A DNA stretch of 64,000 nt from Sanyastnella coralliicola. GTDB taxonomy: Bacteria > Bacteroidota > Bacteroidia > Flavobacteriales_D > Sanyastnellaceae. Of the stretch, positions 1 to 64,000 are shown piece after piece (the stretch's first letter is position 1; each line of letters starts with the position of its first letter). Location: the NCBI RefSeq assembly GCF_030845195.1, contig NZ_CP132543.1, positions 637,501 through 701,500 of the forward strand, given 5' to 3'. The translations under genes were made by a program, and so were the position numbers. The notes under the pieces were generated by a model that was not told the DNA's origin, did no database searches, and saw only the letters and a program-made list of their open reading frames with translations.

Positions 1-1
1 C

Positions 2-1279
2 GTTGACTTCACTAATCCTAAGGCACGCGACTGGTGGGCAGGACTCTTCAAGGGGCTGATTGCCGAGAACGGAATTCGTGGGATTTGGAACGACATGAAC
101 GAACCGGCCATTTTCGATGTAGAAAGCAAGACATTCCCACCAGATGTGCGACATGACTACGATGGTCATCCTTGTAGTCACCGTAAAGCACACAACGTTT
201 ATGGAATGCAAATGGCTCGAGCTACCTTCCATGGTGTGAAGGAAAATGGTCGTCCTAACAGACCGTTTGTGATCACACGTTCTATGTACAGCGGTGCACA
301 GCGCTATTCTGCAACATGGACTGGAGATAACATCGCCACTTGGGAACACCTTTGGTTAGCAAATATCCAATGCCAACGATTAGCGATTAGTGGTCAGTCT
401 TTGGTGGGATCTGATATTGGTGGATTTACCGAGCATCCGGGCAGTGAGCTCTTTGCGCGTTGGATCCAACTGGGAGTATTCCACCCGATGATGCGTGTGC
501 ATAGTTCTGGTGACCACGGGGAGCAAGAACCATGGTCATTTAGTGATGAGACTACGGATATCTCACGCAAGTTTATTGAACTGCGTTACGAGCTCTTACC
601 GTACTTGTACACTACATTCTGGCAGAATACGCGCTCAGGAATTCCAATGCTTCGTCCATTAGCTTTCTTGGATGCTAGTGATCAGAACGCGTTACATCGA
701 AATGAAGAATTCCTCTATGGTGATCACATTTTGGCTTGTCCGATCGTGGAACCAGGAGCAACCCATCGTTTTATGTACTTGCCGGAAGGTAGATGGTATC
801 AGTACTTCCACAATACAGTGCATAAAGGAGGTCGTGAGATCCAAGTGCAAGCCCCGCTTGATGAAATGCCAATCTTCGTGCGCGCAGGAGCGATTATTCC
901 GATGTATCCGGTGATGCAGTATGTAGGCGAAAAGCCGGTGGAGACGCTTCGCTTACGCACCTACTTTGATACTTCGAAAACGCGCAGCGAACTCTACGAA
1001 GATGCTGGCGATGGATATGAGTACAAGAAGGGCAAGATGAACGTGAAGACCTTCACTCAGAACAGCTCACCGGAGCGTCTGACGATTCATCAGCACGTTT
1101 CAGGAAAATTCAAGACAACATACCAGGAGTATCAATTAGAGCTCATTGGACTTCCATTTGAACCGAAGACTTTGAAGATCGATGATTACGAAGTGGCTGC
1201 GAAGTTTGAGAAGCAAGCAGACGGCAGCTACCACGTGATTGTTGGACATGAATTTGCATCGATCAAGATCTCAGGATAA
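2..1279 (+). CDS. GH31 family alpha-glucosidase, 3' part only
   Basis: The reading frame is open from base 2, so the window cuts off the 5' end and about 425 C-terminal codons remain. Glycoside hydrolase family 31 hallmarks are visible: WNDMNEP around base 86-106 holds the catalytic nucleophile Asp, WTGDN around base 316-330 holds the acid/base Asp, and SDIGGF follows. The rest is the end of the (beta/alpha)8 barrel and the C-terminal beta-sandwich domains. The enzyme hydrolyses terminal alpha-glucosidic bonds; exact substrate (maltose, isomaltose, xyloside) cannot be told. The next gene is a convergent sugar-kinase-like gene, which fits carbohydrate use but proves nothing. Confidence 0.93.
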   Translation, partial: VDFTNPKARDWWAGLFKGLIAENGIRGIWNDMNEPAIFDVESKTFPPDVRHDYDGHPCSHRKAHNVYGMQMARATFHGVKENGRPNRPFVITRSMYSGAQRYSATWTGDNIATWEHLWLANIQCQRLAISGQSLVGSDIGGFTEHPGSELFARWIQLGVFHPMMRVHSSGDHGEQEPWSFSDETTDISRKFIELRYELLPYLYTTFWQNTRSGIPMLRPLAFLDASDQNALHRNEEFLYGDHILACPIVEPGATHRFMYLPEGRWYQYFHNTVHKGGREIQVQAPLDEMPIFVRAGAIIPMYPVMQYVGEKPVETLRLRTYFDTSKTRSELYEDAGDGYEYKKGKMNVKTFTQNSSPERLTIHQHVSGKFKTTYQEYQLELIGLPFEPKTLKIDDYEVAAKFEKQADGSYHVIVGHEFASIKISG

Positions 1280-1300
1280 GGATCGGGTACAACTAAGAAG

Positions 1301-1334
1301 GCCATCTCATTCGTAAGGAAGAGGTGGCTTTTTT
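1301..1334 (+). terminator. Intrinsic terminator after the GH31 gene
   Basis: GCCATCTC pairs with GAGGTGGC (one G-U) and is followed by a run of six T. It sits between convergent genes and reaches the stop codon of the kinase on the other strand. Confidence 0.75.
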
Positions 1335-2331
1335 ATTTGAAATCGGGATATGCTCCTCTGATCATTTGCTCTGTTTCGTCGAGCGATTTGAAGACCTCGA
1401 ATGTTGGTCCTTGTGTACGCTGGGCACCCAATGCGTTGGCGTACATAGCTGCCATGATGAAATTGTCTCCTCCGTCCTTCAGTCCATATGCAAGACCTCC
1501 GGCAAAAGAGTCTCCGCAACCTGTCGTATCAACGACGTTTTCCATGTAAATGGAAGGGACAAAGTCTTCTTTGAGTTGGCCGTGTTCCTTAGTAAAAACC
1601 TTACAGCCGCTTGAGTCCGTGGTAACGATGACTGATTTTGGTCCTCGATCGAGCACGTAGTCAGCCATAGGGGCGAGGTGCTTTTGATCTAGATCATCCA
1701 GAACGTCAGTGAGTTCGCTTTCATCGTACTCATGTTTGTACCAAGTGCACCAAGACTCTTCAAGGTTCATTTTTAGCACATCGATGTAGGGAATCCATAG
1801 GTCTCGTTCTACCCAGAACTTTTTGTGTCGGTCACCCCCAATGGTCATGGTGTGTGTTGGTCCGTGAGCATCAAAAATGATTGTTCCTTGACTGTGCTCT
1901 TTCAGGTATTTGAGTGTATCCAAGGTGATTTCATGATCTGTAATAGGCACAAACACGAAGGCGTCGCAATCTAGGTACGGAGCCATGTCTTTGGGCGTAA
2001 TTGGATTCATGAAAGCTGTTTGTTTCTCCACTCTCAAGTTCTGATCTAAAAAGCGCAGGGAGATCACGTCTCCGCTATCTTCTTCATCTGAGACTCCAGA
2101 AACATCAATGGCAGGGTAGGGCGCAAAAAGCTCTTGCACTGGGGCCATATCTACCTTACGGATATGTGTTACTGGATAGACTGTTCCTTTCCCTTGAAGC
2201 AACTGTGCAAGCCCAATGGTGGGGTGCGTAATACAACCATACTTCTCAATCACTTCGCCACGGTGTGTGGTGATGTGATCTCGAGGTGTGGGACCGATAA
2301 CGGCGATTTTGTATTGCTTTTGTTGTTCCAT
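1333..2331 (-). CDS. PfkB/ribokinase-family carbohydrate kinase
   Basis: 332 aa cytosolic kinase. The PfkB signature 2 motif DTTGCGDSFAGG lies at residues 268-279 with catalytic Asp274; a Gly-rich N-terminal strand (VIGPTPRDH) starts the fold. The family phosphorylates sugars or nucleosides with ATP; no specific substrate can be named, as the substrate-binding N-terminal part (residues 10-60) does not match a subgroup I recognise. Convergent with the GH31 gene. ATG at 2331 follows a long non-coding stretch and gives normal family length. Confidence 0.85.
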   Translation of the reverse strand: MEQQKQYKIAVIGPTPRDHITTHRGEVIEKYGCITHPTIGLAQLLQGKGTVYPVTHIRKVDMAPVQELFAPYPAIDVSGVSDEEDSGDVISLRFLDQNLRVEKQTAFMNPITPKDMAPYLDCDAFVFVPITDHEITLDTLKYLKEHSQGTIIFDAHGPTHTMTIGGDRHKKFWVERDLWIPYIDVLKMNLEESWCTWYKHEYDESELTDVLDDLDQKHLAPMADYVLDRGPKSVIVTTDSSGCKVFTKEHGQLKEDFVPSIYMENVVDTTGCGDSFAGGLAYGLKDGGDNFIMAAMYANALGAQRTQGPTFEVFKSLDETEQMIRGAYPDFK

Positions 2332-2469
2332 GAGGGGCTCAAGAAAAGCGTATTACACGCTTCAAAATCATCTAGTTGACTAAGATCGTGTAGAAAATCG
2401 AAAATTCCTATAGGGCGCAAATTGCGCGCTAAGTGTTTGTTTTACACAGTATGGTCGAATCTATCAATG

Positions 2470-3084
2470 TTATGAGTTTCGGAAATATTCTTGCAGTTCA
2501 GGAATAGCCTGTACTAATAGCGCTAAAAAGCTAGTGTCCATCCTAAATCTGATGGCATTCAATCCGTATTGAACTAATACCTGCTCACTGTATGTGCTGT
2601 GCCCCCAGTTTCCGTCCAGAAGGAATTGATAGGAACGATCAATTTTGGCAACTTCTTCGAGTGTTAACTGGAATCGATCACCATGAATCAGCGTGTAATA
2701 GCGACCGTTTTCTTTTACGAATGCAATAGAATCCAAGACGTATGACCAACATCCGATTCCAAAAACCAGCATCTTGAGCTCTTGGTTTTCTTCAATATCT
2801 GAAAGAATTGGAATAAGCGTGAGTGCTGAATCCCAATGAGCAAGTTCAAGCTGTTCTGTTGTCCATTCTGCATATTGACTTGGGTAACACCAAGCACCTA
2901 AGCTGCGAGTATCTATGATATGCTCCAAGGAGTCTATCTCGTTTAGTGTGTCGTACCATTCTTGCAGCAATCGATCCTCTTCGGATTGTGCGTTAGATAA
3001 GATTGGTAGCAGGAGAGAAAGCCCAAGCAGCAGGTGTGAGACTGAATGAAGGCTTGGGTGAAATCGAGAGAAAGAAGTGGTCAT
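2470..3084 (-). CDS. Hypothetical secreted protein
   Basis: 204 aa with an N-terminal signal peptide: hydrophobic stretch at about residues 14-30 ending in SNAQS, a likely signal peptidase I site. No known domain recognised. The mature part is acidic, with several Trp and Tyr. Last host gene before the prophage's left end. Probably periplasmic or surface-exposed; function unknown. Confidence 0.7.
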   Translation of the reverse strand: MTTSFSRFHPSLHSVSHLLLGLSLLLPILSNAQSEEDRLLQEWYDTLNEIDSLEHIIDTRSLGAWCYPSQYAEWTTEQLELAHWDSALTLIPILSDIEENQELKMLVFGIGCWSYVLDSIAFVKENGRYYTLIHGDRFQLTLEEVAKIDRSYQFLLDGNWGHSTYSEQVLVQYGLNAIRFRMDTSFLALLVQAIPELQEYFRNS

Positions 3085-3172
3085 GTTGTTAGAGTTAGGA
3101 TAAAAACACCGCTTCCGTTCAAGGTTTTGAAGGACATTGTATACCTAACGAGCTGGCGACATCTTTGAGTAT

Positions 3173-3202
3173 AAAAAAGGCACCTAACAAGGCGCCTTTT
3201 TT
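3173..3202 (-). terminator. Terminator originally belonging to tRNA-Arg, now orphaned
   Basis: Read on the minus strand, GGCGCCT pairs with AGGTGCC (one G-U) followed by six T. It lies immediately outside the left att core, in the direction in which the tRNA at 38790-38863 is transcribed. Before integration it would have sat right after the tRNA; the prophage now separates the two by 35.6 kb. Confidence 0.7.
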
Positions 3203-3223
3203 GCGATCCCACAGGGACTCGAA
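3203..3223. repeat. attL core (21-bp direct repeat)
   Basis: Identical over 21 bp to 38789-38809, the 3' end of tRNA-Arg (discriminator, acceptor 3' strand and part of the T arm). Identity stops at both outer edges (T/A to the left, T/C to the right). Confidence 0.95.
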
Positions 3224-3275
3224 TATAGTGGTTTAAACTATTGAAAAACAGTGAAATAAGAGTTGATTATATTCT

Positions 3276-3304
3276 AGTGGGGCATTTCCAAAAGTGCCGG
3301 GGCA
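3276..3304. promoter_or_regulatory. Candidate integrase arm-type sites, left arm
   Basis: AGTGGGGCAT at 3276-3285 and a degenerate copy AGTGCCGGGGCAT at 3292-3304. The same AGTGGGGCAT word occurs beside the right end at 38663-38672 (with GTGGGGCAT at 38653-38661). Repeats of one short word in both arms, about 50-130 bp from each att core, are typical of arm-type binding sites of tyrosine integrases. Confidence 0.5.
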
Positions 3305-3306
3305 TG

Positions 3307-3335
3307 AAAAAGGCTCCGCCGTTGCGGAGCCTTTC
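3307..3335. terminator. Bidirectional terminator at left end of prophage
   Basis: GGCTCCGC-CGTT-GCGGAGCC, a perfect 8-bp stem, with A-run before and T-run after, so it can stop transcription from either side. It ends the leftward 4702-3384 transcript. Confidence 0.8.
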
Positions 3336-3383
3336 TGCCTTTGGTAAACCTTAACCAAAACCAAACTAACTGCTTACTTCCAT

Positions 3384-4124
3384 TCAACAGACACGTGGAA
3401 GGAAGTCTCTTAAATCGCTTACTGTGATCTTCATGTCCTGGTTGTGATCAAATTCACTTGGGAAATGGAGATACTGGAACGAGGTATAGTCTTCTGGCGG
3501 TGTTGTAGTGATCACCGTTACAGCGTCGAAAAGGTCAATTGGGCCTTCGCACTGTTCAATGTTTTCATCGTTATAGGATAACCATGCGGGCTCGGTTCGA
3601 CTATATAAAGCATCTTTGACCGGATCGTAGATTGATAGCTTCAAATAGCCTCCGCCGTCACAGGGTAGATCGAACTCACTCATAGAGGGATTGAATCCTT
3701 CGGCTACAGTTTCGAATGTATTTCCGTCAGAACTCCATTGCCATGTGTAATAGAAGAGATTCTGCACAGCTTCGGGTTCCAGGTCTAATCGTGCTCCATT
3801 CAATACGGAGACATTTCCAATTTGAGTCCCCCCAACTCCAATGTCTTGATGAAAGTTGTTGAAACATGGAATAATCTCTTGAGCTTCTGAGTAATCCTTA
3901 CTGTAGAACTGGAGGAATGTGCCCAGATCTGAGAATGTGTAGCAGTCGCCCTCTGCTTCTTTTGAGAGGTAGAAGTCAACGCTGTCTGCGGTGAATGATT
4001 TTTCCGCATTAACTACGGAGGTGACAATCGGGTCTGAAGCATCAGTGCTTTTGACACAGGACGCGAATAGAAACGACGCTAAGCAGGCCATGAATAAGGC
4101 CAGAAATGGAATACGAGATTTCAT
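3384..4124 (-). CDS. Phage-encoded lipoprotein with PKD/dockerin-like features
   Basis: 246 aa. Signal peptide with lipobox LFASC, lipidated Cys23. The mature part resembles Bacteroidota surface proteins: a WQWSSDGNTF stretch (Ig-like fold) and a C-terminal DHNQDMKITVSDL segment like the calcium-binding loop of dockerin-type repeats. Overlaps the upstream holin-like gene by 4 bp (ATGA), so the two are likely co-translated. As a lipoprotein expressed from a prophage edge it could act in lysogenic conversion or superinfection exclusion, or take part in lysis as an outer-membrane component (spanin-like role); neither is shown. Confidence 0.7.
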   Translation of the reverse strand: MKSRIPFLALFMACLASFLFASCVKSTDASDPIVTSVVNAEKSFTADSVDFYLSKEAEGDCYTFSDLGTFLQFYSKDYSEAQEIIPCFNNFHQDIGVGGTQIGNVSVLNGARLDLEPEAVQNLFYYTWQWSSDGNTFETVAEGFNPSMSEFDLPCDGGGYLKLSIYDPVKDALYSRTEPAWLSYNDENIEQCEGPIDLFDAVTVITTTPPEDYTSFQYLHFPSEFDHNQDMKITVSDLRDFLPRVC

Positions 4125-4702
4125 TTTTGATTTGGATTTTTATTGTTTGACATAAAGCGGTTCTTGAATGCTGAACCAGCTGAACTTCCGAAGTAGTAGG
4201 CGTATACCTGAATGAACACTGTAGCCAACGCTCCAATGAGCATGTGGGCAAGTGATTGAGAACCTTCGTCTAGGTTCGCAACGACACCGGACAGGAAGAG
4301 GAATATGACACCCAAGAACCCCAGAGGCGCAATGAACGCAAGGATGTTCTGAGTGAGGTTCTTTCGGCCCGCTGTTACTTTAGCTGCTTCTAGCTCCCGA
4401 GCAGAGTCTCTGTCCTCAGCGTCTATACGTGCTCGTTCAGTCTGGAACTTCTCTAGCTCTGTTTCAAATTCGAGTTGCTTTAGGGCCAACTCATGCGCTA
4501 GTTGCTGCTTTAAAGTTTTGTCTTCCTCAGTCTTAGGTTCAAAACCATCAATCTTCAAGCCGACAGCGTCCAGAACACCAGAAACTTTGCCACCTAGCAA
4601 CACCTCATCGGCAAGCTTAGCAACACCTGGTACAACCTTTCCTGCCTTAGATAAGAACTGTCCAAAGCCCGTTTCCTTAAATGGTTTTTTCTCCTTTTCC
4701 AT
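4121..4702 (-). CDS. Holin-like phage membrane protein
   Basis: 193 aa. Residues 1-70 form a Gly-rich start and linker, 70-125 a charged helical segment, then two membrane segments (about 130-155 and 165-187) ending in YYFGSSAGS. That YYFGSS ending is characteristic of a 3TM-type holin family seen in phages and gene transfer agents. Its promoter at 4707-4737 lies so close to the ATG that the mRNA would have almost no leader. It is far from the endolysin (9549-10007), next to which another holin candidate lies. Confidence 0.65.
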   Translation of the reverse strand: MEKEKKPFKETGFGQFLSKAGKVVPGVAKLADEVLLGGKVSGVLDAVGLKIDGFEPKTEEDKTLKQQLAHELALKQLEFETELEKFQTERARIDAEDRDSARELEAAKVTAGRKNLTQNILAFIAPLGFLGVIFLFLSGVVANLDEGSQSLAHMLIGALATVFIQVYAYYFGSSAGSAFKNRFMSNNKNPNQK

Positions 4703-4706
4703 GTTT

Positions 4707-4798
4707 CAAATGTACTGAATAACAATACAAAAGCAATATTTAAGAGCAAATAAATAGTGCTGAATGTTGCAAATATGCAATATTGTACAATACATTTG
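4707..4798. promoter_or_regulatory. Divergent promoters with TTGC/GCAA operators (site 1)
   Basis: Minus strand: ATTG (4734-4737), 19-nt spacer, TACATTTG (4707-4714) for the holin-like gene. Plus strand: GTTG (4766-4769), 21-nt spacer, TACATTTG (4791-4798) for the XRE gene. Both fit the Bacteroidota -33/-7 pattern. TTGCAAATATGCAATA at 4767-4782 lies between -33 and -7 of the rightward promoter and recurs exactly at 9431-9446. ATTGTACAAT (4782-4791) is a further palindrome. The layout predicts repression by a phage regulator. Confidence 0.65.
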
Positions 4799-4817
4799 TT
4801 GCAACAGAGAGACACCT

Positions 4818-5036
4818 ATGTGCAATCCACCATTCAGTTTTAAGGAGATGATTTTGAGGAGGAGAGAGGAATTGAACCTTACTCAAAAAGAGCTTGCGGA
4901 TAAGGCCGGAGTCAATGTTTCTACGGTTCACAGAATCGAGAGCATTACTTCCGTGACTAGTTCAACGCTTGGCAACCTGCAAAAGGTGCTTACCGCATTA
5001 GGGCTGTGCTTGAAGATGGAGGAGTGTGATGAGTAA
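4818..5036 (+). CDS. XRE-family (Cro/CI-type) transcriptional regulator
   Basis: 72 aa, a single helix-turn-helix domain: residues 11-60 contain LNLTQKELADKAGVNVSTVHRIE, the typical helix 2-turn-helix 3 pattern. An upstream ATG at 4764 is in frame, but it lies inside the promoter and operator (4766-4798), so the ATG at 4818 is preferred. Likely autoregulated through that operator. It is one of two candidates for the repressor that reads the TTGC/GCAA sites; the other is 26682-27041. Confidence 0.85.
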   Translation: MCNPPFSFKEMILRRREELNLTQKELADKAGVNVSTVHRIESITSVTSSTLGNLQKVLTALGLCLKMEECDE

Positions 5037-5271
5037 GGTCGAGGAAACTATTGCTTATCGATTGACAAGATGGGTTATAGCAATAGGTTCAAAGTTGCTT
5101 TTGAATTACCTCATCTGGTCATTCATCCTTTGGGATCTCGCTGTATGGACCTGGAATCCAATCCAGAGAAGTGGATTGGTGCTGAGCGTGGTACTCACGT
5201 TCACTGCAGGTGCAATGACGAAATGGAAACGAAAAACGAAAAGTGATGAACAGAACTTCAATGGGTCTTGA
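5029..5271 (+). CDS. Small two-helix membrane protein
   Basis: 80 aa with hydrophobic segments near residues 15-40 and 45-62 and a basic C-terminus. ATG at 5029 overlaps the end of the XRE gene; a GTG at 5026 is also possible. Operonic with its neighbours. Function unknown; in this place it may alter the host envelope. Confidence 0.55.
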   Translation: MSKVEETIAYRLTRWVIAIGSKLLLNYLIWSFILWDLAVWTWNPIQRSGLVLSVVLTFTAGAMTKWKRKTKSDEQNFNGS

Positions 5272-5566
5272 CCCCGGCGGACCTTTTCTGCCGGTACAAA
5301 AGTTGAGCAGATCAGAGCGCGAAAGCGTTCACTCGATCACTTCGAAAGTGGTTGACATAGTCAAGCAATCTCGACTTGATAATTGCTGGATAGCTGTTGT
5401 GGCCGCACCTCCATATAGAGACGGCATCTATGTGGCTAAAGCAAAAGACCGAATCCTAGGCTTTTTTAAGATGAGAAGTGGGGTCGTGGTGAAATCAAAG
5501 GATGATGGGTGGCACATTTCAGAGGCTACGCACTACCATCGCTTACCGGATAATCAACTCTTATGA
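5243..5566 (+). CDS. Hypothetical phage protein
   Basis: 107 aa, overlapping the previous gene by 29 bp and the next by 4 bp, as expected of a packed phage operon. The first about 20 residues may not be translated; an ATG at 5261 is an alternative start. No known domain recognised. Confidence 0.5.
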   Translation: MMNRTSMGLDPGGPFLPVQKLSRSERESVHSITSKVVDIVKQSRLDNCWIAVVAAPPYRDGIYVAKAKDRILGFFKMRSGVVVKSKDDGWHISEATHYHRLPDNQLL

Positions 5567-6474
5567 AAGCTCTATTCCTACCAGGAGGAGGCACAAAGAT
5601 TGCCGGAATCCTAGGCGCAGCTGAATGCGTTGTTAAGCGCCACAAATTCAAACCAGATGTAGTCGCTGGATTATCTGCAGGAGCGATTCTTACCCCAGTT
5701 GTAGCGCTTGATCGATTCGAGAAAGCGAAGGAGGTGATTTTCGACCTGAAGGTTAAAGACTTCTTTGAGTGTCCACCAGTGAAGGACAATGGGAAGATGA
5801 CTGCTACTGCGGTTTATAGAGGGCTGCGAGGGAAACACTCGCTGGGTATAATGGGCTCAGCCTTTGAGAAGACCCTTGCGAAGGTCATTGATTGGAAGAC
5901 CTGGGAGTTTGACATTGCTACTTCAGGTGTTGAGGCTTTTTGTCAAACCGTCAACGCATCAGACGGAACAGCTGTTCTACACTCATTGAACAGAATGTCG
6001 GATTTTCGAGCAATCAAAGCCATTCTATCCAGCGCTTCTATCCCGGTCTTTGCTGAAGGCGCAGACGGTGAGGATTTTAGTTTTTGGACGAGTGGTCTTC
6101 ACCTAGATGGGGGGCTAAGGAATCACACACCATCAACAAGAGTTCTCGAAAGCTTCGACCAGCCATACTCAGAGGTAGTCAGTATTTACAGTAGACCGGT
6201 GTCTTTCATTAATGCCATAGATCATACATGGGAACCAGGTAATGTTTTGGATATAGCAGAGCGCTCCTTGGAGATTCTAATGATGGAAGTCTCTAAGAGA
6301 GACGCAGAACGTGAACGCGAAATCTGCGAGAAAAAGCGTATTCCACTCACTCAAATATTCCTAGACCTACCTCAGAATGGATTCTACGACACCGATAATC
6401 TAGGCCGCTCTTATCAAGACGGATTCAAACAGGCTGAGGAAGCTATGTCTAGAAGAAAGGAGGGCGCGGTATGA
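5563..6474 (+). CDS. Patatin-like phospholipase
   Basis: 303 aa. Gly-rich oxyanion loop GGGTKIAG (residues 8-15), nucleophile elbow GLSAG (36-40, Ser38) and DGG (182-184, Asp182) give the Ser-Asp dyad of the patatin family, in normal order and spacing. No signal peptide, so it acts in the cytoplasm unless lysis frees it. Patatins deacylate phospholipids. In defence systems (CapV and relatives) patatins act as membrane-destroying effectors; here no CD-NTase or other partner gene is adjacent, so a role in lysis, virulence or exclusion is equally open. Overlaps both neighbours by 4 bp. Confidence 0.9.
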   Translation: MKALFLPGGGTKIAGILGAAECVVKRHKFKPDVVAGLSAGAILTPVVALDRFEKAKEVIFDLKVKDFFECPPVKDNGKMTATAVYRGLRGKHSLGIMGSAFEKTLAKVIDWKTWEFDIATSGVEAFCQTVNASDGTAVLHSLNRMSDFRAIKAILSSASIPVFAEGADGEDFSFWTSGLHLDGGLRNHTPSTRVLESFDQPYSEVVSIYSRPVSFINAIDHTWEPGNVLDIAERSLEILMMEVSKRDAEREREICEKKRIPLTQIFLDLPQNGFYDTDNLGRSYQDGFKQAEEAMSRRKEGAV

Positions 6475-6722
6475 GTTACTTCAGAATTGTAAAGGGAGAG
6501 GGTATAGAGGTGCTGGTGATGCCGAACATTGAAAAGGATGAACCAGGTGTGCTTCTTATATGGTTCCCGACGATCGACGAAGGGGTTAAGATCACCATGG
6601 GATACAACTCATGGGAAGAGGCGGAGGAGGCTCTGAAGAGACTCACGGACGAGGATATAATCTCATTTATCAAAAACATGGTTCCACCTGAAATACTCGA
6701 GTACTATGCCAATGCCAGTTGA
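6471..6722 (+). CDS. Small acidic protein following the patatin gene
   Basis: 83 aa, acidic, predicted alpha/beta. Starts on the ATGA overlap with the patatin stop, so it is probably translationally coupled and may be a partner or inhibitor of it; this is inference from position. No domain recognised. Confidence 0.6.
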   Translation: MSYFRIVKGEGIEVLVMPNIEKDEPGVLLIWFPTIDEGVKITMGYNSWEEAEEALKRLTDEDIISFIKNMVPPEILEYYANAS

Positions 6723-7425
6723 ACCACCTAAATACAGGTTGAGAGTGTTCTCTTGGTTTGTGTTCGGATTGGGGGTGTTCATTTTCGTATTGAACCTCAT
6801 CGCCTTGAGCGCACAATCACAAACCTGTGACAACCCAATTGAACTAGGAACGGAAGGACCTTACATGGATTGCTTTGAGGCTCCACTGGAGGTTAGTGAT
6901 CCTTACTCATCATCGTGCCCAAGCTGGTACTTCGGTGGAGGCTATTGGCTTCGATTCGAATCTCTAGGAGACCTACCAGTGTCGATCCAGGTAACCTCAT
7001 CTATCGACTACACCTTTTCACCAGAGGAACCTCATGTATGGTGTCACATGACTGTCTATAGTTCATGTGAAAGTGATCCTGTATGGGGTACTACTGCATG
7101 CGGGCTTGACCTCCCTGCAGTTTTGTCAACAACGGCGCCTGGTAGGTCGTACTACGTTGACTTAGATCTACCGGCAGGAACCTACTGGATTATGATTGGG
7201 AATGTAGGGGTTAGCCCTAGCCCTTCAGAGGACATTGAGGGGTGCTTTCAGATATCCGTATTCAACCAGAGCTTCCTTGACTTAGAAGAGGAGGAAATCA
7301 TTGTTGATGATCCAGTGATGATGCAAGCAATGGGTAAAGCAAGAAAGATTTACACGCCGGAAGGGATGTTCATCGAGACCCCCATTGGCACATTTGATTT
7401 AACAGGAAGGAGGGTTGGATTCTGA
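6706..7425 (+). CDS. Secreted or membrane-anchored protein with bacterial pre-peptidase-like fold
   Basis: 239 aa. One N-terminal hydrophobic helix (about residues 14-36) ending in SAQSQT, signal peptide or anchor. The mature part starts CDNPIELGTEG and contains YYVDLDLPAGTYWIMI, a pattern of pre-peptidase C-terminal-type beta-sandwiches in Bacteroidota. The end (TPIGTFDLTGRRVGF) resembles the core of a type A T9SS sorting domain but is cut short, lacking the final strands. ATG at 6706 or 6712. Possibly a host-derived cargo gene displayed on the lysogen. Confidence 0.6.
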   Translation: MPMPVEPPKYRLRVFSWFVFGLGVFIFVLNLIALSAQSQTCDNPIELGTEGPYMDCFEAPLEVSDPYSSSCPSWYFGGGYWLRFESLGDLPVSIQVTSSIDYTFSPEEPHVWCHMTVYSSCESDPVWGTTACGLDLPAVLSTTAPGRSYYVDLDLPAGTYWIMIGNVGVSPSPSEDIEGCFQISVFNQSFLDLEEEEIIVDDPVMMQAMGKARKIYTPEGMFIETPIGTFDLTGRRVGF

Positions 7426-7589
7426 TGGAAGGGAATAACTGTAGCAACCCCTATGGATGCGCATGCTTTGAGGCTAATGGTTTCTCTGATCAGCAATGCA
7501 AATATTGGCGGTTCTCCTTAGGATGTCAGTTTCAAGGTGATGTAACTGAGAATTGCGAGAAATGCGGTAAACCAAAAGACCTGCACTAG
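7425..7589 (+). CDS. 54-aa cysteine-rich mini-protein (zinc-ribbon-like)
   Basis: Starts on a TGATG overlap with the preceding gene. The short product has Cys in the pattern C-x5-C-x-C near the start, two single Cys in the middle, and C-x2-C (NCEKCGK) at the end, which looks like a metal-binding knuckle. Too short for usual gene finders. Packing and composition support it being real; function unknown. Confidence 0.5.
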   Translation: MEGNNCSNPYGCACFEANGFSDQQCKYWRFSLGCQFQGDVTENCEKCGKPKDLH

Positions 7590-7660
7590 GCAGAACGGTT
7601 TTGGGTTTCATCATGTCCATTCCACACCCAAGGGGAGTTCGATTCTCCCCGCTGCCTCCA
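7589..7660 (+). other. tRNA-like element (T arm, acceptor end and CCA; no normal D or anticodon arm)
   Basis: The 3' half is tRNA-like: GGGAG-TTCGATT-CTCCC is a proper T arm with the TTCRANY loop, then an acceptor strand ending CTGCC-T-CCA at 7660. GGCAG at 7589-7593 pairs with CTGCC. The middle lacks a D arm, and only a TTGGGT/ACCCAA stem with a 19-nt loop fits where the anticodon arm should be. Either a decayed phage tRNA, a tRNA mimic, or the 3' end of a foreign tRNA kept from an old integration event. Confidence 0.5.
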
Positions 7661-7671
7661 AAACACACACC

Positions 7672-8127
7672 ATGAATAAAACCTGGTTCATTTGTAAAGT
7701 CAAGTTCCTACGTAATACAGACGGGGCAGACTCTCAGGTAACCGAGCAGTTTTTGCTTGATGCCTACAAATATACTGAAGCTGAGACAAGAATGTCGAAG
7801 ATTATGGAGGCTTCAGGACAAACACCATTCGAGATTAAGCAGATCACGAAAACCAACTATGCTGAAGTCATTCACTATGATGATGCAGACTACTGGTTCA
7901 AAGTGAAGGTGTCATTTGTTTCATTCGATGAAGCCTCAGGAAAGGAGAAAGGAGTAAATCAATTCTTCCTTATGTGCGCTGCGGATATCGAAGACGCGAC
8001 AAAGAAAACCCACGACTTATTGAAGTCAACTATCTCAGGCTATGTGATCCCTTCGGTGACCTACACCAAGATTGTCGATGTATTTCCGCTGGATATGGAG
8101 GTTGGCGCTGGTAACGGAGCCATGTGA
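7672..8127 (+). CDS. DUF4494 family protein
   Basis: 151 aa. Matches the Bacteroidota family DUF4494 by its start (TWFICKVKF), middle (ITKTNYAEVIHYDDADYWFKVKVSFVS) and end (IVDVFPLD). The family is common in Bacteroidota genomes, phages and conjugative elements; its biochemical role is not known to me. The ATG follows the tRNA-like element by 11 bp. Overlaps the next gene by 4 bp. Confidence 0.8.
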   Translation: MNKTWFICKVKFLRNTDGADSQVTEQFLLDAYKYTEAETRMSKIMEASGQTPFEIKQITKTNYAEVIHYDDADYWFKVKVSFVSFDEASGKEKGVNQFFLMCAADIEDATKKTHDLLKSTISGYVIPSVTYTKIVDVFPLDMEVGAGNGAM

Positions 8128-8393
8128 TCAACCAACACAACAGGAAAAGATATATGAATCCAGACGCACAAGTACCGACACCCGCAATTGTAAAGGCTCA
8201 GAATGTTGTTGATCACTTCGGGGCCAAGATTGTATTACTGGTGCCAGGAGAAGGAGGAGGAAAGGGATCGCAAGAGACCGTTTACCTCAACAAAGGTGAA
8301 ATCATTCCACAGGATTGGAAGCAGCTGACCTTTCTGAGTGTAACTCCCCTTACCCGCAAGCAAAGAAGAATGCTCAAGAATCGACTCAAGTAA
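8124..8393 (+). CDS. Hypothetical phage protein
   Basis: Up to 89 aa; an internal ATG at 8154 (MNPDAQ) may be the true start, preceded by AGGAAAAG. Very basic C-terminus (RKQRRMLKNRLK), perhaps nucleic-acid binding. No domain recognised. Ends TAATG, coupled to the next gene. Confidence 0.55.
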   Translation: MINQHNRKRYMNPDAQVPTPAIVKAQNVVDHFGAKIVLLVPGEGGGKGSQETVYLNKGEIIPQDWKQLTFLSVTPLTRKQRRMLKNRLK

Positions 8394-8776
8394 TGCACAA
8401 ACGATACAGGGTAATACGAGAGGATAAGAACGAGGTGATAGGTTATTTGTATCACTCAGGAAATGTCTGGGTGTTTGAATATCCTGACGGCAAAAAGAAG
8501 TTCAATATCATTCCTAGAATCATGGACGGGAATGAGTACGTGAAGCTTCGCTACGAAGCCTATTGCGGTATTGATGATTCTGAAGGAAGGAAGATGTATC
8601 AAAATGACGAGGTGCAGAACGGAAACGCTAGAGAAAAGTACCGTATACATTTCTTAGCAGACGTTAACACTTTCGTTCTCTTCAGCCCTAGATATGGTAA
8701 TAAGAGACTACAACCGTGGTACGAACAGTACCTACCCAACCTGAAAGTAGTGAGTAGGCTTGACCCAATACCTTAA
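8393..8776 (+). CDS. YopX-like phage protein
   Basis: 127 aa from the ATG overlapping the previous stop; the frame is open further upstream, but that part overlaps the previous gene. CGIDDSEGRKMYQNDEV matches the YopX signature (GLKDKNGKEIYEGDIV type). YopX proteins are common in temperate phages of Firmicutes and Bacteroidota; function is unclear. Followed by 165 bp without a convincing gene. Confidence 0.6.
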   Translation: MHKRYRVIREDKNEVIGYLYHSGNVWVFEYPDGKKKFNIIPRIMDGNEYVKLRYEAYCGIDDSEGRKMYQNDEVQNGNAREKYRIHFLADVNTFVLFSPRYGNKRLQPWYEQYLPNLKVVSRLDPIP

Positions 8777-8941
8777 TATTGCTATCTTATGCTTTCGGAC
8801 ATTTGCCACTGCTCTCATGGCTTCTCTACCATCTAACGGATAATGCACAGCTAATTCGAAGATCCCGACTCAGATAAGGGGTCAAATGTTAAACTAAACC
8901 GGGGGACTGTAACCACCCTCCAGTTCTAACCATCAATACAG

Positions 8942-9127
8942 ATGCCGCTTGACAATTGCGACGCTAGGGATCGTCTTGAGCTATTGAACAAAATGGCGAT
9001 CTCTTATTTTTCTTCCGAAGGCTTCACAGAGCAGAGTAGGGAAGAACGGAACGAAGAGGTAACTGACTTCTTTATGATCCAAGGAAAGGTGTTAGATGAG
9101 CTTTATGAGGAAGAGGCTACATCATAG
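8942..9127 (+). CDS. Small acidic hypothetical protein
   Basis: 61 aa, strongly acidic (net negative), helical. ATG at 8942 directly after a 165-bp non-coding stretch; followed by a good terminator at 9149-9172. No family recognised. Small acidic phage proteins sometimes mimic DNA, but nothing here proves it. Confidence 0.5.
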   Translation: MPLDNCDARDRLELLNKMAISYFSSEGFTEQSREERNEEVTDFFMIQGKVLDELYEEEATS

Positions 9128-9148
9128 ATTAATCATTCGACTATAAGA

Positions 9149-9172
9149 GGGTTCCAAATGGAGCCCTTTTTT
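9149..9172 (+). terminator. Terminator of the left accessory operon
   Basis: GGGTTCC-aaat-GGAGCCC (one G-U) then six T, 22 bp after the stop of the last rightward gene. Confidence 0.8.
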
Positions 9173-9175
9173 AAT

Positions 9176-9263
9176 ACAAAAAAGCCTGGCGGCAACCAGG
9201 CTTTTCAATGAAAGACGAAAACGTGAAGAAGCAATTCTCACCGAAGCGAGGTACTTGATCTTA
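9176..9263 (-). ncRNA. Candidate phage small RNA B (about 88 nt)
   Basis: Minus-strand promoter-like ATTG-N19-TACATTCG (-7 at 9270-9277, one mismatch to TAnnTTTG) with operator-like repeats, and a strong terminator: AGCCTGG-TTGCCG-CCAGGCT followed by six T at 9183-9178. In between there is no good ORF, but there is a stable hairpin CTCGC-TTCG-GTGAG with a cUUCGg loop (about 9237-9250). Lies in the non-coding gap between convergent operons. Inferred from signals only. Confidence 0.4.
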
Positions 9264-9269
9264 ACATGA

Positions 9270-9312
9270 CGAATGTACAACAATTGCAATGTTATGCAAT
9301 GTGATTGTGTTG
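9270..9312. promoter_or_regulatory. TTGC/GCAA operator site 2 with promoter for small RNA B
   Basis: Plus-strand sequence holds CAATTGCAATGTTATGCAAT and TTGTGTTGCAA, several TTGCA/TGCAA half-sites. Read on the minus strand they fall in the spacer of ATTG-N19-TACATTCG. Confidence 0.45.
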
Positions 9313-9313
9313 C

Positions 9314-9417
9314 AAAAAGAAGGGGCTCCACGATTGGAACCCCTATCAATTAAACTCAATAAAATGCGGTTGATGCCTATTTGACGTACAGTTTTAAAGC
9401 ATTTCAACCCTTTAGCC
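9314..9417 (-). ncRNA. Candidate phage small RNA A (about 100 nt)
   Basis: Minus-strand -7 box TATCTTTG (9423-9430, perfect TAnnTTTG) with ATTG 20 nt upstream (9451-9454), and operator TTGCAAATATGCAATA between them. About 75 nt downstream a terminator follows: GGGGTTCC-aatcgt-GGAGCCCC (one G-U) then TTCTTTTT, ending near 9314. A 62-codon frame here is not protein-like. Together with 9176-9263 it forms two tandem promoter-operator-terminator units. Confidence 0.45.
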
Positions 9418-9422
9418 GAAAC

Positions 9423-9454
9423 CAAAGATATTGCAAATATGCAATACAAGCAAT
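9423..9454 (-). promoter_or_regulatory. Operator site 3 with promoter for small RNA A
   Basis: -7 TATCTTTG at 9423-9430; 16-bp operator TTGCAAATATGCAATA at 9431-9446, identical to 4767-4782; -33 ATTG at 9451-9454. Same relative placement of operator and promoter as at site 1. Confidence 0.55.
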
Positions 9455-9474
9455 TTCAAAACGATATTTTACAA

Positions 9475-9509
9475 TAAAAAAGAGTGTGGCCTACACCCGA
9501 GCCACACTC
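9475..9509 (-). terminator. Terminator of the late (structure-lysis) operon
   Basis: GAGTGTGGC-N10-GCCACACTC, 9 perfect base pairs, followed on the minus strand by TTTTTTATT. Lies 40 bp after the endolysin stop. Confidence 0.85.
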
Positions 9510-9548
9510 CCAGACTAGATAACAGCTAGTGCCATCCATGTCAGTTTT

Positions 9549-10007
9549 CTATTGAGGTTTGTACAGTTCCAAATGGGGAAAATCATCAAATGATTGATCC
9601 ACAGATATCTGTCCGTCCATATCCCAATCACCACCCCAACGTAGTCGGTGTTCGATTTCTCCGGCGTTGTACAATAGATCAGCTGCACACATGAGATACC
9701 CAGCGATGAACGACAGGGTTGGTCTGTGCCATGTGGTGCCCTTTTCTGACGAGTGGAAGTCGGTAGCTTCAGCTGGAAGCCTGAGGTGTTTCGACTTCTT
9801 TCTATGTTCTGGCTTGCGAGGGTCAAGTCTGCTTTTTCCATCCAGGAAGTAAGCTAGTTGGGTCTCTCTGTCTCTGTGAGCCTCATGAATCCCGTAGTCT
9901 ACTGGGATGGACTTTATTGCCAACTCGTGAATACGACGAAGGTCTGGGTGGCATTGCTCAAGACAAGCTTTTGATTTACGTCCAAAAAAATACTTCTGCT
10001 CGATCAT
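9549..10007 (-). CDS. Endolysin, M15-family L-alanyl-D-glutamate peptidase
   Basis: 152 aa. The T5-endolysin/VanY-like (M15C) zinc site can be seen: His74 and Asp83 in KHLRLPAEATD, and His145 in FPHLEL, after the WGGDWD motif (residues 124-129). The enzyme cuts the L-Ala-D-Glu bond of peptidoglycan peptides. No signal peptide, so it needs a holin; the adjacent upstream gene encodes one candidate. Last gene of the late operon. Confidence 0.88.
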   Translation of the reverse strand: MIEQKYFFGRKSKACLEQCHPDLRRIHELAIKSIPVDYGIHEAHRDRETQLAYFLDGKSRLDPRKPEHRKKSKHLRLPAEATDFHSSEKGTTWHRPTLSFIAGYLMCAADLLYNAGEIEHRLRWGGDWDMDGQISVDQSFDDFPHLELYKPQ

Positions 10008-10249
10008 ACCTCATCGGTTTTATCTAGTTCCTCTTTGTCTTGTCGGGATTCACGAAGACGTTTCTGACGTGTAGCCAGAGCTCGCTCGATGTTGTACCAT
10101 GCTAGGCATAGTATTCCAATTACACCCGCGATAGTTGGTAGCTTCTCACTGATCAAGGCGGTAACCCATCCCAATACAATTGTATTGTTGATTTGTGGCT
10201 CCAGCTTGACTAGGAGTTGATTGATGACTTGTAGTTTTCCGTGTAGCAT
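10004..10249 (-). CDS. Holin candidate (single membrane segment)
   Basis: 81 aa: amphipathic N-terminus, hydrophobic segment at about residues 36-55 (LPTIAGVIGILCLAWYNI), then a highly charged C-terminal tail. Overlaps the endolysin by 4 bp. Position and topology fit a holin of the one-TM type; compare the 193-aa holin-like protein at 4121-4702. Confidence 0.6.
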   Translation of the reverse strand: MLHGKLQVINQLLVKLEPQINNTIVLGWVTALISEKLPTIAGVIGILCLAWYNIERALATRQKRLRESRQDKEELDKTDEV

Positions 10250-12576
10250 TAGACTATTGTATCGTGTAGTTCCATCAGTTTGAAGGAGGCGCTATTGCGC
10301 TTCACATCAAGCGATAAGGACTGAATCATAAATTGCTGACCTTCGAAGGTGATCTGGTAGTGGGGGAAGATGGTCCCCTTTGCAGATGCGTTGAATGTGG
10401 CACGAGCTGCTGAGTGCTGAGCCGCAATTGCGTCACCTAGATTGTTGATCAAGCCGCCAGTTGAAAGGTCTAATCCTTCGCTACTTTTCGTCCAGCTATG
10501 TATTGGGTATCCTTCAGCGTCTAAGAATTGATTCTCTACGCAATGAGGAAGCCCTTTGAGTTCTTCAGTAGATCCGAACTCCACTTCGTGTTCTAGTCTT
10601 CTTCGTTTCCCCGAGTTATTGTCAACTACTGTGAGGTCATCTTTCTTATCGTCGTCCCCGTCAATGAACTGAAGAGAGAGCTCTTTGATATAGATGCCGT
10701 CTACCTCCAATGCGTCGGCCGCAGTATCAACGTAGAGACCCCATACGCGTACCATGACATCCACCTCTTCCACATGGTCGTAAGTACCGTCTAGGTTTGC
10801 TATTCCAAAGTCTATTGGTTCAGTCAGTCGTTCTCCTGTTACACTGTCCTGAGAGTTGACCCACTGAGCAATGGTTTCGATATCCGTTCCCGTTGAGTTG
10901 TGGATTGAATGTCCTTGCCATTCTCCGTTCTTCTTGAAGGAGAGGGGACCAACTAGAATCTCGTAGTACACGCGGAAGACAGGGACCACATCTGAAAGGT
11001 TGAGGATTTGCCATTCGATTTTGAATAACAATCGCTTCCCCTGGATATCGGATTTCTTGACCTTGATAACCTTACTCTTTATGTGAGGATCGGTCGTGGC
11101 CAGATCATAGGTGGCTTGTACGTTCTTATCTCGAATGATAGGGTAAGAGCCCTGGTTGAAGTTGATTCGCTCACCTGTATTGAGAGGGTTCTCGTAGTAT
11201 GGAAACTCTTCAATAGTCGCGTTCCCTTGCCATTGCTGGAGAGCGCCGTCATCCCAGGCCTCCTCTTTGGTTGGGTTGATGACAACCTCCGGATTCTTCT
11301 GGTAGTTGAACTTTGTTTCTACTCTTCCGGCTGGCTGTTTCCATCGATAACTTCCTGCATTGTCGATGTAGTCATGGTCTGCACCGTTACCTATACCATC
11401 CAATGTCTTTGTGAGGTCTTGGTTTGATAGAACCCAGTTCTCGGTAATACCTGGAATGAGCCCTGTCGTGAGGTAATAGAACGGCACGTTACCTGTGTAC
11501 TTCTCGACTGATCTGAGATATAGGTCCGTTCCAACTTTCATAAGCTGAAGCTTCGCTGAGGCGAGAACCATTTCTAAGATCTCGTAAACACTTTTCGCTT
11601 CTCCCTTTGCATCAAAGAATCTATTGAGGTCTAACCTCATCTCGTTTGTGGAAGGAGTTGTGGATGTTCCGGCAGGACGAATGCTATTGAACACATAGAG
11701 CTTAGGCTGTTGGATGAAGTACATTTCGTCCACCTCCATGAAGACTCTTCGAATGAAGTCGGTCAGGTTGATGCTCGTATGGTTGTAGTTCCTCCCTAAA
11801 CGGTCGGTCATCTGCTTGTTCTTCAGGAAAGCAAGTTGATCAACGGCAATGATCTTGTATGTCTGTTGTCCTGCGGCTTTATAGGTTTGTGAAAGCCCTT
11901 CACTTTGGATTACGCCATAGAAGAGGGGAGTAGCCGGTGAACCCTTGGTAACTTCAAGAAAGTATGTTCCGTCGTCTGCGTTGACTAGGTCTGCAAACTG
12001 GTTGTCAGTTTGAGCGCGTAGGCTCAATGAAGCGCGAGCCCCTCGGATTGGTTTTAAGAAGTCCTTGTCTTCGTCATCCCACTCAATCTTGAGCGGGCTA
12101 CCTGCTCCGCATATTTCAATCTCAGCACCAGCGTACCCAACGTTTCGGATGTTAACGAAGACTGGATTGCCGTCGATGTCATCGAATTGAAGTTTCCACT
12201 TGATAGGAGCTAGACTGCCGTCACGAACTACGAACTGGTGACTCCATGTAGTTCCAGGGTAATTTGAGTCGCTGAACACGAGTGTGTGAAGCCCCACCGT
12301 CAAGTTCTGGAGTCTGAGCTTGCCAGTGCCGTCGTGTGACGATGCTGAGCCTCCATCGATTGTATATGCGAGGTTGTTTAAGTCGCCGTTATAGGTGAAC
12401 TCGATTAGGGTGATGTTGATGCCAGTGAGGTTGTCACTGTAGCCGTGTGGTGTAAGCACCTGCAGCAACGGGTAAAAGTCCCCGTCTTCATGGTCGAAGT
12501 GGTCCTTATAAGTGTCGTCGTCATAGATCGTCCTGACTATGCCGTGGTGGATGTGTGTCTCTACTATCGTTGGCAT
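10249..12576 (-). CDS. Tail tip / host-recognition structural protein
   Basis: 775 aa, directly after the tape measure gene and before the lysis genes, the usual place of distal tail, tail-associated and receptor-binding proteins. Mostly beta-rich with repeated Ig-like stretches (for example residues 35-125 and 520-640). No collagen-like or coiled-coil shaft. No known domain recognised with certainty; as the only large tail-tip gene it must combine several functions that other phages split. Confidence 0.65.
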   Translation of the reverse strand: MPTIVETHIHHGIVRTIYDDDTYKDHFDHEDGDFYPLLQVLTPHGYSDNLTGINITLIEFTYNGDLNNLAYTIDGGSASSHDGTGKLRLQNLTVGLHTLVFSDSNYPGTTWSHQFVVRDGSLAPIKWKLQFDDIDGNPVFVNIRNVGYAGAEIEICGAGSPLKIEWDDEDKDFLKPIRGARASLSLRAQTDNQFADLVNADDGTYFLEVTKGSPATPLFYGVIQSEGLSQTYKAAGQQTYKIIAVDQLAFLKNKQMTDRLGRNYNHTSINLTDFIRRVFMEVDEMYFIQQPKLYVFNSIRPAGTSTTPSTNEMRLDLNRFFDAKGEAKSVYEILEMVLASAKLQLMKVGTDLYLRSVEKYTGNVPFYYLTTGLIPGITENWVLSNQDLTKTLDGIGNGADHDYIDNAGSYRWKQPAGRVETKFNYQKNPEVVINPTKEEAWDDGALQQWQGNATIEEFPYYENPLNTGERINFNQGSYPIIRDKNVQATYDLATTDPHIKSKVIKVKKSDIQGKRLLFKIEWQILNLSDVVPVFRVYYEILVGPLSFKKNGEWQGHSIHNSTGTDIETIAQWVNSQDSVTGERLTEPIDFGIANLDGTYDHVEEVDVMVRVWGLYVDTAADALEVDGIYIKELSLQFIDGDDDKKDDLTVVDNNSGKRRRLEHEVEFGSTEELKGLPHCVENQFLDAEGYPIHSWTKSSEGLDLSTGGLINNLGDAIAAQHSAARATFNASAKGTIFPHYQITFEGQQFMIQSLSLDVKRNSASFKLMELHDTIV

Positions 12577-15233
12577 CAGGTTGAGATTTGATCGATGTCG
12601 TCTTGATTCTGTAGTACGGCTCGAAGCTTTGTGCCGTCGATTTCGAACTCACCATGAACGTGAGTTGAAGCACCGCCGCCCATCATTGAGGCGAACTTGC
12701 CCATCTTTTCGAATGGAATAATCATCTCTTTTCCTGAAGGGTTGTCACCTAGAAGCGCGAGCGTTGGCCCGGTTACCATACCACCCTCTGCGAATGCTGT
12801 AACGAAGCCTTCAAGCATTGAGAGACCGGCCACGATTAGCGCAGGGGTGGCGAGACCTCCAGAGGCTAGGTTTGCTCCGTTCGTTGGGGAGGTGGCGTTC
12901 GCGATTACGTTCGCCTTTGCAATCTGAATAACCTGAGAAATGATTTGCTTAGCGATTCCTCGCATGGCTTCTGCGGCAGTCTTTTGACCTGTTACGATTT
13001 GAGCGATGGATGACCCAACTGCGGTTCCATATTGTTCAGCGATTGCGGCAGTTTTCATTAACTCTTCCTGAAAAGCTTGTTCGGCATCAATCTGAGCTTG
13101 CTTGTCCTCTAGGTGCTGCGCCAAGTCTGCATTGATTTGAGCCTCTTCTTCCGGGTCGTTGAACTCCTCATCTTCAATTGTTGCGAACTGTGGATCATAC
13201 AAATTCGGATTGACTGAAGGGGAGGTGGTTAGAATCTCATATGCAGAAGTCATTGACCCGTTGAGCCCTTCCCATGAGTCTCTCAATTGGTCAACCTTGT
13301 CCTTCTGATTACCTAGATTAGTCTGTACCTCTTCTTCCTTCTTTGTTAAGTTATCGAGCTGAACACGAAGGCTATCTGCGTGAGATGCTAGTTCCTGGTA
13401 TTGGTCGCTGCCCTCTGACAGTTTTCGTTGTGCGAGAAGAGTTCCTTTCAACTCATCTTTGAGTGAAGCAACTTTGTCTGCGGTCGATTGCACCGAGTCT
13501 CCAGACGTTTCAATGTCTGTGATCTTTTGAGCGAATCCTGCAGCAGCCAGTTCGGCGGCTTCAAAATCGCTCACCATTCGAACCATTTTATTCGAAATCC
13601 CTCCTGTAAAAGCCTCCGGATCATTCAGTCGATCACGAACATCCTCAATGTCATGTCCCCACGCCTCAAACTGGATACGAATGTTCTCCATTAGCCCAAT
13701 TTGCTGTTCAAGAGAGTTCTGGTAGACTTTTGCTTGGGCTGCCTTCAGTATAGATTCTTGGTAAAGGTCCGTCGCAGCTTTGAGTTCATTGATTTTTGAC
13801 TTCTCAATGTCAAGGTTCCCAAAATACTCCGGCGCAATTGATTGAAGCCTTTCTAGTGCAGCCTTTCTTTTGTCTAGGCTGATATTGAGGTCTTGCGCGA
13901 CCTCCGATAGTCTTTGGACTTCCGCGCCTTCTTTAGCGGCCTCCACTTGGGCTTGTTTCGTGGCCTGGTTCAGGGTGTGTTGAGCTTTAGCTGCTGAGTC
14001 TAGCGACGAAGTGTAAGTTGTGACGGCAAGGGTCACAACGGCAAGGGCAGCAACAAATAAACCTGCGGGGTTTGCCCTCATCGTTAGGTTGAGTGTTCGA
14101 ACCGCCTTGGTGATTTTCGAGAAAGCAACTAAGGCCGGACCAGCCGCTGCGGCCACTCCTCCTAGAACGAGCACGGTGTTTTGTGTTTGGGGTGATAACT
14201 CGCTAAATGAGGTTGCTAGGGCCCCAACCTGTTCAACGGTTGCAATGATTGCAGGTGCCAGCGCTTTCCCTAGCTTGAGCTGCATCCCCTCGATAGCAGA
14301 CTCTGTTCGCTTAATAGATCCCTGAGCAGTATCATCCATGATCGCGGCCATCTCAGCCGCGCTACCCGAAGCTGCTTCAAATTGCTTAGTGAGTTCTCTT
14401 GTCGGCTCTACGCCATTAGCAAGGACAACCAAGGCACTTTGGGCATTTCGCCCCACTTTTGCTTGGGCGTCAGCGAGCGTAATACCTTGGGCGGCCATTT
14501 CTTCTATGGACCCGCTTACACCCCCTGCTTCACTTCCTAGTTCGTTGATTATTCTACGAAGAGATGTCCCTGCTGCTGAACCTTTGATACCTGCATTGGC
14601 AAGTGTGCCCAATTGAGCGGTTACCTCTTCGATGGGAATACCTGCGGCGTTTGCAACCGGAGCGACAATTTTCATGGCTTCTGCGAACGATTCCATGTCC
14701 AGAGCAGAAGAAGAGAATGAAGCCGCCATGACGTCGGTCACTCTTGAGGTCTCTCTTGAGTCTAACTCGAAGGCACTTAAAGTACTACCCGCAACTTCTG
14801 CCGCTCTAGCGAGATCACTACCTGTAGCCTGTGCCAACTGGAGTGTTGCTTCCGTTACATTGGTGATATCTTTAGCAGAGAAGCCGAGCTTCGCAAACTC
14901 TACTTGAAGCTGAGCAACTTCAGAAGCTGTGAAGCGAGTACTGCTTCCTAGAGACATTGCATTTTCCTGAAGCGCTTGAAATTCTGCGCCGGTGGCTCCT
15001 GAAACGGCTTGAACTTTCGCCATCTCTTCTTCAAAATCCTTGAAGACATTGAATGCAGTGGCGCCCAGCAAGGTTAGAGGCGCAGTCACACCAACCGTAA
15101 GTTGCTTTCCGAGTTTGTTCGCTCTCTTCTCCAGGTTGACCATATTACGGTCCATGGACTGAAGAGCCGACTCAAACTCAGACTTGTTCGCCGTAATGGC
15201 TAGGGCTAATGTCGCTAGTGTCTTACTTGCCAT
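12576..15233 (-). CDS. Tail tape measure protein
   Basis: 885 aa, TP901-type core. Residues 1-50 begin LATLALAITANKSEFESALQ and NMVNLEKRANKLG; 80-330 is the helical core (FQALQENAMSLGSSTRFTASEVAQLQVEFAKLGFS); hydrophobic stretches near 350-405 and 770-810 fit channel-forming parts; 570-660 is coiled coil. Length predicts a tail of moderate length (about 130 nm by the usual 0.15 nm per residue, an estimate). Overlaps the GT stop by 11 bp. Confidence 0.9.
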   Translation of the reverse strand: MASKTLATLALAITANKSEFESALQSMDRNMVNLEKRANKLGKQLTVGVTAPLTLLGATAFNVFKDFEEEMAKVQAVSGATGAEFQALQENAMSLGSSTRFTASEVAQLQVEFAKLGFSAKDITNVTEATLQLAQATGSDLARAAEVAGSTLSAFELDSRETSRVTDVMAASFSSSALDMESFAEAMKIVAPVANAAGIPIEEVTAQLGTLANAGIKGSAAGTSLRRIINELGSEAGGVSGSIEEMAAQGITLADAQAKVGRNAQSALVVLANGVEPTRELTKQFEAASGSAAEMAAIMDDTAQGSIKRTESAIEGMQLKLGKALAPAIIATVEQVGALATSFSELSPQTQNTVLVLGGVAAAAGPALVAFSKITKAVRTLNLTMRANPAGLFVAALAVVTLAVTTYTSSLDSAAKAQHTLNQATKQAQVEAAKEGAEVQRLSEVAQDLNISLDKRKAALERLQSIAPEYFGNLDIEKSKINELKAATDLYQESILKAAQAKVYQNSLEQQIGLMENIRIQFEAWGHDIEDVRDRLNDPEAFTGGISNKMVRMVSDFEAAELAAAGFAQKITDIETSGDSVQSTADKVASLKDELKGTLLAQRKLSEGSDQYQELASHADSLRVQLDNLTKKEEEVQTNLGNQKDKVDQLRDSWEGLNGSMTSAYEILTTSPSVNPNLYDPQFATIEDEEFNDPEEEAQINADLAQHLEDKQAQIDAEQAFQEELMKTAAIAEQYGTAVGSSIAQIVTGQKTAAEAMRGIAKQIISQVIQIAKANVIANATSPTNGANLASGGLATPALIVAGLSMLEGFVTAFAEGGMVTGPTLALLGDNPSGKEMIIPFEKMGKFASMMGGGASTHVHGEFEIDGTKLRAVLQNQDDIDQIST

Positions 15234-15573
15234 TCTGCTTGTTTCTTTTTGCTCGTCTAGCTAAGAACTCTTCTTTGCTGAATTGTAGAGCATGCTTTGG
15301 CCTCTTCGGTGCATAGTATTGAGGCATGAAGTCGACAGCTGTGTAAGCTCTGCCTCTCCTCTTGTTTGAGTTCACCAGAAAGGCTAAATGCTGTGAGCTT
15401 CTTATGTATTGATTCTGTTCTCTGTTGAACACCCTTTGCTTCAAGTGATATACTTGAGCAATAGTGTATTCCCAGTACTTGTCAGGGTCGACTCCGTTTT
15501 CAATAGCGGAGGCGTAGTGCTCCGCGAGTGTCAGCTTTCGGACTGACCCTGTGCTTCCTCCGGAGCCTTCTTC
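15223..15573 (-). CDS. T domain of tail chaperone, made by -1 frameshift as GT fusion
   Basis: No independent start is convincing. The frame is open from the slippery heptamer at 15573-15579 down to the stop at 15223: 116 codons beginning EEGSGGSTGS and continuing WEYTIAQVYHLKQRVFN. A -1 slip from the upstream gene gives a 225-aa GT protein (109 + 116 residues). The T part is basic at its end and is expected to bind the tape measure, as in lambda. Confidence 0.8.
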   Translation of the reverse strand, partial: EEGSGGSTGSVRKLTLAEHYASAIENGVDPDKYWEYTIAQVYHLKQRVFNREQNQYIRSSQHLAFLVNSNKRRGRAYTAVDFMPQYYAPKRPKHALQFSKEEFLARRAKRNKQNGK

Positions 15574-15899
15574 TTTCCCAACAGGTTAGCCTCCGCAATT
15601 GCTTTAGCTAAAAGATCTCCTTGTTCTTTCGGAAGATCATCTAGCCGGGCTATTGTCACATCCAGACGAACGCTTTTGGCTTTTTCGAAGTCTCCATTGA
15701 GAATGTGGGTTCTTCGAATTGCTCCTGCCACTAGCGCACCAGCTGAATCAAGAGGGTTACTCTTGATGTGCTCGTAGAACTCCCCTAATTCCATATTGAG
15801 GATTTGCAGTGTTTCGCGAACTGCGCTCATGCAGAACTTCAATTTCACTTCCTCTTCTCCGAGTGTAATCGTACACTCTCCTTTCATTGTGTTGTCCAT
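15531..15899 (-). CDS. Tail assembly chaperone (gpG analogue)
   Basis: 122 aa, acidic, helical, placed between tail tube and tape measure as lambda gpG. Near its end, codons TTG GGA AAG carry the heptamer GGGAAAG in the G_GGA_AAG phase needed for -1 slippage, so a minority of ribosomes would make the GT form. C-terminal tail KKKAPEEAQGQSES is flexible. Confidence 0.8.
   Translation of the reverse strand: MDNTMKGECTITLGEEEVKLKFCMSAVRETLQILNMELGEFYEHIKSNPLDSAGALVAGAIRRTHILNGDFEKAKSVRLDVTIARLDDLPKEQGDLLAKAIAEANLLGKKKAPEEAQGQSES
15573..15579 (-). promoter_or_regulatory. -1 ribosomal frameshift site GGGAAAG
   Basis: The heptamer is in the right phase (G_GGA_AAG) and is the same one used in lambda G/T. 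It lies 45 nt before the zero-frame stop, and the -1 frame is open for 116 codons past it. Confidence 0.8.
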
Positions 15900-15918
15900 A
15901 ATTGGGTGTATGAGATTA

Positions 15919-15946
15919 CCCAGCCGAGAGGGCTCCCTCGGCTGGG
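15919..15946 (-). other. Stem-loop after the tail tube gene
   Basis: CCCAGCCGAG pairs perfectly with CTCGGCTGGG (10 bp). No T-run follows on the minus strand, so it is not a plain terminator; it may protect the 3' end of an abundant mRNA or lower read-through into the chaperone gene. A like stem follows the capsid gene. Confidence 0.65.
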
Positions 15947-15954
15947 ATTCTTAA

Positions 15955-16365
15955 TTATGCTTCGGTTCCCTTAGTAAGGGTTCCTGTTCCTTTCAATGAG
16001 AAGTCGTAAGTCACGACATCGTTGTAGTTCGAAGTGAAGTTGAGATTCTCAACGTAGGCTGAACCTTCGAGGTAGGTGTCGCCAGTTACTCCAGTGGTCA
16101 TTCGTACGGTCACGAGTGTTCCGTTCTGGAGGTTGTCAATCATTTCATCTCCACCGAGAGTTGCATCCATCGCATAAATGGCTGAGCCACTTGCGTTCCA
16201 AGACGTTTGTCCTGGTAGTACTTGTTCTGCACCATCGTTATCCTTACAAGTGGCATCAATGAACGCTCGACTCAATGAGATCGATGCGTCACGTGAACAC
16301 CCGACAAGGGTTCCTCCGATGTACAGTTCGAGGTCATTACCCTCAATTGCTCCTGTAGACGGCAT
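15955..16365 (-). CDS. Major tail (tube) protein, TP901-1 type
   Basis: 136 aa, beta-rich. LELYIGGTLVGCSRDASISLSRAFIDATCKDN at residues 12-43 and the DVVTYDFSLKGTGTL ending are typical of TP901-1-family tube proteins. Place in the gene order (before the G/GT chaperones) agrees. Polymerises into the tail tube. Confidence 0.88.
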   Translation of the reverse strand: MPSTGAIEGNDLELYIGGTLVGCSRDASISLSRAFIDATCKDNDGAEQVLPGQTSWNASGSAIYAMDATLGGDEMIDNLQNGTLVTVRMTTGVTGDTYLEGSAYVENLNFTSNYNDVVTYDFSLKGTGTLTKGTEA

Positions 16366-16399
16366 ATTCTTCTGTTTTTAATTGGGTTATGTAATTCCC

Positions 16400-16672
16400 T
16401 TATTCAGGGTCTGTTCCTTGTTTGTCGTCTACCTCATCTTCTTCGCTGCCCTCATTCTTATGAATCAGCGTCATGGTGCTTTCCTCTTCTCGTCTTTTTT
16501 CGTCTCGTTCGTCAATGGCGTCCATAATGGCGTCCTCGATTGTCTGTTCTTCGGTTGAAACCGCATAACCACCCTCGATCAATTCGTCTGCTAGTTGGGT
16601 TGTAACTGTGATCACTTTTCCCTTTGTGAACTTGGTGCGTTCTGGGTGGTCTTTGAGCATTTCGATTTTCAT
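16400..16672 (-). CDS. Hypothetical structural-module protein
   Basis: 90 aa. Residues 1-38 (MLKDHPERTKFTKGKVITVT, ADELIEGGYA) look like a small beta-barrel of head or tail decoration type, similar in pattern to the end of the 163-aa protein at 19955-20446 (AADQLIADGYA type). The rest is acidic and disordered. One-base overlap with the next upstream gene. Confidence 0.55.
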   Translation of the reverse strand: MKIEMLKDHPERTKFTKGKVITVTTQLADELIEGGYAVSTEEQTIEDAIMDAIDERDEKRREEESTMTLIHKNEGSEEDEVDDKQGTDPE

Positions 16673-16971
16673 TACTTCTGAATTTGAGCGGTTGGAAATT
16701 GGGTGTTGATGAATTGGGCAATAAGGGCCGCGTCTATTGACTCGTCGCCTTCAGCCAGTGTGTTGTCAAAAGTTCGGCTGTGCTTGTATGAGCCTTCCTG
16801 GAAGATGACCTCTACTTGAAAGTGTCGTGTCTCTGCATCGTAATTGATGCGCTTCACTTTGAAGGTTGGATTAAGCAGAAGTAGGTCTTCTGTAACCTGT
16901 TGCTCGCCTTGCATTTCCCATGTAATATCCCAGAGTGCCATAGTCTTATGATTGTGCGTGCCATGGAGCAC
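16672..16971 (-). CDS. Hypothetical structural-module protein
   Basis: 99 aa, begins with HNHKTMALWDITWEM; ATG at 16952 (MALWDIT) is an alternative start that avoids most of the 26-bp overlap with the upstream gene. Alpha/beta, no family recognised. In the tail-gene block. Confidence 0.55.
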   Translation of the reverse strand: MLHGTHNHKTMALWDITWEMQGEQQVTEDLLLLNPTFKVKRINYDAETRHFQVEVIFQEGSYKHSRTFDNTLAEGDESIDAALIAQFINTQFPTAQIQK

Positions 16972-18448
16972 ACATGATGAAATTTCTTGTTGATGTCTTT
17001 GAGGTCACGGCCATGCGGAAGTTCCCTCCGGTGAATGTTGAATACGCTGAAGTGGAGCCGAGCTCGTAGGTGGTTGCTGTCCAGATGTTAGCCAGTGATA
17101 GATTCCCGAAACCAGGTGGCTCGTCTTGGTATGAGCGTTCGTGGTTCCATAGCTGTTGAATCATTGCTTTGGTAGGAATACGCCATGATGTTATTCCGCC
17201 AAGAGAAGATGCCTCCGCGAAAGCAATGGCGTCCGCTAGTGTCATTGAAGACTGTCGAACAACCCACCACCTCCATCCGGTTAAACAATCCAACACCATG
17301 CTGTCTGCAGGAACTACTAAACGAGCTGCCGCAGTTCCGTCAGTGTGCACGAAACGTGCGTTGTTGTCAAAGACATTATTGGGAGTCACGAAGTCAAAAG
17401 GCTCGGCCTGTGACTTATCGATCATCATTATCTTTTCAGGAATAGCCGGAATAGTCACACCATCTCCGTTTTGATTGTACCATCCTTCGTCTCCAGTGTG
17501 GTAGCTTGTTTTCTGGAAGTCGTGACAAGAGTTGTAGAGAACACCAGACTGAGTGAGTGAAGGAGGGCAAGTATATGTTTCCTCTCCTTCAACTGGATGC
17601 AGGGTTGCAACTGTCGCGCCTTCAGAATCAAGAACCTTTGTTGCTAGAAGGTTGATGTCATCTCCTGGAGCTACTGAATGAATGATTGCGGAGCCGTCGC
17701 TTTTTTTGATCAATCCGGCGCTTAGTGTATTGATGGTTCCTGGAACCATGTCACCAACCGCCTCACTTCTGTGATTTAGTACTCGTGCATCCGGCACATC
17801 CACCTCGTCTCCTGCGTCTGCTTCAGCCAGTAAGTCATCATTACTCAACACGACGCGCACTGACGGAATGTCAACCGTATCTGCTTGACCGTCTGTAGGA
17901 GGTGCGATTTGAGAGTGTTGGGTTCCGCTAGGGAGTAGCCTCAGGTTTATGTATGCTTGCTGGAATGAGCTTCCAGGGTTGATCAAAGCGGCTGTTGAGC
18001 CGTCTGGCGCTAGAATAGTCACGGGGTCACTAATACCAGGTGGGAAGTTTGGACCGTTTCCTTCGGTATGAATCTTCACCTCGTACAGCTGGGTCATTCC
18101 CCATATAGGAAGATCGTCCCTGAAGTCGTCGATTTCGTTAATGAACTCGATCGTCTGCACCTTCTTTCCGCTCACCTCACCAGTGTAGCGAACCAGAGCT
18201 GATCTACATGCCTCTGTAATAGCGGTAACATCAACCGATGTTTCACCTAGGATAGTGAGCTCAATGTCATATACGTCTAGGACGGAGGATTTATCCTTCG
18301 TAGGCTCTGGGTCTAGTCCTCTCTGTGAGACGATAATTGCCGGGAAGGTAGTGTTCTCCTCAGGCTGTGTGCTTGGGTAGATACGAGTACCAACTAGATC
18401 AGTCACCGCAGTGCTGGCAAGTAATATGTTGATTACAACCACCTTCAT
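16946..18448 (-). CDS. Chimeric tail terminator-like protein with C-terminal DUF1566-like domain
   Basis: 500 aa. Residues 1-130 resemble the DUF3168/tail-terminator family (LASTAVTDLVGTRIYPSTQPE..., then a FRDDLPIWGMTQLYEVKI end), and the place after the HK97 gp10-like gene fits. Residues 150-360 are a low-complexity beta-rich linker (VRVVLSNDDLL, RVLNHRSEAVGD). Residues 365-500 match the DUF1566 pattern: LTGWRWW, LADAIAFAEASSLGGITSWRIPT, IWTATTY, then NFIMCAPW. DUF1566 has a C-type-lectin-like fold and occurs in surface and receptor-binding proteins. A terminator ring carrying lectin domains would decorate the head-tail neck. Confidence 0.7.
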   Translation of the reverse strand: MKVVVINILLASTAVTDLVGTRIYPSTQPEENTTFPAIIVSQRGLDPEPTKDKSSVLDVYDIELTILGETSVDVTAITEACRSALVRYTGEVSGKKVQTIEFINEIDDFRDDLPIWGMTQLYEVKIHTEGNGPNFPPGISDPVTILAPDGSTAALINPGSSFQQAYINLRLLPSGTQHSQIAPPTDGQADTVDIPSVRVVLSNDDLLAEADAGDEVDVPDARVLNHRSEAVGDMVPGTINTLSAGLIKKSDGSAIIHSVAPGDDINLLATKVLDSEGATVATLHPVEGEETYTCPPSLTQSGVLYNSCHDFQKTSYHTGDEGWYNQNGDGVTIPAIPEKIMMIDKSQAEPFDFVTPNNVFDNNARFVHTDGTAAARLVVPADSMVLDCLTGWRWWVVRQSSMTLADAIAFAEASSLGGITSWRIPTKAMIQQLWNHERSYQDEPPGFGNLSLANIWTATTYELGSTSAYSTFTGGNFRMAVTSKTSTRNFIMCAPWHAQS

Positions 18449-18981
18449 CGTTTCGCCTTTTTGATGGTGCGCTTCATAACCCTGTTAAGGGCAGCGCCGA
18501 TCTCAAATGAAAAGGCTTGGACCACTTCTTCTTTCTTCGATTCAATCGCCGGTTTTGCGAATGGGCGTGCCTTTGTACCTGGGTGGTCGATCATTCGGAC
18601 ACGAATAGTCTTCCCGCCCTTGCCTTTGAAAGTGAAGTAGCCCTTCTTCGAGGTTCTTTCACCAGCAGATGTTCCATGCTCGATTAAGTGGGCGTGGTAG
18701 CCTTTGAATCTGCCACCCACTCGCGGACCGGTGATGGTAGAGGTTGTCTCTCTTCCTCGGTCCTTTAATGTCTTTGTGCCAATAGACTTCTTTAAGTTCC
18801 CAGAACGGGATTTAGTGCTTGAGTCTAGGTTTCGAATCATCTGTTGCACAACTGGCTTTGCCGCCTTCTTTTGCGCTGAGATGAGTACAGATTTTTTGAG
18901 CGCAGGGGGAAGTTCCTGAAGCAGCTTTTGGATCTGCTCAGCACCTTCAAGTTTCATATCAATCGCCTGTGCTCCTGGCAT
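18445..18981 (-). CDS. HK97 gp10-family neck/tail completion protein
   Basis: 178 aa, basic. Starts with a helical pattern DMKLEGAEQIQKLLQELPPALKK and has GTSAGERTSKKGYF and KARPFAKPAIESKKEEVVQAF, the RPFxxPA motif typical of HK97 gp10-like proteins. Overlaps the next gene by 4 bp. Confidence 0.85.
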   Translation of the reverse strand: MPGAQAIDMKLEGAEQIQKLLQELPPALKKSVLISAQKKAAKPVVQQMIRNLDSSTKSRSGNLKKSIGTKTLKDRGRETTSTITGPRVGGRFKGYHAHLIEHGTSAGERTSKKGYFTFKGKGGKTIRVRMIDHPGTKARPFAKPAIESKKEEVVQAFSFEIGAALNRVMKRTIKKAKR

Positions 18982-18982
18982 C

Positions 18983-19081
18983 TTATCTGTGTTTCGGCGC
19001 TGCTTGGATAGCGCGGTTTTTTGGTGGGCGTTTGTGGGCCCGTGGCTTCAGAGGTTTCTCTGGTTTCTTGTCTCGATTCAT
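18983..19081 (-). CDS. 32-aa very basic peptide between neck genes
   Basis: Its ATG overlaps the TGA of the head-closure gene (ATGA), and its TAA lies 1 bp before the ATG of the gp10-like gene, so it fills the gap exactly. About 40 percent Lys, Arg and His, rich in Pro. Tight packing argues for translation; alternatively only a coupling frame that carries ribosomes across. Confidence 0.45.
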   Translation of the reverse strand: MNRDKKPEKPLKPRAHKRPPKNRAIQAAPKHR

Positions 19082-19392
19082 AACTTCAATTCCGTCTCAA
19101 TCCTTAGTCGGTCTTTTCTACCTATCTCTTCCACGTAGATGACTTGGTGCTCTTTGTTGTTGTAGACCAAGACCATCTTCTCATCTACGTCAGTTCGGTA
19201 TCTGATTTCAAATACCCGCTTTCGTGTTACTGTCTTCTTTTCGTTTTCCTGCGACTCCATTCCTCGAAGAGGAACAAGCCTTGCCCATACTGTCGCCACA
19301 TCGCTGTAGGTCCTGTCTGGAAAATTCTCCGCGTTCGTTGTGGTGGTGAACGAACGGAGGGTGACGCGTTTATCTAGTTCTCCGATATTCAT
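19078..19392 (-). CDS. Head-closure / head-tail adaptor protein (SPP1 gp16-like)
   Basis: 104 aa, small beta-barrel pattern of the family: MNIGELDKRVTLRS at the start, VATVWARLVPL, RKRVFEIRYRTDVDEKMVLVYNNKEHQVI. These features define the phage head-tail joining family. Overlaps the upstream connector by 4 bp. Confidence 0.88.
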   Translation of the reverse strand: MNIGELDKRVTLRSFTTTTNAENFPDRTYSDVATVWARLVPLRGMESQENEKKTVTRKRVFEIRYRTDVDEKMVLVYNNKEHQVIYVEEIGRKDRLRIETELKL

Positions 19393-19952
19393 CTGAATAC
19401 AGAGACTTTGTAAGGGCTGAGTAGCATGTGGGTGCTGGTCTCAACCTTCGAAATAGTTCTGGCTGTCACCTCGTTCTGACGAAGCTCATACATGGTTGCT
19501 ACCATCATCAATACCGCCTGAACGATGGGTACTGGAAGTTCGCTTGATGCAAACCCGGCGTCGAAGTTGATTGTAACCGCTCCGAGCTGGTTCTTTAGAT
19601 CTGGACAGTTGGTGAAGTGGATAACACCAGGATACTCGTCACTATTGACTGAATAGTCACTAGATGAGAGTGTCTGATTAGCACCATCTCCATCGATGTA
19701 AGTCACAGACGTCACAGAACCAAGAGGGGCAACCTCAAATCGATACTTGCCAGAAGGCCATGTGTCCAGCATAACGCGACAGGCAATCTCCGCCATGATG
19801 AACCCGTATTCATCTTCTAGATATCTGCACGCAGCATCGAGCAGTGATGTGAGAAGCGCATCTTCGCTTCCCGCATCCTGCTTAATCTGATCGTAGACCT
19901 TAGATAATGGAATCAGATCCGTGTAGGTGATATTTCCTAAACGCTTAACCAC
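19389..19952 (-). CDS. Head-tail connector (gp6-like)
   Basis: 187 aa. DLIPLSKVYDQIKQDAGSEDALLTSLLDAACRYLEDEYG near the start and VPIVQAVLMMVATMYELRQNE near the end match gp6-like connector proteins that bind below the portal. Confidence 0.85.
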   Translation of the reverse strand: MVKRLGNITYTDLIPLSKVYDQIKQDAGSEDALLTSLLDAACRYLEDEYGFIMAEIACRVMLDTWPSGKYRFEVAPLGSVTSVTYIDGDGANQTLSSSDYSVNSDEYPGVIHFTNCPDLKNQLGAVTINFDAGFASSELPVPIVQAVLMMVATMYELRQNEVTARTISKVETSTHMLLSPYKVSVFR

Positions 19953-19954
19953 GA

Positions 19955-20446
19955 CTACTCCTCGGTCTCCTCTTCTTCTTTGTATGGAAGAGCATAGCCA
20001 TCTGCAATCAGCTGGTCAGCTTGCGCAGCGGGCAACTCGGGAGTAGCTCCCTTGAAGTACGCTAACCCATGACTTCCCGCAAGACCGCGAAGAACTTCTA
20101 CGCGCTTCTTTGGACCATCAATGTCATATGCCGGTTGATCGGATTCTTCTTCCTCTAACTCTGCGATGCGAGCGGTGCCAGCATCCAGAACAGTCTTACG
20201 TTCTTCACCTTCTAGGATAGCCTTCACCTTTTCTACGGTATCGGCCTCCTTAATTTGCGCAATCAACTCTTGAGCTTTAGGCTTCTGGTTTGATCCGGCT
20301 GCAGTGTTCAGTTCGTTCTGGATTGCTGCACGACGTTCTTCGGCGGCATCGAGAATTTCTTGCTCTTCAACTCCCTCAACCACAGCATCTACATCTTCGA
20401 TTGTTTTTGAGTCCGCAATGGACTGTAGAATTTCATCCTTGTTCAT
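19955..20446 (-). CDS. Hypothetical head-module protein with internal repeat
   Basis: 163 aa. Two similar helical units: ILQSIADSKTIEDVDAVVEG / EILDAAEERRAAI (residues 5-42) and LIAQIKEADTVEKVKAILEG / TVLDAGTARIAEL (61-99), a short tandem duplication. The C-terminus (VEVLRGLAG, GYALPYKEEEETEE) is acidic. Sits between capsid and connector, where some phages encode decoration proteins. Confidence 0.6.
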   Translation of the reverse strand: MNKDEILQSIADSKTIEDVDAVVEGVEEQEILDAAEERRAAIQNELNTAAGSNQKPKAQELIAQIKEADTVEKVKAILEGEERKTVLDAGTARIAELEEEESDQPAYDIDGPKKRVEVLRGLAGSHGLAYFKGATPELPAAQADQLIADGYALPYKEEEETEE

Positions 20447-20461
20447 GATGTATGGAATGAA

Positions 20462-20485
20462 GGGACCAGCCCGTGGGCTAGTCCC
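20462..20485 (-). other. Stem-loop after the major capsid gene
   Basis: GGGACTAGCCC pairs with GGGCTGGTCCC (11 bp, one G-U) with only about 2 nt in the loop centre, and no T-run. Placed in the only real gap of the head module; probably an mRNA stabiliser or partial terminator that raises capsid expression relative to later genes. Confidence 0.6.
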
Positions 20486-20505
20486 TGATTATTCAATGGA
20501 GTGGA

Positions 20506-21852
20506 TTAGTTAGGAGTGATGTCAGTACACACCGCGAACGATTCCTCGTTGCGGATACCGACATCAGCAAGCGCGTTGATAACGAACTCACGGATACCTT
20601 CCTTCGCTCGGTGGTTACCCACGGAGATGTCGATAACACCCCAGTTTCCAAGGATCATCTGTGAGAAGTCTCCAAGGATAGCAGCGTGACAAACATTGAC
20701 GCTTGTACCTTTCGTTAGGTTAGAAGGAACTTGAGTCGAAGTCAGCATTGGCATACCGTATAGGTTGCGTCCGTCTTCAGAAAGGTACTTAGCTGTGTTT
20801 GCTGATTTCTCAGTGGTTGCAGCATGTCCTTTAACTCCAGGGGTAGTCAACCATGTAGGGTTGTTGATTGGGGCGTTGCTTTGCTCAACAGATGTCAAGA
20901 ACTCAACGACCTTAGCCCATGTCAACGCACCTCCGTTGGTTCCGATTTCAACTGTGTTGATGTCGTTGGCATTCAGAACACCTTCAGGCACGTTACCCGC
21001 TCCTGAGCCGTTGATACCTGCCTGATCGAGAAGAAGCGCAAAGGCAAACTCCAGGTCACGCATAATCAAACGTTGAACATCCTCAGACGACTGAGCAATC
21101 AACTGGATACCAAGATCCACGAATGCTGCAGCACGCTTAGGAGACATTTGAATTACACCGAATGTCGGGTTAGTTTCCGCTGCTGCCGCAGTTTCACCAG
21201 CCCAAGCAGCTTGAGCAATTCCAGTTTGTTTTGGAATATCCACATCCCCAACAAGGTCGTTTAACACCTGGGCACCAGCAGCAACGACTTGAGGCGTTGG
21301 GCGTAGCGCTGGAATCATTGGCATCTGCTGAGTTGCCACGAGGTTACCTCCTGCAGTAGCAGTACCAACGACTAGGTCACGCTGCTCTCGCATACGATCT
21401 TCCTTCTGGCGGTCTTCCGATGAAAGAACACGGAAGAAATCAGACGGTAGACCGAATCCTTTCAGTGATGAGTTACGCTCGCGAGCTTCTTTCACTGCTT
21501 CTTGGTGGACCTCAAGCTCGACACCTTCGAGGTTGCGATTCATGTGCAAGTGGTGAAGGAAACGGCTCCACTTGAATTGCGACATGTTGTCGATGTCCTC
21601 TCCGGAGCGCTTAGAATTGTCCGCAGGGTTACCACCTGACATGGCAGCTACGCGTTCTTGAGCACGCTCACGGATTTCAGCGTCTTGTAAGTCCTTTTGG
21701 AGACGTTCAATTTTACCGTCAAGGTCCTTCAGTTGCTGTCGTTGTTCGTCGGTGAATTTTCGTTCCTCTGACTGTTCAACGGCATCAAGAATAACCTTCT
21801 GTTTATCCGTCAGCTCGGTAATTTCCTGACGAATTTCTCTAGCAGTTTTCAT
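20506..21852 (-). CDS. Major capsid protein, HK97 fold
   Basis: 448 aa. Residues 1-75 are a coiled coil (scaffolding delta domain); the mature fold starts after about residue 150 (VVGTATAGGNLVATQQMPMIPALRP) with FVDLGIQLIAQSSEDVQRLIMRDLEFAFALLLDQAGINGSG, typical of HK97-type capsids. Cleavage by the adjacent protease is expected between these parts. ATGA overlap with the protease gene. Confidence 0.93.
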   Translation of the reverse strand: MKTAREIRQEITELTDKQKVILDAVEQSEERKFTDEQRQQLKDLDGKIERLQKDLQDAEIRERAQERVAAMSGGNPADNSKRSGEDIDNMSQFKWSRFLHHLHMNRNLEGVELEVHQEAVKEARERNSSLKGFGLPSDFFRVLSSEDRQKEDRMREQRDLVVGTATAGGNLVATQQMPMIPALRPTPQVVAAGAQVLNDLVGDVDIPKQTGIAQAAWAGETAAAAETNPTFGVIQMSPKRAAAFVDLGIQLIAQSSEDVQRLIMRDLEFAFALLLDQAGINGSGAGNVPEGVLNANDINTVEIGTNGGALTWAKVVEFLTSVEQSNAPINNPTWLTTPGVKGHAATTEKSANTAKYLSEDGRNLYGMPMLTSTQVPSNLTKGTSVNVCHAAILGDFSQMILGNWGVIDISVGNHRAKEGIREFVINALADVGIRNEESFAVCTDITPN

Positions 21853-22511
21853 GCTGATCGATGTTTATTGATGTTGGATTTATACCGAGCCATTTCAAGC
21901 TCGTACGAATTGTCATTGTCGTCGTTTGAGGTTGGCTCGTCAGAGCGCAATCCTTCTACTTCTACCTTCAGGGTTTTCTCTTTCTCTTGTGAACGAACAC
22001 CTGACTTGATGTCTGCCTGAATGGGCGCGAAGCTTACCTCGTATGGCATCCAGTTCGTTGCGCGGTAGATCGGAATCTCGTCTTCACCTTGGTCTTCTCT
22101 GTTGAATCGTTTGATGTCGTATCCGACAGAAACCCCTGTAACAATACCCTGGCGAATCTTCTGGTAAGTATTCTCAACGTCAGGGGTATCCGCGAAACGG
22201 ATAACTCCAATCAGTTGTTTGTTCTTGATTTCGTAAGATTCAACCCGTCCAAGAACCCCCTCACATCCACCGTATGTCCAGTGATTATCATAAACAGGAA
22301 CACCTGCTTCCATGCGCGAAACATCTACGTGTTCAGGGTCTAGAGAAAGCACTTCGTCGTACTCCTCATTCTGGCGCCAAGAGAATCTTCGAACAGGTTC
22401 TTCTGTGGCAATTACTACCTCGACCGTTCGCTCTTCCTCGTTGAAGCTGTCAGGATTCATGGTGGCGCGAACGAATGGCGCTTGAATTTCAATTGTGCGT
22501 TTATCAGCCAT
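21849..22511 (-). CDS. Prohead protease, HK97 family
   Basis: 220 aa from the ATG at 22511 (MADKRTIEIQAPF); the frame is open further, but that part overlaps the portal gene. Catalytic His in YDNHW and Ser in GVSVGY are the HK97 protease motifs; the fold is herpesvirus-protease-like. It cleaves capsid delta domains and itself during head maturation. Confidence 0.9.
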   Translation of the reverse strand: MADKRTIEIQAPFVRATMNPDSFNEEERTVEVVIATEEPVRRFSWRQNEEYDEVLSLDPEHVDVSRMEAGVPVYDNHWTYGGCEGVLGRVESYEIKNKQLIGVIRFADTPDVENTYQKIRQGIVTGVSVGYDIKRFNREDQGEDEIPIYRATNWMPYEVSFAPIQADIKSGVRSQEKEKTLKVEVEGLRSDEPTSNDDNDNSYELEMARYKSNINKHRSA

Positions 22512-23796
22512 TGCCTTTGGATTGTTGGATTTGACCTGAGTCAATGATTTTGTCTGCGTAGTCGTCGATTCGATCGAGCGGAAGAAGGTTAACCTGGACG
22601 AGATTTCGATCTCCACCTTCGGTTGGGTTGTATCCTTCTTCTTCTCTGGCCTCATTAATTTTGAGGACGCCAGATGCAATGAGTTTTTGAGTGTATTCTG
22701 CGCGAGCCTTGATGTCCCCTCGTGTCAAATTCTTGAGGTTGAATGCTAGAGAGATAGTTCTGCGATTTGGAGCAGGGATAATCTTCTTCGTCAACTCGGC
22801 TTCAATGAGTTCACAGATGGGTTGGATACAGTCAACCTTGAACTGTGTTGTCTGCGTTTCTGCGTTCGAGTATTTGACGTCGCTCTCTGCTTGAACCTTG
22901 AAAGGCGGGACGTTGAAGATGGTGCAGATGTCTCCCTTTGTCATTTTCCGAGTCTCAATGAACTGAGAGTCATTTGCTGGAATAGTGATCCGCTGATAAT
23001 TGACAGGCACTGGAGCTACGACTGTACCATGTGACTTGTTGATTCCGCTGTACTGTTCCTTGAAAGTATCAACTAGGGTTTGGTAGTTTCTTCCCGGGGT
23101 CTCTTTTGGAGAAACGAGGGCGGCGGGGTTCGCTGCTTCACCGAAGAAACGAGCGCCGTATTGAGTTGCAGCCATGTCTACCCCAAGGTTCTCTGCAAAC
23201 AAACGGATAGGGCTCTTCCAATGGGCGTTCGCAAGAATGAATAGGTCATCAAAATGAACCATCCCAATCCCTTGGACATGAAAGTGTGTGACCTCCCATG
23301 GTGCTTGAGAGTGAGTATACATTGGACTCACTTCTTCCGTACGAAGAAGCTTTATTTCTGCAACGTCTCCACGAGCATTCCTTGTCAAATGTGCATACGC
23401 TACCCCGTGGAGGAGGTAGTAACTGATCATCGTCCGCCAAAAGACGAATCGATTTGCTGTAGCTAACGGGTTTCGGTCAACAAGGTCGAGAAGGGCGTGG
23501 TCGTAGATTTTTGTTCTGACACTCTTCTTTATCTCGAATGCCTCAATAGGTGTGGACGCAATCGTTTTAGCGATTAGATCAACACATGCGTAGACTGTTG
23601 AAATTCGCAATGCGCTGGTTTCGTTTACACGAATCCCGCTTTGGGTTGGGAACCCTTGAAATAGATTGAGAATAGACTCGGAATATCCGTTCTTAGCAGA
23701 GTTTCTCTGCATAAATGCGTCGCCGATCGCACGACCGACAGCACTCTGAGATATGGTTTTCACGAGTCCCACTGCGGCCAAATATTGCAAAAGCAA
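22504..23796 (-). CDS. Portal protein, HK97 family
   Basis: 430 aa if started at the TTG at 23796; a GTG at 23772 is as likely, since a promoter-like element (23779-23802) lies over the first codons. Family marks: NETSALRISTVYACVDLIAKTIASTP near the start, YGARFFGEAANPAALVS, and the FNVPPFKV segment. Forms the dodecameric DNA entry ring. Its end overlaps the protease start by 8 bp. Confidence 0.92.
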   Translation of the reverse strand: MLLQYLAAVGLVKTISQSAVGRAIGDAFMQRNSAKNGYSESILNLFQGFPTQSGIRVNETSALRISTVYACVDLIAKTIASTPIEAFEIKKSVRTKIYDHALLDLVDRNPLATANRFVFWRTMISYYLLHGVAYAHLTRNARGDVAEIKLLRTEEVSPMYTHSQAPWEVTHFHVQGIGMVHFDDLFILANAHWKSPIRLFAENLGVDMAATQYGARFFGEAANPAALVSPKETPGRNYQTLVDTFKEQYSGINKSHGTVVAPVPVNYQRITIPANDSQFIETRKMTKGDICTIFNVPPFKVQAESDVKYSNAETQTTQFKVDCIQPICELIEAELTKKIIPAPNRRTISLAFNLKNLTRGDIKARAEYTQKLIASGVLKINEAREEEGYNPTEGGDRNLVQVNLLPLDRIDDYADKIIDSGQIQQSKGNG

Positions 23797-23824
23797 TAAT
23801 CAGCAACAATAAAAATGTTGCATT
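23779..23824 (-). promoter_or_regulatory. Operator site 4 and possible promoter before portal gene
   Basis: Contains AATATTGCAAAAGCAATAAT, AGCAACAAT and ATGTTGCAT, the TTGC/GCAA half-sites seen elsewhere in the prophage. On the minus strand ATTG-N20-AATATTTG gives an imperfect promoter. It may be an internal promoter in the late operon. Confidence 0.4.
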
Positions 23825-24003
23825 TATCGTCGTCGTGCATTCAAGAAACGATCACGTGCTGAGCGGAAACTGTTGAAATTACTGTACTTCCGGCGTTTGT
23901 ATTGCTCGACGTGTTGCTCTTCAGTTTTTTCATAAGCCTCTTGTTGGCTTTTGCTTTTCGTCAAGTTCGTGAAGTAGAGGTTGTAAAATGTGCTATTCTT
24001 CAT
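23824..24003 (-). CDS. 59-aa basic phage protein between TerL and portal
   Basis: ATG lies 5 bp after the terminase stop; 59 codons ending in ARRR. Rich in Tyr, Lys, Arg, Gln; predicted helical. Its position and spacing make it a real gene of the packaging module though too short for most gene callers. No family recognised. Confidence 0.6.
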   Translation of the reverse strand: MKNSTFYNLYFTNLTKSKSQQEAYEKTEEQHVEQYKRRKYSNFNSFRSARDRFLNARRR

Positions 24004-24008
24004 ATCGC

Positions 24009-25739
24009 TCAGTGTGGAATGAATACAAATCCTTGGTTGGGATCTGGTTTATCTTCTGTTACATCTATGAGGTACTCGTGAATGCCCATGACCATCGCAA
24101 CCACGCCGTCTATTTTTCCTTTACTTGTTTTCTTGTTCGGTTTAACGCAACCAGTGCTGTCGTAGAATAGCTCCACATTCCCCATCATCCAGCGCAGAAC
24201 TGGGTCACCGTTGTGTTTTAGTGTTCCCTGTCGAACCCGCTTCTCAACTTCTGTGGTGGCCGGATTTAATCTCCCTGTGGTTTGCGGAACTTTGTCCATT
24301 TCAATTCCGTCCCCTGTGAGCTCTGCACCGATTTGGAATGCCTGCCACTGGTCGTATCCAATGCACTGGATATCCATCGACTCCATCAACGCGCCTTCGT
24401 CGTATTGCACCTCTCCTTCGTCGATATGCCAACCACTTAGCAGCTTTCGAATAAGAGAATAGTCAGTTACATTCCCTTCGGTCAAATGCAGGTAGCCTGC
24501 GTCTACGAAGGTTCGATAGATGTGCTTGTCATCTTCCTCGAGCTTCTCTTCAAATATTTCTTCAGGCAACCAGTACTGACCATAGACATACAAGTCGCCT
24601 TCGCTTTCAGTGACCATGACAAGCGCAGTGATGTCGTGGTAGGCAGCAAGGTCCATTCCCATCCAAACCTGTTTGCCCTGGAAGAGCTCTAAACCAAAGT
24701 CCTCTTGGCATTCCATCCACTTAGAGTCAGGGATCCAAATCTTTCCGGTCTTCATCCAGATGTTCAGCCTCTTGGTCATGAACTCCACCATCTTCTGCCC
24801 CCCCATGTTCTTCGCTTCCTGACAAGCTTCTTTCAGCACGTCCGCTTCAAACGACACGCCGAAGTTGGGGTTGGCTTTTCTCCAGGTTGATGGTAGCTGC
24901 CAGTTATCGTCTTCGTCTATGGTGTAGATGATGGTGAACATTGAGTCGTCGTCCTTTTTCCCTTCAAGGATTTCTCTGCAGGTTCTGTGAAGCAAAAGGC
25001 ATGGACCATCATTGAAACCAGCTGTAGTAATCGTGAAATGAAGAGGGGAGGGACGAGCGGCCATCGCGGATTTCAACTCGTCGGAAATTTCAGAGTTCTG
25101 ATGCTGGTGATACTCATCGATAACAACAAAGAAAGGGCGTTTACCGTCCATTGAGTTCTTCTCCGAAGAAAGTGGCTTTGCGCTACTATTGGTTCCTTCG
25201 AAAACGATTGCCGAACGTTGCAGCTGGATTATTGCTTTGAACTCCGGTTGAAACTTAACCATACGTTTCGCCTCTTCGAATACGATGTCTGCCTGGTCCC
25301 TCTTAGTCGCAGCGAAGTAGATCTCAGCGTTCTGCTCACCATCAGCTATGAGCATGTAGAGGCTAACCGCTGAGGCTAGAAGTGACTTTCCATTCTTTTT
25401 CGGGATCTCGATGTAGGTCTTAGTGAACCTTCGACGTCCATCTTTCTTCTTCCATGCAAAGAGATTGAATAGAATGAACTGTTGCCATGGTTCGAGGAGT
25501 ACTGGTTTTCCAGCAAATACACTTGAAGTGTGACGAACGAAGTTCTGAATGAAGTCGATTGCAAATTCACCAGCATCTATGTCGAGGGTCCAACCCTTTT
25601 CGTGTGCTTTATCCTTGTCGTCGAGATATCTTTGACATGCTGAAATAACAAGTAGACAGGCTGGTTGTACTCCCTTGATTACATCATCTGCGTATTGCTC
25701 AACTACGTCAAATGGGCGTACTTCATGAGGCTGCTGCAC
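24009..25739 (-). CDS. terL: Terminase large subunit
   Basis: 576 aa. ATPase: Walker A PKKNGKS (residues 113-119) and Walker B VVIDEYHQH (205-213, Asp208-Glu209). The nuclease domain follows with GMDLAAYHDITALV (first acidic residue of the RNase H-like site). The PKKNGKS form belongs to the Terminase_1 (HK97/P27-partnered) group. It packages DNA into proheads; cos or pac strategy cannot be told, but the HNH gene beside it points to cos. Confidence 0.95.
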   Translation of the reverse strand: MQQPHEVRPFDVVEQYADDVIKGVQPACLLVISACQRYLDDKDKAHEKGWTLDIDAGEFAIDFIQNFVRHTSSVFAGKPVLLEPWQQFILFNLFAWKKKDGRRRFTKTYIEIPKKNGKSLLASAVSLYMLIADGEQNAEIYFAATKRDQADIVFEEAKRMVKFQPEFKAIIQLQRSAIVFEGTNSSAKPLSSEKNSMDGKRPFFVVIDEYHQHQNSEISDELKSAMAARPSPLHFTITTAGFNDGPCLLLHRTCREILEGKKDDDSMFTIIYTIDEDDNWQLPSTWRKANPNFGVSFEADVLKEACQEAKNMGGQKMVEFMTKRLNIWMKTGKIWIPDSKWMECQEDFGLELFQGKQVWMGMDLAAYHDITALVMVTESEGDLYVYGQYWLPEEIFEEKLEEDDKHIYRTFVDAGYLHLTEGNVTDYSLIRKLLSGWHIDEGEVQYDEGALMESMDIQCIGYDQWQAFQIGAELTGDGIEMDKVPQTTGRLNPATTEVEKRVRQGTLKHNGDPVLRWMMGNVELFYDSTGCVKPNKKTSKGKIDGVVAMVMGIHEYLIDVTEDKPDPNQGFVFIPH

Positions 25740-26211
25740 CTTTATTTCTTCCGTTCAAGAATTTGAGGAGAGTGTTGTCTTTATCTCCATTAGATTTCAA
25801 GTAGGCATCGATCTTTTGTCTGTACAGTGGAGATAGACCAAGCTTTTGTTGGGACTTCTCAACGAGCGCTTGAAACTTGCCGAACGCTGTGACGTCTCCG
25901 GTGATGTTAGACCCGCTTTTGTACTCTTCAACTATACTGTCCCTGTGGGTTAGTCTGTCTGCTACAGCCTTCATTCCGGTGAGCGCCCTGACATAAATAG
26001 CTACCTCAACGGCATCATTTATGTCGAAAATTCCCAGCTCTCTGAGGTGTTTAATTGTTGCTTTGTACAGTTTGGTTTCAGACTTATCGAGGTCAAAAAA
26101 TGGCTTGGGGTATGTACGCGGATTACCAGGGTTGACGGTGGGTAGACCAGATTTTCGGTCAGCACGATCAGTACCGGCAAGAGACTTCGATTCTTCGCTC
26201 AGCTTGCGCAT
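25723..26211 (-). CDS. terS: Terminase small subunit, P27 family
   Basis: 162 aa. NPRTYPKPFFDLDKSETKLYKATIKHLRELGIFDINDAVEVAIYVRAL and the KLGLSPLYRQKI segment are P27-type features. Binds the packaging site and hands DNA to TerL. Overlaps TerL by 17 bp. Just before the ATG is a G4-A-G8 tract on the coding strand, which acts as a Shine-Dalgarno-like sequence and is prone to slippage. Confidence 0.88.
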   Translation of the reverse strand: MRKLSEESKSLAGTDRADRKSGLPTVNPGNPRTYPKPFFDLDKSETKLYKATIKHLRELGIFDINDAVEVAIYVRALTGMKAVADRLTHRDSIVEEYKSGSNITGDVTAFGKFQALVEKSQQKLGLSPLYRQKIDAYLKSNGDKDNTLLKFLNGRNKGAAAS

Positions 26212-26286
26212 ACCCCCCCCTCCCCAAACATTGACGGTGTGTAAACTTGCCTAGCGGTGCGGTTATTAACAGGGCATAAAAATATT

Positions 26287-26604
26287 CTATGCACCCCCTT
26301 CCCCTTGATGCCTTTCGCGTGCGCTCTTCTTGTTGTGATGAGAGTGACAGAGGCCTTGAAGATTGTTTCTATCCCAGAAGCTACCGCCTTGATTGTATGG
26401 TGTGATGTGGTCAACAACGTCCGCGGGTTTGTACACGCCTCGCTTCTCACACTCGACACACAATGGATTCTCATTGAGTACTGATCGTCTAAGTTTCCTC
26501 CACTCTGGTGAATCATAGTTCTTCGTTCTTTTCTTTCTTCCTTGTTGCGCTCTGCGTTTCCCCTGCCACGGTGGACGCTTACTATTTCTGTTGATACTAG
26601 GCAT
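26287..26604 (-). CDS. HNH endonuclease of the packaging module
   Basis: 105 aa. Basic N-terminus, zinc knuckle C49-x2-C52, HNH motif DHITPY (His66), N81, then C86-x-x-H89-H90-N91. Phage HNH proteins next to terminase genes assist TerL in cos cleavage and are needed for head morphogenesis in HK97-like phages. First gene of the late operon, only 3 bp after a terminator. Confidence 0.9.
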   Translation of the reverse strand: MPSINRNSKRPPWQGKRRAQQGRKKRTKNYDSPEWRKLRRSVLNENPLCVECEKRGVYKPADVVDHITPYNQGGSFWDRNNLQGLCHSHHNKKSARERHQGEGGA

Positions 26605-26606
26605 AG

Positions 26607-26631
26607 AAAAAGGGGATGCGATTGCACCCCC
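26607..26631 (-). terminator. Intrinsic terminator between late promoter and first late gene
   Basis: GGGGGTGC-AATC-GCATCCCC followed by TTTTT; the T-run ends 2 nt before the HNH start codon. It would stop both the regulator transcript (26682-27041) and any transcript from the promoter at 26662-26693, so late genes need read-through or antitermination. Confidence 0.7.
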
Positions 26632-26661
26632 TTAACCAATGAGAAGCAATCGTGCTCCTCA

Positions 26662-26693
26662 CAAATCTATTGCAAGTATTGCTAATTAGCAAC
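26662..26693 (-). promoter_or_regulatory. Late-operon promoter with operator site 5
   Basis: Minus strand GTTG (26690-26693), 20-nt spacer, TAGATTTG (26662-26669, perfect TAnnTTTG). Spacer contains CTAATTAGCAATACTTGCAA with the TTGC/GCAA half-sites. It overlaps the last codons of the regulator gene. Start point about 26655, some 50 nt before the HNH ATG. Confidence 0.6.
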
Positions 26694-27041
26694 AATTCTA
26701 CTCGATGTACCTAGAATGTGTACACCTTGCATTCGGATTGTGATCTCGTAGATTGGAAGTCCTTGACCTGCTGAAACGCCCACCATAGGCTGTTCTGGTT
26801 GAGATAGCTCAGGCGTTCCTTTGAATCTGAACCCATAGTGCTGGAATATGGATTCGAGTATGCTGTCAGATACTCTGCGGTTGCCGTTCACCTGTTGATT
26901 GAGGTGCGCATAGTCCTTCCCAAGCTTCGTTGAGATTGCTTTGAGACTGCGTTCTGCGTGGTCTGGAGAGGCTTTGATGTGCTTGATAACATTCCTAAGC
27001 CACTCGGTTTTACTGTCTTCAGTTTCTGTAGGTGTAGTCAT
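26682..27041 (-). CDS. Phage regulator, CI-like (HTH without peptidase)
   Basis: 119 aa. Residues 25-75 (AISTKLGKDYAHLNQQVNGNRRVSDSILESIFQHYGF) form an XRE-type helix-turn-helix. The C-terminus starts a beta-rich segment (AGQGLPIYEITIRM) like the hinge of CI/LexA proteins but stops before any Ser-Lys peptidase domain. Divergent from the early operon; operator clusters 5 and 6 flank both ends of the gene, which makes it the best candidate for the master repressor. Confidence 0.7.
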   Translation of the reverse strand: MTTPTETEDSKTEWLRNVIKHIKASPDHAERSLKAISTKLGKDYAHLNQQVNGNRRVSDSILESIFQHYGFRFKGTPELSQPEQPMVGVSAGQGLPIYEITIRMQGVHILGTSSRIVAN

Positions 27042-27052
27042 AACTTCAAAAA

Positions 27053-27100
27053 AATATTGCTAAAGTCTTGCAAGCAACATTCAAATATTGCTATAATTGC
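27053..27100. promoter_or_regulatory. Operator site 6 with divergent promoters (immunity region)
   Basis: Holds AATATTGCTAAAG, CTTGCAAGCAACATT and AATATTGCTATAATTGC. Rightward: CTTG-N21-TATAATTG; leftward: GTTG-N20-TTTTTTTG; each one base or so from the Bacteroidota consensus. Located in the 115-bp gap between the CI-like gene and the first early gene, the usual place of a lysis-lysogeny switch. Confidence 0.6.
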
Positions 27101-27156
27101 TTTCGACAAGAGCGGAAGTAAATTTCTGCCCTAAATAAACAATAAATAGCAAACAA

Positions 27157-27393
27157 ATGCAAAATACCAGTAAGAAAGCTTTGCGACGTAGAGCGATGGA
27201 TGCTCGGGAATCAATGATTGGACGCGACTATGTTCGGCTGGTTCAGTTGATTCACCCAGACTTAGAAAGTGAGAAGGGAGCTATTAGAATCCGAAAGGTG
27301 GCCAATGGAAACCTAGCTGACGAACGTATCACTATTGCCCTCGAAACGATTGTAGAGCACGATAGACAATTCATTAAGAACCACGCCTCATGA
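27157..27393 (+). CDS. Early phage protein, possible Cro-like or replication-linked regulator
   Basis: 78 aa, basic N-terminus (KKALRRRAMDARESM), with IRIRKVANGNLADERITIALETIVEH resembling a divergent helix-turn-helix of the type N-G-x-x-x-D. First gene rightward from the immunity region, where Cro usually lies. Overlaps the next gene by 4 bp. Confidence 0.55.
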   Translation: MQNTSKKALRRRAMDARESMIGRDYVRLVQLIHPDLESEKGAIRIRKVANGNLADERITIALETIVEHDRQFIKNHAS

Positions 27394-27560
27394 ACGAATG
27401 GATGACGAAACAAGAAGCGGCAAGCCTACTAGGTCTTTCTCCTCGATCTATTTCGAGAAAGATGAAAGAGGGTGTATTGCCCTACCGCAGACTGAGAAAC
27501 GGACGGGCTGTTCGTATTCGAAAGGTTGATGTAGAACGACTCTTAAAGCCTACAAGATGA
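27390..27560 (+). CDS. Excisionase/MerR-like HTH protein (56 aa)
   Basis: Reads MTKQEAASLLGLSPRSISRKMKEG at residues 5-28 followed by the wing RLRNGRAVRIRKVDVERLL: the HTH_17 (excisionase family) pattern. Starts in the ATGA overlap with the previous stop and ends overlapping the next start. Probably a regulator or Xis, though it is 10 kb from the integrase. Confidence 0.8.
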   Translation: MNEWMTKQEAASLLGLSPRSISRKMKEGVLPYRRLRNGRAVRIRKVDVERLLKPTR

Positions 27561-27850
27561 GCGGACAATTGGGAATAAACTTTTTCGACACCACTGATTT
27601 AGGTGACGAATTGCCAAAAGCGATCGAGCAGGCCACTAAACAGGATGCGATAATTCTTGATGAGTTCAAGAAGCGTCCTGAGCAATTACTTAGTCCATGG
27701 GACGTGACAGACATTCTTGGAAATATTCCAATCACAAGCGTTCGAAGATCCTTTAATACGCTGACGAAAAGAGGGGAGCTATGCAAGACAGAAGTGCAAA
27801 AGAAAGGGCCTTATGGGCGTCCCAGCTATTGCTGGATGCTCAGGAGTTAG
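27557..27850 (+). CDS. Winged-helix DNA-binding protein
   Basis: 97 aa. SPWDVTDILGNIPITSVRRSFNTLTKRGELCKTEVQKKGPYGRPSYCW at residues 46-93 is a winged-helix pattern, with the wing GPYGRPSYCW. This kind of small protein is frequent before replication genes in Bacteroidota phages. Confidence 0.65.
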   Translation: MSGQLGINFFDTTDLGDELPKAIEQATKQDAIILDEFKKRPEQLLSPWDVTDILGNIPITSVRRSFNTLTKRGELCKTEVQKKGPYGRPSYCWMLRS

Positions 27851-28179
27851 TTCGTAGTGAGGATTCTAGGGTGATAGACGAGTTAAGAGCGATTAGAATT
27901 ATGAGCTTCTTGGCACAGAGTGAAACCACTACCACAAACGGTCAGTCACATATCCATACAGTAATCACCGCCGGACTGGTTGCGAGTCGAGAGTTGTTCA
28001 AGCGAACCGGGAACAATGTGTTTGCACCAACCGGAGAGGATAATCTAGATACTGAGATCTCAGTATCTGAGCACGAACTGATGGCATCCAAAGTCAGAAA
28101 CCCTATCGAATCCATTTACCTGAGATACCTAAGGGAAACAAAAGAAAGAGTTCCTCAACCTTTAAAGATGAATGAATGA
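27781..28179 (+). CDS. Hypothetical early phage protein
   Basis: Up to 132 aa; the 70-bp overlap with the upstream gene makes an internal start (GTG 27871 or ATG 27901) possible. Mostly helical, no family recognised. 4-bp overlap with the replication initiator. Confidence 0.55.
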   Translation: MQDRSAKERALWASQLLLDAQELVRSEDSRVIDELRAIRIMSFLAQSETTTTNGQSHIHTVITAGLVASRELFKRTGNNVFAPTGEDNLDTEISVSEHELMASKVRNPIESIYLRYLRETKERVPQPLKMNE

Positions 28180-29072
28180 AACACACATTCAACATAGATA
28201 TCGCTCGCAAGTATGGCGTCAATTGCGCAATAGTACTTGATCACTTTGCTCATTGGATTGCCTACAATAAAATCAGGGGTGTTAATCTCAAGGAAGAAAG
28301 GCATTGGACATACAACAGTATTAGCGACTTGCTTCAAGTCTTTGACTATCTCACTCGCGATCAGATACGGTACGCTATCAAGAAGCTTGTGGATTCGGAA
28401 GTGCTGGTGGAAGGAAACTTCAATAAGTACGCTTTTGATAGAACCAAATGGTATGCCATGAAAGACGAACAAGTGCTGTTTTCTCTTGGGGTAATTAGTG
28501 GCGCCAACTCGATTGACGGCAAATCCCAAATCTCTGAGGTAGCCAGCCCAGACGATTTGGGAACATTACCGCACACAATTGGGAATCATCCCAAACCAAT
28601 ACCAACTAACTACCAACTAACTAATACAACTAACTACCAACTAAAGGAAAAAAACGCGCTTGCGCGCTCCGAAAAAAGTGGAGAGGTGTCAAGACTGATT
28701 CTGAAGGACTTTCAATCCATGAAAGAGTCATTGCAAGACGCAGTGACGGCAAACGAAGCTCTTGCTCAGCAATTGACATCGACGAAAAAGAAATGCACTC
28801 TGAAAGATGTCAATGACCTCATCGACGTTTTCATCTTGAATCTTATGGCGAAGGACGAGTCCGAAAAAAACCGAAAGGATTTGAGAACCCATTTCGCCAA
28901 TTGGGCGCGCATTCAATGGGGAAAGGACGAATGGCCGCTGAAGAAATTAAACCAATACAAGCACTCGGAAACAGATAAGGAGCTGATAGACAAGGGGTAT
29001 ACCAACGTCGTTGATCTTGATGAGCACTCAGCAGCACTAAAAAAGAAGTTCTATGGAGACGAGGCTAGCTGA
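28176..29072 (+). CDS. Phage replication initiator-like protein
   Basis: 298 aa. Residues 1-100 are a winged-helix domain of the phage replisome-organiser type (KYGVNCAIVLDHFAHWI, RHWTYNSISDLLQVFDYLTRDQIRYAIKKLVDSEVL). Residues 140-165 are a low-complexity linker (TNYQLTNTTNYQL) coded by direct repeats that may be the origin. 166-298 is a helical C-terminal part (helicase or loader contact). Followed by a DnaC-like loader, as lambda O is followed by P. Confidence 0.75.
   Translation: MKHTFNIDIARKYGVNCAIVLDHFAHWIAYNKIRGVNLKEERHWTYNSISDLLQVFDYLTRDQIRYAIKKLVDSEVLVEGNFNKYAFDRTKWYAMKDEQVLFSLGVISGANSIDGKSQISEVASPDDLGTLPHTIGNHPKPIPTNYQLTNTTNYQLKEKNALARSEKSGEVSRLILKDFQSMKESLQDAVTANEALAQQLTSTKKKCTLKDVNDLIDVFILNLMAKDESEKNRKDLRTHFANWARIQWGKDEWPLKKLNQYKHSETDKELIDKGYTNVVDLDEHSAALKKKFYGDEAS
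28603..28644 (+). repeat. Direct repeats inside the initiator gene, candidate origin iterons
   Basis: CAACTAACTACCAACTAA occurs exactly twice, 28603-28620 and 28627-28644, period 24 bp. Just upstream is the inverted repeat TTGGGAATCATCCCAA, and just downstream an A-rich run then GCGCTTGCGC. Iterons in the linker of the initiator gene are the arrangement of lambda ori in gene O. Confidence 0.5.
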
Positions 29073-30063
29073 GTTCAAGAAGATTGGGGCAGCCCTGATT
29101 AATGGGTTCACGGTTGATGAAGCGAATGAAATTGCTGTTCTGCAATTACTGGACTATTTCTTCGCGGATAATCCAGAGTTATCAAGAGGTAAAGGAGTTG
29201 CGCTAGTTGGCAACTATGGAGCTGGAAAGACTTCAATTTTCAGAATTATCCAACAAATGATGGAAGTGAGAGAGCGCTTCAGCATGGTCCGCGCCATGGA
29301 TATCGCAAACGACTACGCTGTTCATGGCGAGTCTATCGTCTCTAAGTACAAGAATGATCAAGTGTTGATGGTAGATGATGTCGGGGAAGAGGATGATAAG
29401 CATCGATTTGGCAACAAGGTCAATTCGGTTGCGGAGGTTATGGGAGTCCGTTACGAATGCCATCAGAATAAAGGCATTGTGACTCACATGAGCTCTAATC
29501 TGAACCTTGACGATTTCGAGAGTCGTTATTCCGGGCGGATTGCGAGTCGCATGCATGAAATGTTTCATGTCATCCGCTTCACAAGCACGGTTGACCGGCG
29601 TAAGAGTAGCGCCCCCGTAGAGAGGCGACCTAAGGCCAATTTTGTAAAGCGGACCACAACGGATCTAGACAAAAAGAAGATTGCCGACGCTTTTCTAGAG
29701 GACGTGTGGTTCAAGCCCCTGGAGAAATACCAGAAGACAGGGGACATCAAAGTCTTTCAAGACTACTCTATGCACGAGGTCTTCCGTGAGCTATTCAAAA
29801 GAGGAGTGATTCGCCTCACGGAACAACAAACTCAATACTACATCGAGGAGGGTAGGAGTATCTATCTGCTTGAACCAGGTAATCGCCACGCATGCAGATT
29901 CCCTTCGCTAGCTCGAAAGGGGAGTTCTCACAACTTCTACCGCTCCGTTGCAGAAAGAAATTCATCCAGTGAAGGAAGAGCGAAATACAACGCAGGTCTT
30001 CTCTTCATGTGGGACTACATACACTCAATGAAAAATCAATTAAAGCAGAACGAAAATGATTGA
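29053..30063 (+). CDS. DnaC-like helicase loader ATPase
   Basis: 336 aa. Walker A GNYGAGKTS (53-61), Walker B VLMVDDVGEED (104-114), then VTHMSSNLNLDDFESRYSGRIASRMHEMF with the sensor and SRM arginine motif of DnaC/IstB AAA+ proteins. C-terminal 140 residues are extra and unassigned. Loads the host DnaB helicase. Overlaps the initiator by 20 bp. Confidence 0.88.
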   Translation: METRLAEFKKIGAALINGFTVDEANEIAVLQLLDYFFADNPELSRGKGVALVGNYGAGKTSIFRIIQQMMEVRERFSMVRAMDIANDYAVHGESIVSKYKNDQVLMVDDVGEEDDKHRFGNKVNSVAEVMGVRYECHQNKGIVTHMSSNLNLDDFESRYSGRIASRMHEMFHVIRFTSTVDRRKSSAPVERRPKANFVKRTTTDLDKKKIADAFLEDVWFKPLEKYQKTGDIKVFQDYSMHEVFRELFKRGVIRLTEQQTQYYIEEGRSIYLLEPGNRHACRFPSLARKGSSHNFYRSVAERNSSSEGRAKYNAGLLFMWDYIHSMKNQLKQNEND

Positions 30064-30463
30064 AGTGATTCCAAAAGGATTGCCATGTACAATCCTACAA
30101 AACATCAAGTGTACCTCATCAATCGGAGGGTTTACTGAAGGTGAGGTAAGAGAGTGCTTCGTACAGCAGTTATGGAACGGGCGAGTATGTATCTACCCGA
30201 TCTACGGAGACCAAAAGCACAGATACAAAGCCTTCGATAGCGTGGAAGAACTATCTAAGTACTTCGAACGAATTGGAAAGACCGTAAAGCAAACGGACAA
30301 GCAAATAATGGAACACGGAGTCTTTGATGCTGACGGCAATAAGGTCAAAGGAACTTTTGATGAAAGACTCGCAAAGGTGAGATCAATCGACTCCACCGTT
30401 GCCAAGGACGTGACAACATTGGCTGGCCTTGTAGAGGCTGAAGAACTTTTGAAAATAGCGTAG
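30056..30463 (+). CDS. Hypothetical early phage protein
   Basis: 135 aa. N-terminal half beta-rich, C-terminal half charged and helical (DGNKVKGTFDERLAKVRS). No family recognised. Overlaps the loader gene by 8 bp and precedes the next gene by 2 bp. Confidence 0.6.
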   Translation: MIEVIPKGLPCTILQNIKCTSSIGGFTEGEVRECFVQQLWNGRVCIYPIYGDQKHRYKAFDSVEELSKYFERIGKTVKQTDKQIMEHGVFDADGNKVKGTFDERLAKVRSIDSTVAKDVTTLAGLVEAEELLKIA

Positions 30464-30465
30464 GG

Positions 30466-31134
30466 ATGAAAGTAGCATATATAGCACACCCGATAGGCGG
30501 TGATGTAGAGAATAACCTTGCTAAGATTAGAGACATCGTTCGTAATGTCAACCTAACCGAGAAGGAGGTAGTACCATTCGCGCCATACTATGCGGATGTA
30601 GTTAGTCTAGATGACGCAGTACCCGAAGAAAGGAACCGTGGTCTTCAAAATGATCACCATCTACTGGATATCGGCATTATTGACGAGCTCCGATTGTATG
30701 GAGGTCGAATATCAGAAGGGATGATGGCGGAAGCACAGCTTGCCCACCGAAAAGGTATTCAGGTCATACCTATGTGCCACCATACACGAATTGAATGGTA
30801 TGAGTTCTTACTTGGGCATCACACTTTTGAGCATGCCCACTCATCCATGGCTATTGATGCGCTTGCAGATCAATTAACCTGTATTAAAGCTGTTAAGGAC
30901 TTCAGTACAGACCAACTAGAAGAGTTCTACAAGATTTTGTCTGAAAGTGACAATCAAGGCTTTGAGCTCTTGGATGGAATCCACTCTGGATATGAAAAAT
31001 ATGAAGACGCCTCTTCGCTTGAGATGTATTTCGAACAGACGACCAATGGCGGATTCACTGGCGACCACTTCGCTGGCACCATGGCCGTTAAGCTTCCATC
31101 GGGAAGGTATTTGATGTGGAATTATTCGATGTAA
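30466..31134 (+). CDS. DUF4406-like (deoxyribosyltransferase-fold) protein with C-terminal extension
   Basis: 222 aa. Residues 1-108 have the Rossmann-like pattern of DUF4406/nucleoside 2-deoxyribosyltransferase relatives: KVAYIAHPIGG, FAPYYA, LDIGIIDELRLYGGRISEGMMAEAQLAHRKGIQVIPM. Residues 109-222 are not recognised. In phage early regions such proteins are thought to act on nucleotides or NAD; the exact reaction is unknown. Confidence 0.75.
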   Translation: MKVAYIAHPIGGDVENNLAKIRDIVRNVNLTEKEVVPFAPYYADVVSLDDAVPEERNRGLQNDHHLLDIGIIDELRLYGGRISEGMMAEAQLAHRKGIQVIPMCHHTRIEWYEFLLGHHTFEHAHSSMAIDALADQLTCIKAVKDFSTDQLEEFYKILSESDNQGFELLDGIHSGYEKYEDASSLEMYFEQTTNGGFTGDHFAGTMAVKLPSGRYLMWNYSM

Positions 31135-31153
31135 TCAGTCAAGAACCTCGGTT

Positions 31154-31936
31154 GTGAACATCGTATCGAACATATCATGCGAAAACTACCTCATCGACTT
31201 GGAGGGCGGTATAGTGGACTTAACTGTCACATCTCCTCCCTATGATAAGTTGCGCTCTTATAACAGCGTTTTCGATCTAGACTTGATTGTCCGAGAGTTA
31301 TTCAGGGTCACCAAAGATGGTGGTGTCGTGGTTTGGATCGTGGCTGATCAGACCAAGAACTACAATGAGTCCGGGACTAGCTTTAGACAAGCTTTGAAGT
31401 TTCAAGAGGCGGGGTGGTGCTTGTATGACACTATGATCTGGGTGAAGTCCAACTACATGCCTACGGGTAACCGCAGATATGATGACAGTTTCGAATACAT
31501 GTTCGTTTTCTCGAAGGGGAAGCCGAAGACCTTTAACCCTATAAAGGTTCCATGTGTGACGGCCGGAAAACCTCAGAAATGGCACCATCGTCCGCATGAA
31601 TCCAAAGTGTACAAGCGGAATGGGGTAGAGGAACGTAAAACGCTTGAAGAGAAGACAAAGTCTAACGTGTGGACATTCGCAGTAGGAGGAAAGAACTCAT
31701 GTTCGGACGAAGTCGGTAAAAAGCATCCAGCTGTCTTTCCTGAGAAACTAGTTAGGGATCACATACACTCCTGGAGCAATGAGGGTGATTTGATTCTCGA
31801 CCCTTTCATGGGTTCCGGCACAACCGCAAAAATGGCGTCTCTAATGAATCGCAACTGGATTGGGTGTGATGTAGACCCGGAATGCGTCGCTATGACGGAG
31901 GAGCGGGTAGCGCTTACTAAACAAGGATTATTCTAA
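31154..31936 (+). CDS. DNA N-4/N-6 methyltransferase (beta class)
   Basis: 260 aa from a GTG start. Catalytic motif IV TSPPY (26-30) precedes the AdoMet motif I DPFMGSGTTA (about 225-234), the beta-class order. TSPPY suits N4-cytosine or N6-adenine. No restriction gene is adjacent, so it is an orphan that would protect phage DNA or regulate. The stop overlaps the next ATG (TAATG). Confidence 0.9.
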   Translation: MNIVSNISCENYLIDLEGGIVDLTVTSPPYDKLRSYNSVFDLDLIVRELFRVTKDGGVVVWIVADQTKNYNESGTSFRQALKFQEAGWCLYDTMIWVKSNYMPTGNRRYDDSFEYMFVFSKGKPKTFNPIKVPCVTAGKPQKWHHRPHESKVYKRNGVEERKTLEEKTKSNVWTFAVGGKNSCSDEVGKKHPAVFPEKLVRDHIHSWSNEGDLILDPFMGSGTTAKMASLMNRNWIGCDVDPECVAMTEERVALTKQGLF

Positions 31937-32973
31937 TGACTCACGGCTCTCTCTTTTCTGGAATAGGTGGCTTTGACTTAGCTGCTGAGTGGATGGGGTG
32001 GACAAACCTATTCCATTGCGAGTGGAATGACTTTGGGAAAAGAGTGCTGAGCTACTACTGGCCTGAAGCAGAGAGTTTCCATGATATAACACAAACAGAC
32101 TTTACGAAATATGCAGACCGTATTGATGTTCTTACCGGAGGATTCCCATGCCAACCATACTCCACAGCGGGGAAGCGAAAAGGAAAAGAGGATGAACGCC
32201 ATCTATGGCCAGAAATGCTTAGAGCAATTCGAGAGATTTCCCCTCGTTACGTCGTGGGCGAAAACGTTCGCGGGCTTATTAATTGGAATGGAGGGTTGGT
32301 ATTCGACGAGGTGCAAGCTGACCTGGAAGCTGAAGGGTACGAAGTCCTCCCGTTTTTACTTCCTGCTGCAGGTGTCAACGCTCCCCACAGACGAGATCGA
32401 ATCTGGTTTATTGCTCACTCCAACAAAAGTCATGACCGACGAGCATCCAGACAAGATGAGGGAGAGAGCCGAGAAGAACGGATACAAAAACGGAACGAAA
32501 TTCGGGAGTCTATTGAGTCAGGTGAAGTATTCGGGGATGCTACCAACTCCAAGTGCAAATCCTATGTCAGAGGTAACTCCGAAAAAAGCGAAGGAGTTAG
32601 GTTGGATTTGGAAGGGCGGCAGTTACTATCGACCAGACGGCACGAAGGTTCAGACTACGCTGAGTCATCGAGTCAATCGAGCGTTTCTACCAACTCCTCA
32701 ATCGGCAGAGGGTTACAAAATTACGGGAGCGGAGAACCAAGACTCTTTGAGCAAGAGAGTCAGGACAATTTCTGGAAAAACTTCCCAACTCAATCCCCAA
32801 TTCGTTCTGGAGATGATGGGATTCCCTCCGAATTGGACGGAATTACCTTTTCAAAGTGGAGAAACGAGAGCATAAAGGCGGTAGGGAACGCAATTGTACC
32901 CCAAGTCGCACTTCAAATATTCAAGGCAATTAAACAAATGGAATTAATTAAAAAGCCGCCACCAATTCACTAA
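31936..32973 (+). CDS. DNA cytosine-5 methyltransferase
   Basis: 345 aa. Motif I FSGIGGFD (7-14), motif IV PCQP (71-74, catalytic Cys72), motif VI ENVRG (109-113), HRRDRIWF (motif VIII) and the final GNAIVPQVA (motif X). The region between motif VIII and X (about 155-300) is Ser-, Glu- and Arg-rich, unlike a normal target recognition domain, and is exactly where a second ORF overlaps in the +1 frame (32111-32875). Confidence 0.92.
   Translation: MTHGSLFSGIGGFDLAAEWMGWTNLFHCEWNDFGKRVLSYYWPEAESFHDITQTDFTKYADRIDVLTGGFPCQPYSTAGKRKGKEDERHLWPEMLRAIREISPRYVVGENVRGLINWNGGLVFDEVQADLEAEGYEVLPFLLPAAGVNAPHRRDRIWFIAHSNKSHDRRASRQDEGESREERIQKRNEIRESIESGEVFGDATNSKCKSYVRGNSEKSEGVRLDLEGRQLLSTRRHEGSDYAESSSQSSVSTNSSIGRGLQNYGSGEPRLFEQESQDNFWKNFPTQSPIRSGDDGIPSELDGITFSKWRNESIKAVGNAIVPQVALQIFKAIKQMELIKKPPPIH
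32111..32875 (+). CDS. Overlapping ORF inside the C5 methyltransferase gene (+1 frame)
   Basis: 254 open codons in the +1 frame of the methyltransferase. The product is not random-looking: LTWKLKGTKSSRFYFLL, LLLTPTKVMTDEHPDKM, MLPTPSANPMSEVTPKKA, AFLPTPQSAEG and LNPQFVLEMMGFPPNWTELPF. The LPTP repeats and the LNPxFVxxMMGFPxxWTxLP ending are a pattern I know from proteins and protein tails linked to phage cytosine methyltransferases. The start codon is unsure. Might be expressed by internal initiation or frameshift. Confidence 0.5.
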   Translation: MQTVLMFLPEDSHANHTPQRGSEKEKRMNAIYGQKCLEQFERFPLVTSWAKTFAGLLIGMEGWYSTRCKLTWKLKGTKSSRFYFLLQVSTLPTDEIESGLLLTPTKVMTDEHPDKMRERAEKNGYKNGTKFGSLLSQVKYSGMLPTPSANPMSEVTPKKAKELGWIWKGGSYYRPDGTKVQTTLSHRVNRAFLPTPQSAEGYKITGAENQDSLSKRVRTISGKTSQLNPQFVLEMMGFPPNWTELPFQSGETRA

Positions 32974-32998
32974 TAAAATTGTTTGCACTCTGGCGGCA

Positions 32999-33034
32999 TA
33001 GAAAAAGGACTGATCCGAAGCAGTCCCTTTTTCT
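32999..33034 (+). terminator. Terminator of the early operon
   Basis: AAAAAGGACTG-atccgaag-CAGTCCCTTTTTCT stem with T-run, 26 bp after the C5 methyltransferase stop. A paralogous copy lies at 34411-34446. Confidence 0.8.
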
Positions 33035-33052
33035 ATAAAAACCTCATCTAAT

Positions 33053-33083
33053 TTTGTCTATTAGACAAATAGTTGTATCTTTA
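33053..33083 (+). promoter_or_regulatory. Promoter and palindromic operator of the RadC-like gene
   Basis: TTTG (33053-33056), 19-nt spacer, TATCTTTA (33076-33083), one base from consensus. The perfect 15-bp palindrome TTGTCTATTAGACAA (33054-33068) overlaps the -33 box, so a dimeric repressor would block it. This palindrome differs from the TTGC/GCAA family, so another regulator is expected. Confidence 0.7.
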
Positions 33084-33133
33084 CAGTGTAACAAAAACAG
33101 GGGAGTCACCTGGATAAACACGACACTAATATC

Positions 33134-33571
33134 ATGACTACTTTAGTCGAAATCAAAGTAAGCTACAAACCTAACAGAAAGTCTCAGACGTCTGTTACTT
33201 CTTCTTTTGATGCTTACAACGCATTCAGTTCTGTATGGAACGAGAATGAAATTTCTTACCGCGAATCATTCAAGGTTCTTTTCTTGAACCGAGCTAATGT
33301 GATTTTAGGATTCAGTACAATCAGTGAAGGTGGAACTACAGGAACTGTAGTAGACGCGAAAATGGTATTTGGCATCGCTCTTAAATGTGCAGCGTCAGCT
33401 ATCATCCTTGCTCACAACCACCCAAGTGGAGTGCTTAAACCTAGCACTGCTGATGACAGAATGACTTCGAAATTGGTAAGAGCAGGAGAGTTATTGGATA
33501 TCCCAGTGCTCGATCATATTATCCTATCTGACCAAGGCTACTATAGCTACGGAGACGAAGGAAAGATATAA
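33134..33571 (+). CDS. RadC/JAB-domain protein
   Basis: 145 aa, only the JAB (MPN+) metalloprotease-like domain: Glu45, HNHPSG (94-99) and Asp107/108 form the zinc site. Lacks the helix-hairpin-helix N-terminus of chromosomal RadC. Short RadC proteins are common on mobile elements of Bacteroidota; the role is unproven. Has its own promoter and terminator, so it is a separate unit. Confidence 0.88.
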   Translation: MTTLVEIKVSYKPNRKSQTSVTSSFDAYNAFSSVWNENEISYRESFKVLFLNRANVILGFSTISEGGTTGTVVDAKMVFGIALKCAASAIILAHNHPSGVLKPSTADDRMTSKLVRAGELLDIPVLDHIILSDQGYYSYGDEGKI

Positions 33572-33577
33572 AACTAA

Positions 33578-33604
33578 GGGGCTAGGTGAGAGCCTAGCCC
33601 TTTT
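33578..33604 (+). terminator. Terminator of the RadC-like gene
   Basis: GGGCTAGG-tgagag-CCTAGCCC then TTTT. Confidence 0.8.
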
Positions 33605-33625
33605 ATTAAATCAAGAAACACGACA

Positions 33626-34390
33626 ATGAAAGACTTTAGATTTTTACGCAACTGGAACTATGACGAAGAAACGATTCGAAGCATTCAGGATGATTTCAAG
33701 GAGCTTGAAAGCGACGGGTTCAGTTATGATGTTGTTAGCTGGGATGTAGGGGACTTCCTTATAAATATGAAGCTACAAATGCCCCCAGGGTACAAACAAA
33801 CACCTGAAGGTACGAGAATGCTCATTGCTCAAATGCTACGGCTTGATCCTAGAATGAACCTGAACTTAGATATAACCGACGGCGAGAATAAAGTATTCGT
33901 AGATTTTTCGGACCCAGTTTTGCCTGAGTTTCACATGATGAAGGACAATGAAGGACAAACTGTTGTTATCCGGTTGAAACCTCCTATGTTCATGGGGGTG
34001 GTAAGTAATCTCTATTCCGTTCGCAATGGATTGTCTCACACATTCAAACGAAAGGGTACAGCATACCGAGTACATGAGTTCTATCGATTCGATGAAACTG
34101 CAGACAACCGCGTGAAGGCAAACCTAAAACGTATGGCTTACTTCTTGTCGCGGAATTTCGAGACAGATACCGGTAATAATGAGTATCGTCAGGAATCTGA
34201 AGCCGTAACCATTGACGATGTATCACCGACGTGGTTATCGGAGAAAATCATGAATAGCTCGATGACCCGTGATGAAATTGCGGAGAACACCGGAGCCACC
34301 GTTGCGGATCTATCCAACTTTTCTTCCGGCGCAAAACCGATGTCGAAAGTCAGAAGAGCTTGCTTTTTCTGGTTCTTCAAGTCGAACTAA
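33626..34390 (+). CDS. Hypothetical phage protein with C-terminal HTH-like segment
   Basis: 254 aa. N-terminal about 170 residues alpha/beta without recognised domain; residues 205-250 (MTRDEIAENTGATVADLSNFSSGAKPMSKVRRACFFWF) look like an XRE-type helix-turn-helix. It may be a regulator that answers to something bound by its N-terminal part. Sits between two paralogous terminators. Confidence 0.55.
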   Translation: MKDFRFLRNWNYDEETIRSIQDDFKELESDGFSYDVVSWDVGDFLINMKLQMPPGYKQTPEGTRMLIAQMLRLDPRMNLNLDITDGENKVFVDFSDPVLPEFHMMKDNEGQTVVIRLKPPMFMGVVSNLYSVRNGLSHTFKRKGTAYRVHEFYRFDETADNRVKANLKRMAYFLSRNFETDTGNNEYRQESEAVTIDDVSPTWLSEKIMNSSMTRDEIAENTGATVADLSNFSSGAKPMSKVRRACFFWFFKSN

Positions 34391-34410
34391 ATTACCTGGC
34401 GAAATGGCAT

Positions 34411-34446
34411 AGAAAAGGGACTGATGCTAAGCAGCCCCTTTTTCTT
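34411..34446 (+). terminator. Terminator paralogous to that at 32999
   Basis: AGAAAAGGGACTG-atgctaa-GCAGCCCCTTTTTCT. Shares the words GGCATAGAAAA, GACTGAT and AAGCAG with 32999-33034, in the same order. Confidence 0.75.
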
Positions 34447-34463
34447 TTTCAGTTATAACGAGC

Positions 34464-34739
34464 TCAGTCTCTTCCGAGAGCTTCGTTAATCAACCTTTCG
34501 GTTTCTTCTGACTCAACTCCTGAAATACCAATCTGGAATTTCGTTTCATCTGCTGTTGAGGCTGATCCGCTTATTGTTACGGAAATCTCTTGCCCATCAG
34601 ATTCAACCGCATCCAATCGTTCGCCGATGTCTTCCACCAATGCTTTAACAGCGTGGTTAATCATTTCATTTTTGTTAAGTAACTCGTCTCTTTTTCTGAG
34701 TACGGGTAGGTACTTGATTTCGTCAATCAATGTAATCAT
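34464..34739 (-). CDS. Hypothetical phage protein
   Basis: 91 aa, acidic, helix then beta hairpin (SDGQEISVTISGSASTADETKFQIGISG). Only leftward gene in this stretch, convergent with 33626-34390. No family recognised. Confidence 0.5.
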   Translation of the reverse strand: MITLIDEIKYLPVLRKRDELLNKNEMINHAVKALVEDIGERLDAVESDGQEISVTISGSASTADETKFQIGISGVESEETERLINEALGRD

Positions 34740-34892
34740 GAGTATAAAATTTATAGTTTCTGCAAGATACCTGCTCGGTTCACCTCTACCATGGCGTCGC
34801 GGTTAAACGATTTGAACATGTTTTCCACCAGCCCTTCTTTAGGGGGATGCGCTGCTTTCTTTTGGGTGGTAGATTTGTTTAAAACAACTACG

Positions 34893-35378
34893 ATGAAAAA
34901 GCTGATATTCTTGTTGGTGATTCTCATGCCGCTCACGTCACTAGCTCAGAGGCCGAAGATTGACAAGGACAAGGTGGACCCGTTTGATGGTTCAAGAATG
35001 GTGATCACATCAAGAATCAGCCTTGGAACATACGTTGACAATAAAAAGAAGATTGTCCAGGTTTATGCCATGCAGCGCATGACCGCAACTGATACCACAC
35101 ACGTGATCGTATGCACGGGAGGAAAAGCCATTGGGTGTTGCGGTACTGGAAAGGGGTATATACGGTTTCTCTACGAAGACGACTCAAATTTGAAGCTATC
35201 AGAGCTTGATAGTGACATCGATTGTAGTGATTGGTGTGGTGAAATGTTCAAACTTGAGAGTTGGGAGCAGCTTTCAAAATTGAAGTTGATTAGATATGCC
35301 CAATCAGACCGCTCTGTGGATTTAAATCCCAACAAGAGGTCTTTGGATATGCTCATAGAATTAATGAATGGATTATAA
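34893..35378 (+). CDS. Secreted hypothetical protein
   Basis: 161 aa from the ATG at 34893; the frame is open upstream, but this start gives a clean signal peptide (MKKLIFLLVILMPLTSLAQ). A -7-like TAGATTTG lies at 34870-34877, just before it. The mature part has a CC pair and a C-x3-C (DIDCSDWCGE), possibly disulfide-linked in the periplasm. Likely cargo gene of the prophage. Confidence 0.65.
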   Translation: MKKLIFLLVILMPLTSLAQRPKIDKDKVDPFDGSRMVITSRISLGTYVDNKKKIVQVYAMQRMTATDTTHVIVCTGGKAIGCCGTGKGYIRFLYEDDSNLKLSELDSDIDCSDWCGEMFKLESWEQLSKLKLIRYAQSDRSVDLNPNKRSLDMLIELMNGL

Positions 35379-35441
35379 GTTTTTCAGGGCAGATACGTAA
35401 TGTATTTCAGATGATTAATGTTAGCTCTGAATTAGTCAGGG

Positions 35442-35464
35442 CCCCTGTTCTCAGGGGTCTTTTC
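35442..35464 (+). terminator. Terminator after the secreted protein gene
   Basis: CCCCTG-TTCT-CAGGGG then TCTTTTCT. Confidence 0.8.
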
Positions 35465-35520
35465 TACGGTCGTAATACGCACTTATTCATAGAATAGGTA
35501 GTTTTAGTTTAATAGTAAGA

Positions 35521-35546
35521 GGGTTACCAAAAGAGGTAGCCCTTTT
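35521..35546 (+). terminator. Second terminator, insulating the downstream leader RNA
   Basis: GGGTTACC-aaaaga-GGTAGCCC (one G-U) then TTTT. The T-run is also the start of the -33 box of the next promoter. Confidence 0.75.
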
Positions 35547-35574
35547 GCATGTTCTAATTTTATTTCTATGTTTG
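35544..35574 (+). promoter_or_regulatory. Consensus Bacteroidota promoter of the switch-like leader
   Basis: TTTG (35544-35547), 19-nt spacer, TATGTTTG (35567-35574): exact match to TTTG-N19-TAnnTTTG. Start point is expected at about 35578-35581, that is, at the very beginning of the 5' strand of the long helix described for the leader. Confidence 0.8.
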
Positions 35575-35576
35575 CT

Positions 35577-35761
35577 GTGACACAAGTCTGCTACTGCAGC
35601 GAAAAGAATTTCCTAGAAAGACATTCATACCTATTGATGGACAGGTATGGTCGAGACGCGGTGCAAGTCCGCGCTACAACTTCCACTTCGGTGGCGGCTT
35701 GTGTCACCACGGCCATACCGCTGTGAACTTGAGATAACGTAATCAATTAATCTTCAATAAA
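35577..35761 (+). ncRNA. Structured 5' leader, candidate riboswitch-like element
   Basis: Pairings seen: P1 35577-35588 (GTGACACAAGTC) with 35696-35707 (12 bp, one G-U); hairpins CTGC-TACT-GCAG (35588-35599), CATACCT/AGGTATG (35626-35649), CGCGG-TGCAAGT-CCGCG (35657-35673) and CCAC-TTCG-GTGG (35683-35694). Alternative pairings: 35696-35706 is also perfectly complementary, over 11 nt, to 35763-35773, the start codon region of the next gene; and 35644-35652 (GGTATGGTC) can pair with 35711-35719 instead of with 35626-35632. Two states thus expose or hide the start codon. No known riboswitch class fits; GGTGCAAGTCC recalls a short piece of the cobalamin riboswitch core, but its other conserved boxes are missing. 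Confidence 0.65.
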
Positions 35762-36367
35762 ATGACACAAGCCGAAGATGTGACGATTGCGGATGAGATC
35801 CGTAACGTACACCATGGTCTAGTGGAAGACCCTTCTAAAATCCACAACACTTCAAAGTTAGTTTTAGCCCTTGACAACATCGGGTTCTTTAACTTAGATA
35901 CGATGAGACACCTCATCCAACAGGGTTTCGCGAAGACAATGGGAGCGGAGGATTCTCGCTTCAACGAACTGTCTTCAGAGGAACGTGTAGATATGTTTGA
36001 TCAGTCAATTGACCTCATCAAACTAAGTCTACACATGGAAGAACCCCTACCGCCCAAGGAATGGGATAAGATCAAAGAAAAGGCAAGAGAGAGTGCAGAA
36101 CGCATTGCTCACAACCGCCCAATCCTTGAGATACTAGACCGGATGTATGATTGTGACCCTTCTCATTTAGCTGAGAACTGGTTGGTCATGGGAAGGAGCT
36201 ACTTTGGTTCAGATGCTTATGCTGAGAACAGTCCTGGTGATCGATCAGAACAGTTCGAAGTATTCATAGCCATTTGGGAGTTGATGATCTTCATGCCCTC
36301 AGAAGAGTGGATTCACCTTTCAATGGAGACATTGTCGCCGGAGGATATCTCCGAAGACGACTTGTAG
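35762..36367 (+). CDS. Hypothetical protein controlled by the structured leader
   Basis: 201 aa, acidic, predicted all-helical, cytosolic, no signal peptide or membrane segment. No family recognised. Its first codons ATGACACAAGCC repeat the 5' end of its own mRNA (TGACACAAG), which is the basis for the proposed switch. Own promoter and terminator mark it as a single-gene unit in the lysogen-expressed right end. Confidence 0.65.
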   Translation: MTQAEDVTIADEIRNVHHGLVEDPSKIHNTSKLVLALDNIGFFNLDTMRHLIQQGFAKTMGAEDSRFNELSSEERVDMFDQSIDLIKLSLHMEEPLPPKEWDKIKEKARESAERIAHNRPILEILDRMYDCDPSHLAENWLVMGRSYFGSDAYAENSPGDRSEQFEVFIAIWELMIFMPSEEWIHLSMETLSPEDISEDDL

Positions 36368-36375
36368 GACTTGAG

Positions 36376-36404
36376 ACCACCCCTGGAAACGGGGGTGGTT
36401 TTCT
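36376..36404 (+). terminator. Terminator after 35762-36367
   Basis: ACCACCCC-tggaaac-GGGGGTGGT followed by TTTCTTTATTT. Confidence 0.8.
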
Positions 36405-36408
36405 TTAT

Positions 36409-37344
36409 TTAAAGGGAATTTCCCCTTCCTATCTTTCCCCGATCTGTGTAGTATACATGAAATTTCTCTCCTTCGCCTGCGTCGCTCAGATCGATTAGGC
36501 GTTGAAAATACGCGTACCGGATAATCCTAGGAAAGGGATGTGAAATAAGCCTTCCGAAGGATATTATATCATCTAACTCCCTTTTTTCCAGTTCGCTAAG
36601 TCGGCGAAAAGCCCCATCTGGACTTTCAATATAATCAAACTCATAAGCCTGGTTCTGAAGTGTCTTGATTCTTTCCTGAGCATTTTCAAGTTCTTTCTGA
36701 AGATCCTTAGATTTTTTTATTTCAACCTTTAAGTTTTTCAAGGCCGCTTCTTTTTTCTGATTTTCGGCCGATAATTCGTCATCTCTTTTCTTGAGTTTCT
36801 CAGAGTATTCAATTGCGTCTTCTTCGAGTCGCTTTTTATCCCTTATGGACGATGCAAGCTTACCTTGAGCAAGTTCGATTCGGCTATTGAGAGATTTAAC
36901 ATCCTCTTCGAGAGCTAAAATCTTCTCTTGATATTCATCGTTTGAAACTCTGTAGCGATTTAATGCATCGCGAAGTGTCTGGAATCGGTTACGATCGACC
37001 ACTCTGTCGTTTCCAAAATTTTTCTGAATGAGGGGTTTGATGTTATCCTCAGAGAAGGTTACTATAATTCTACTCAAATTCGCTAAGGCGTAACTAGAAA
37101 TTAGAATGCCAAACGTTATCAGAATTGAGTACAAGACGTCAGCTCTTAAACACCTTTCACTGAGTAGCTCTTGAATTTTGGCAACTCTATCTTCGAGAGG
37201 CACAACTCCATCGAACGTAAAGATCGAGTAGAATAGCTCCCATCTGCGAATGATAAATACCGCAAAGTAAGTCCCAATAAAAGGGTTTTTTACCTTGGAG
37301 CTGAAGTCAGACTTGAGGCCAGAAAAAAGATCGAAGAGTGCCAT
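36409..37344 (-). CDS. Membrane-anchored coiled-coil protein, possible superinfection-exclusion or defence cargo
   Basis: 311 aa. Two membrane segments (about residues 24-42 and 70-92), then a long coiled coil (about 125-235, heptad-rich with Glu/Lys), then an unassigned C-terminal 70 residues (FDYIESPDGAFRRLSELEKRELDDIISFGRLISHPF). Located beside the integrase, a usual site for cargo expressed in the lysogen. Base composition is more A/T-rich than the structural genes, suggesting separate acquisition. No known defence family recognised. Confidence 0.65.
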   Translation of the reverse strand: MALFDLFSGLKSDFSSKVKNPFIGTYFAVFIIRRWELFYSIFTFDGVVPLEDRVAKIQELLSERCLRADVLYSILITFGILISSYALANLSRIIVTFSEDNIKPLIQKNFGNDRVVDRNRFQTLRDALNRYRVSNDEYQEKILALEEDVKSLNSRIELAQGKLASSIRDKKRLEEDAIEYSEKLKKRDDELSAENQKKEAALKNLKVEIKKSKDLQKELENAQERIKTLQNQAYEFDYIESPDGAFRRLSELEKRELDDIISFGRLISHPFPRIIRYAYFQRLIDLSDAGEGEKFHVYYTDRGKIGRGNSL

Positions 37345-37395
37345 GTTGCTATTTTGTCGGAAATTAGAATTTAGTCTGTTTCTTTTTCTACTCCT

Positions 37396-38637
37396 TTAGG
37401 AGGAGTCTCTAAGCCTCTTCGCAATCATCTTAGCACTCATTTCTGAGTCGACATTTATGTACTTCATGAACTCTTCCTCGGTCCTATGCCCTGTGATTTT
37501 CATAATGTTCACCAAAGGGATGCCTCTGTGGAACATGTTCGTTGCGAACGAACGACGACCTACATGTGACGTAAGCACCTCCCAGATTTCATGAACCTCA
37601 TCAATTCGCTCTCCTCCTTTAGTGTAACTCTTCCTGAACTTCCTGTTCAGTCCTGCTAGTTTCCCAAGCTCTTTCAGGTAGTCGTTAAAGCGCTGATTGG
37701 ATATAACAGGGGGAAGAACCTCACCGCGCTCACGATATCGCCTCACAATCTTCTTAACTGGCTCTGTGATCGGGATGTATACTTCTGTTCCCGTCTTCTG
37801 TGTGGTCACCTTAAAGGTGTCTGAGTCCAGATGGATGTCAGAAAGTTTGTCAAGGTCTGAAAACCGGACACCGGTCCAGCACTCAAGCAGGAATTGATCA
37901 CGTACCCTTTCTAGTTTCTGGTTGCCAGATAGGTCAAGATCTTCCAGTACTTTCATTTCGCTCTCAAGAAGGCTAAAGTTCTGAACCTTCTCTTGGGCTA
38001 CAGAGAAATCCCTCAGCTGCCATTTATCATTGCTATTCACCCCCTCTGCAGATGCTTGTTTCAAAATCTGCTTCAGCGCCTTGTAGTGTTTGTGGATAGT
38101 GTTCTGGGACAACCCTTGAGTATGGAGGAAGTTGATGAATCGATTGAGCCAGTTGGAGTCGAAGCTGTCCCATGTCGTTTTGGATCTTGAGTCCGCTTCG
38201 AATTGCTTGAGTCTGCTCACCACCTGGTTGAACTTGTTGATGGTGTTCTGGTTTATCCGTTTCCCTGTACTCTTATTGATTTTATGCTCTAGGTTCTCTA
38301 CGAACTCAGTAGTGTATTCCCAGAACGTCTGCTTCCTAACATACTTACCTAGGTATTTCTCTACCACGTCCTTTGCACGTATGTCCTCACTGTTTTCCTT
38401 CAGAACTAAGTATGACCGAGAAAGCGCTCCAGCAATCATGCTGAGCTGCTGATTTATGTCGCCATTGATTGGTTTTGAAACACTGGTTTTGAGTCTTTGC
38501 TCCTTTTGATTCCAGTCTTTTACATCAATTCTGATGCCTGTGGAGAAGCGTGAACGCTCCTTATTCAGGATCACAGCACACCGGACAACGGCTGTTTTCT
38601 GCCCCGTTTTAACCAAAAAGAAGTTAGTGGTGATCAT
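37396..38637 (-). CDS. Tyrosine-family site-specific integrase
   Basis: 413 aa from ATG 38637 (MITTNFFLVK). An ATG at 38661 is in frame but lies inside the GTGGGGCAT repeat, so it is less likely. Order: N-terminal arm-binding domain, SAM-like core-binding domain (about 100-200), catalytic domain with Arg258 (TGVRFSDL), Lys281, His358-x2-Arg361 (HVGRRSF), His384 (GHR) and nucleophile Tyr393 (MKYINV). Integrates the phage into tRNA-Arg. The C-terminal catalytic set is complete. Confidence 0.95.
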   Translation of the reverse strand: MITTNFFLVKTGQKTAVVRCAVILNKERSRFSTGIRIDVKDWNQKEQRLKTSVSKPINGDINQQLSMIAGALSRSYLVLKENSEDIRAKDVVEKYLGKYVRKQTFWEYTTEFVENLEHKINKSTGKRINQNTINKFNQVVSRLKQFEADSRSKTTWDSFDSNWLNRFINFLHTQGLSQNTIHKHYKALKQILKQASAEGVNSNDKWQLRDFSVAQEKVQNFSLLESEMKVLEDLDLSGNQKLERVRDQFLLECWTGVRFSDLDKLSDIHLDSDTFKVTTQKTGTEVYIPITEPVKKIVRRYRERGEVLPPVISNQRFNDYLKELGKLAGLNRKFRKSYTKGGERIDEVHEIWEVLTSHVGRRSFATNMFHRGIPLVNIMKITGHRTEEEFMKYINVDSEMSAKMIAKRLRDSS

Positions 38638-38652
38638 AGATTCGTGCCTCAG

Positions 38653-38672
38653 GTGGGGCATAAGTGGGGCAT
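38653..38672. promoter_or_regulatory. Candidate integrase arm-type sites, right arm
   Basis: Two tandem copies of GTGGGGCAT (38653-38661 and 38664-38672), spaced as GTGGGGCATAA-GTGGGGCAT, just upstream of the preferred integrase start; the same word occurs at 3276-3285 in the left arm. They may also let integrase repress its own gene. Confidence 0.5.
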
Positions 38673-38766
38673 AAAAGTGTCCTTTTATGTCCCCTTATGT
38701 CCTCTCTTGTCCTGTAACAAACTTACGTAAAAAGCTTACTATAAGCCTAATTAGGTAGTGTTTGCT

Positions 38767-38783
38767 GGTGTTTCAGAAACACC
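38767..38783. repeat. Inverted repeat next to attR
   Basis: GGTGTTTC-A-GAAACACC, perfect 8-bp arms, followed by TTTT on the plus strand, 5 bp from the att core. Either an integrase/Xis binding site or a terminator for rightward transcripts at the phage end. Confidence 0.5.
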
Positions 38784-38788
38784 TTTTA

Positions 38789-38809
38789 GCGATCCCACAG
38801 GGACTCGAA
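38789..38809. repeat. attR core (21-bp direct repeat, within tRNA-Arg)
   Basis: Perfect match to 3203-3223. It covers the tRNA 3' end from the base after the discriminator into the T arm, so integration keeps the tRNA whole. Confidence 0.95.
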
Positions 38810-38863
38810 CCCCGAACCTGCGCATTAGAAGTGCGCTGCTCTATCCAGTTGAGCTATGGGACC
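38790..38863 (-). tRNA. tRNA-Arg (anticodon TCT)
   Basis: Full cloverleaf on the minus strand: acceptor GGTCCCA/TGGGATC (one G-U), D arm GCTC-AACTGGATA-GAGC, anticodon arm GCGCA-CTTCTAA-TGCGC, T arm with loop TTCGAGT, discriminator G. CCA is not encoded. It is the integration target of the prophage. Confidence 0.97.
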
Positions 38864-38912
38864 AAAATTTCAGAGTGCAAAAAAAAGAAATCTTACGCAG
38901 ACTTGAGCCAAA

Positions 38913-41018
38913 CTAGCGTATCAATGTGATATGGCCTGAAACTTGTTCGAGGTCTGGTTGATCATATTTCGCCCAATTGATCACGTAAACATAGACTCCA
39001 TCCGGTGCGAAATATTCACCGCCGTTGACGTTTCCTACCCATCCCACTGAAGGGTCGGTGGTGGTAAACACCAAATCTCCCCAGCGGTTGAAGATGTCAA
39101 GCTGGAAGCGACTAGCGTCGATTCCAATACCGTCGACTAGGAATACTTCGTTGATTCCATCGCCATCAGGAGTGAAAGCGTTGGGTACGTATAGCGCCGC
39201 CTCCGGTAGAACGTCAAAACGCACGCTGATGCTGTCTATACAGCCCGTGATAGAGTTGGTGCCGACTAGCATAATTTCGTATTCCCCTGGAAGAAGGTAG
39301 TTGAACGTAGCTTCTTCTGTCGTTTCTATTTCGTCGTCACTGTACCATGTGATTTCGTCAAGATCGATACTGGTATTCAGCACAGTGACCTCCGCTGGAG
39401 CACTCAAGTCGGTTGAAATGACGTCGAAGTTAGCCGTGCCTTGTGTGACTTGTTCCACTAGAATTTCTGCGTTTCCTTCGCATCCATTGGCGTCTGTGAC
39501 GGAAACTGAATAGATCCCTGGTTCGTTTACTTCAAATGAAGGTCCCTCGGCCGCATTCCCTTCGAAAACCCAAGAGATAGGAGCTTCCAAGTTTTCCGCG
39601 CTAGCGACAATAGTAGAAGACAACTCACAAACAATGGCGTCTGCTTCTAACAAAATCAAGGCGTTGCCATTATCCAAAATGACTTCGAAGGTCTCTTCAC
39701 CGGCACATCCATTGGCGTCAGTCACTGTAAAGACGTATTCACCTGGCTCGTCGATAGTCACTGAAGGATCTGCGATAGCGACGCCGTCCATTTCCCATGA
39801 CAAGGGTTCGGTTAAATTATTGGCTAGCGCCGAAATCGATCCGGCTGTATTGCAAAGGATATTCGTTACCTCGGCCTCAATCGAAGCGCCTCCATTATCG
39901 ACTGTGATCGTGATGGTTTCCGATGCGGAGCATCCGTTCGCAAAGGAAATGGCCACTTGGTAATCCGTCGTTTCTTCTGGCGAGATCGTAATGGAGTCTT
40001 CATCTGTGGTGTCTAAAGGATCATCACTGGACCATTCATAGCTTTGACCTCCGCTAGCCGACAAGGTAATCTCTTGACCTGGACAGATACTGGCATCTTC
40101 GCTCACTTCATAGGCCGGAACTTCACATGAACTACCATAGGTAAGAGAAGCTGCCCATTGGATATTATCAGATGATAGAAGTTCACCTGGACCATCATAG
40201 AAAATGAGATCTACACCGGTGTCGTTTGCGTCGACATAATCATTGATGACAACAAGTCCGTCAGCGGCGTCAACCGTAGCGTTCGCAACATCGTCATTTA
40301 ATCCAGTGGCAACACCGTTCTCATAGTTGAAGCTGCCAATTACACTGGAACAGAAGGATGACCCGGCATCGGCTCCCCCCATAATTCCAACGTTCGTACC
40401 ATTCACATCGAGGAGTTGTCCGTCAAAATCAATGTCGCAGGCGTAACTAGAGAACGATGAGACCACAATGTCTCCATCGTCAGGGAAAGGTGCTAGATCG
40501 CTTAAAAGGAAGTTCTGTGATGGAAAGTCATCGTCGTTATTGGCATATAGATAGGTGTTGACCGCATCGAGATCATCGTTTTCGAAGGCCACAAAAAGGT
40601 AGAAACTCTGATAGCGATTGCTCGTAGCGCCTTGCGTTGCAATCTCGATGGTGTAGGTATTGACGTTCGGATCAATATCATCGGTGACTTCAATGCCATG
40701 TACTCCGGAGTCACCTCCATAGAATTCGACGTTGAAGGTCTCAGAGACTTGGTTCCCAGCATTGAGTTCATAGGGAATGCCATTCATCGTGAAGGTGATG
40801 TCCGGGGCAGCACCGAAACGTCCGACTAAGATCCATGCTTCGCGAATGGTTGAGCCTGGAGCAATATCCAATTCAATATCACCTGTGCCCCCACCAGAGA
40901 TGTCTTGTCCAAACCCATTTGCTGTTACGCCACCAACAAAGCTATCCTCATAGACCAAGTTTTGGCCTAGAGTAGAGAGGTTGAGTAGCATGCAACTGAT
41001 TAGATTTAGGAGACGCAT
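38913..41018 (-). CDS. T9SS type B sorting-domain surface protein with PKD/Ig-like repeats
   Basis: 701 aa. N-terminal signal peptide (ISCMLLNLSTLGQ). Middle carries several Ig/SprB-like repeats (residues about 310-560; repeated words such as VTDANGC, EVNEPGIYSVSVTDANGC). C-terminal about 90 residues FTPDGDGINEVFLV...IFNRWGDLVF...DGVYVYVI are the gliding-motility-type C-terminal domain (type B signal). Predicted to be exported by type IX secretion and attached to the cell surface. Confidence 0.9.
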   Translation of the reverse strand: MRLLNLISCMLLNLSTLGQNLVYEDSFVGGVTANGFGQDISGGGTGDIELDIAPGSTIREAWILVGRFGAAPDITFTMNGIPYELNAGNQVSETFNVEFYGGDSGVHGIEVTDDIDPNVNTYTIEIATQGATSNRYQSFYLFVAFENDDLDAVNTYLYANNDDDFPSQNFLLSDLAPFPDDGDIVVSSFSSYACDIDFDGQLLDVNGTNVGIMGGADAGSSFCSSVIGSFNYENGVATGLNDDVANATVDAADGLVVINDYVDANDTGVDLIFYDGPGELLSSDNIQWAASLTYGSSCEVPAYEVSEDASICPGQEITLSASGGQSYEWSSDDPLDTTDEDSITISPEETTDYQVAISFANGCSASETITITVDNGGASIEAEVTNILCNTAGSISALANNLTEPLSWEMDGVAIADPSVTIDEPGEYVFTVTDANGCAGEETFEVILDNGNALILLEADAIVCELSSTIVASAENLEAPISWVFEGNAAEGPSFEVNEPGIYSVSVTDANGCEGNAEILVEQVTQGTANFDVISTDLSAPAEVTVLNTSIDLDEITWYSDDEIETTEEATFNYLLPGEYEIMLVGTNSITGCIDSISVRFDVLPEAALYVPNAFTPDGDGINEVFLVDGIGIDASRFQLDIFNRWGDLVFTTTDPSVGWVGNVNGGEYFAPDGVYVYVINWAKYDQPDLEQVSGHITLIR

Positions 41019-41094
41019 GAGAAGGCTTTCTTAATAGACAAGGAAACAACCGTATTTGGTTGCACTTCGTTGATTTAAGATAACATAGCCCAAC

Positions 41095-41118
41095 AAAAAA
41101 GGGAAGCGTTTGCTTCCC
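41095..41118 (-). terminator. Terminator after the LolA-like gene
   Basis: GGGAAGC-aaac-GCTTCCC followed on the minus strand by TTTTTT. Confidence 0.85.
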
Positions 41119-41142
41119 TTTCGATTGGATATATCAATGCTA

Positions 41143-41790
41143 TTATAGACGGTTGTCGATAATGTTTACTCCGGGGTGTTTAGACTCTTGAAATTGAAAC
41201 ACACCTGATGGCAGGCTTGTATTCGGATTAAAGTCTGTCACTTCGTAGATCACATCGTTTCCTTCGCGTCCTTTAACGATGAACTTCACCACTTCCATTT
41301 TCGCCTTATCAATGTAGAGCTGGATTGTGTGGAATGCGTTCTCCGCAGGATTGTTCGGGTAGAGGTACACGAGGTAGCAATCACGTCCGTTTACTTTCGA
41401 CATTTCTTTGAACTCATGTTTGAAGTCTTCTTCCCAAATGGTAAACATCTTAGAAGGGCTCATCGAGGCATCATCGCCTACATCTTCGAGGTAGTCAACG
41501 TAACAGTCGTTTGTCTCTTTCTCGTAGGTCCAAATCGTTTCTCCATCGGTAATCATGATGTAGTCGCCGAGTTCAACGTAGTATTTTTCACCTTCAACGT
41601 ATACTTCTCCAGCTTGCTTGAGGTCAATGCCGTTGGCTTTGTCGATCAAACGAGAAGAGTACTTCGCGTGAATGTTCTTAAATCCTTTCGCTTTTTCGCT
41701 TAGTTCATTGAGGATATCATCGCTGTTCTGAGCGAAGGCATTTCCGGCTGCGCCGAATAAAAAGAGTATCCCGAGGATATAGTACTTCAT
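41143..41790 (-). CDS. LolA-like outer-membrane lipoprotein carrier
   Basis: 215 aa with signal peptide (ILFLFGAAGNAFAQ). Pattern of Bacteroidota LolA-like proteins: LSEKAKGFKNIHAKYSS, GDYIMITDGETIWTYEKETNDCYV, VNGRDCYLVYLYP, QLYIDKAKMEVVKFIVKGREGNDVIYEVTDFNPNTSLPSGVFQF. Chaperones lipoproteins through the periplasm. Gene order ftsK-lolA is usual in the phylum. Confidence 0.88.
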   Translation of the reverse strand: MKYYILGILFLFGAAGNAFAQNSDDILNELSEKAKGFKNIHAKYSSRLIDKANGIDLKQAGEVYVEGEKYYVELGDYIMITDGETIWTYEKETNDCYVDYLEDVGDDASMSPSKMFTIWEEDFKHEFKEMSKVNGRDCYLVYLYPNNPAENAFHTIQLYIDKAKMEVVKFIVKGREGNDVIYEVTDFNPNTSLPSGVFQFQESKHPGVNIIDNRL

Positions 41791-41806
41791 GGTTTCTTTT
41801 TTACAT

Positions 41807-44440
41807 CTACTGCTCGTTATTCAATAACTGTTCCAAACTCATTTCGTCAGGTATTAAAACCTCACGTGCTTTACTTCCTTTGAACGGACCAATGATGCCT
41901 GCAGCCTCTAGCTGATCAATCAAACGTCCTGCTCGGTTGTATCCGAGTTTCAACTTTCGTTGAAGTAGGGAAGTAGACCCTTGTTGGTGCATGACAATGA
42001 CGCGAGCAGCATCTTCGAACAATACGTCTCTGTCTTCGGCCGCTAAGCTACCAATTTCGGAAGCATTCTCATCCACATACTCAGGCAGAAGGAAGGCGTC
42101 TGGGTAACCTTGCTGCGCTCCAATGTAGTCGGTGATCTCTTCTACTTCTGGGGTATCTACGAATCCACATTGGATACGTGTCAAGTCACTACCTGTAGAG
42201 AACAACATATCTCCTCGTCCGATCAATTGATCAGCACCACCTGCATCCAGGATGGTACGAGAGTCAATTTTACTCGTCACACGGAAAGCAATACGCGCCG
42301 GGAAGTTGGCTTTGATCGTACCCGTGATGATATTTACCGAAGGACGCTGTGTAGCAATGATCAAGTGAATTCCAATCGCACGGGCCAGCTGAGCCAATCG
42401 TGCAATCGGTGTTTCAACCTCTTTACCGGCAGTCATGATAAGGTCAGCGAACTCATCCACCACAAGTACGATGTACGGTAGGTAGCGGTGTCCGTTCTCC
42501 GGGTTGAGTTTACGGGCTACGAACTTCTTATTGTACTCTTTGATGTTACGGCAATGGGCTGTTTTTAGCAGCTCGTAGCGCTGATCCATCTCGACACAAA
42601 GTGAGTTCAGTGTCTGAACTACCTTACTCGTGTCTGTAATAATCGGCTCTTCTTCGTCTGGAAGCTTGGCAAGGAAATGACGTTCGATTTTATTGAACAG
42701 CGTCAATTCCACTTTCTTCGGGTCAACAAGCACGAACTTCAGTTGAGAAGGGTGCTTCTTGTAGAGCAATGAAACCAGCATGGCATTTAGACCTACCGAC
42801 TTACCTTGACCTGTGGCACCGGCCATCAACAAGTGAGGCATCTTAGCGAGATCGAAGGTGAAGGTCTCATTTGAGATGGTCTTGCCGATGGCAATCGGAA
42901 GTTCCATGTCTGCATTCTGGTACTTGTCGCTGGCGATCAATGAGCGCATCGAAACAATGCTCGGCTTACTGTTTGGAACCTCGATACCAATCGTTCCTTT
43001 TCCTGGAATCGGAGCAATGATTCGAATTCCGAGCGCAGCGAGACTCAATGCAATATCATCTTCAAGGTTCTTAATCTTGCTGATTCGAACCCCTGGTGCC
43101 GGAACAATCTCGTACAGAGTTACGGTAGGACCAACCGTCGCCTTGATCTTGCTGATCTCGATCTTATAGTTGTTGAGGGTTTCAACAATACGGTTCTTGT
43201 TCGCCTCAAGCTCCTCTTTGTTAATCTGCACAGCACCCGATCCATGTGGCTCGAGCAAGTCAATATTCGGAAGTTCATAGTGCGATAGATCAAGCTTCGG
43301 ATCGTAGGCTCCAAATTCTTGAAGTTTGCTATCGATTTGATCTTCAGTCAGCTCTTCTTCCTCTTTACGAACTTCAATTTCGAGTTCGTCATCATCCCCA
43401 GGAGTATCATTCTCAGGCGTTTCAGCTACTGGGACTTCCACTTCTAGCTCAGAGCTTGTTGTCTCAGGCTCTGGCGTAGGAATAACCTCTGGCTCAGGAG
43501 TCAAGGATACCTCAGAAGTAATGTCACCCACGAGTTCGTCAAGCACATCTCCTGCTGGATCTGGATCGAATGGAACTTCTTCAAGCTCCTCTTTCTCTTC
43601 AGACTTCAATCGGTTTCCACCCGAAGAAGTCTCCTCCGTAGATTCTTCTTCTGATTCTCCTTTTGATTCTTCCTTTAAAACCTCTTCATCGAATCCATCG
43701 CTACTGAACATCGTCCGAATCTTACCAACCCATGCAGGCATGGCAAAGCCTTCGATTTTTGGATCGAAGTTGAAGATGACCATAGCTCCAACTACAAAGA
43801 GCAAGAAGAGCAAGGTACCGAACCAACCTAAGGTGAAGATGGCCCAACGGGTAGCGAACACTCCGTAAACTCCAACGAAGTTATCGTTGCAAGTGATAAT
43901 GATCTGTTGTGCTACTTCGTCTTTCGTATGGAACAAGAAACCGATGATCAATGGAATCAAGAGCATTCCCACAATTGAAAGGCGTGTGGTCTTTGCTAGT
44001 GGGAGCAGTGCCTTCTGTAACCAAATACGGATTCCGTAGAGGAAGAGCAGGAATGGAATGAACAAGCCACCAATTCCGAAACCTCGGTGCATCATTAGGT
44101 AGGCGCTGTATGCCCCCACTTTCCCTAACATGTTCTTGAATGTTTCTACCGTCCCGTCTTCGTCAATGGAAGGTGAGTTTTCAATCAAACGAAGATCATG
44201 TTGCCCTGTGATCAAGAAAGAGATTCCTGAAAGCAAGAGGAAGATGGCAAGCACGGAGAAGAACACCCCAATAATCTTACGGGTACGTTCATCCGTTAAC
44301 CATGAAGGAAGCTCGGGCATTTTAAATCCTTTCTTGGATTTACTCTTGCCTTTCGCTTTTGCCTTAGACTTCGCTTTCCCTTTGGTTTTAGGTGCGTCTT
44401 CGGACTTCTTTTCAGATCGTATGGTGTTCTTTACTGCCAT
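41807..44440 (-). CDS. ftsK: DNA translocase FtsK
   Basis: 877 aa. Basic start, four membrane segments (about 57-78, 123-140, 154-171, 203-224), acidic Pro/Glu-rich linker (250-370), motor domain with Walker A GATGQGKS (541-548) and Walker B VLVVDEFADL, then the C-terminal gamma winged helix (DAARVIVMHQQGSTSLLQRKLKLGYNRAGRLIDQLE). It pumps chromosome ends through the closing septum. Confidence 0.97.
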   Translation of the reverse strand: MAVKNTIRSEKKSEDAPKTKGKAKSKAKAKGKSKSKKGFKMPELPSWLTDERTRKIIGVFFSVLAIFLLLSGISFLITGQHDLRLIENSPSIDEDGTVETFKNMLGKVGAYSAYLMMHRGFGIGGLFIPFLLFLYGIRIWLQKALLPLAKTTRLSIVGMLLIPLIIGFLFHTKDEVAQQIIITCNDNFVGVYGVFATRWAIFTLGWFGTLLFLLFVVGAMVIFNFDPKIEGFAMPAWVGKIRTMFSSDGFDEEVLKEESKGESEEESTEETSSGGNRLKSEEKEELEEVPFDPDPAGDVLDELVGDITSEVSLTPEPEVIPTPEPETTSSELEVEVPVAETPENDTPGDDDELEIEVRKEEEELTEDQIDSKLQEFGAYDPKLDLSHYELPNIDLLEPHGSGAVQINKEELEANKNRIVETLNNYKIEISKIKATVGPTVTLYEIVPAPGVRISKIKNLEDDIALSLAALGIRIIAPIPGKGTIGIEVPNSKPSIVSMRSLIASDKYQNADMELPIAIGKTISNETFTFDLAKMPHLLMAGATGQGKSVGLNAMLVSLLYKKHPSQLKFVLVDPKKVELTLFNKIERHFLAKLPDEEEPIITDTSKVVQTLNSLCVEMDQRYELLKTAHCRNIKEYNKKFVARKLNPENGHRYLPYIVLVVDEFADLIMTAGKEVETPIARLAQLARAIGIHLIIATQRPSVNIITGTIKANFPARIAFRVTSKIDSRTILDAGGADQLIGRGDMLFSTGSDLTRIQCGFVDTPEVEEITDYIGAQQGYPDAFLLPEYVDENASEIGSLAAEDRDVLFEDAARVIVMHQQGSTSLLQRKLKLGYNRAGRLIDQLEAAGIIGPFKGSKAREVLIPDEMSLEQLLNNEQ

Positions 44441-44670
44441 GGGTATTTGCCAACTACCAAAGGTAACGGGATAGGCAGGGTCTTCATTTCTTGTTTGGAT
44501 TGCTTTTCAACGAAACGCCGTGCATTACCGACGGGCTTATGGCTTATGGCGTAAGGCTTAAGGGGGGTATTCGTATCTTTGGGATGCAGAAGAACGATTA
44601 AAGATTTACTGCATTCGGCGTACCGCACACTGCCTACCGCTTACAGCCCGCGAAAAAAGGTGTGGAAGTA

Positions 44671-44701
44671 TTTGTGGTTCAAAAGAAGATGCGTATCTTT
44701 G
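44671..44701 (+). promoter_or_regulatory. Consensus promoter of rpmG
   Basis: TTTG (44671-44674), 19-nt spacer, TATCTTTG (44694-44701). Exact Bacteroidota consensus. A second TATCTTTG lies at 44574-44581. The rest of the 282-bp gap is low-complexity (repeated GGCTTATGG and TACCGC words) without a gene. Confidence 0.8.
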
Positions 44702-44722
44702 CCGTCCCGAAAAAGTAAGACG

Positions 44723-44905
44723 ATGGCTAAGAAAGGCAACCGTGTACAAGTGATCCTAGAGTGTACTGAACATAAAGATTCAGGGCAACCAGGTACTTCA
44801 CGTTACGTTACGACAAAGAATCGCAAGAATACGCCGGATCGTATCGAGTTGAAGAAATACAACCCGATCCTCCGTCGTTACACTGTACATAAAGAGATTA
44901 AATAA
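44723..44905 (+). CDS. rpmG: 50S ribosomal protein L33
   Basis: 60 aa. [40 protein letters not shown] are L33 features; no zinc-binding Cys pairs, so it is the Zn-independent form. Usually preceded by rpmB in this phylum; rpmB is absent here. Confidence 0.95.
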
Positions 44906-44913
44906 ACTGAACC

Positions 44914-45069
44914 ATGGCAAAGAAAACAGTAGCATCCCTACAGACCGGAGGTGGTAAAGAGCACACGAAGGTGATTAAGATGGTTCGCTCTCCAAAAACT
45001 GGAGCGTACATGTTTAAGTCTGAAATCGTACACAACGATAACGTGAAGACGTGGTTCGAAGAGAACTAA
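44914..45069 (+). CDS. DUF4295 protein
   Basis: 51 aa, MAKKTVASLQTGGGKEHTK at the start and a VKTWFEEN end: the small Bacteroidota-specific family DUF4295, found between rpmG and ftsY. Basic; probably ribosome-linked, by its place, but the function is unproven. Confidence 0.9.
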   Translation: MAKKTVASLQTGGGKEHTKVIKMVRSPKTGAYMFKSEIVHNDNVKTWFEEN

Positions 45070-45092
45070 TCGTTGCTGACTAACAATATTCA

Positions 45093-45118
45093 AACCGGGC
45101 CTTGTGTCCGGTTTTTTT
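45093..45118 (+). terminator. Terminator after DUF4295
   Basis: ACCGG-N9-CCGGT then seven T. Confidence 0.8.
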
Positions 45119-45193
45119 ATGCCCCCAATCCTACATTTAACGAAGGCAAGCTCAATACTTTGTACCTTCGTTGTTTCTGATACTTTTTAGCGC

Positions 45194-46153
45194 ATGAGCC
45201 TGTTCAAACGCATCTTTTCAAAAGAGAAGAAAGAAACCCTCGATAAAGGACTTGAGAAAACGAAAACCAGTGTTTTTGATAAGCTGAGTAAAGCGATCGC
45301 TGGTAAGAGTAAAGTCGATGACGAGGTACTAGATAACCTAGAGGAAGTGTTGATCACTTCTGACGTTGGAGTAAATACCACAGTTAAGATTATTGAACGC
45401 ATCGAAGAACGTGTTGCACGTGACAAGTACCTGGGTACTGATGAGTTGAATAGCATCCTCAAAGAAGAAATTGCCAAGCTGCTCGAAGAGAACAACTCTG
45501 GAACGGCGGAAGACTTGAATCTACCTGATGTTAATGGTCCGTACGTGATCATGGTGGTTGGGGTGAATGGTGTTGGTAAGACAACAACCATCGGAAAACT
45601 GGCCTACCAGTTCAAAAGTCAAGGTAAGAAAGTGGTACTTGGCGCCGCAGATACATTCCGTGCTGCTGCTGTTGATCAATTGAAGATCTGGAGCGAACGC
45701 GCTGATGTTCCAATCGTGTCGCAAGGGATGAATGCTGATCCTGCTTCTGTAGCCTTTGATACACTTGAATCAGCAGTGTCTCAGAACGCAGATGTCGTTT
45801 TGATTGATACTGCCGGACGTCTTCACAACAAGGTGAACTTGATGAACGAGTTGTCTAAGATTCGTCGTGTAATGCAAAAGGTGATTCCGGATGCACCGCA
45901 TGAAGTATTGTTAGTACTCGATGGTTCAACTGGTCAGAATGCCGTGGAGCAAGCCCGTCAATTCACGAAAGCGACGGATGTGACCTCTTTGGCTTTGACG
46001 AAGATCGACGGTACCGCGAAAGGTGGCGTTGTGATTGGAATCAGCGATGAGTTCAAGATTCCGGTGAAGTACATCGGAGTGGGAGAGGGAATGCATGACC
46101 TTCAAGTTTTCAATAAGTACGAATTCGTAGATAGCCTTTTTGCTAACCAGTGA
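45194..46153 (+). CDS. ftsY: Signal recognition particle receptor FtsY
   Basis: 319 aa. Helical N domain (1-105), then G domain with GVNGVGKTT (123-131), DTAGR, and TKIDGTAKGG. GTPase receptor that docks SRP-ribosome complexes at the membrane. The long acidic A domain is missing, as in most Bacteroidota. Overlaps rimO by 4 bp. Confidence 0.97.
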   Translation: MSLFKRIFSKEKKETLDKGLEKTKTSVFDKLSKAIAGKSKVDDEVLDNLEEVLITSDVGVNTTVKIIERIEERVARDKYLGTDELNSILKEEIAKLLEENNSGTAEDLNLPDVNGPYVIMVVGVNGVGKTTTIGKLAYQFKSQGKKVVLGAADTFRAAAVDQLKIWSERADVPIVSQGMNADPASVAFDTLESAVSQNADVVLIDTAGRLHNKVNLMNELSKIRRVMQKVIPDAPHEVLLVLDGSTGQNAVEQARQFTKATDVTSLALTKIDGTAKGGVVIGISDEFKIPVKYIGVGEGMHDLQVFNKYEFVDSLFANQ

Positions 46154-47466
46154 GAGCACGCACACTCAAAAAGAATAAGGTGAATGTCGTAACCCTTGGT
46201 TGCGCGAAGAACATCTTTGATAGCGAAGTCATGATGGCCCAACTCAAGGCCAATGACTACGAAGTGAAACACGAAGAGCAAGACAGTGACGCCGCCATTG
46301 TGGTGATCAATACTTGCGGATTCATCGATAACGCCAAAGAAGAATCTATCAATACCATCCTTCAATATTCAGATGCGAAGAAAGAAGGACTGGTAGATAA
46401 GGTCTTTGTGACAGGATGCTTAAGTGAGCGTTATCGAGACGAATTGGAAGATGAAATTCCTGAAGTAGATGGATACTTCGGAACGCGTGAGCTTCCGCGT
46501 CTCTTGAAGACTTTGAAAGCCGATTACAAGAAAGAACTGGTAGGTGAGCGTTTGCTTACGACTCCATCACACTACGCCTACTTCAAGATTGCTGAAGGGT
46601 GTGATCGTCCATGTTCATTCTGTGCGATTCCTTTGATGCGCGGTAAGCACCGCAGTACGCCGATCGAAGAGTTGGTGGAACAAGCGAAAGGCTTGGCAGC
46701 TCAAGGGGTGAAAGAACTACTGATCATTGCTCAAGACAGTACCTATTACGGTCTTGATCTCTATAAAGAGCGTCGCTTGGCAGATCTGCTTCGTGCCTTG
46801 GCAAAGGTGGAAGGAATTGAATGGATTAAGCTCCATTACGCTTTCCCAAGTGGTTTTCCTGAAGATGTTCTTGACGCTATCGCGGAAGAAGAAAAGGTAT
46901 GTGCCTACATCGACATGCCGCTTCAACACGCTAGCACCAACATGCTTAAGGCTATGCGCCGTGGTATCACTCGTGAGAAGACCACGGAATTGATGGCGAA
47001 GATTCGTGAGCGCATTCCGAATGTCGCTGTGCGAACCACGCTGATTGTCGGATACCCTGGTGAGACAGAAGATGATTTCCAGCAGATGCAAGACTGGGTG
47101 CAAGAAATGCGTTTTGATCGTCTTGGTGTATTTGAGTACAGCCACGAAGAGAACACCCACGCCTACAACTTTGATGATGATGTTCCTGCGGAAGTGAAGA
47201 AAGCACGCGCCGAGAAGATCATGGAGATTCAAAGCCAGATTAGCTACGAACTCAATCAAGAGAAGGTAGGAAGGGTAGAGAAGGTACTATTTGACCGCAT
47301 CGAAGGTGGGTACTACATTGGGCGTACAGCCCATGATTCACCTGATGTTGATAATGAGGTACTGGTAAAACTCAAAGACGATCAACACTTGCGATTAGGT
47401 GATTTCGCCATGGTGCGTATTGATTCAGCCGAACACTATGATCTGTTCGGAGAAGTAGTAGACTAA
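46150..47466 (+). CDS. rimO: Ribosomal protein S12 methylthiotransferase RimO
   Basis: 438 aa. N-terminal cluster Cys18, Cys56, Cys90; radical-SAM cluster Cys151-x3-Cys155-x2-Cys158 (CDRPCSFC); C-terminal TRAM domain. IAEGCDRPCSFCAIPLMRG is the RimO rather than MiaB form. Adds a methylthio group to Asp of S12. Confidence 0.96.
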   Translation: MRARTLKKNKVNVVTLGCAKNIFDSEVMMAQLKANDYEVKHEEQDSDAAIVVINTCGFIDNAKEESINTILQYSDAKKEGLVDKVFVTGCLSERYRDELEDEIPEVDGYFGTRELPRLLKTLKADYKKELVGERLLTTPSHYAYFKIAEGCDRPCSFCAIPLMRGKHRSTPIEELVEQAKGLAAQGVKELLIIAQDSTYYGLDLYKERRLADLLRALAKVEGIEWIKLHYAFPSGFPEDVLDAIAEEEKVCAYIDMPLQHASTNMLKAMRRGITREKTTELMAKIRERIPNVAVRTTLIVGYPGETEDDFQQMQDWVQEMRFDRLGVFEYSHEENTHAYNFDDDVPAEVKKARAEKIMEIQSQISYELNQEKVGRVEKVLFDRIEGGYYIGRTAHDSPDVDNEVLVKLKDDQHLRLGDFAMVRIDSAEHYDLFGEVVD

Positions 47467-47476
47467 GAAGCTTTTC

Positions 47477-48769
47477 TTATCGTGTCACTTGGATGATCGT
47501 CCGGTGATTATCTCCATTCGGATATACAAACTCTACGAAGTAAGACCCTCGTGATAGTTCGTTCACTTGGAACTCACGAATTGGATCTGAGCCATTCGCT
47601 TGCTCAAGAACAACTTGTCCTTGCATGTTCAGGATGCGAATAGAAGATACCAATGAGAGGTCTCCTTTGAACCAAATGCGATCACTTGCTGGATTCGGGT
47701 ATACCGTGAATTCTTCGCGCTTGAATAGTGCTGAGCGAATGTCACTGTAGTGAATACTTCCGTCGGTATCAATCTCTTTCAAGCGGTAGTAGTTCACTCC
47801 GATTTCTGGATTGTAGTCAACCATGAAGTACTCGTTTTCATAGTCGCTGTAACCAGCTGCAGGGGTACTACCAACGGTTTTCCATTCTTCAAGATCCATG
47901 CTTCGTTGTACTTCGAATGACTCTGTGCGTTGTTCGCTTGCTGTTCTCCACAACAAGTTTACGCGGTCATCAGAAGGAGCGGCATTGAATTCGGTAATCT
48001 CCACAGGCAAGAATACTTGTGGGCAGTCTTCCACGAAGTTTCCTGGTTGGTTGGTCCAAGTGACATTGTACTCCGTCTGGATATTCACAGGCGTGAATAC
48101 GGTGTAGTCTGCATTGAGTTGACGAAACTGGAATGTGGCTTGACCATTGAATACCCCATCTGTGGTGAACTGGCCGATCATTACACGATACTGCGCGTCG
48201 ATCACACCTTGGGTTGAAGGTGGCGCCCAGAAACCAGAAACAACTGAACCAATGGAAAGAGCTGGTTCGTTGAATGATCCACCCGCTTCAAAGTTGGTTG
48301 ATGGGTCAGCCCCAGGATCCGGTACCCAAGTAATACCGCTGGCATCAGCTGAATAAGGATCACCGATAGTGAAATACGAATCGAATTCAGCTTGAGGGAA
48401 TACACCAAAAAAGGCCGGGTTCAATACGTTTCCTAGGAAACCTCCAAAGGGAGATTGGTAGAATTGGTTGGCACCTGTACATCCAGGGCACTCCAGAATC
48501 ATAGGATATGAAACTCCACCCACATATACACCTGATACTGCTTGTAGTTCGTAAAAGTCTTGATTCATGCAAGCATAAACTCTCCAAGTACGAGGAAGCG
48601 ATGTAAATCCTGCTTCGGTTTGAATCGTCGCAGCGAGCGCCGGATCAATTGGAACTTCTTGGATAGAAATACCGTCAAACACCTGAGCATCTACATGATT
48701 GTAGAAGCTACTACCACACAACAGCGCCACGATCAGCGCCTTCTCCAGCAATTGTCTTAAAGCAAGCAT
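47477..48769 (-). CDS. Secreted protein with T9SS type A sorting domain
   Basis: 430 aa with signal peptide (ALIVALLCGSSFYNHVDA). Residues 40-260 unassigned; about 265-350 a fibronectin III-like domain (VEITEFNAAPSDDRVNLLWRTASEQRTESFEVQRS); last 80 residues are the type A sorting domain (TVYPNPASDRIWF, IRILNMQGQVV, LSRGSYFVEF). Surface or released protein. Confidence 0.88.
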   Translation of the reverse strand: MLALRQLLEKALIVALLCGSSFYNHVDAQVFDGISIQEVPIDPALAATIQTEAGFTSLPRTWRVYACMNQDFYELQAVSGVYVGGVSYPMILECPGCTGANQFYQSPFGGFLGNVLNPAFFGVFPQAEFDSYFTIGDPYSADASGITWVPDPGADPSTNFEAGGSFNEPALSIGSVVSGFWAPPSTQGVIDAQYRVMIGQFTTDGVFNGQATFQFRQLNADYTVFTPVNIQTEYNVTWTNQPGNFVEDCPQVFLPVEITEFNAAPSDDRVNLLWRTASEQRTESFEVQRSMDLEEWKTVGSTPAAGYSDYENEYFMVDYNPEIGVNYYRLKEIDTDGSIHYSDIRSALFKREEFTVYPNPASDRIWFKGDLSLVSSIRILNMQGQVVLEQANGSDPIREFQVNELSRGSYFVEFVYPNGDNHRTIIQVTR

Positions 48770-48883
48770 AGTCCCGAGATTCGGTCCGTAAAAGTTAAAG
48801 CAGTGGTAATATACTAAAAATCACGGAGACAGTATGTTAACAATCCCGTGACTGAAGCCGTATAGATCACTATTTTAGCAGTC

Positions 48884-49810
48884 ATGAGTGAACGCATAAA
48901 CGACCCTGGGTTTGGTGCCAAATACGAAAGGAAAACCAAGCGGATCATCAATCATGATGGGAGTTTCAACGTTAGACGCAAAGGAGTAGATACCGGTCTA
49001 CGCAGTTTGTACGAAGCCTTAATTGGCATGAAGCTACTACCGTTCTTAGGGGTGGTACTTGCTACCTATCTCTTATTGAACGCATTTTTTGCCACTCTTT
49101 ATTTCCTAAATGGAGTTGAGCACCTTCAAGGGGCTACCCCTGATTCTTTTTTTGATGAGTGGCTCATCTGTTTCTTCTTTAGTTTCCAGACTTTCACTAC
49201 GGTAGGATACGGCTTCCTTTCTCCAATGGGAATGACGGCGAACTTCATTGCTGCCGTTGAAGCATTGTGCGGCCTGTTAGGTTTTGCCCTCGCCACTGGT
49301 TTGCTTTACGGACGATTCTCGAAGCCACGTGCGAAGTTGATCTACAGCAAGAATGCCTTGATGTCTCCCTTCAAAGATGGCAAGGCGATGATGTTCCGTG
49401 TAGCGAATAAAAGAAGTAACGTCTTAATGCAAATGGAGGCTACGGTCATTTTGATGCTGAAAGACGACCCAATGATCCCACATCAACGTAGCTACTATAG
49501 ATTGGATCTTCAGGTGAGCCGAATCCACTTTCTACCCTTAAGCTGGACCATCGTTCACCCGGTGACCGAAGAGAGTCCGTTCTACGGCAAGAGCAGGGAA
49601 GAACTGATTAAGAAGGAGGCTGAGCTGCTCATCTTAATTACCGGTTTTGATGATACCTTCAATCAGATTGTCCACTCAAGATTCTCGTACACATGCGAGG
49701 AGTTTGTGCATGATGCGAAGTTTAAGATTCCGTATGAAATTGATTCAGCGGGAGACATCGTATTGGATATCGAAGACATTAACGCATACGAACTAACGCA
49801 TACAGAATGA
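48884..49810 (+). CDS. Inward-rectifier (Kir/KirBac-type) potassium channel
   Basis: 308 aa. Membrane helix (about 52-76), pore helix and filter TVGYG (106-110, in FQTFTTVGYGF), second membrane helix (120-143), then the cytoplasmic immunoglobulin-like domain with SKPRAKLIYSKNALM and WTIVHPVTEESPFYG. Tetrameric potassium channel. Overlaps the next gene by 4 bp. Confidence 0.95.
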   Translation: MSERINDPGFGAKYERKTKRIINHDGSFNVRRKGVDTGLRSLYEALIGMKLLPFLGVVLATYLLLNAFFATLYFLNGVEHLQGATPDSFFDEWLICFFFSFQTFTTVGYGFLSPMGMTANFIAAVEALCGLLGFALATGLLYGRFSKPRAKLIYSKNALMSPFKDGKAMMFRVANKRSNVLMQMEATVILMLKDDPMIPHQRSYYRLDLQVSRIHFLPLSWTIVHPVTEESPFYGKSREELIKKEAELLILITGFDDTFNQIVHSRFSYTCEEFVHDAKFKIPYEIDSAGDIVLDIEDINAYELTHTE

Positions 49811-50331
49811 TAACCATTGGAGCTAAAATAGAACACCCATCGAAAGGAGAAGGGGTGATTTTCGGAGAAACAGATAATACGTGGAGAATCTACTTCAAAG
49901 ATTCTGGAGAGGAACAAATTGGAAAAGCATACGATGGTCTTGACCTCATCGAGGCCGGTGACGACAATTCGAGCACAGGTATTACCCTAGAAGACGTTGT
50001 AGCGGCTGTTGAGAATGTCTTTGATAGTTATTATGATGCTACAGAGATTGTAGAGATGGCAGATAAGTGGGATGGAGGCAAACTCATCCTTCAACCAGGG
50101 GATACCGATATGCAGGGAAAAGAGATTCCCATCGATACCTTCTTTCATAAGATTGTAATGATGCGTGACCGCCTTCGTGTACTTGAGCAAAACGTAAATA
50201 GTCACAAGACGTTGGCAGAGTCAGAGAAGATCCAATTGCAACAATACATTACACGTATTTATGGAAGCATGACCACATTCAATGTGCTTTTCAAGAGCAA
50301 GAATGATTACTTCACTGGAGAGAAAAAATAG
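49807..50331 (+). CDS. Hypothetical protein coupled to the Kir channel
   Basis: 174 aa. N-terminal 50 residues resemble a small SH3-like barrel (IGAKIEHPSKGEGVIFGETDNTWRIYFKDSGEEQIGKAYDGLDLIE); the remaining part is helical. Found right after the channel with a 4-bp overlap. No signal peptide. No named family recognised. Confidence 0.65.
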   Translation: MITIGAKIEHPSKGEGVIFGETDNTWRIYFKDSGEEQIGKAYDGLDLIEAGDDNSSTGITLEDVVAAVENVFDSYYDATEIVEMADKWDGGKLILQPGDTDMQGKEIPIDTFFHKIVMMRDRLRVLEQNVNSHKTLAESEKIQLQQYITRIYGSMTTFNVLFKSKNDYFTGEKK

Positions 50332-50773
50332 GAAGCCGCTATCAACAATTGTTCATAACCATTGTGAAAATCAAGTTGATAAGGTTGAGTTGAAATATTT
50401 GGAAGGAGAGAATTATATTTTCAACTTCACATCAAGCAATCAGGGAAAAAGATTTAAAAAACCTTTCAACTGAAAGCTTAATCTGAACAGATTTCGATCT
50501 GTTTAGAGTCAGGAAAACCCGGAAACGGGAATTTCTAATCGATGGATTGCTTTAGTGATCTGTCACAACATAAAAGCACCGACAGAAGGTTGAACACAGG
50601 AAGTTTTTTGTCGGTCTTTCTTGAGAAACGGAAGTTTCTTAGGCGAAGGTTAAAAGCTGAAGGTCCGGGTGCATCAAGGGCTGTAGGCGCTTCGAAAAAA
50701 GGGGCCGCGCACTAATTTCCATCCATGTCCACGTTGTTCAATTGGAGTCGGTGCTTGTATTTTCCCAACATTT
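50332..50773. other. 442-bp intergenic region with a series of tetraloop hairpins (50486-50640)
   Basis: No ORF is convincing. Between convergent genes are: AACAGAT-TTCG-ATCTGTT (50486-50503), CCCG-GAAA-CGGG (50518-50529), GTGA-TCTG-TCAC (50555-50566), CCGACA/TGTCGG (50579-50614) followed by TCTTTCTT, and GAAAC-GGAA-GTTTC (50625-50638). UUCG- and GNRA-type loops in series suggest a structured RNA, strand not settled. No known RNA class recognised (not RNase P, SRP, tmRNA). Confidence 0.4.
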
Positions 50774-51376
50774 TTACTGAACCCCAATGTACTTGTGCGT
50801 TTGCAGGCTGATTCGCCATTGTGCATTCTCACGAATGTGATTTAGAATAATCGGAATACTGTTGTCGCGAACGTCCCACTCAGGCTGGAAGTAAAGCTGC
50901 GCATCAGCGTGCATTCGATCTCCATGTCCTTCACCCCACTCAATGTCGTGTTTGTTGTAGACGATGACCTTAAGCTCATGAGATACCTTGTAGAACTCAT
51001 CCAAGGGCTCCTTGAATTTCTTAGGTGAGAAAGTGATCCAATCCCAAGTCCCAGTAAGTGGATGGGTTCCGCTGGTTTCGATGTGTGTGCGAACGCCGGC
51101 TTCTTTGAGTCTTACCGTCAATTCTTCAAGGTTGTGCATACAAGGCTCACCCCCCGTAACAATCACAATCTTGGAGCCTGACTCCACCACATTTTGAACC
51201 AGTTCTTCAACGGCAATCTTCGGATGAACATCCGCATCCCAACTTTCTTTTACATCGCACCAGAAACAGCCTACGTCACAACCACCAAGGCGCACAAAGT
51301 ATGCAGGGGTGCCTGTAAAAGCGCCCTCGCCTTGAATGGTATAAAATTGTTCCATGACTGGAAGTAGACTCGCCAC
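50774..51376 (-). CDS. queE: 7-carboxy-7-deazaguanine synthase QueE
   Basis: 200 aa radical-SAM enzyme. Cluster Cys33-x3-Cys37-x2-Cys40 (CDVGCFWC) followed by DVKESWD, QGEGAFTGTPAYFVRLGGC upstream, and TGGEP. Converts 6-carboxytetrahydropterin to CDG in queuosine synthesis. No queC or queD is next to it. Confidence 0.93.
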   Translation of the reverse strand: MASLLPVMEQFYTIQGEGAFTGTPAYFVRLGGCDVGCFWCDVKESWDADVHPKIAVEELVQNVVESGSKIVIVTGGEPCMHNLEELTVRLKEAGVRTHIETSGTHPLTGTWDWITFSPKKFKEPLDEFYKVSHELKVIVYNKHDIEWGEGHGDRMHADAQLYFQPEWDVRDNSIPIILNHIRENAQWRISLQTHKYIGVQ

Positions 51377-51431
51377 GATGTTGAAATTTCCCGCAAAGGT
51401 AGGGTATCAGGTCGAGCTGGACCTTACTTCC

Positions 51432-52514
51432 TTATTCGTCGAAACTCACTTTTACTTTTTGAGTCGTCGGGTGTGCCTGACAAGTAAGGATATAACCTTC
51501 TTCAATTTCTTGATCCGTGAGTGCGAAGTTGCTGTCCATGCGAACTTTCCCTTCTACCAGTTTAGCACGACACGTAGTACAAACTCCTCCCTGGCAAGAA
51601 TATGGGGCATCGGCACCAGCATTCAGCGCTGCGTCGAGAATAGAGCCCCCGTCAGTGTCTAATTGAGTCTCGAACGCTTCGTCATCAACCACAACAGTCA
51701 CTGCCGCTTTCCCTGAGAAGGCTTCTCCTTCTTCTTCTGCTGGTTCTTCAGCAGGTGTTGAAAGGGCGGCTAGAATCTCTTGTCCTGGGTTCTCGAAGAA
51801 CTCAAGGTGGATGTGTTCCTTAGCAACGCCATTGTCGATAAGGGCATTGTTCACAGAAGTCATCATCCCTGAAGGACCGCAAATGAAGTAATCCTTTGGC
51901 ATGTCATCCTTGATGAAGGAATAGATCAGTTCAAGGGTCTTTCCGAAAGTGATTCGTCCGTTGAACAATGGAACATCAATGCTTCCGTCTGAAAGGATGT
52001 GGTAGATGTCTAGGCGATCATCCTTCGCTAAGGCATCTAGCTCGTCGTAGAACATGATCGACTCCTTCGAACGGTTACCGTAGAATAAAGTCACACGACT
52101 ATTTGGTTCTTCCTTGAGTACGGTCTTTGCAATAGAGAGGAGTGGAGTAATCCCACTGCCTGCTCCGAAGAGAATGACGTGACGTGCCAACGAGGCATCA
52201 GGCTTCAGGATAAAGTTACCCTGAGGAGCCATTACTTGCATCACATCTCCTGTTTGAAGACTGCGGTTCGCGTGTGTGCTTGCTCGCCCACCTGGCACCT
52301 CTTTCACCGCCACTTGGAATTTACCTTCGTGCGGAGCCGAGCAAATGCTGTAAGCGCGGTGTAATTCTTCGTCTTTTAGATCAAAGCAGAACGTAATGTA
52401 CTGCCCTGCTTCAAAAGCAAATGTCTCCTCATGACCTTCGGTGTCTAAGGTCAATCTCACTGCGTCTGCGGTTAAGCGTTCGACGCATTTCAACTTCAAT
52501 GGGGTAAACTTCAT
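51432..52514 (-). CDS. PaaE-like ferredoxin-NADP reductase
   Basis: 360 aa. FAD domain (RAYSICSAP), NAD(P) domain (FGAGSGITPLLSI, FICGPSGMM) and C-terminal plant-type 2Fe-2S ferredoxin with Cys307, Cys312, Cys315 and Cys345. This order is that of PaaE/HmpA-type reductases. Without paaABCD genes nearby, the electron acceptor is not known. An acidic linker (EEPAEEEGEAF) joins the ferredoxin domain. Confidence 0.9.
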   Translation of the reverse strand: MKFTPLKLKCVERLTADAVRLTLDTEGHEETFAFEAGQYITFCFDLKDEELHRAYSICSAPHEGKFQVAVKEVPGGRASTHANRSLQTGDVMQVMAPQGNFILKPDASLARHVILFGAGSGITPLLSIAKTVLKEEPNSRVTLFYGNRSKESIMFYDELDALAKDDRLDIYHILSDGSIDVPLFNGRITFGKTLELIYSFIKDDMPKDYFICGPSGMMTSVNNALIDNGVAKEHIHLEFFENPGQEILAALSTPAEEPAEEEGEAFSGKAAVTVVVDDEAFETQLDTDGGSILDAALNAGADAPYSCQGGVCTTCRAKLVEGKVRMDSNFALTDQEIEEGYILTCQAHPTTQKVKVSFDE

Positions 52515-52542
52515 TGTAATCTGAACGAAATCCGAATAATGT

Positions 52543-53019
52543 TTAATAAGACAACCAGTCCTTCGCTTTGTTCATGAAATCTTCAGAATCCCATTCTCGG
52601 GGGTCTGTCATGCTTGCAACGACCTCTCCATCTTCATTTAGGAGGTAGGTAGTAGGAATGGTATAGATGCTGTAGCTCTTGAGCGAATTATCGAGCTGGT
52701 ACATCGGAAATGTTAGGTCAAACTTGTTGCGTACTTGTTCAATCAACTGCGGGTTGTCATCTGTCACGCAAACCACGGTGAAGAGTCCTTTATCGTGTGC
52801 CTTTTGTAGTGAAGGCATTTCGCGCATGCAAGGGCCACACCAAGAAGCGTAGAAGTTGACCAGAATAGGACCATCGTGAAGCTCAATTACACTCTTCACT
52901 TGTTCGCTCACTTTTACGTTGATTTGAGCGGTGTCCATGCTTGGCGGTACTTTGTACCTCCAGTAGTAAAAGCCGAGAAGAACAAGGCCTATGAGTAGGT
53001 AGGGAAAGATTCGTTTCAT
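52543..53019 (-). CDS. TlpA-type thioredoxin-fold protein
   Basis: 158 aa. N-terminal membrane anchor (YLLIGLVLLGFYYW), then thioredoxin fold with Cys61-x2-Cys64 (WCGPC). Periplasmic disulfide reductase. Overlaps the upstream gene by 4 bp. Confidence 0.9.
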   Translation of the reverse strand: MKRIFPYLLIGLVLLGFYYWRYKVPPSMDTAQINVKVSEQVKSVIELHDGPILVNFYASWCGPCMREMPSLQKAHDKGLFTVVCVTDDNPQLIEQVRNKFDLTFPMYQLDNSLKSYSIYTIPTTYLLNEDGEVVASMTDPREWDSEDFMNKAKDWLSY

Positions 53020-53660
53020 TTATCTGAACCCATCTGGGAGAATAAAGCTTGAAGTTCTGAAGCTTTCACTGCTTCGTATTCAGAAGGAACCACGAACAAT
53101 GAAGCGTCAGGTGTTCCTTCTTTCATGTCGGAAGCCACATACTTGGCATTTCCTGCAGTTGAACTTAGGTTGAAAGACATGGGAGTGCCTTCGACGTTCG
53201 GTAATAATGGGTGTTGAAGGTCATGCGATGTATCAAGTAGCAATTCACCATTGCCGGTGAGCAAACTCTGACACTCTTTGTTCAATACCGTTTTGCAACA
53301 TGCATCCAATGCCACAGTAACTGGGGCTTTCAGGGTTACCTGGTCTTTAGGGGTGATGATGGCAATCTTCTTTCCAAGCAACTCCACCAAGACATATTGC
53401 TGTTGCTTAGTCATATCGGTGAGCACCACGCGGCTTCCATTTTCAGAAACTTCTTCCCAACGAGAAATGCCATTGGCTGCGCATGAAATTGATATCGTAG
53501 ACGCTGCCTTGCCAATAACACCAGCATCGGAGGCTTCGGTGTCTAAGGTGTAAGTGATGGTGCCAACGAATTCAGGGCTGCTTGTTTCGACCATGACGAA
53601 GCCCATGAAAAGTAGGGGTAGTGCTATGAGCATCAAGTACTTCATATACCGAAGATACAA
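53016..53660 (-). CDS. Hypothetical periplasmic protein
   Basis: 214 aa with signal peptide or anchor (YLMLIALPLLFMGFVMVE). Rest looks like a beta-rich carrier or LolA/DUF4412-like protein (MTKQQQYVLVELLGKKIAIITPKD) but with no certain family. Contains a CC pair and one further Cys (ACCKTVLNKECQ). Co-transcribed with the TlpA-like gene and may be its substrate. Confidence 0.65.
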   Translation of the reverse strand: MYLRYMKYLMLIALPLLFMGFVMVETSSPEFVGTITYTLDTEASDAGVIGKAASTISISCAANGISRWEEVSENGSRVVLTDMTKQQQYVLVELLGKKIAIITPKDQVTLKAPVTVALDACCKTVLNKECQSLLTGNGELLLDTSHDLQHPLLPNVEGTPMSFNLSSTAGNAKYVASDMKEGTPDASLFVVPSEYEAVKASELQALFSQMGSDK

Positions 53661-53661
53661 A

Positions 53662-55740
53662 TCACCAGTTTAAGACCTCTTCGATCTTCGCAGCTACTTT
53701 ATCTGCATTTGGAAGCATCGTTGATTCCAGAATGCTGTTCAACGGAATAGCTGGTGTTTCCACAGCCCCAACAGTCATCACTGGAGCGTCAAGAGAAGCG
53801 AAACACTTTTCTGAGATCTTCCCGGCAATGGATTGCGCGAAGCTATTACCAACAGGCTCTTCTGTCACTACGATACAGCGATTGTTCTTTTGAACACTGC
53901 TGAAGATGAGCTCCTCATCAAGAGGGTTGATACTGCGTAAGTCAATGATTTCAACTTGACCAGGGAACTGCTTAGCTGCAGTCTGACTCCAGTAAACTCC
54001 CATACCATAGGTGATGATGCTTACTTTAGTATCGTCTGAAGTAGCCTCTTGAACCACGCGTCCTTTTCCGATTGGAATAACGTAGTCACGTGCAGGCTCT
54101 ACGCTCTTTGCATCCTCCGTTCCTGGAATTTTTGACCAGTACAGACCTTTATGTTCTAGCATGACTACTGGATTAGGGTCCAGGTATGCTGCCTTCAGCA
54201 AGCCTTTCAGGTCAGCTCCCGTTGATGGGTAACAAACTTTGACTCCTCGGATATTCGACAGTACTGACTCTACACTTGAGCTGTGGTATGGCCCCCCACT
54301 TCCGTAGGCCCCAATAGGGACACGGATCACTGAGTACACAGGCCATTGTCCATTCGAGAGATAGTACGAACGACTTGCTTCCGTGAAGAGTTGGTTCAAT
54401 CCTGGCCAGATATAGTCAGCAAACTGTACTTCAACGATAGGACGGGCACCAGCAGCGCTCATACCTACGGTTGATCCAATGATATATGCTTCTTGGATGG
54501 GCGTGTTGAATACGCGCTCATCACCAAATTTTTGTGCTAGCGTAGCTGCCTCGCGGAATACACCACCCAGTCTACCACCAACGTCTTGACCATAGAGCAA
54601 GCTCTCAGGATGATCCTCCATGATCTCTTGTACTGCAAAGAGTGCACAGTCTACCATCAAGGTGGGCTCTTTACCTGCAGGAGAGCGTTCTCCTTTTTCT
54701 TCAGTTACTGGAGTCGGTGCCCACACATGTGACAGTAGGTCTTCCGGACGAGGGTCCTCGGCCTCTTGCGCTCGTTTGAAATCTGATTCAACGAGTTCAC
54801 GGGCTTCGGATTCTATGCTTTCGAGCTGGGCACTTTCAAATCCGAGCTCGATCAATTCTTTCTTAAATCTTGGGTAAGGGTCACGCTTTCCATGTTCGTC
54901 GAGGTCATCGCGATACCATTCTCTTCGCACACCTGAAGTGTGGTGACCAAGAAGTGGAACAGAGGCATGCACCATGAACGGTCGGCGTTCAGTGCGCGCA
55001 AGTTCTATGACTTCTTGCATGGTTTCAAACGACTTCATGAAGTCGGCGCCATCAATAGAACGCACTTCAATACCAGGGAAGGCCTTGGCGAACACCGTAG
55101 CATCTCCAAATCTGATTTCTTCCGCGTTAGCGCTAATATCCCACTCGTTATCTTGAACCAAGTAAACAATTGGATACTGCTTCAACGAGGCCATGTGAAA
55201 GGCCTCTGCGACTTCACCTTCAGTCATCGCGGCATCACCAATCGAACATACAACAACCGGCTTGTCGCCGTCAACAACCTTGATTCCCTGTTCCTCTAAA
55301 TACTGAATACCCATAGCAACTCCTGTAGAAGGAATGGCCTGCATACCCGTAGCAGAAGATTGGTGAGGGATTTTAGGCATCCCTTCACGGTTCAAACTTG
55401 GGTGACTGTAGTAGGTACGTCCGCCAGAGAATGGATCATCTCTTTTGGCCATGAGCTGAAGCATCAACTCATACGGAGTCATACCAATCCCGAGAAGGAT
55501 ACTGTCATCGCGGTAATAAGCGCTCAAGTAATCTTGCGCTCCGAGTTGAAGTCCACATGCCAACTGAATAGCCTCATGTCCGCGCGAAGTGGCGTGAACA
55601 TACTTGGCTGTCATCTTCGCGTTTTCCTCGTAAAGGTCCGACATCGCTCTTGCTGTCGACATAAGTCGATAAGCTTTGAGTAGCGTATCTGCACTGATTT
55701 TAGATTCGTTCGCGGTGTTGACTTCTGTGCGCTCTTCCAT
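53662..55740 (-). CDS. 2-oxoacid dehydrogenase E1, alpha and beta fused
   Basis: 692 aa. Residues 1-345: alpha part with the TPP motif starting GDA (168) and ending NE (198-199). Residues 355-692: beta part (LYGQDVGGRLGGVFREAATLAQKFGDERVFNTPIQEAYIIG; VRVPIGAYGSGGPYHS; TEEP). This fused form is the Bacteroidota E1 for branched-chain 2-oxoacids or pyruvate. Needs E2 and E3, not in the window. Confidence 0.92.
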   Translation of the reverse strand: MEERTEVNTANESKISADTLLKAYRLMSTARAMSDLYEENAKMTAKYVHATSRGHEAIQLACGLQLGAQDYLSAYYRDDSILLGIGMTPYELMLQLMAKRDDPFSGGRTYYSHPSLNREGMPKIPHQSSATGMQAIPSTGVAMGIQYLEEQGIKVVDGDKPVVVCSIGDAAMTEGEVAEAFHMASLKQYPIVYLVQDNEWDISANAEEIRFGDATVFAKAFPGIEVRSIDGADFMKSFETMQEVIELARTERRPFMVHASVPLLGHHTSGVRREWYRDDLDEHGKRDPYPRFKKELIELGFESAQLESIESEARELVESDFKRAQEAEDPRPEDLLSHVWAPTPVTEEKGERSPAGKEPTLMVDCALFAVQEIMEDHPESLLYGQDVGGRLGGVFREAATLAQKFGDERVFNTPIQEAYIIGSTVGMSAAGARPIVEVQFADYIWPGLNQLFTEASRSYYLSNGQWPVYSVIRVPIGAYGSGGPYHSSSVESVLSNIRGVKVCYPSTGADLKGLLKAAYLDPNPVVMLEHKGLYWSKIPGTEDAKSVEPARDYVIPIGKGRVVQEATSDDTKVSIITYGMGVYWSQTAAKQFPGQVEIIDLRSINPLDEELIFSSVQKNNRCIVVTEEPVGNSFAQSIAGKISEKCFASLDAPVMTVGAVETPAIPLNSILESTMLPNADKVAAKIEEVLNW

Positions 55741-55787
55741 TGCTCAAGATTGGGGTTGCAAGTTACAACCTTTCATCGAGCAGATAC

Positions 55788-57041
55788 TCACGCAAATCTC
55801 TCAGCAAATCCAACGGCTACGGTATTCAGCGATTGTTCGTCAATGAGAGCAAATGCTCCGTTGCTGTTACCTCCTTGGTATTCAATAGCTGGGATAGCTG
55901 AAGCCGACTTGAAGGTCGCCCTAGCAATTTCATTTAGTTGTACTTGATGATTGCTCGCCAGCTCTCCGTTTTTCAAATTCACTGTGCCTTGAATTTGATC
56001 CACCATAATCTTAGTGCTGAAGCTGCCTTGCTGGTAGATATATTTCTTGCGAGAAGCCATCGGTTGTTCGTCCATCCAACAAATAGAAGCAGTCATCAAA
56101 CGTGATGTTGCCAAGTAATTTTCTTTGGCAACAAGAGCGTCACCTCGTCGCAAATCAATGTCATCTTCGAGAAGAACGGTTAATGCCTGATCAGGACCTG
56201 AAGCATTCAATTCTGTTCCCCATTTATGAATTCCCACGACAGTGGAAGACTTGCCAGTGGATAAGACCTGCACTTCATCTCCAACTCGAATGCATCCCGT
56301 TCTCAGACTTCCCGCGTATCCGCGGAAATCAGGGTCATTACCTCCGCGTGGTCGCAACACTTGTTGGACCTGGAAATTCGTTTGTCCCTCCGCGTTCATA
56401 ATATTTCGAGGCTTGATAGACTCCAGAATGTCAAGTAATGGGGCACCTTGGTGCCACGACAACCCGTCTTTAAATACGGTCACTCCTTCACCATGCAATG
56501 CACTCATCGGAATGAAGTGCAAAGTGAACGATGCTCCAAGTTGATCCACGTAGGATTCAACCTCAGACTTGATGGCTTCAAACGCATTACGCTCGTATCC
56601 AACCAGATCCATTTTGTTGATGGCAACAATCAGGTTCGACATCTTTAAAAGGTGGGCGATATGGAGATGACGTCGCGTCTGCTCTAACATCCCATGACGT
56701 GCATCGATCAAAGTAATCGCAACTTCCGATTGTGAAGCTCCCGTTACCATGTTGCGGGTGTACTCTTCATGTCCGGGTGTATCAGCAATGATGTATTTGC
56801 GAGCTGGGGTATGAAAGTAGATGTGTGCGACATCTATGGTAATACCTTGTTCGCGTTCTGAGATCAATCCATCTGTCAGGAGAGAGAGGTCTGTGAACGA
56901 TAGCCCACGTCGTTTCGAGCTTTCTTCGATCTGCTGCATACGATCGGTGGGTACTTGACCAGTTTCATACAGTAGGCGACCGATGAGGGTACTTTTCCCA
57001 TCATCAACGCTACCTGAAGTAGCTATGCGAAGAATGTCCAT
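55788..57041 (-). CDS. cysN: Sulfate adenylyltransferase subunit 1 (CysN)
   Basis: 417 aa GTPase. GSVDDGKST (10-18), DTPGHE (87-92), NKMD. No C-terminal APS kinase (CysC). With CysD makes APS from sulfate and ATP. Start overlaps the cysD stop by 1 bp. Confidence 0.95.
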   Translation of the reverse strand: MDILRIATSGSVDDGKSTLIGRLLYETGQVPTDRMQQIEESSKRRGLSFTDLSLLTDGLISEREQGITIDVAHIYFHTPARKYIIADTPGHEEYTRNMVTGASQSEVAITLIDARHGMLEQTRRHLHIAHLLKMSNLIVAINKMDLVGYERNAFEAIKSEVESYVDQLGASFTLHFIPMSALHGEGVTVFKDGLSWHQGAPLLDILESIKPRNIMNAEGQTNFQVQQVLRPRGGNDPDFRGYAGSLRTGCIRVGDEVQVLSTGKSSTVVGIHKWGTELNASGPDQALTVLLEDDIDLRRGDALVAKENYLATSRLMTASICWMDEQPMASRKKYIYQQGSFSTKIMVDQIQGTVNLKNGELASNHQVQLNEIARATFKSASAIPAIEYQGGNSNGAFALIDEQSLNTVAVGFAERFA

Positions 57042-57940
57042 TAGAAGTATCCGTTTTGTTTGCGGAGCTCCATTGCGGCTTCGCTTCGCTTGTCATCAAT
57101 ACGTGCCCCACGCTCGGAGATCTCCGCTGCGGCAATTTCTTCCATCACCAGATCAATGGTAGCTGCTTGCGAATCAACTGCAGCAGTGCATGTCATATCA
57201 CCGACGGTCCTGAATCTAACCACTTTACGTTCAGGTGATTCATCCTGAGATAGACGAACGAAATCAGATACAGGCCAGATCAGGCCGTCGCGATAAAATA
57301 CTTCACGCTCGTGCGCAAAGTAGAGAGAGGGGAGAGCGATGCCTTCTTCTCGAATATAATTCCAGACATCGAGTTCTGTCCAGTTGGAGATAGGGAATAC
57401 TCTAACGTTTTCGCCGGGGTGAATTCTCCCGTTAAGGATATCAAAGACTTCTGGTCGTTGTCTTCTCGAGTCCCATTCGCCAAAGTCATTTCGTACAGAA
57501 AAGATGCGCTCTTTAGCGCGCGCCTTTTCTTCATCTCTTCTGGCTCCGCCAATGCATGCATCAAACTTAAACTCTTCAATAGCATCCAGCAGGGTAACCG
57601 CTTGAAGGGCATTTCTGCTGGCATATTTACCTGTTTCTTCTTGAAGCCCTTTTTCACGTATGGTGTCTTCGACTTTTCTAACATGGAGGGTGAGTTGATA
57701 TTTTTCCACTAGCTCATCACGGAATCTCAATGCTTCAGGGAAGTTGTGCCCCGTGTCGATATGGAGCAACGGAATCGGCGGAACCAAGGGGTGAAATGCT
57801 CGGAGCATGAGGTGCACCAGGGTGATACTGTCTTTTCCTCCACTGAATAATAACACCGGACGCTCAAATTGAGCAAGTGTTTCGCGGAAGATGTAAATGG
57901 CCTCGTTTTCTAATGAACGAGGGAAATCACTGAATTTCAT
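57041..57940 (-). CDS. cysD: Sulfate adenylyltransferase subunit 2 (CysD)
   Basis: 299 aa. PP-loop SGGKDS (33-38), GGARRDEEKARAKERIFS, and LDVWNYIREEGI. Catalytic subunit of ATP sulfurylase. Lies 3 bp after cysH in the operon. Confidence 0.96.
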   Translation of the reverse strand: MKFSDFPRSLENEAIYIFRETLAQFERPVLLFSGGKDSITLVHLMLRAFHPLVPPIPLLHIDTGHNFPEALRFRDELVEKYQLTLHVRKVEDTIREKGLQEETGKYASRNALQAVTLLDAIEEFKFDACIGGARRDEEKARAKERIFSVRNDFGEWDSRRQRPEVFDILNGRIHPGENVRVFPISNWTELDVWNYIREEGIALPSLYFAHEREVFYRDGLIWPVSDFVRLSQDESPERKVVRFRTVGDMTCTAAVDSQAATIDLVMEEIAAAEISERGARIDDKRSEAAMELRKQNGYF

Positions 57941-57943
57941 AGG

Positions 57944-58615
57944 CTAAGCGTGTAGTCCACATTCTTTTTTAGAACTCTCCCACCACCATCTACCATTGCG
58001 TGGGTGCTCTCCATCGGTAATGGCGCGCGTACAAGGTTGGCAGCCAATGCTGACATATCCTTGCTTGTGCAATGGGTTGGTAGGAACCTTATTTTCCTCG
58101 ATGTACTGGTCAATCATTTCTTTGCTCCAGTCAACGAGGGGATTGAATTTCAGCGTGTTGGTCATTGCATCACGTTGATATTTTGGGGTGTCTTGTCGAT
58201 TTTCTGATTGTTCAGCTCGTAGTCCGGTCACCCAGACCTCCGCTTGTGCTAATGCTCTTTTCAGCGGCTGGATTTTTCGCACAGCGCAGCATGCTTTTCG
58301 CGCTTCCACGCTAGTGTAAAAGCCATTAATACCATATGAATCAACGAAGTCTTCTACCGCAGAAGCTTGGGGAGAATAAACCTTGATGGCTTGGTCTAAT
58401 AATCGTTGGGTGCGCTCGAGTAACTCATAGTACTGTGGGAAGTGCCTTCCTGTATCTAAGGTGGCAATCGTCACCGGCCAATTGTTTTGAGCAATCAAGT
58501 GGGTAATGACTTGATCTTCCTCTCCCAATGATGAGGTGAAAACCAGTGACGAGTGCTCGCCGATGACTTGTTGGAAATCACTGCGAAGTTGTTTAATGGC
58601 GGTCATTAATTCCAT
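57944..58615 (-). CDS. cysH: Adenylylsulfate (APS) reductase, CysH family
   Basis: 223 aa. PP-loop-like TSSLGEED (27-34), Cys109-Cys110 and Cys192-x2-Cys195, the CC...CxxC set of a [4Fe-4S] cluster, and catalytic Cys219 in ECGLHA. The four-Cys form uses APS rather than PAPS, which agrees with the missing cysC. Confidence 0.93.
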   Translation of the reverse strand: MELMTAIKQLRSDFQQVIGEHSSLVFTSSLGEEDQVITHLIAQNNWPVTIATLDTGRHFPQYYELLERTQRLLDQAIKVYSPQASAVEDFVDSYGINGFYTSVEARKACCAVRKIQPLKRALAQAEVWVTGLRAEQSENRQDTPKYQRDAMTNTLKFNPLVDWSKEMIDQYIEENKVPTNPLHKQGYVSIGCQPCTRAITDGEHPRNGRWWWESSKKECGLHA

Positions 58616-58872
58616 GAGCGTCCTTTTTTAGTTCGAACTGAGAATCGCTCCCATACGCGTTCGTGGAAGTAGTAGAGAATCATTTTACTCACCACTTCGA
58701 TTCCTCCAATGGAGAGTGCTAATTCCAAGGTACCGGTGATCAGCCAAGAGATAACTATGGTGTCAATGGTACCTAGAATTCGCCACGAGAGGGTCTTCAA
58801 AAATGAATGCCAAGGAGAACGTGCTTCGCCGTTCTCTGGCAACGATCTTTCTATCGTTTTATCGAGGAACAT
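58606..58872 (-). CDS. DUF2061 membrane protein
   Basis: 88 aa, two membrane segments (LGTIDTIVISWLITGTLELAL and GIEVVSKMILYYF). FLKTLSWRILGTIDT is the DUF2061 signature. Often found with cysH and cysDN; role in sulfate uptake or assimilation is likely but unproven. First gene of the operon, overlapping cysH by 10 bp. Confidence 0.88.
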   Translation of the reverse strand: MFLDKTIERSLPENGEARSPWHSFLKTLSWRILGTIDTIVISWLITGTLELALSIGGIEVVSKMILYYFHERVWERFSVRTKKGRSWN

Positions 58873-58888
58873 GGCACAAAAATAGTAA

Positions 58889-58911
58889 TACCCTATAGAA
58901 ATACTAGGGTA
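58889..58911. promoter_or_regulatory. Inverted-repeat operator upstream of the cys operon
   Basis: TACCCTA-N9-TAGGGTA, perfect 7-bp arms, 17 bp before the ATG of DUF2061 and between it and the Rrf2 gene stop. A dimer site of this size fits an Rrf2-type regulator. The regulator gene reads toward the operon. Confidence 0.6.
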
Positions 58912-58945
58912 AATAGATTATTAGTTCGGGTTATGAGGTGCGAAT

Positions 58946-59356
58946 CTATCCTTTGGCTATGTCTGCCAGCGTTTTACGCTCTAGAATGAGGAGCGTGGCA
59001 TCCCGTACTTCCGCCATGACGCCATTCAATCCACAACCATCTTCGGTGCAGTGTTCACATGGTTCATAGAAGTTGAGGCTTACACAGGGGAGAAGTGCGA
59101 TCGGGCCATCTATGAGCCGAATAACTTTAGAAAGTGGCACTTCCTTCGGAGACTTGATGAGATAGTAGCCTCCACCTTTCCCTTTTTTACTTCCAAGAAT
59201 ACCTCCTCGTTTGAGTTCGAGCAGAATAATCTCAAGGAACTTCAATGAGATTCCTTTCTCTTGAGCAATGTTAGAAATCTGCACAGGACCTTCGCCTTCC
59301 TTTTCCACAAGATAGGTGAGCGCATGAAAGGCGTATTGTGCTTTTTTGGAGAGCAT
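58946..59356 (-). CDS. Rrf2-family transcriptional regulator
   Basis: 136 aa. Winged helix (KAQYAFHALTYLVEKEGEGPVQISNIAQEKGISLKFLEIILLELKRGGILGSKKGKGGGYYL) and a Cys cluster Cys91, Cys100, Cys103, Cys108, which could hold an Fe-S cluster. Directly upstream of the cys operon; likely controls it, like CymR or IscR relatives. Confidence 0.92.
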   Translation of the reverse strand: MLSKKAQYAFHALTYLVEKEGEGPVQISNIAQEKGISLKFLEIILLELKRGGILGSKKGKGGGYYLIKSPKEVPLSKVIRLIDGPIALLPCVSLNFYEPCEHCTEDGCGLNGVMAEVRDATLLILERKTLADIAKG

Positions 59357-59554
59357 AATGCGAATATAATGTCCTGATTTGACTTCTCATTTTCTGACAG
59401 ATATTCATCGTAATTTATGATGATTTGGTCTTCATAAATGGAGTCTTTATCTGGCGAATTGTGCAGTTTAGCGAAGTGGGAATGCCTAAAATCCAAGAAT
59501 TGTTGAAAAAATTCAGAATGGCTGTATCCCTTGATGGTCCTGCTTTTACCGGTT

Positions 59555-59572
59555 CGTAGGAATATTCCTACG
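59555..59572. promoter_or_regulatory. 18-bp perfect palindrome upstream of the Rrf2 gene
   Basis: CGTAGGAATATTCCTACG, fully self-complementary. Probably a dimer-binding operator; no promoter could be placed on it with confidence. Confidence 0.5.
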
Positions 59573-59704
59573 ACGATGTAGGACGGAAAAATTTCGTCTC
59601 ACTGTGGGAAATTTTGTTATTTTGGATATGGTTGTGAGTCAACCAGATCACAAGTAGTTAGTTATATTGTAGTTAAGATTTACGTAAAATTTGGTTAAGT
59701 CGAG

Positions 59705-59736
59705 CAGCTCCCACCAAGGAGCTGTTCTTCGTTTTT
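59705..59736 (+). terminator. Terminator without upstream ORF, before dapF
   Basis: CAGCTCC-caccaa-GGAGCTG followed by TTCTTCGTTTTT. Confidence 0.7.
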
Positions 59737-59787
59737 GACCTTTTTTTTGTCTCTATCTTCCCCCTCGAACAACTACCTTCGCACTAC

Positions 59788-60573
59788 ATGCAAGTCACCT
59801 TCACAAAGTACCATGGAACGGGCAACGATTTCATTATGATTGACAACCGTTCTGGAGCTATCCAACTAGAAGAAAGAGATGTTCAGCGTTTATGTGACCG
59901 TCATTTTGGAGTTGGAGCTGACGGACTTATCCTCATTGAAACGCATTCATCGCTTGATTTCTACATGAACTATTACAACAGTGATGGTTCTCAATCATTT
60001 TGTGGGAATGGCTCGCGTTGCGCTGTCCACTTTGCGAGAGAGCTTGGGATTGATGCTGACGTAGTTTCATTCGAAGCGATTGACGGCGAACATGAGGCGC
60101 GATGGGAAGATGGTCAAGTAGTCATTAAGATGGGAGATGCACTTCCCCCAGATCAACTCGACGACCACTACTTTATTCACACCGGTTCACCTCATGTAGT
60201 CAAGTTTGTACCCAATGTTGCGGCTACCGATGTGTTCACAGAAGGCGCTGAAATCCGCAACAGTGAAGACTACGTAGAGGAAGGCACCAATGTCAACTTT
60301 GTAGAGCGACGTGAAGACACCTTACTCGTTCGCACCTATGAACGAGGAGTAGAAGATGAAACACTGAGCTGCGGAACTGGCGTGACAGGAGTGGCTATGG
60401 TTGATGCTTATTTAAATGGAGGATCTGAACGCTTTATTCAAACTCCAGGAGGATCATTGCATGTTCGTTTTCAGATGCAATCAGATGGTTTTTTCAAAGT
60501 TGAATTGAAAGGACCCGCGACCCCTGTTTTCCAAGGAATCCTAGATTTGAAGAATGATCCTGATCGCAGATAG
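59788..60573 (+). CDS. dapF: Diaminopimelate epimerase
   Basis: 261 aa. Catalytic Cys78 in GNGSRC (73-78) and Cys195 in SCGTG; start MQVTFTKYHGTGNDF is the family pattern. Converts LL- to meso-diaminopimelate for lysine and peptidoglycan. Overlaps the next gene by 20 bp. Confidence 0.97.
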   Translation: MQVTFTKYHGTGNDFIMIDNRSGAIQLEERDVQRLCDRHFGVGADGLILIETHSSLDFYMNYYNSDGSQSFCGNGSRCAVHFARELGIDADVVSFEAIDGEHEARWEDGQVVIKMGDALPPDQLDDHYFIHTGSPHVVKFVPNVAATDVFTEGAEIRNSEDYVEEGTNVNFVERREDTLLVRTYERGVEDETLSCGTGVTGVAMVDAYLNGGSERFIQTPGGSLHVRFQMQSDGFFKVELKGPATPVFQGILDLKNDPDRR

Positions 60574-61405
60574 TGGTTCTACCAAAACAGATTGGCGATT
60601 GATCGATCGTGAGGGGAATATTCACCAAGCGCAGACGATCGGTCTTAATCCCTATTTCGTTAGTGATGATCAGTTTCTTCAAACACTTCGTGTGGGTCCC
60701 TTAAAGCTTTTTACAGCGGCGGAGGTAAGAGAGGTATACTTTTATGGTAGCGGTTTGGGTTCAGCCCGGTTGGTTGATCAGGTTAAACGCCTACTCGCAG
60801 AGGTATATCGCCTCGCCACCATCCACGTAGAACATGATTTGTTGGGAGCTGCTCGGGCCTTGTGTGGTTCTCAACCGGGCATTGCAGCCATTCTAGGAAC
60901 AGGAATGAACACTTGTGCTTATGATGGAGAATTCATCACGAAGAATATCCCAAGTCTCGGCTTTATTCTCGGTGATGAAGGCAGTGGCACTGACCTCGGA
61001 AGACGATGGGTGCAAGCATTTCTCCTAGGAGAAGCACCAGATGATTTGATTAAAGATTTCTACGAAGGATACGGTGCGGACAAAGAGATCATATTGGACC
61101 GGGTATACAAAGGGGAACGTCCGAATCGGTTCCTCGCGAGTTTTGTTCCGTTTGTACGTAAACACCTTGGTGATCCCTTCATGTTGAATTTGGTGAAAGG
61201 AGCTTTCGCTGAGTTCTTTGATCGATACGTAGTACGATACGAGCAACATAAAGAATGGCCATTACACATTAGCGGCTCTATAGGCTTCCACTTTCACCAT
61301 ATTCTTCAGCTTCAAGCCGAGGAGCGCGACATTCCATTTGGATCCGTTTTACAGAAGCCGATTGCGGCGCTGACTTTATACCACTTGCAACGATATGAAG
61401 ACTAA
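60554..61405 (+). CDS. BadF/BadG-type ATPase, probable N-acetylglucosamine kinase
   Basis: 283 aa, ASKHA fold: DSGSTKTDW (6-14) phosphate loop, AAILGTGMNTCAYDG and LGFILGDEGSGTDLGRRWV. Bacteroidota proteins with this set are annotated as GlcNAc-kinase-like; substrate not proven. Overlaps both neighbours. Confidence 0.85.
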   Translation: MILIADSGSTKTDWRLIDREGNIHQAQTIGLNPYFVSDDQFLQTLRVGPLKLFTAAEVREVYFYGSGLGSARLVDQVKRLLAEVYRLATIHVEHDLLGAARALCGSQPGIAAILGTGMNTCAYDGEFITKNIPSLGFILGDEGSGTDLGRRWVQAFLLGEAPDDLIKDFYEGYGADKEIILDRVYKGERPNRFLASFVPFVRKHLGDPFMLNLVKGAFAEFFDRYVVRYEQHKEWPLHISGSIGFHFHHILQLQAEERDIPFGSVLQKPIAALTLYHLQRYED

Positions 61406-62537
61406 ACTCCTCCTGATTCTTTTATTCATTTCCGCGCTAGCGAATGGACAACAATTATCTGAACAGGCAGAGATATCAGTCTTGACATGCCAACCTGGAA
61501 CTGATTTGTATTCAGTGTTTGGGCACACCGCCATTCGAGTGTATGACCCGGGAAGAGTAGACCACGTATACAACTACGGGACCTTCGACTTCAATGATGA
61601 GTTCTACTTGAAGTTTGCTAGAGGAAAACTGAATTATCGACTTTCTCGGAGTTCTTTTGGTCAGTTCAACTACGAATACACGGTCACGGAGCGAGGAGTG
61701 GAGGAACAGATGCTCAACCTGACACAAGATCAAAAGAACAGATTCAATCATGCGCTGGTCGAGAATTACAAGCCAGAGAATCAATATTACCAGTACGACT
61801 TTTTCTACGACAACTGCGCTACACGCATCAGGGATATCCTCGAAGATGTACTTGGAGATGAGCTGCAATGGAATAGCGAATTTGATCATGAGTCTTACAC
61901 TTTCCGAGACATGATCGACATGTACCTGGTTGACATGAACTGGTCAGATTTTGGTATTGACATTGCCTTGGGACAGCCGTGTGATAAGGTTCTGGAGGCG
62001 CAGGACAATATGTTCTTACCAGATTATGTCTTCAGTGAAATTGCTTCCGCTACCATTGGTGGCCAGCCGCTTGTGAAGGAGACGAAAGTGGTGATTAAGA
62101 AAGCCGTGCGCGAAGCTGGGAGTCCACTTGACCCGGCGTTGATGTTGACCATGGCTTTGACGCTCTTAGCGCTATTTTGGTTCTGGAGAAGAAGGAAAGG
62201 AAGTCAATCTCTAGTGATTCCGCGTTTCCTTTTCATATTCCTCGGACTAGCAGGCCTTATGGTCTTTTTGCTATGGTTCGCCACTGATCACACCACGACA
62301 AAGCAAAACTGGAATTTGATTTGGGCCTTTCCACTGCACCTGATTGTGGCTTTCATCTTGAAGAAAAAACGACTGGTTGTGCCTTACATGAAGGCCTTTA
62401 CCATCGTCTATATCATTGTACTGATCTTTGGTTTCCTCTTCCCACAGCGGTATCACCTTGCGTTTTATCCTTTGGCGTTGATGGGAGCGATCTTAAGCTT
62501 CGGTCTCGGATTCTTGCCTTCGGGAAAAACACAGTAA
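61395..62537 (+). CDS. DUF4105 membrane protein
   Basis: 380 aa. Signal peptide (LLLILLFISALANGQ), periplasmic DUF4105 domain (VSVLTCQPGTDLYSVFGHTAIRV-like, NYGTFDF, YDFFYDNCATRIRD; His in GHTA and Cys in DNCATR suggest a papain/NlpC-like site), then about four membrane segments (250-375). Possibly a peptidase; function unproven. Confidence 0.85.
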   Translation: MKTKLLLILLFISALANGQQLSEQAEISVLTCQPGTDLYSVFGHTAIRVYDPGRVDHVYNYGTFDFNDEFYLKFARGKLNYRLSRSSFGQFNYEYTVTERGVEEQMLNLTQDQKNRFNHALVENYKPENQYYQYDFFYDNCATRIRDILEDVLGDELQWNSEFDHESYTFRDMIDMYLVDMNWSDFGIDIALGQPCDKVLEAQDNMFLPDYVFSEIASATIGGQPLVKETKVVIKKAVREAGSPLDPALMLTMALTLLALFWFWRRRKGSQSLVIPRFLFIFLGLAGLMVFLLWFATDHTTTKQNWNLIWAFPLHLIVAFILKKKRLVVPYMKAFTIVYIIVLIFGFLFPQRYHLAFYPLALMGAILSFGLGFLPSGKTQ

Positions 62538-62565
62538 ACTTGTATCAAGAGAGCAACTGAACGAT

Positions 62566-64000
62566 TTGAAAAAACCTGCTTACATATTCTTGCTGTTATC
62601 GGCATGCCTCGTCTTTTTTGCGTGTAAACGCGATGAAGCCACGGTGTGGGATATCAACGCATTGGCTCCCTTGGCCACAGGACAGATCACCTGGACTGAC
62701 CTCGTGGAAGACAGTCTTTTGGAACAAGACGAAAACGGACTTCTTCATATTCAATACGAAACAGATCTTTTCGACCTGCGCTTAGACACTTTGGTACGTC
62801 TTGACGACACTACGATTTTCGAATCGTTTACGCCAGGTTTCAATGGAGGTCCGATCAACATCCCTGCAGGGGTAGAGGTATTCAGTTCGGAAGATGATCT
62901 TAAACTAGAAGTATCGTCAGCTGAAATCTATGAGGTGTCGATTGTCTCTGGTTTATTGACCTACACTTTAGAAAGCTACGTTGGTGGTCCACTTGATATC
63001 ACTTACGATTTGCCAGGCGTGACCTTAGGGAATGGAACAACGCTCCTTTTAGAAGCTTCCACAGAAACTGCCAGTGGAGATGTTCCTTGGGTGTTCACAG
63101 GAACAGAAGACCTCGCGAATGCTAATCTTGACCTTCAAGGAGCTTCAGGTAGTTCGTCGAATCGCATCGCGGCTTTGCTTGATGTCGTAGTCTCGCCATC
63201 GGCAACAGAGGCTGTACCGGTCTTTGGAACGGATTCCGTTCGTATCACATTGAATTTTCAAGACGTAGTTATTGGTTACGCCAGAGGATATTTCGGGAAT
63301 CGAGAGCTAGACTCGAACAGTGAAATTGATTTTTCGCCTTTCCTTGAGTCGTTTGGAACACTTGATCTTCAGGAGCTTTCCATTGATGTTGATATCAAGA
63401 ATACCATCGGCGCCGATGCTACCTTCAGACTCGATCGTATTGAAGGTGTCAATAACGGCAGCGGCGTTGAATTGACCCATTCCATCATCGGAGACAATAT
63501 CAACTTGACCCGTGCCTTAGATAACGGCAATGGACAAGTGACTTCTAATGATTACGCCTTCCTTATTGATGAGACGAATTCGAATATTACGACGCTCGTC
63601 GGCAGCATTCCGCAGGTACTCGAAGTGGATGCTTTCGTAGAAATGAATCCGCTGGGAGATATTTCTGGAGGAAACGATTTCATTTATACCGATCAACCTT
63701 TTGAGGCGAATCTCCTCATGGATCTTCCGCTGTGTTTGGGGACCAATGGATTGACTTTTAAGGATTCATTGAATGTTGCAGCTTTTGATACTGATTTGGT
63801 CGCTGACGCGGAATTGACCTTCCGCATTACCAATAGTTTCCCACTTGGATTAGTGTCTATGGATGCTCGATTCTTCTCTGATTTAGGTGAAGAGTTTGAC
63901 GTGATCTCTGACCTTTCGATGGAAACAGGAACTTTCCTAGAACTAGGAAATGTGACGGCGAATACTTCAGAAAGTGTTCAAACCATTTCACGCGCTGATT
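62566..64000 (+). CDS. Outer-membrane-type lipoprotein, 3' end outside window
   Basis: Open from a TTG start at 62566 to the end of the window (478 codons shown). Signal peptide with lipobox FFAC, lipidated Cys20. Rest is a long beta-rich protein without recognised domain. Reading frame has no stop up to base 64000. No ATG start exists near; the TTG places the signal peptide properly. Confidence 0.75.
   Translation, partial: MKKPAYIFLLLSACLVFFACKRDEATVWDINALAPLATGQITWTDLVEDSLLEQDENGLLHIQYETDLFDLRLDTLVRLDDTTIFESFTPGFNGGPINIPAGVEVFSSEDDLKLEVSSAEIYEVSIVSGLLTYTLESYVGGPLDITYDLPGVTLGNGTTLLLEASTETASGDVPWVFTGTEDLANANLDLQGASGSSSNRIAALLDVVVSPSATEAVPVFGTDSVRITLNFQDVVIGYARGYFGNRELDSNSEIDFSPFLESFGTLDLQELSIDVDIKNTIGADATFRLDRIEGVNNGSGVELTHSIIGDNINLTRALDNGNGQVTSNDYAFLIDETNSNITTLVGSIPQVLEVDAFVEMNPLGDISGGNDFIYTDQPFEANLLMDLPLCLGTNGLTFKDSLNVAAFDTDLVADAELTFRITNSFPLGLVSMDARFFSDLGEEFDVISDLSMETGTFLELGNVTANTSESVQTISRAD

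Follow-up and report, generated by a model that had tools for sequence, protein, structure and literature searches.

The structured leader of a single prophage gene in the 64-kb window (the whole stretch of 64,000 nucleotides that was analysed) contains an antisense strand able to pair either with the predicted 5' end of the RNA or with the start codon of the gene downstream. This pairing itself is real, and a chance origin is very unlikely. We put at about even the chance that the region is a cis-acting 5' leader that sets start-codon access of a phage cargo gene through two competing folds; at present, the pairing arrangement is well supported and the switch function is a candidate. Should a leader that hides the start codon operate here, it would show how phages control single genes in Bacteroidia, where translation mostly begins without Shine-Dalgarno pairing and relies on a start region free of structure, and if a trigger exists, the leader would be a new sensor RNA. 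The features discussed are collected in Table 1.

Table 1. Features of the leader and its transcription unit (positions in the window)
Feature	Position	Strand	Sequence or remark
Bacteroidetes-type promoter	35544-35574	+	TTTG-N19-TATGTTTG; consensus and position as in PMC7366714 and PMC9723704
Structured leader	35577-35726	+	52% GC; long P1 closes three hairpins, followed by a 3' hairpin
5'-end strand of helix P1	35577-35588	+	GTGACACAAGTC
Hairpin CATACC...GGTATG	35626-35649	+	present in both predicted states; pair probability about 0.95-1.0
Hairpin with stem CGCGG/CCGCG	35657-35673	+	7-nt loop UGCAAGU
Shared antisense strand	35695-35707	+	CGGCTTGTGTCAC; partner 35577-35588 (P1) or 35763-35774 (anti-start)
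Anti-start target	35763-35774	+	TGACACAAGCCG; TG of the start codon and first bases of the next codons
Gene for a 201-aa acidic orphan protein	35762-36367	+	pI 4.5
Intrinsic terminator	36373-36402	+	ends the single-gene unit

Promoter, gene and start site

The consensus promoter reported in the initial annotation is present and occupies a fitting intergenic place. Sites of the form TTTG-N19-TATGTTTG number two in the 64 kb when both strands are counted, against 1.3 expected. The predicted RNA start was corrected from 35577 to approximately 35579, because the -7 box of Flavobacterium psychrophilum promoters spans -12 to -5 (PMC9723704). GC content amounts to 52% in the leader, compared with 37% in the upstream intergenic sequence and 23% in the tail ahead of the gene. 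Promoter and Bacteroidia-type start site fit a single-gene phage cargo unit.

Comparison with the copy in a marine Flavobacteriales MAG of the same genus, a close relative of the single-contig genome that contains the window, revealed 12 synonymous and 4 nonsynonymous changes in the 201-aa gene, which argues that the gene is real. Its protein has no above-chance match in Pfam, PHROGs, NCBIfam, PADLOC, phages, plasmids or the PDB, and its structure prediction reached a pLDDT of 49. A 52-aa open reading frame lying over the leader (35568-35726) was rejected as a gene, as it lacks a family match and its sole change is nonsynonymous.

The start site of the 201-aa gene carries A at positions -3, -6, -12 and -13. 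Initiation in Flavobacterium johnsoniae is reported to be guided by A at these upstream positions, and initiation in Bacteroidia depends on low structure around the start together with A-rich positions, instead of a Shine-Dalgarno sequence (PMC8710568). Hiding the start codon is thus a plausible means of control.

A repeated word and its alternative partners

The word TGACACAAG(T/C)C, that is TGACACAAGYC, has five copies in the 4.1-Mb genome, three of which lie here within 200 bases: at 35578, on the predicted RNA 5' end; at 35696-35706, inverted; and at 35763, on the start codon. The gene start at 35763-35774 does repeat the RNA 5' end, as had been proposed, and the inverted copy can take either of them as its partner, never both. 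Pairing between 35577-35588 and 35696-35707 comprises the 12 base pairs previously described, one of them U-G, and helix P1 is predicted to extend to about 19 pairs with a bulge. The anti-start pairing of 35695-35706 with 35763-35774 consists of 12 perfect pairs, slightly longer than the 11 originally claimed. The two sense copies differ by T or C at one position, and both bases pair with the same G.

This arrangement is rare. A 9-base word in three copies and both orientations appeared in 0 of 5000 dinucleotide shuffles. When the 180 bases preceding each of 321 open reading frames of the same genome were searched for a perfect antisense match to its start codon, the match reached 12 bases here and at most 9 in the 320 others. 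Furthermore, the 12-bp match is produced by only 2 of the 64 synonymous codings of MTQAE.

Three near-identical 11-mers, one of them directly at the transcription start, might also represent DNA sites at which a phage-encoded or self-encoded regulator binds, one at the transcription start, one within the leader and one where the gene begins; the pairing in the RNA would then be a by-product of their orientation. However, the word is not palindromic, and at 0 mismatches it is absent from the remainder of the window, the repressor-like region near 27.1 kb included; only two further copies exist in the genome away from the leader. Operator sites would also leave unexplained the strong fold and the extension of P1 beyond the repeat, and we regard this explanation as unlikely.

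Predicted folds and a model of start-codon access

With all energies predicted and tertiary structure excluded, the leader folds at -58 to -59 kcal/mol, with a z-score of about -3.4 to -3.6; compared with 640 sampled 150-nt stretches of the window, it had the lowest energy but ranked only 20th by a rough z-score. The UUCG hairpin noted in the initial annotation (CCAC-UUCG-GUGG, 35683-35694) can be drawn, but the best fold absorbs it into the long helix. A second exclusive choice, suggested for 35644-35652, was not upheld: complementarity between 35644-35653 and 35710-35719 is present, but it is outcompeted almost entirely by the local hairpin, and the long-range pairing, when forced, costs about 13 kcal/mol.

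The central proposal, a choice between two incompatible folds that leave the start codon free or hide it, was reproduced in the predictions, with similar energies for the two: the helices exclude each other and one of them lies over the start codon, as in a translational two-state leader. For transcripts ending between 35775 and 36000, the folds are predicted to differ by about -2 to +5 kcal/mol, and the winning fold flips with the chosen 3' end. P1 is closed in the leader alone and is the first helix to fold in shorter transcripts, and the anti-start fold is favoured once the RNA extends through the coding start and roughly 50 bases further. For a given 3' end, warming from 10 to 37 C shifts the predicted gap by no more than about 1.5 kcal/mol. 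A thermometer, one of the functions first suggested, is therefore not supported, because the predicted fold balance is almost independent of temperature over this range.

The early formation and high stability of P1, together with the ordinary local structure around the start, would also suit a static leader without switching, whose P1 shields the 5' end of the mRNA and keeps the start site insulated. Such a leader would leave the copy of the RNA 5' end at the gene start unaccounted for, and it appears unlikely.

Under cis control by two competing folds, the RNA 5' end would first trap the antisense strand 35695-35707 in P1 during transcription, a state in which the start codon would be accessible while a duplex encloses the RNA 5' end. 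Once the first codons and the following sequence had been transcribed, the antisense strand could exchange its partner in P1 for the start codon and codons 2-5, and the resulting anti-start helix would prevent initiation. How much protein is made would then be decided by a race between ribosome loading and refolding, and any factor that makes P1 more stable or cleaves it, be it a protein, RNase III, a small RNA or a ligand, might tip this race.

Known RNA classes, conservation and the prophage

The claim that no known class fits was borne out: Rfam 15, riboswitches included, gave nothing at the gathering score and only chance-level matches up to E = 10. The cobalamin riboswitch covariance model, with its conserved core and B12 box, likewise found no match in the leader. 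The L5-like hairpin CGCGGUGCAAGUCCGCG is presumably the sole part of the leader that resembles a cobalamin riboswitch, and we take the loop UGCAAGU at 35657-35673 to fit the T-loop pattern of tRNA T arms and of L5 in cobalamin riboswitches. With translational riboswitches the leader shares a structured body and a predicted strand exchange that would hide or free the start. In contrast to them, it comes with no ligand, family match or diverged homologues, and what would be hidden is the start codon and first codons, not a Shine-Dalgarno sequence. It is quite improbable, to our mind, that the leader stands for a new class of regulatory leaders in Bacteroidia phages, whose mRNA 5' end would hold a decoy copy of the gene start, with one antisense strand choosing between the RNA 5' end and the start codon. 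Such a leader would couple 5'-end protection of the transcript to translation and would respond to a signal from host or phage via the domain with the T-loop-like hairpin.

The lambda cIII leader has two near-equal conformations. When RNase III binds lambda cIII mRNA, the conformation changes and a structure that inhibits translation is relieved (PMC2777011). Control of start-codon access in cis is the most likely function of the present leader, and in principle it would resemble lambda cIII; no sequence relation is claimed. Unlike in lambda cIII, the competing strand here has its partner at the RNA 5' end, which lies about 185 nt 5' of the start codon.

A structured RNA directly 5' of a single prophage gene is also the arrangement of AbiF (PMC12373285), and in this respect the leader is like the AbiF/RCd22 and type III toxin-antitoxin RNAs. 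It could accordingly be the RNA partner of its own protein, binding and neutralising the product and also limiting its expression. However, searches for the hallmarks of these systems yielded no tandem RNA repeats, abiF motif or other Rfam match and no ToxN-type, Abi_2-type or other toxin family match for the protein, and no terminator was detected that would separate the leader from the 201-aa gene. We consider an RNA-protein pair of either style distinctly unlikely.

The sole relative of the leader found was the near-identical copy in what looks like a free circular phage in the MAG. Genome searches with the DNA, the protein and a covariance model, the latter two across several hundred genomes, turned up only the copy in this same-genus MAG, and those of phages and plasmids gave no relative, apart from a chance hit to the last part of the gene. 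Scans of viral contigs (cargo gene, 33626-34390, integrase, 29053-30063 and three DNA patterns) returned nothing, and a capsid search of viral contigs led to nine phage loci, all distant, at which no credible leader was seen. Two candidates were rejected: a DNA match (L003) antisense inside a coding frame, a chance match, and a covariance-model match (L012, 19.5 bits) antisense in a long open frame resembling a large terminase.

Between the window and the MAG copy, the leader carries 1 substitution in 218 bases, compared with 46 in 1641 in the remainder of the 1859 aligned bases (P 0.015), and the single substitution, at 35608, falls in a hairpin loop. This low count hints at constraint, at a mild significance and from two near-identical sequences. 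Chance, or a past copying event that left a short word with no function, would be compatible with what is effectively one known sequence and with a fold z-score unexceptional within the window; against it stand the few leader substitutions, the shuffles, the genome copy number of the word and the comparison among open reading frames, and we hold it to be improbable.

The prophage around the leader contains terminase, portal and HK97-type capsid genes, and its end adjoins an integrase and a tRNA-Arg gene. A 21-base att core at 3203-3223 and 38789-38809 (tRNA-Arg 3' end) bounds it. MAG contig JAKVAX010000030.1 is the same phage; its ends share a 77-base overlap, and in it the two prophage ends are joined at the 21-base core. 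The contig looks like a free circular form of the phage, and given this circular contig joined at the att core, the phage may be active.

The two phage copies differ in cargo between the terminator of the leader gene and the integrase: the window (36406-37392) encodes a 311-aa coiled-coil-like protein, and the MAG phage (L006:1860-4188) has other genes, one of them an SDH/ClpP-like serine proteinase (PF01972, E = 5.8e-23). A patatin-like phospholipase gene (PF01734) is located at 5563-6474, near the other end of the prophage. Finally, a direct repeat of about 39 bases (32995-33033 and 34406-34444, 87-90% identical) flanks a RadC-like gene and the gene at 33626-34390 and is present in both phage copies.
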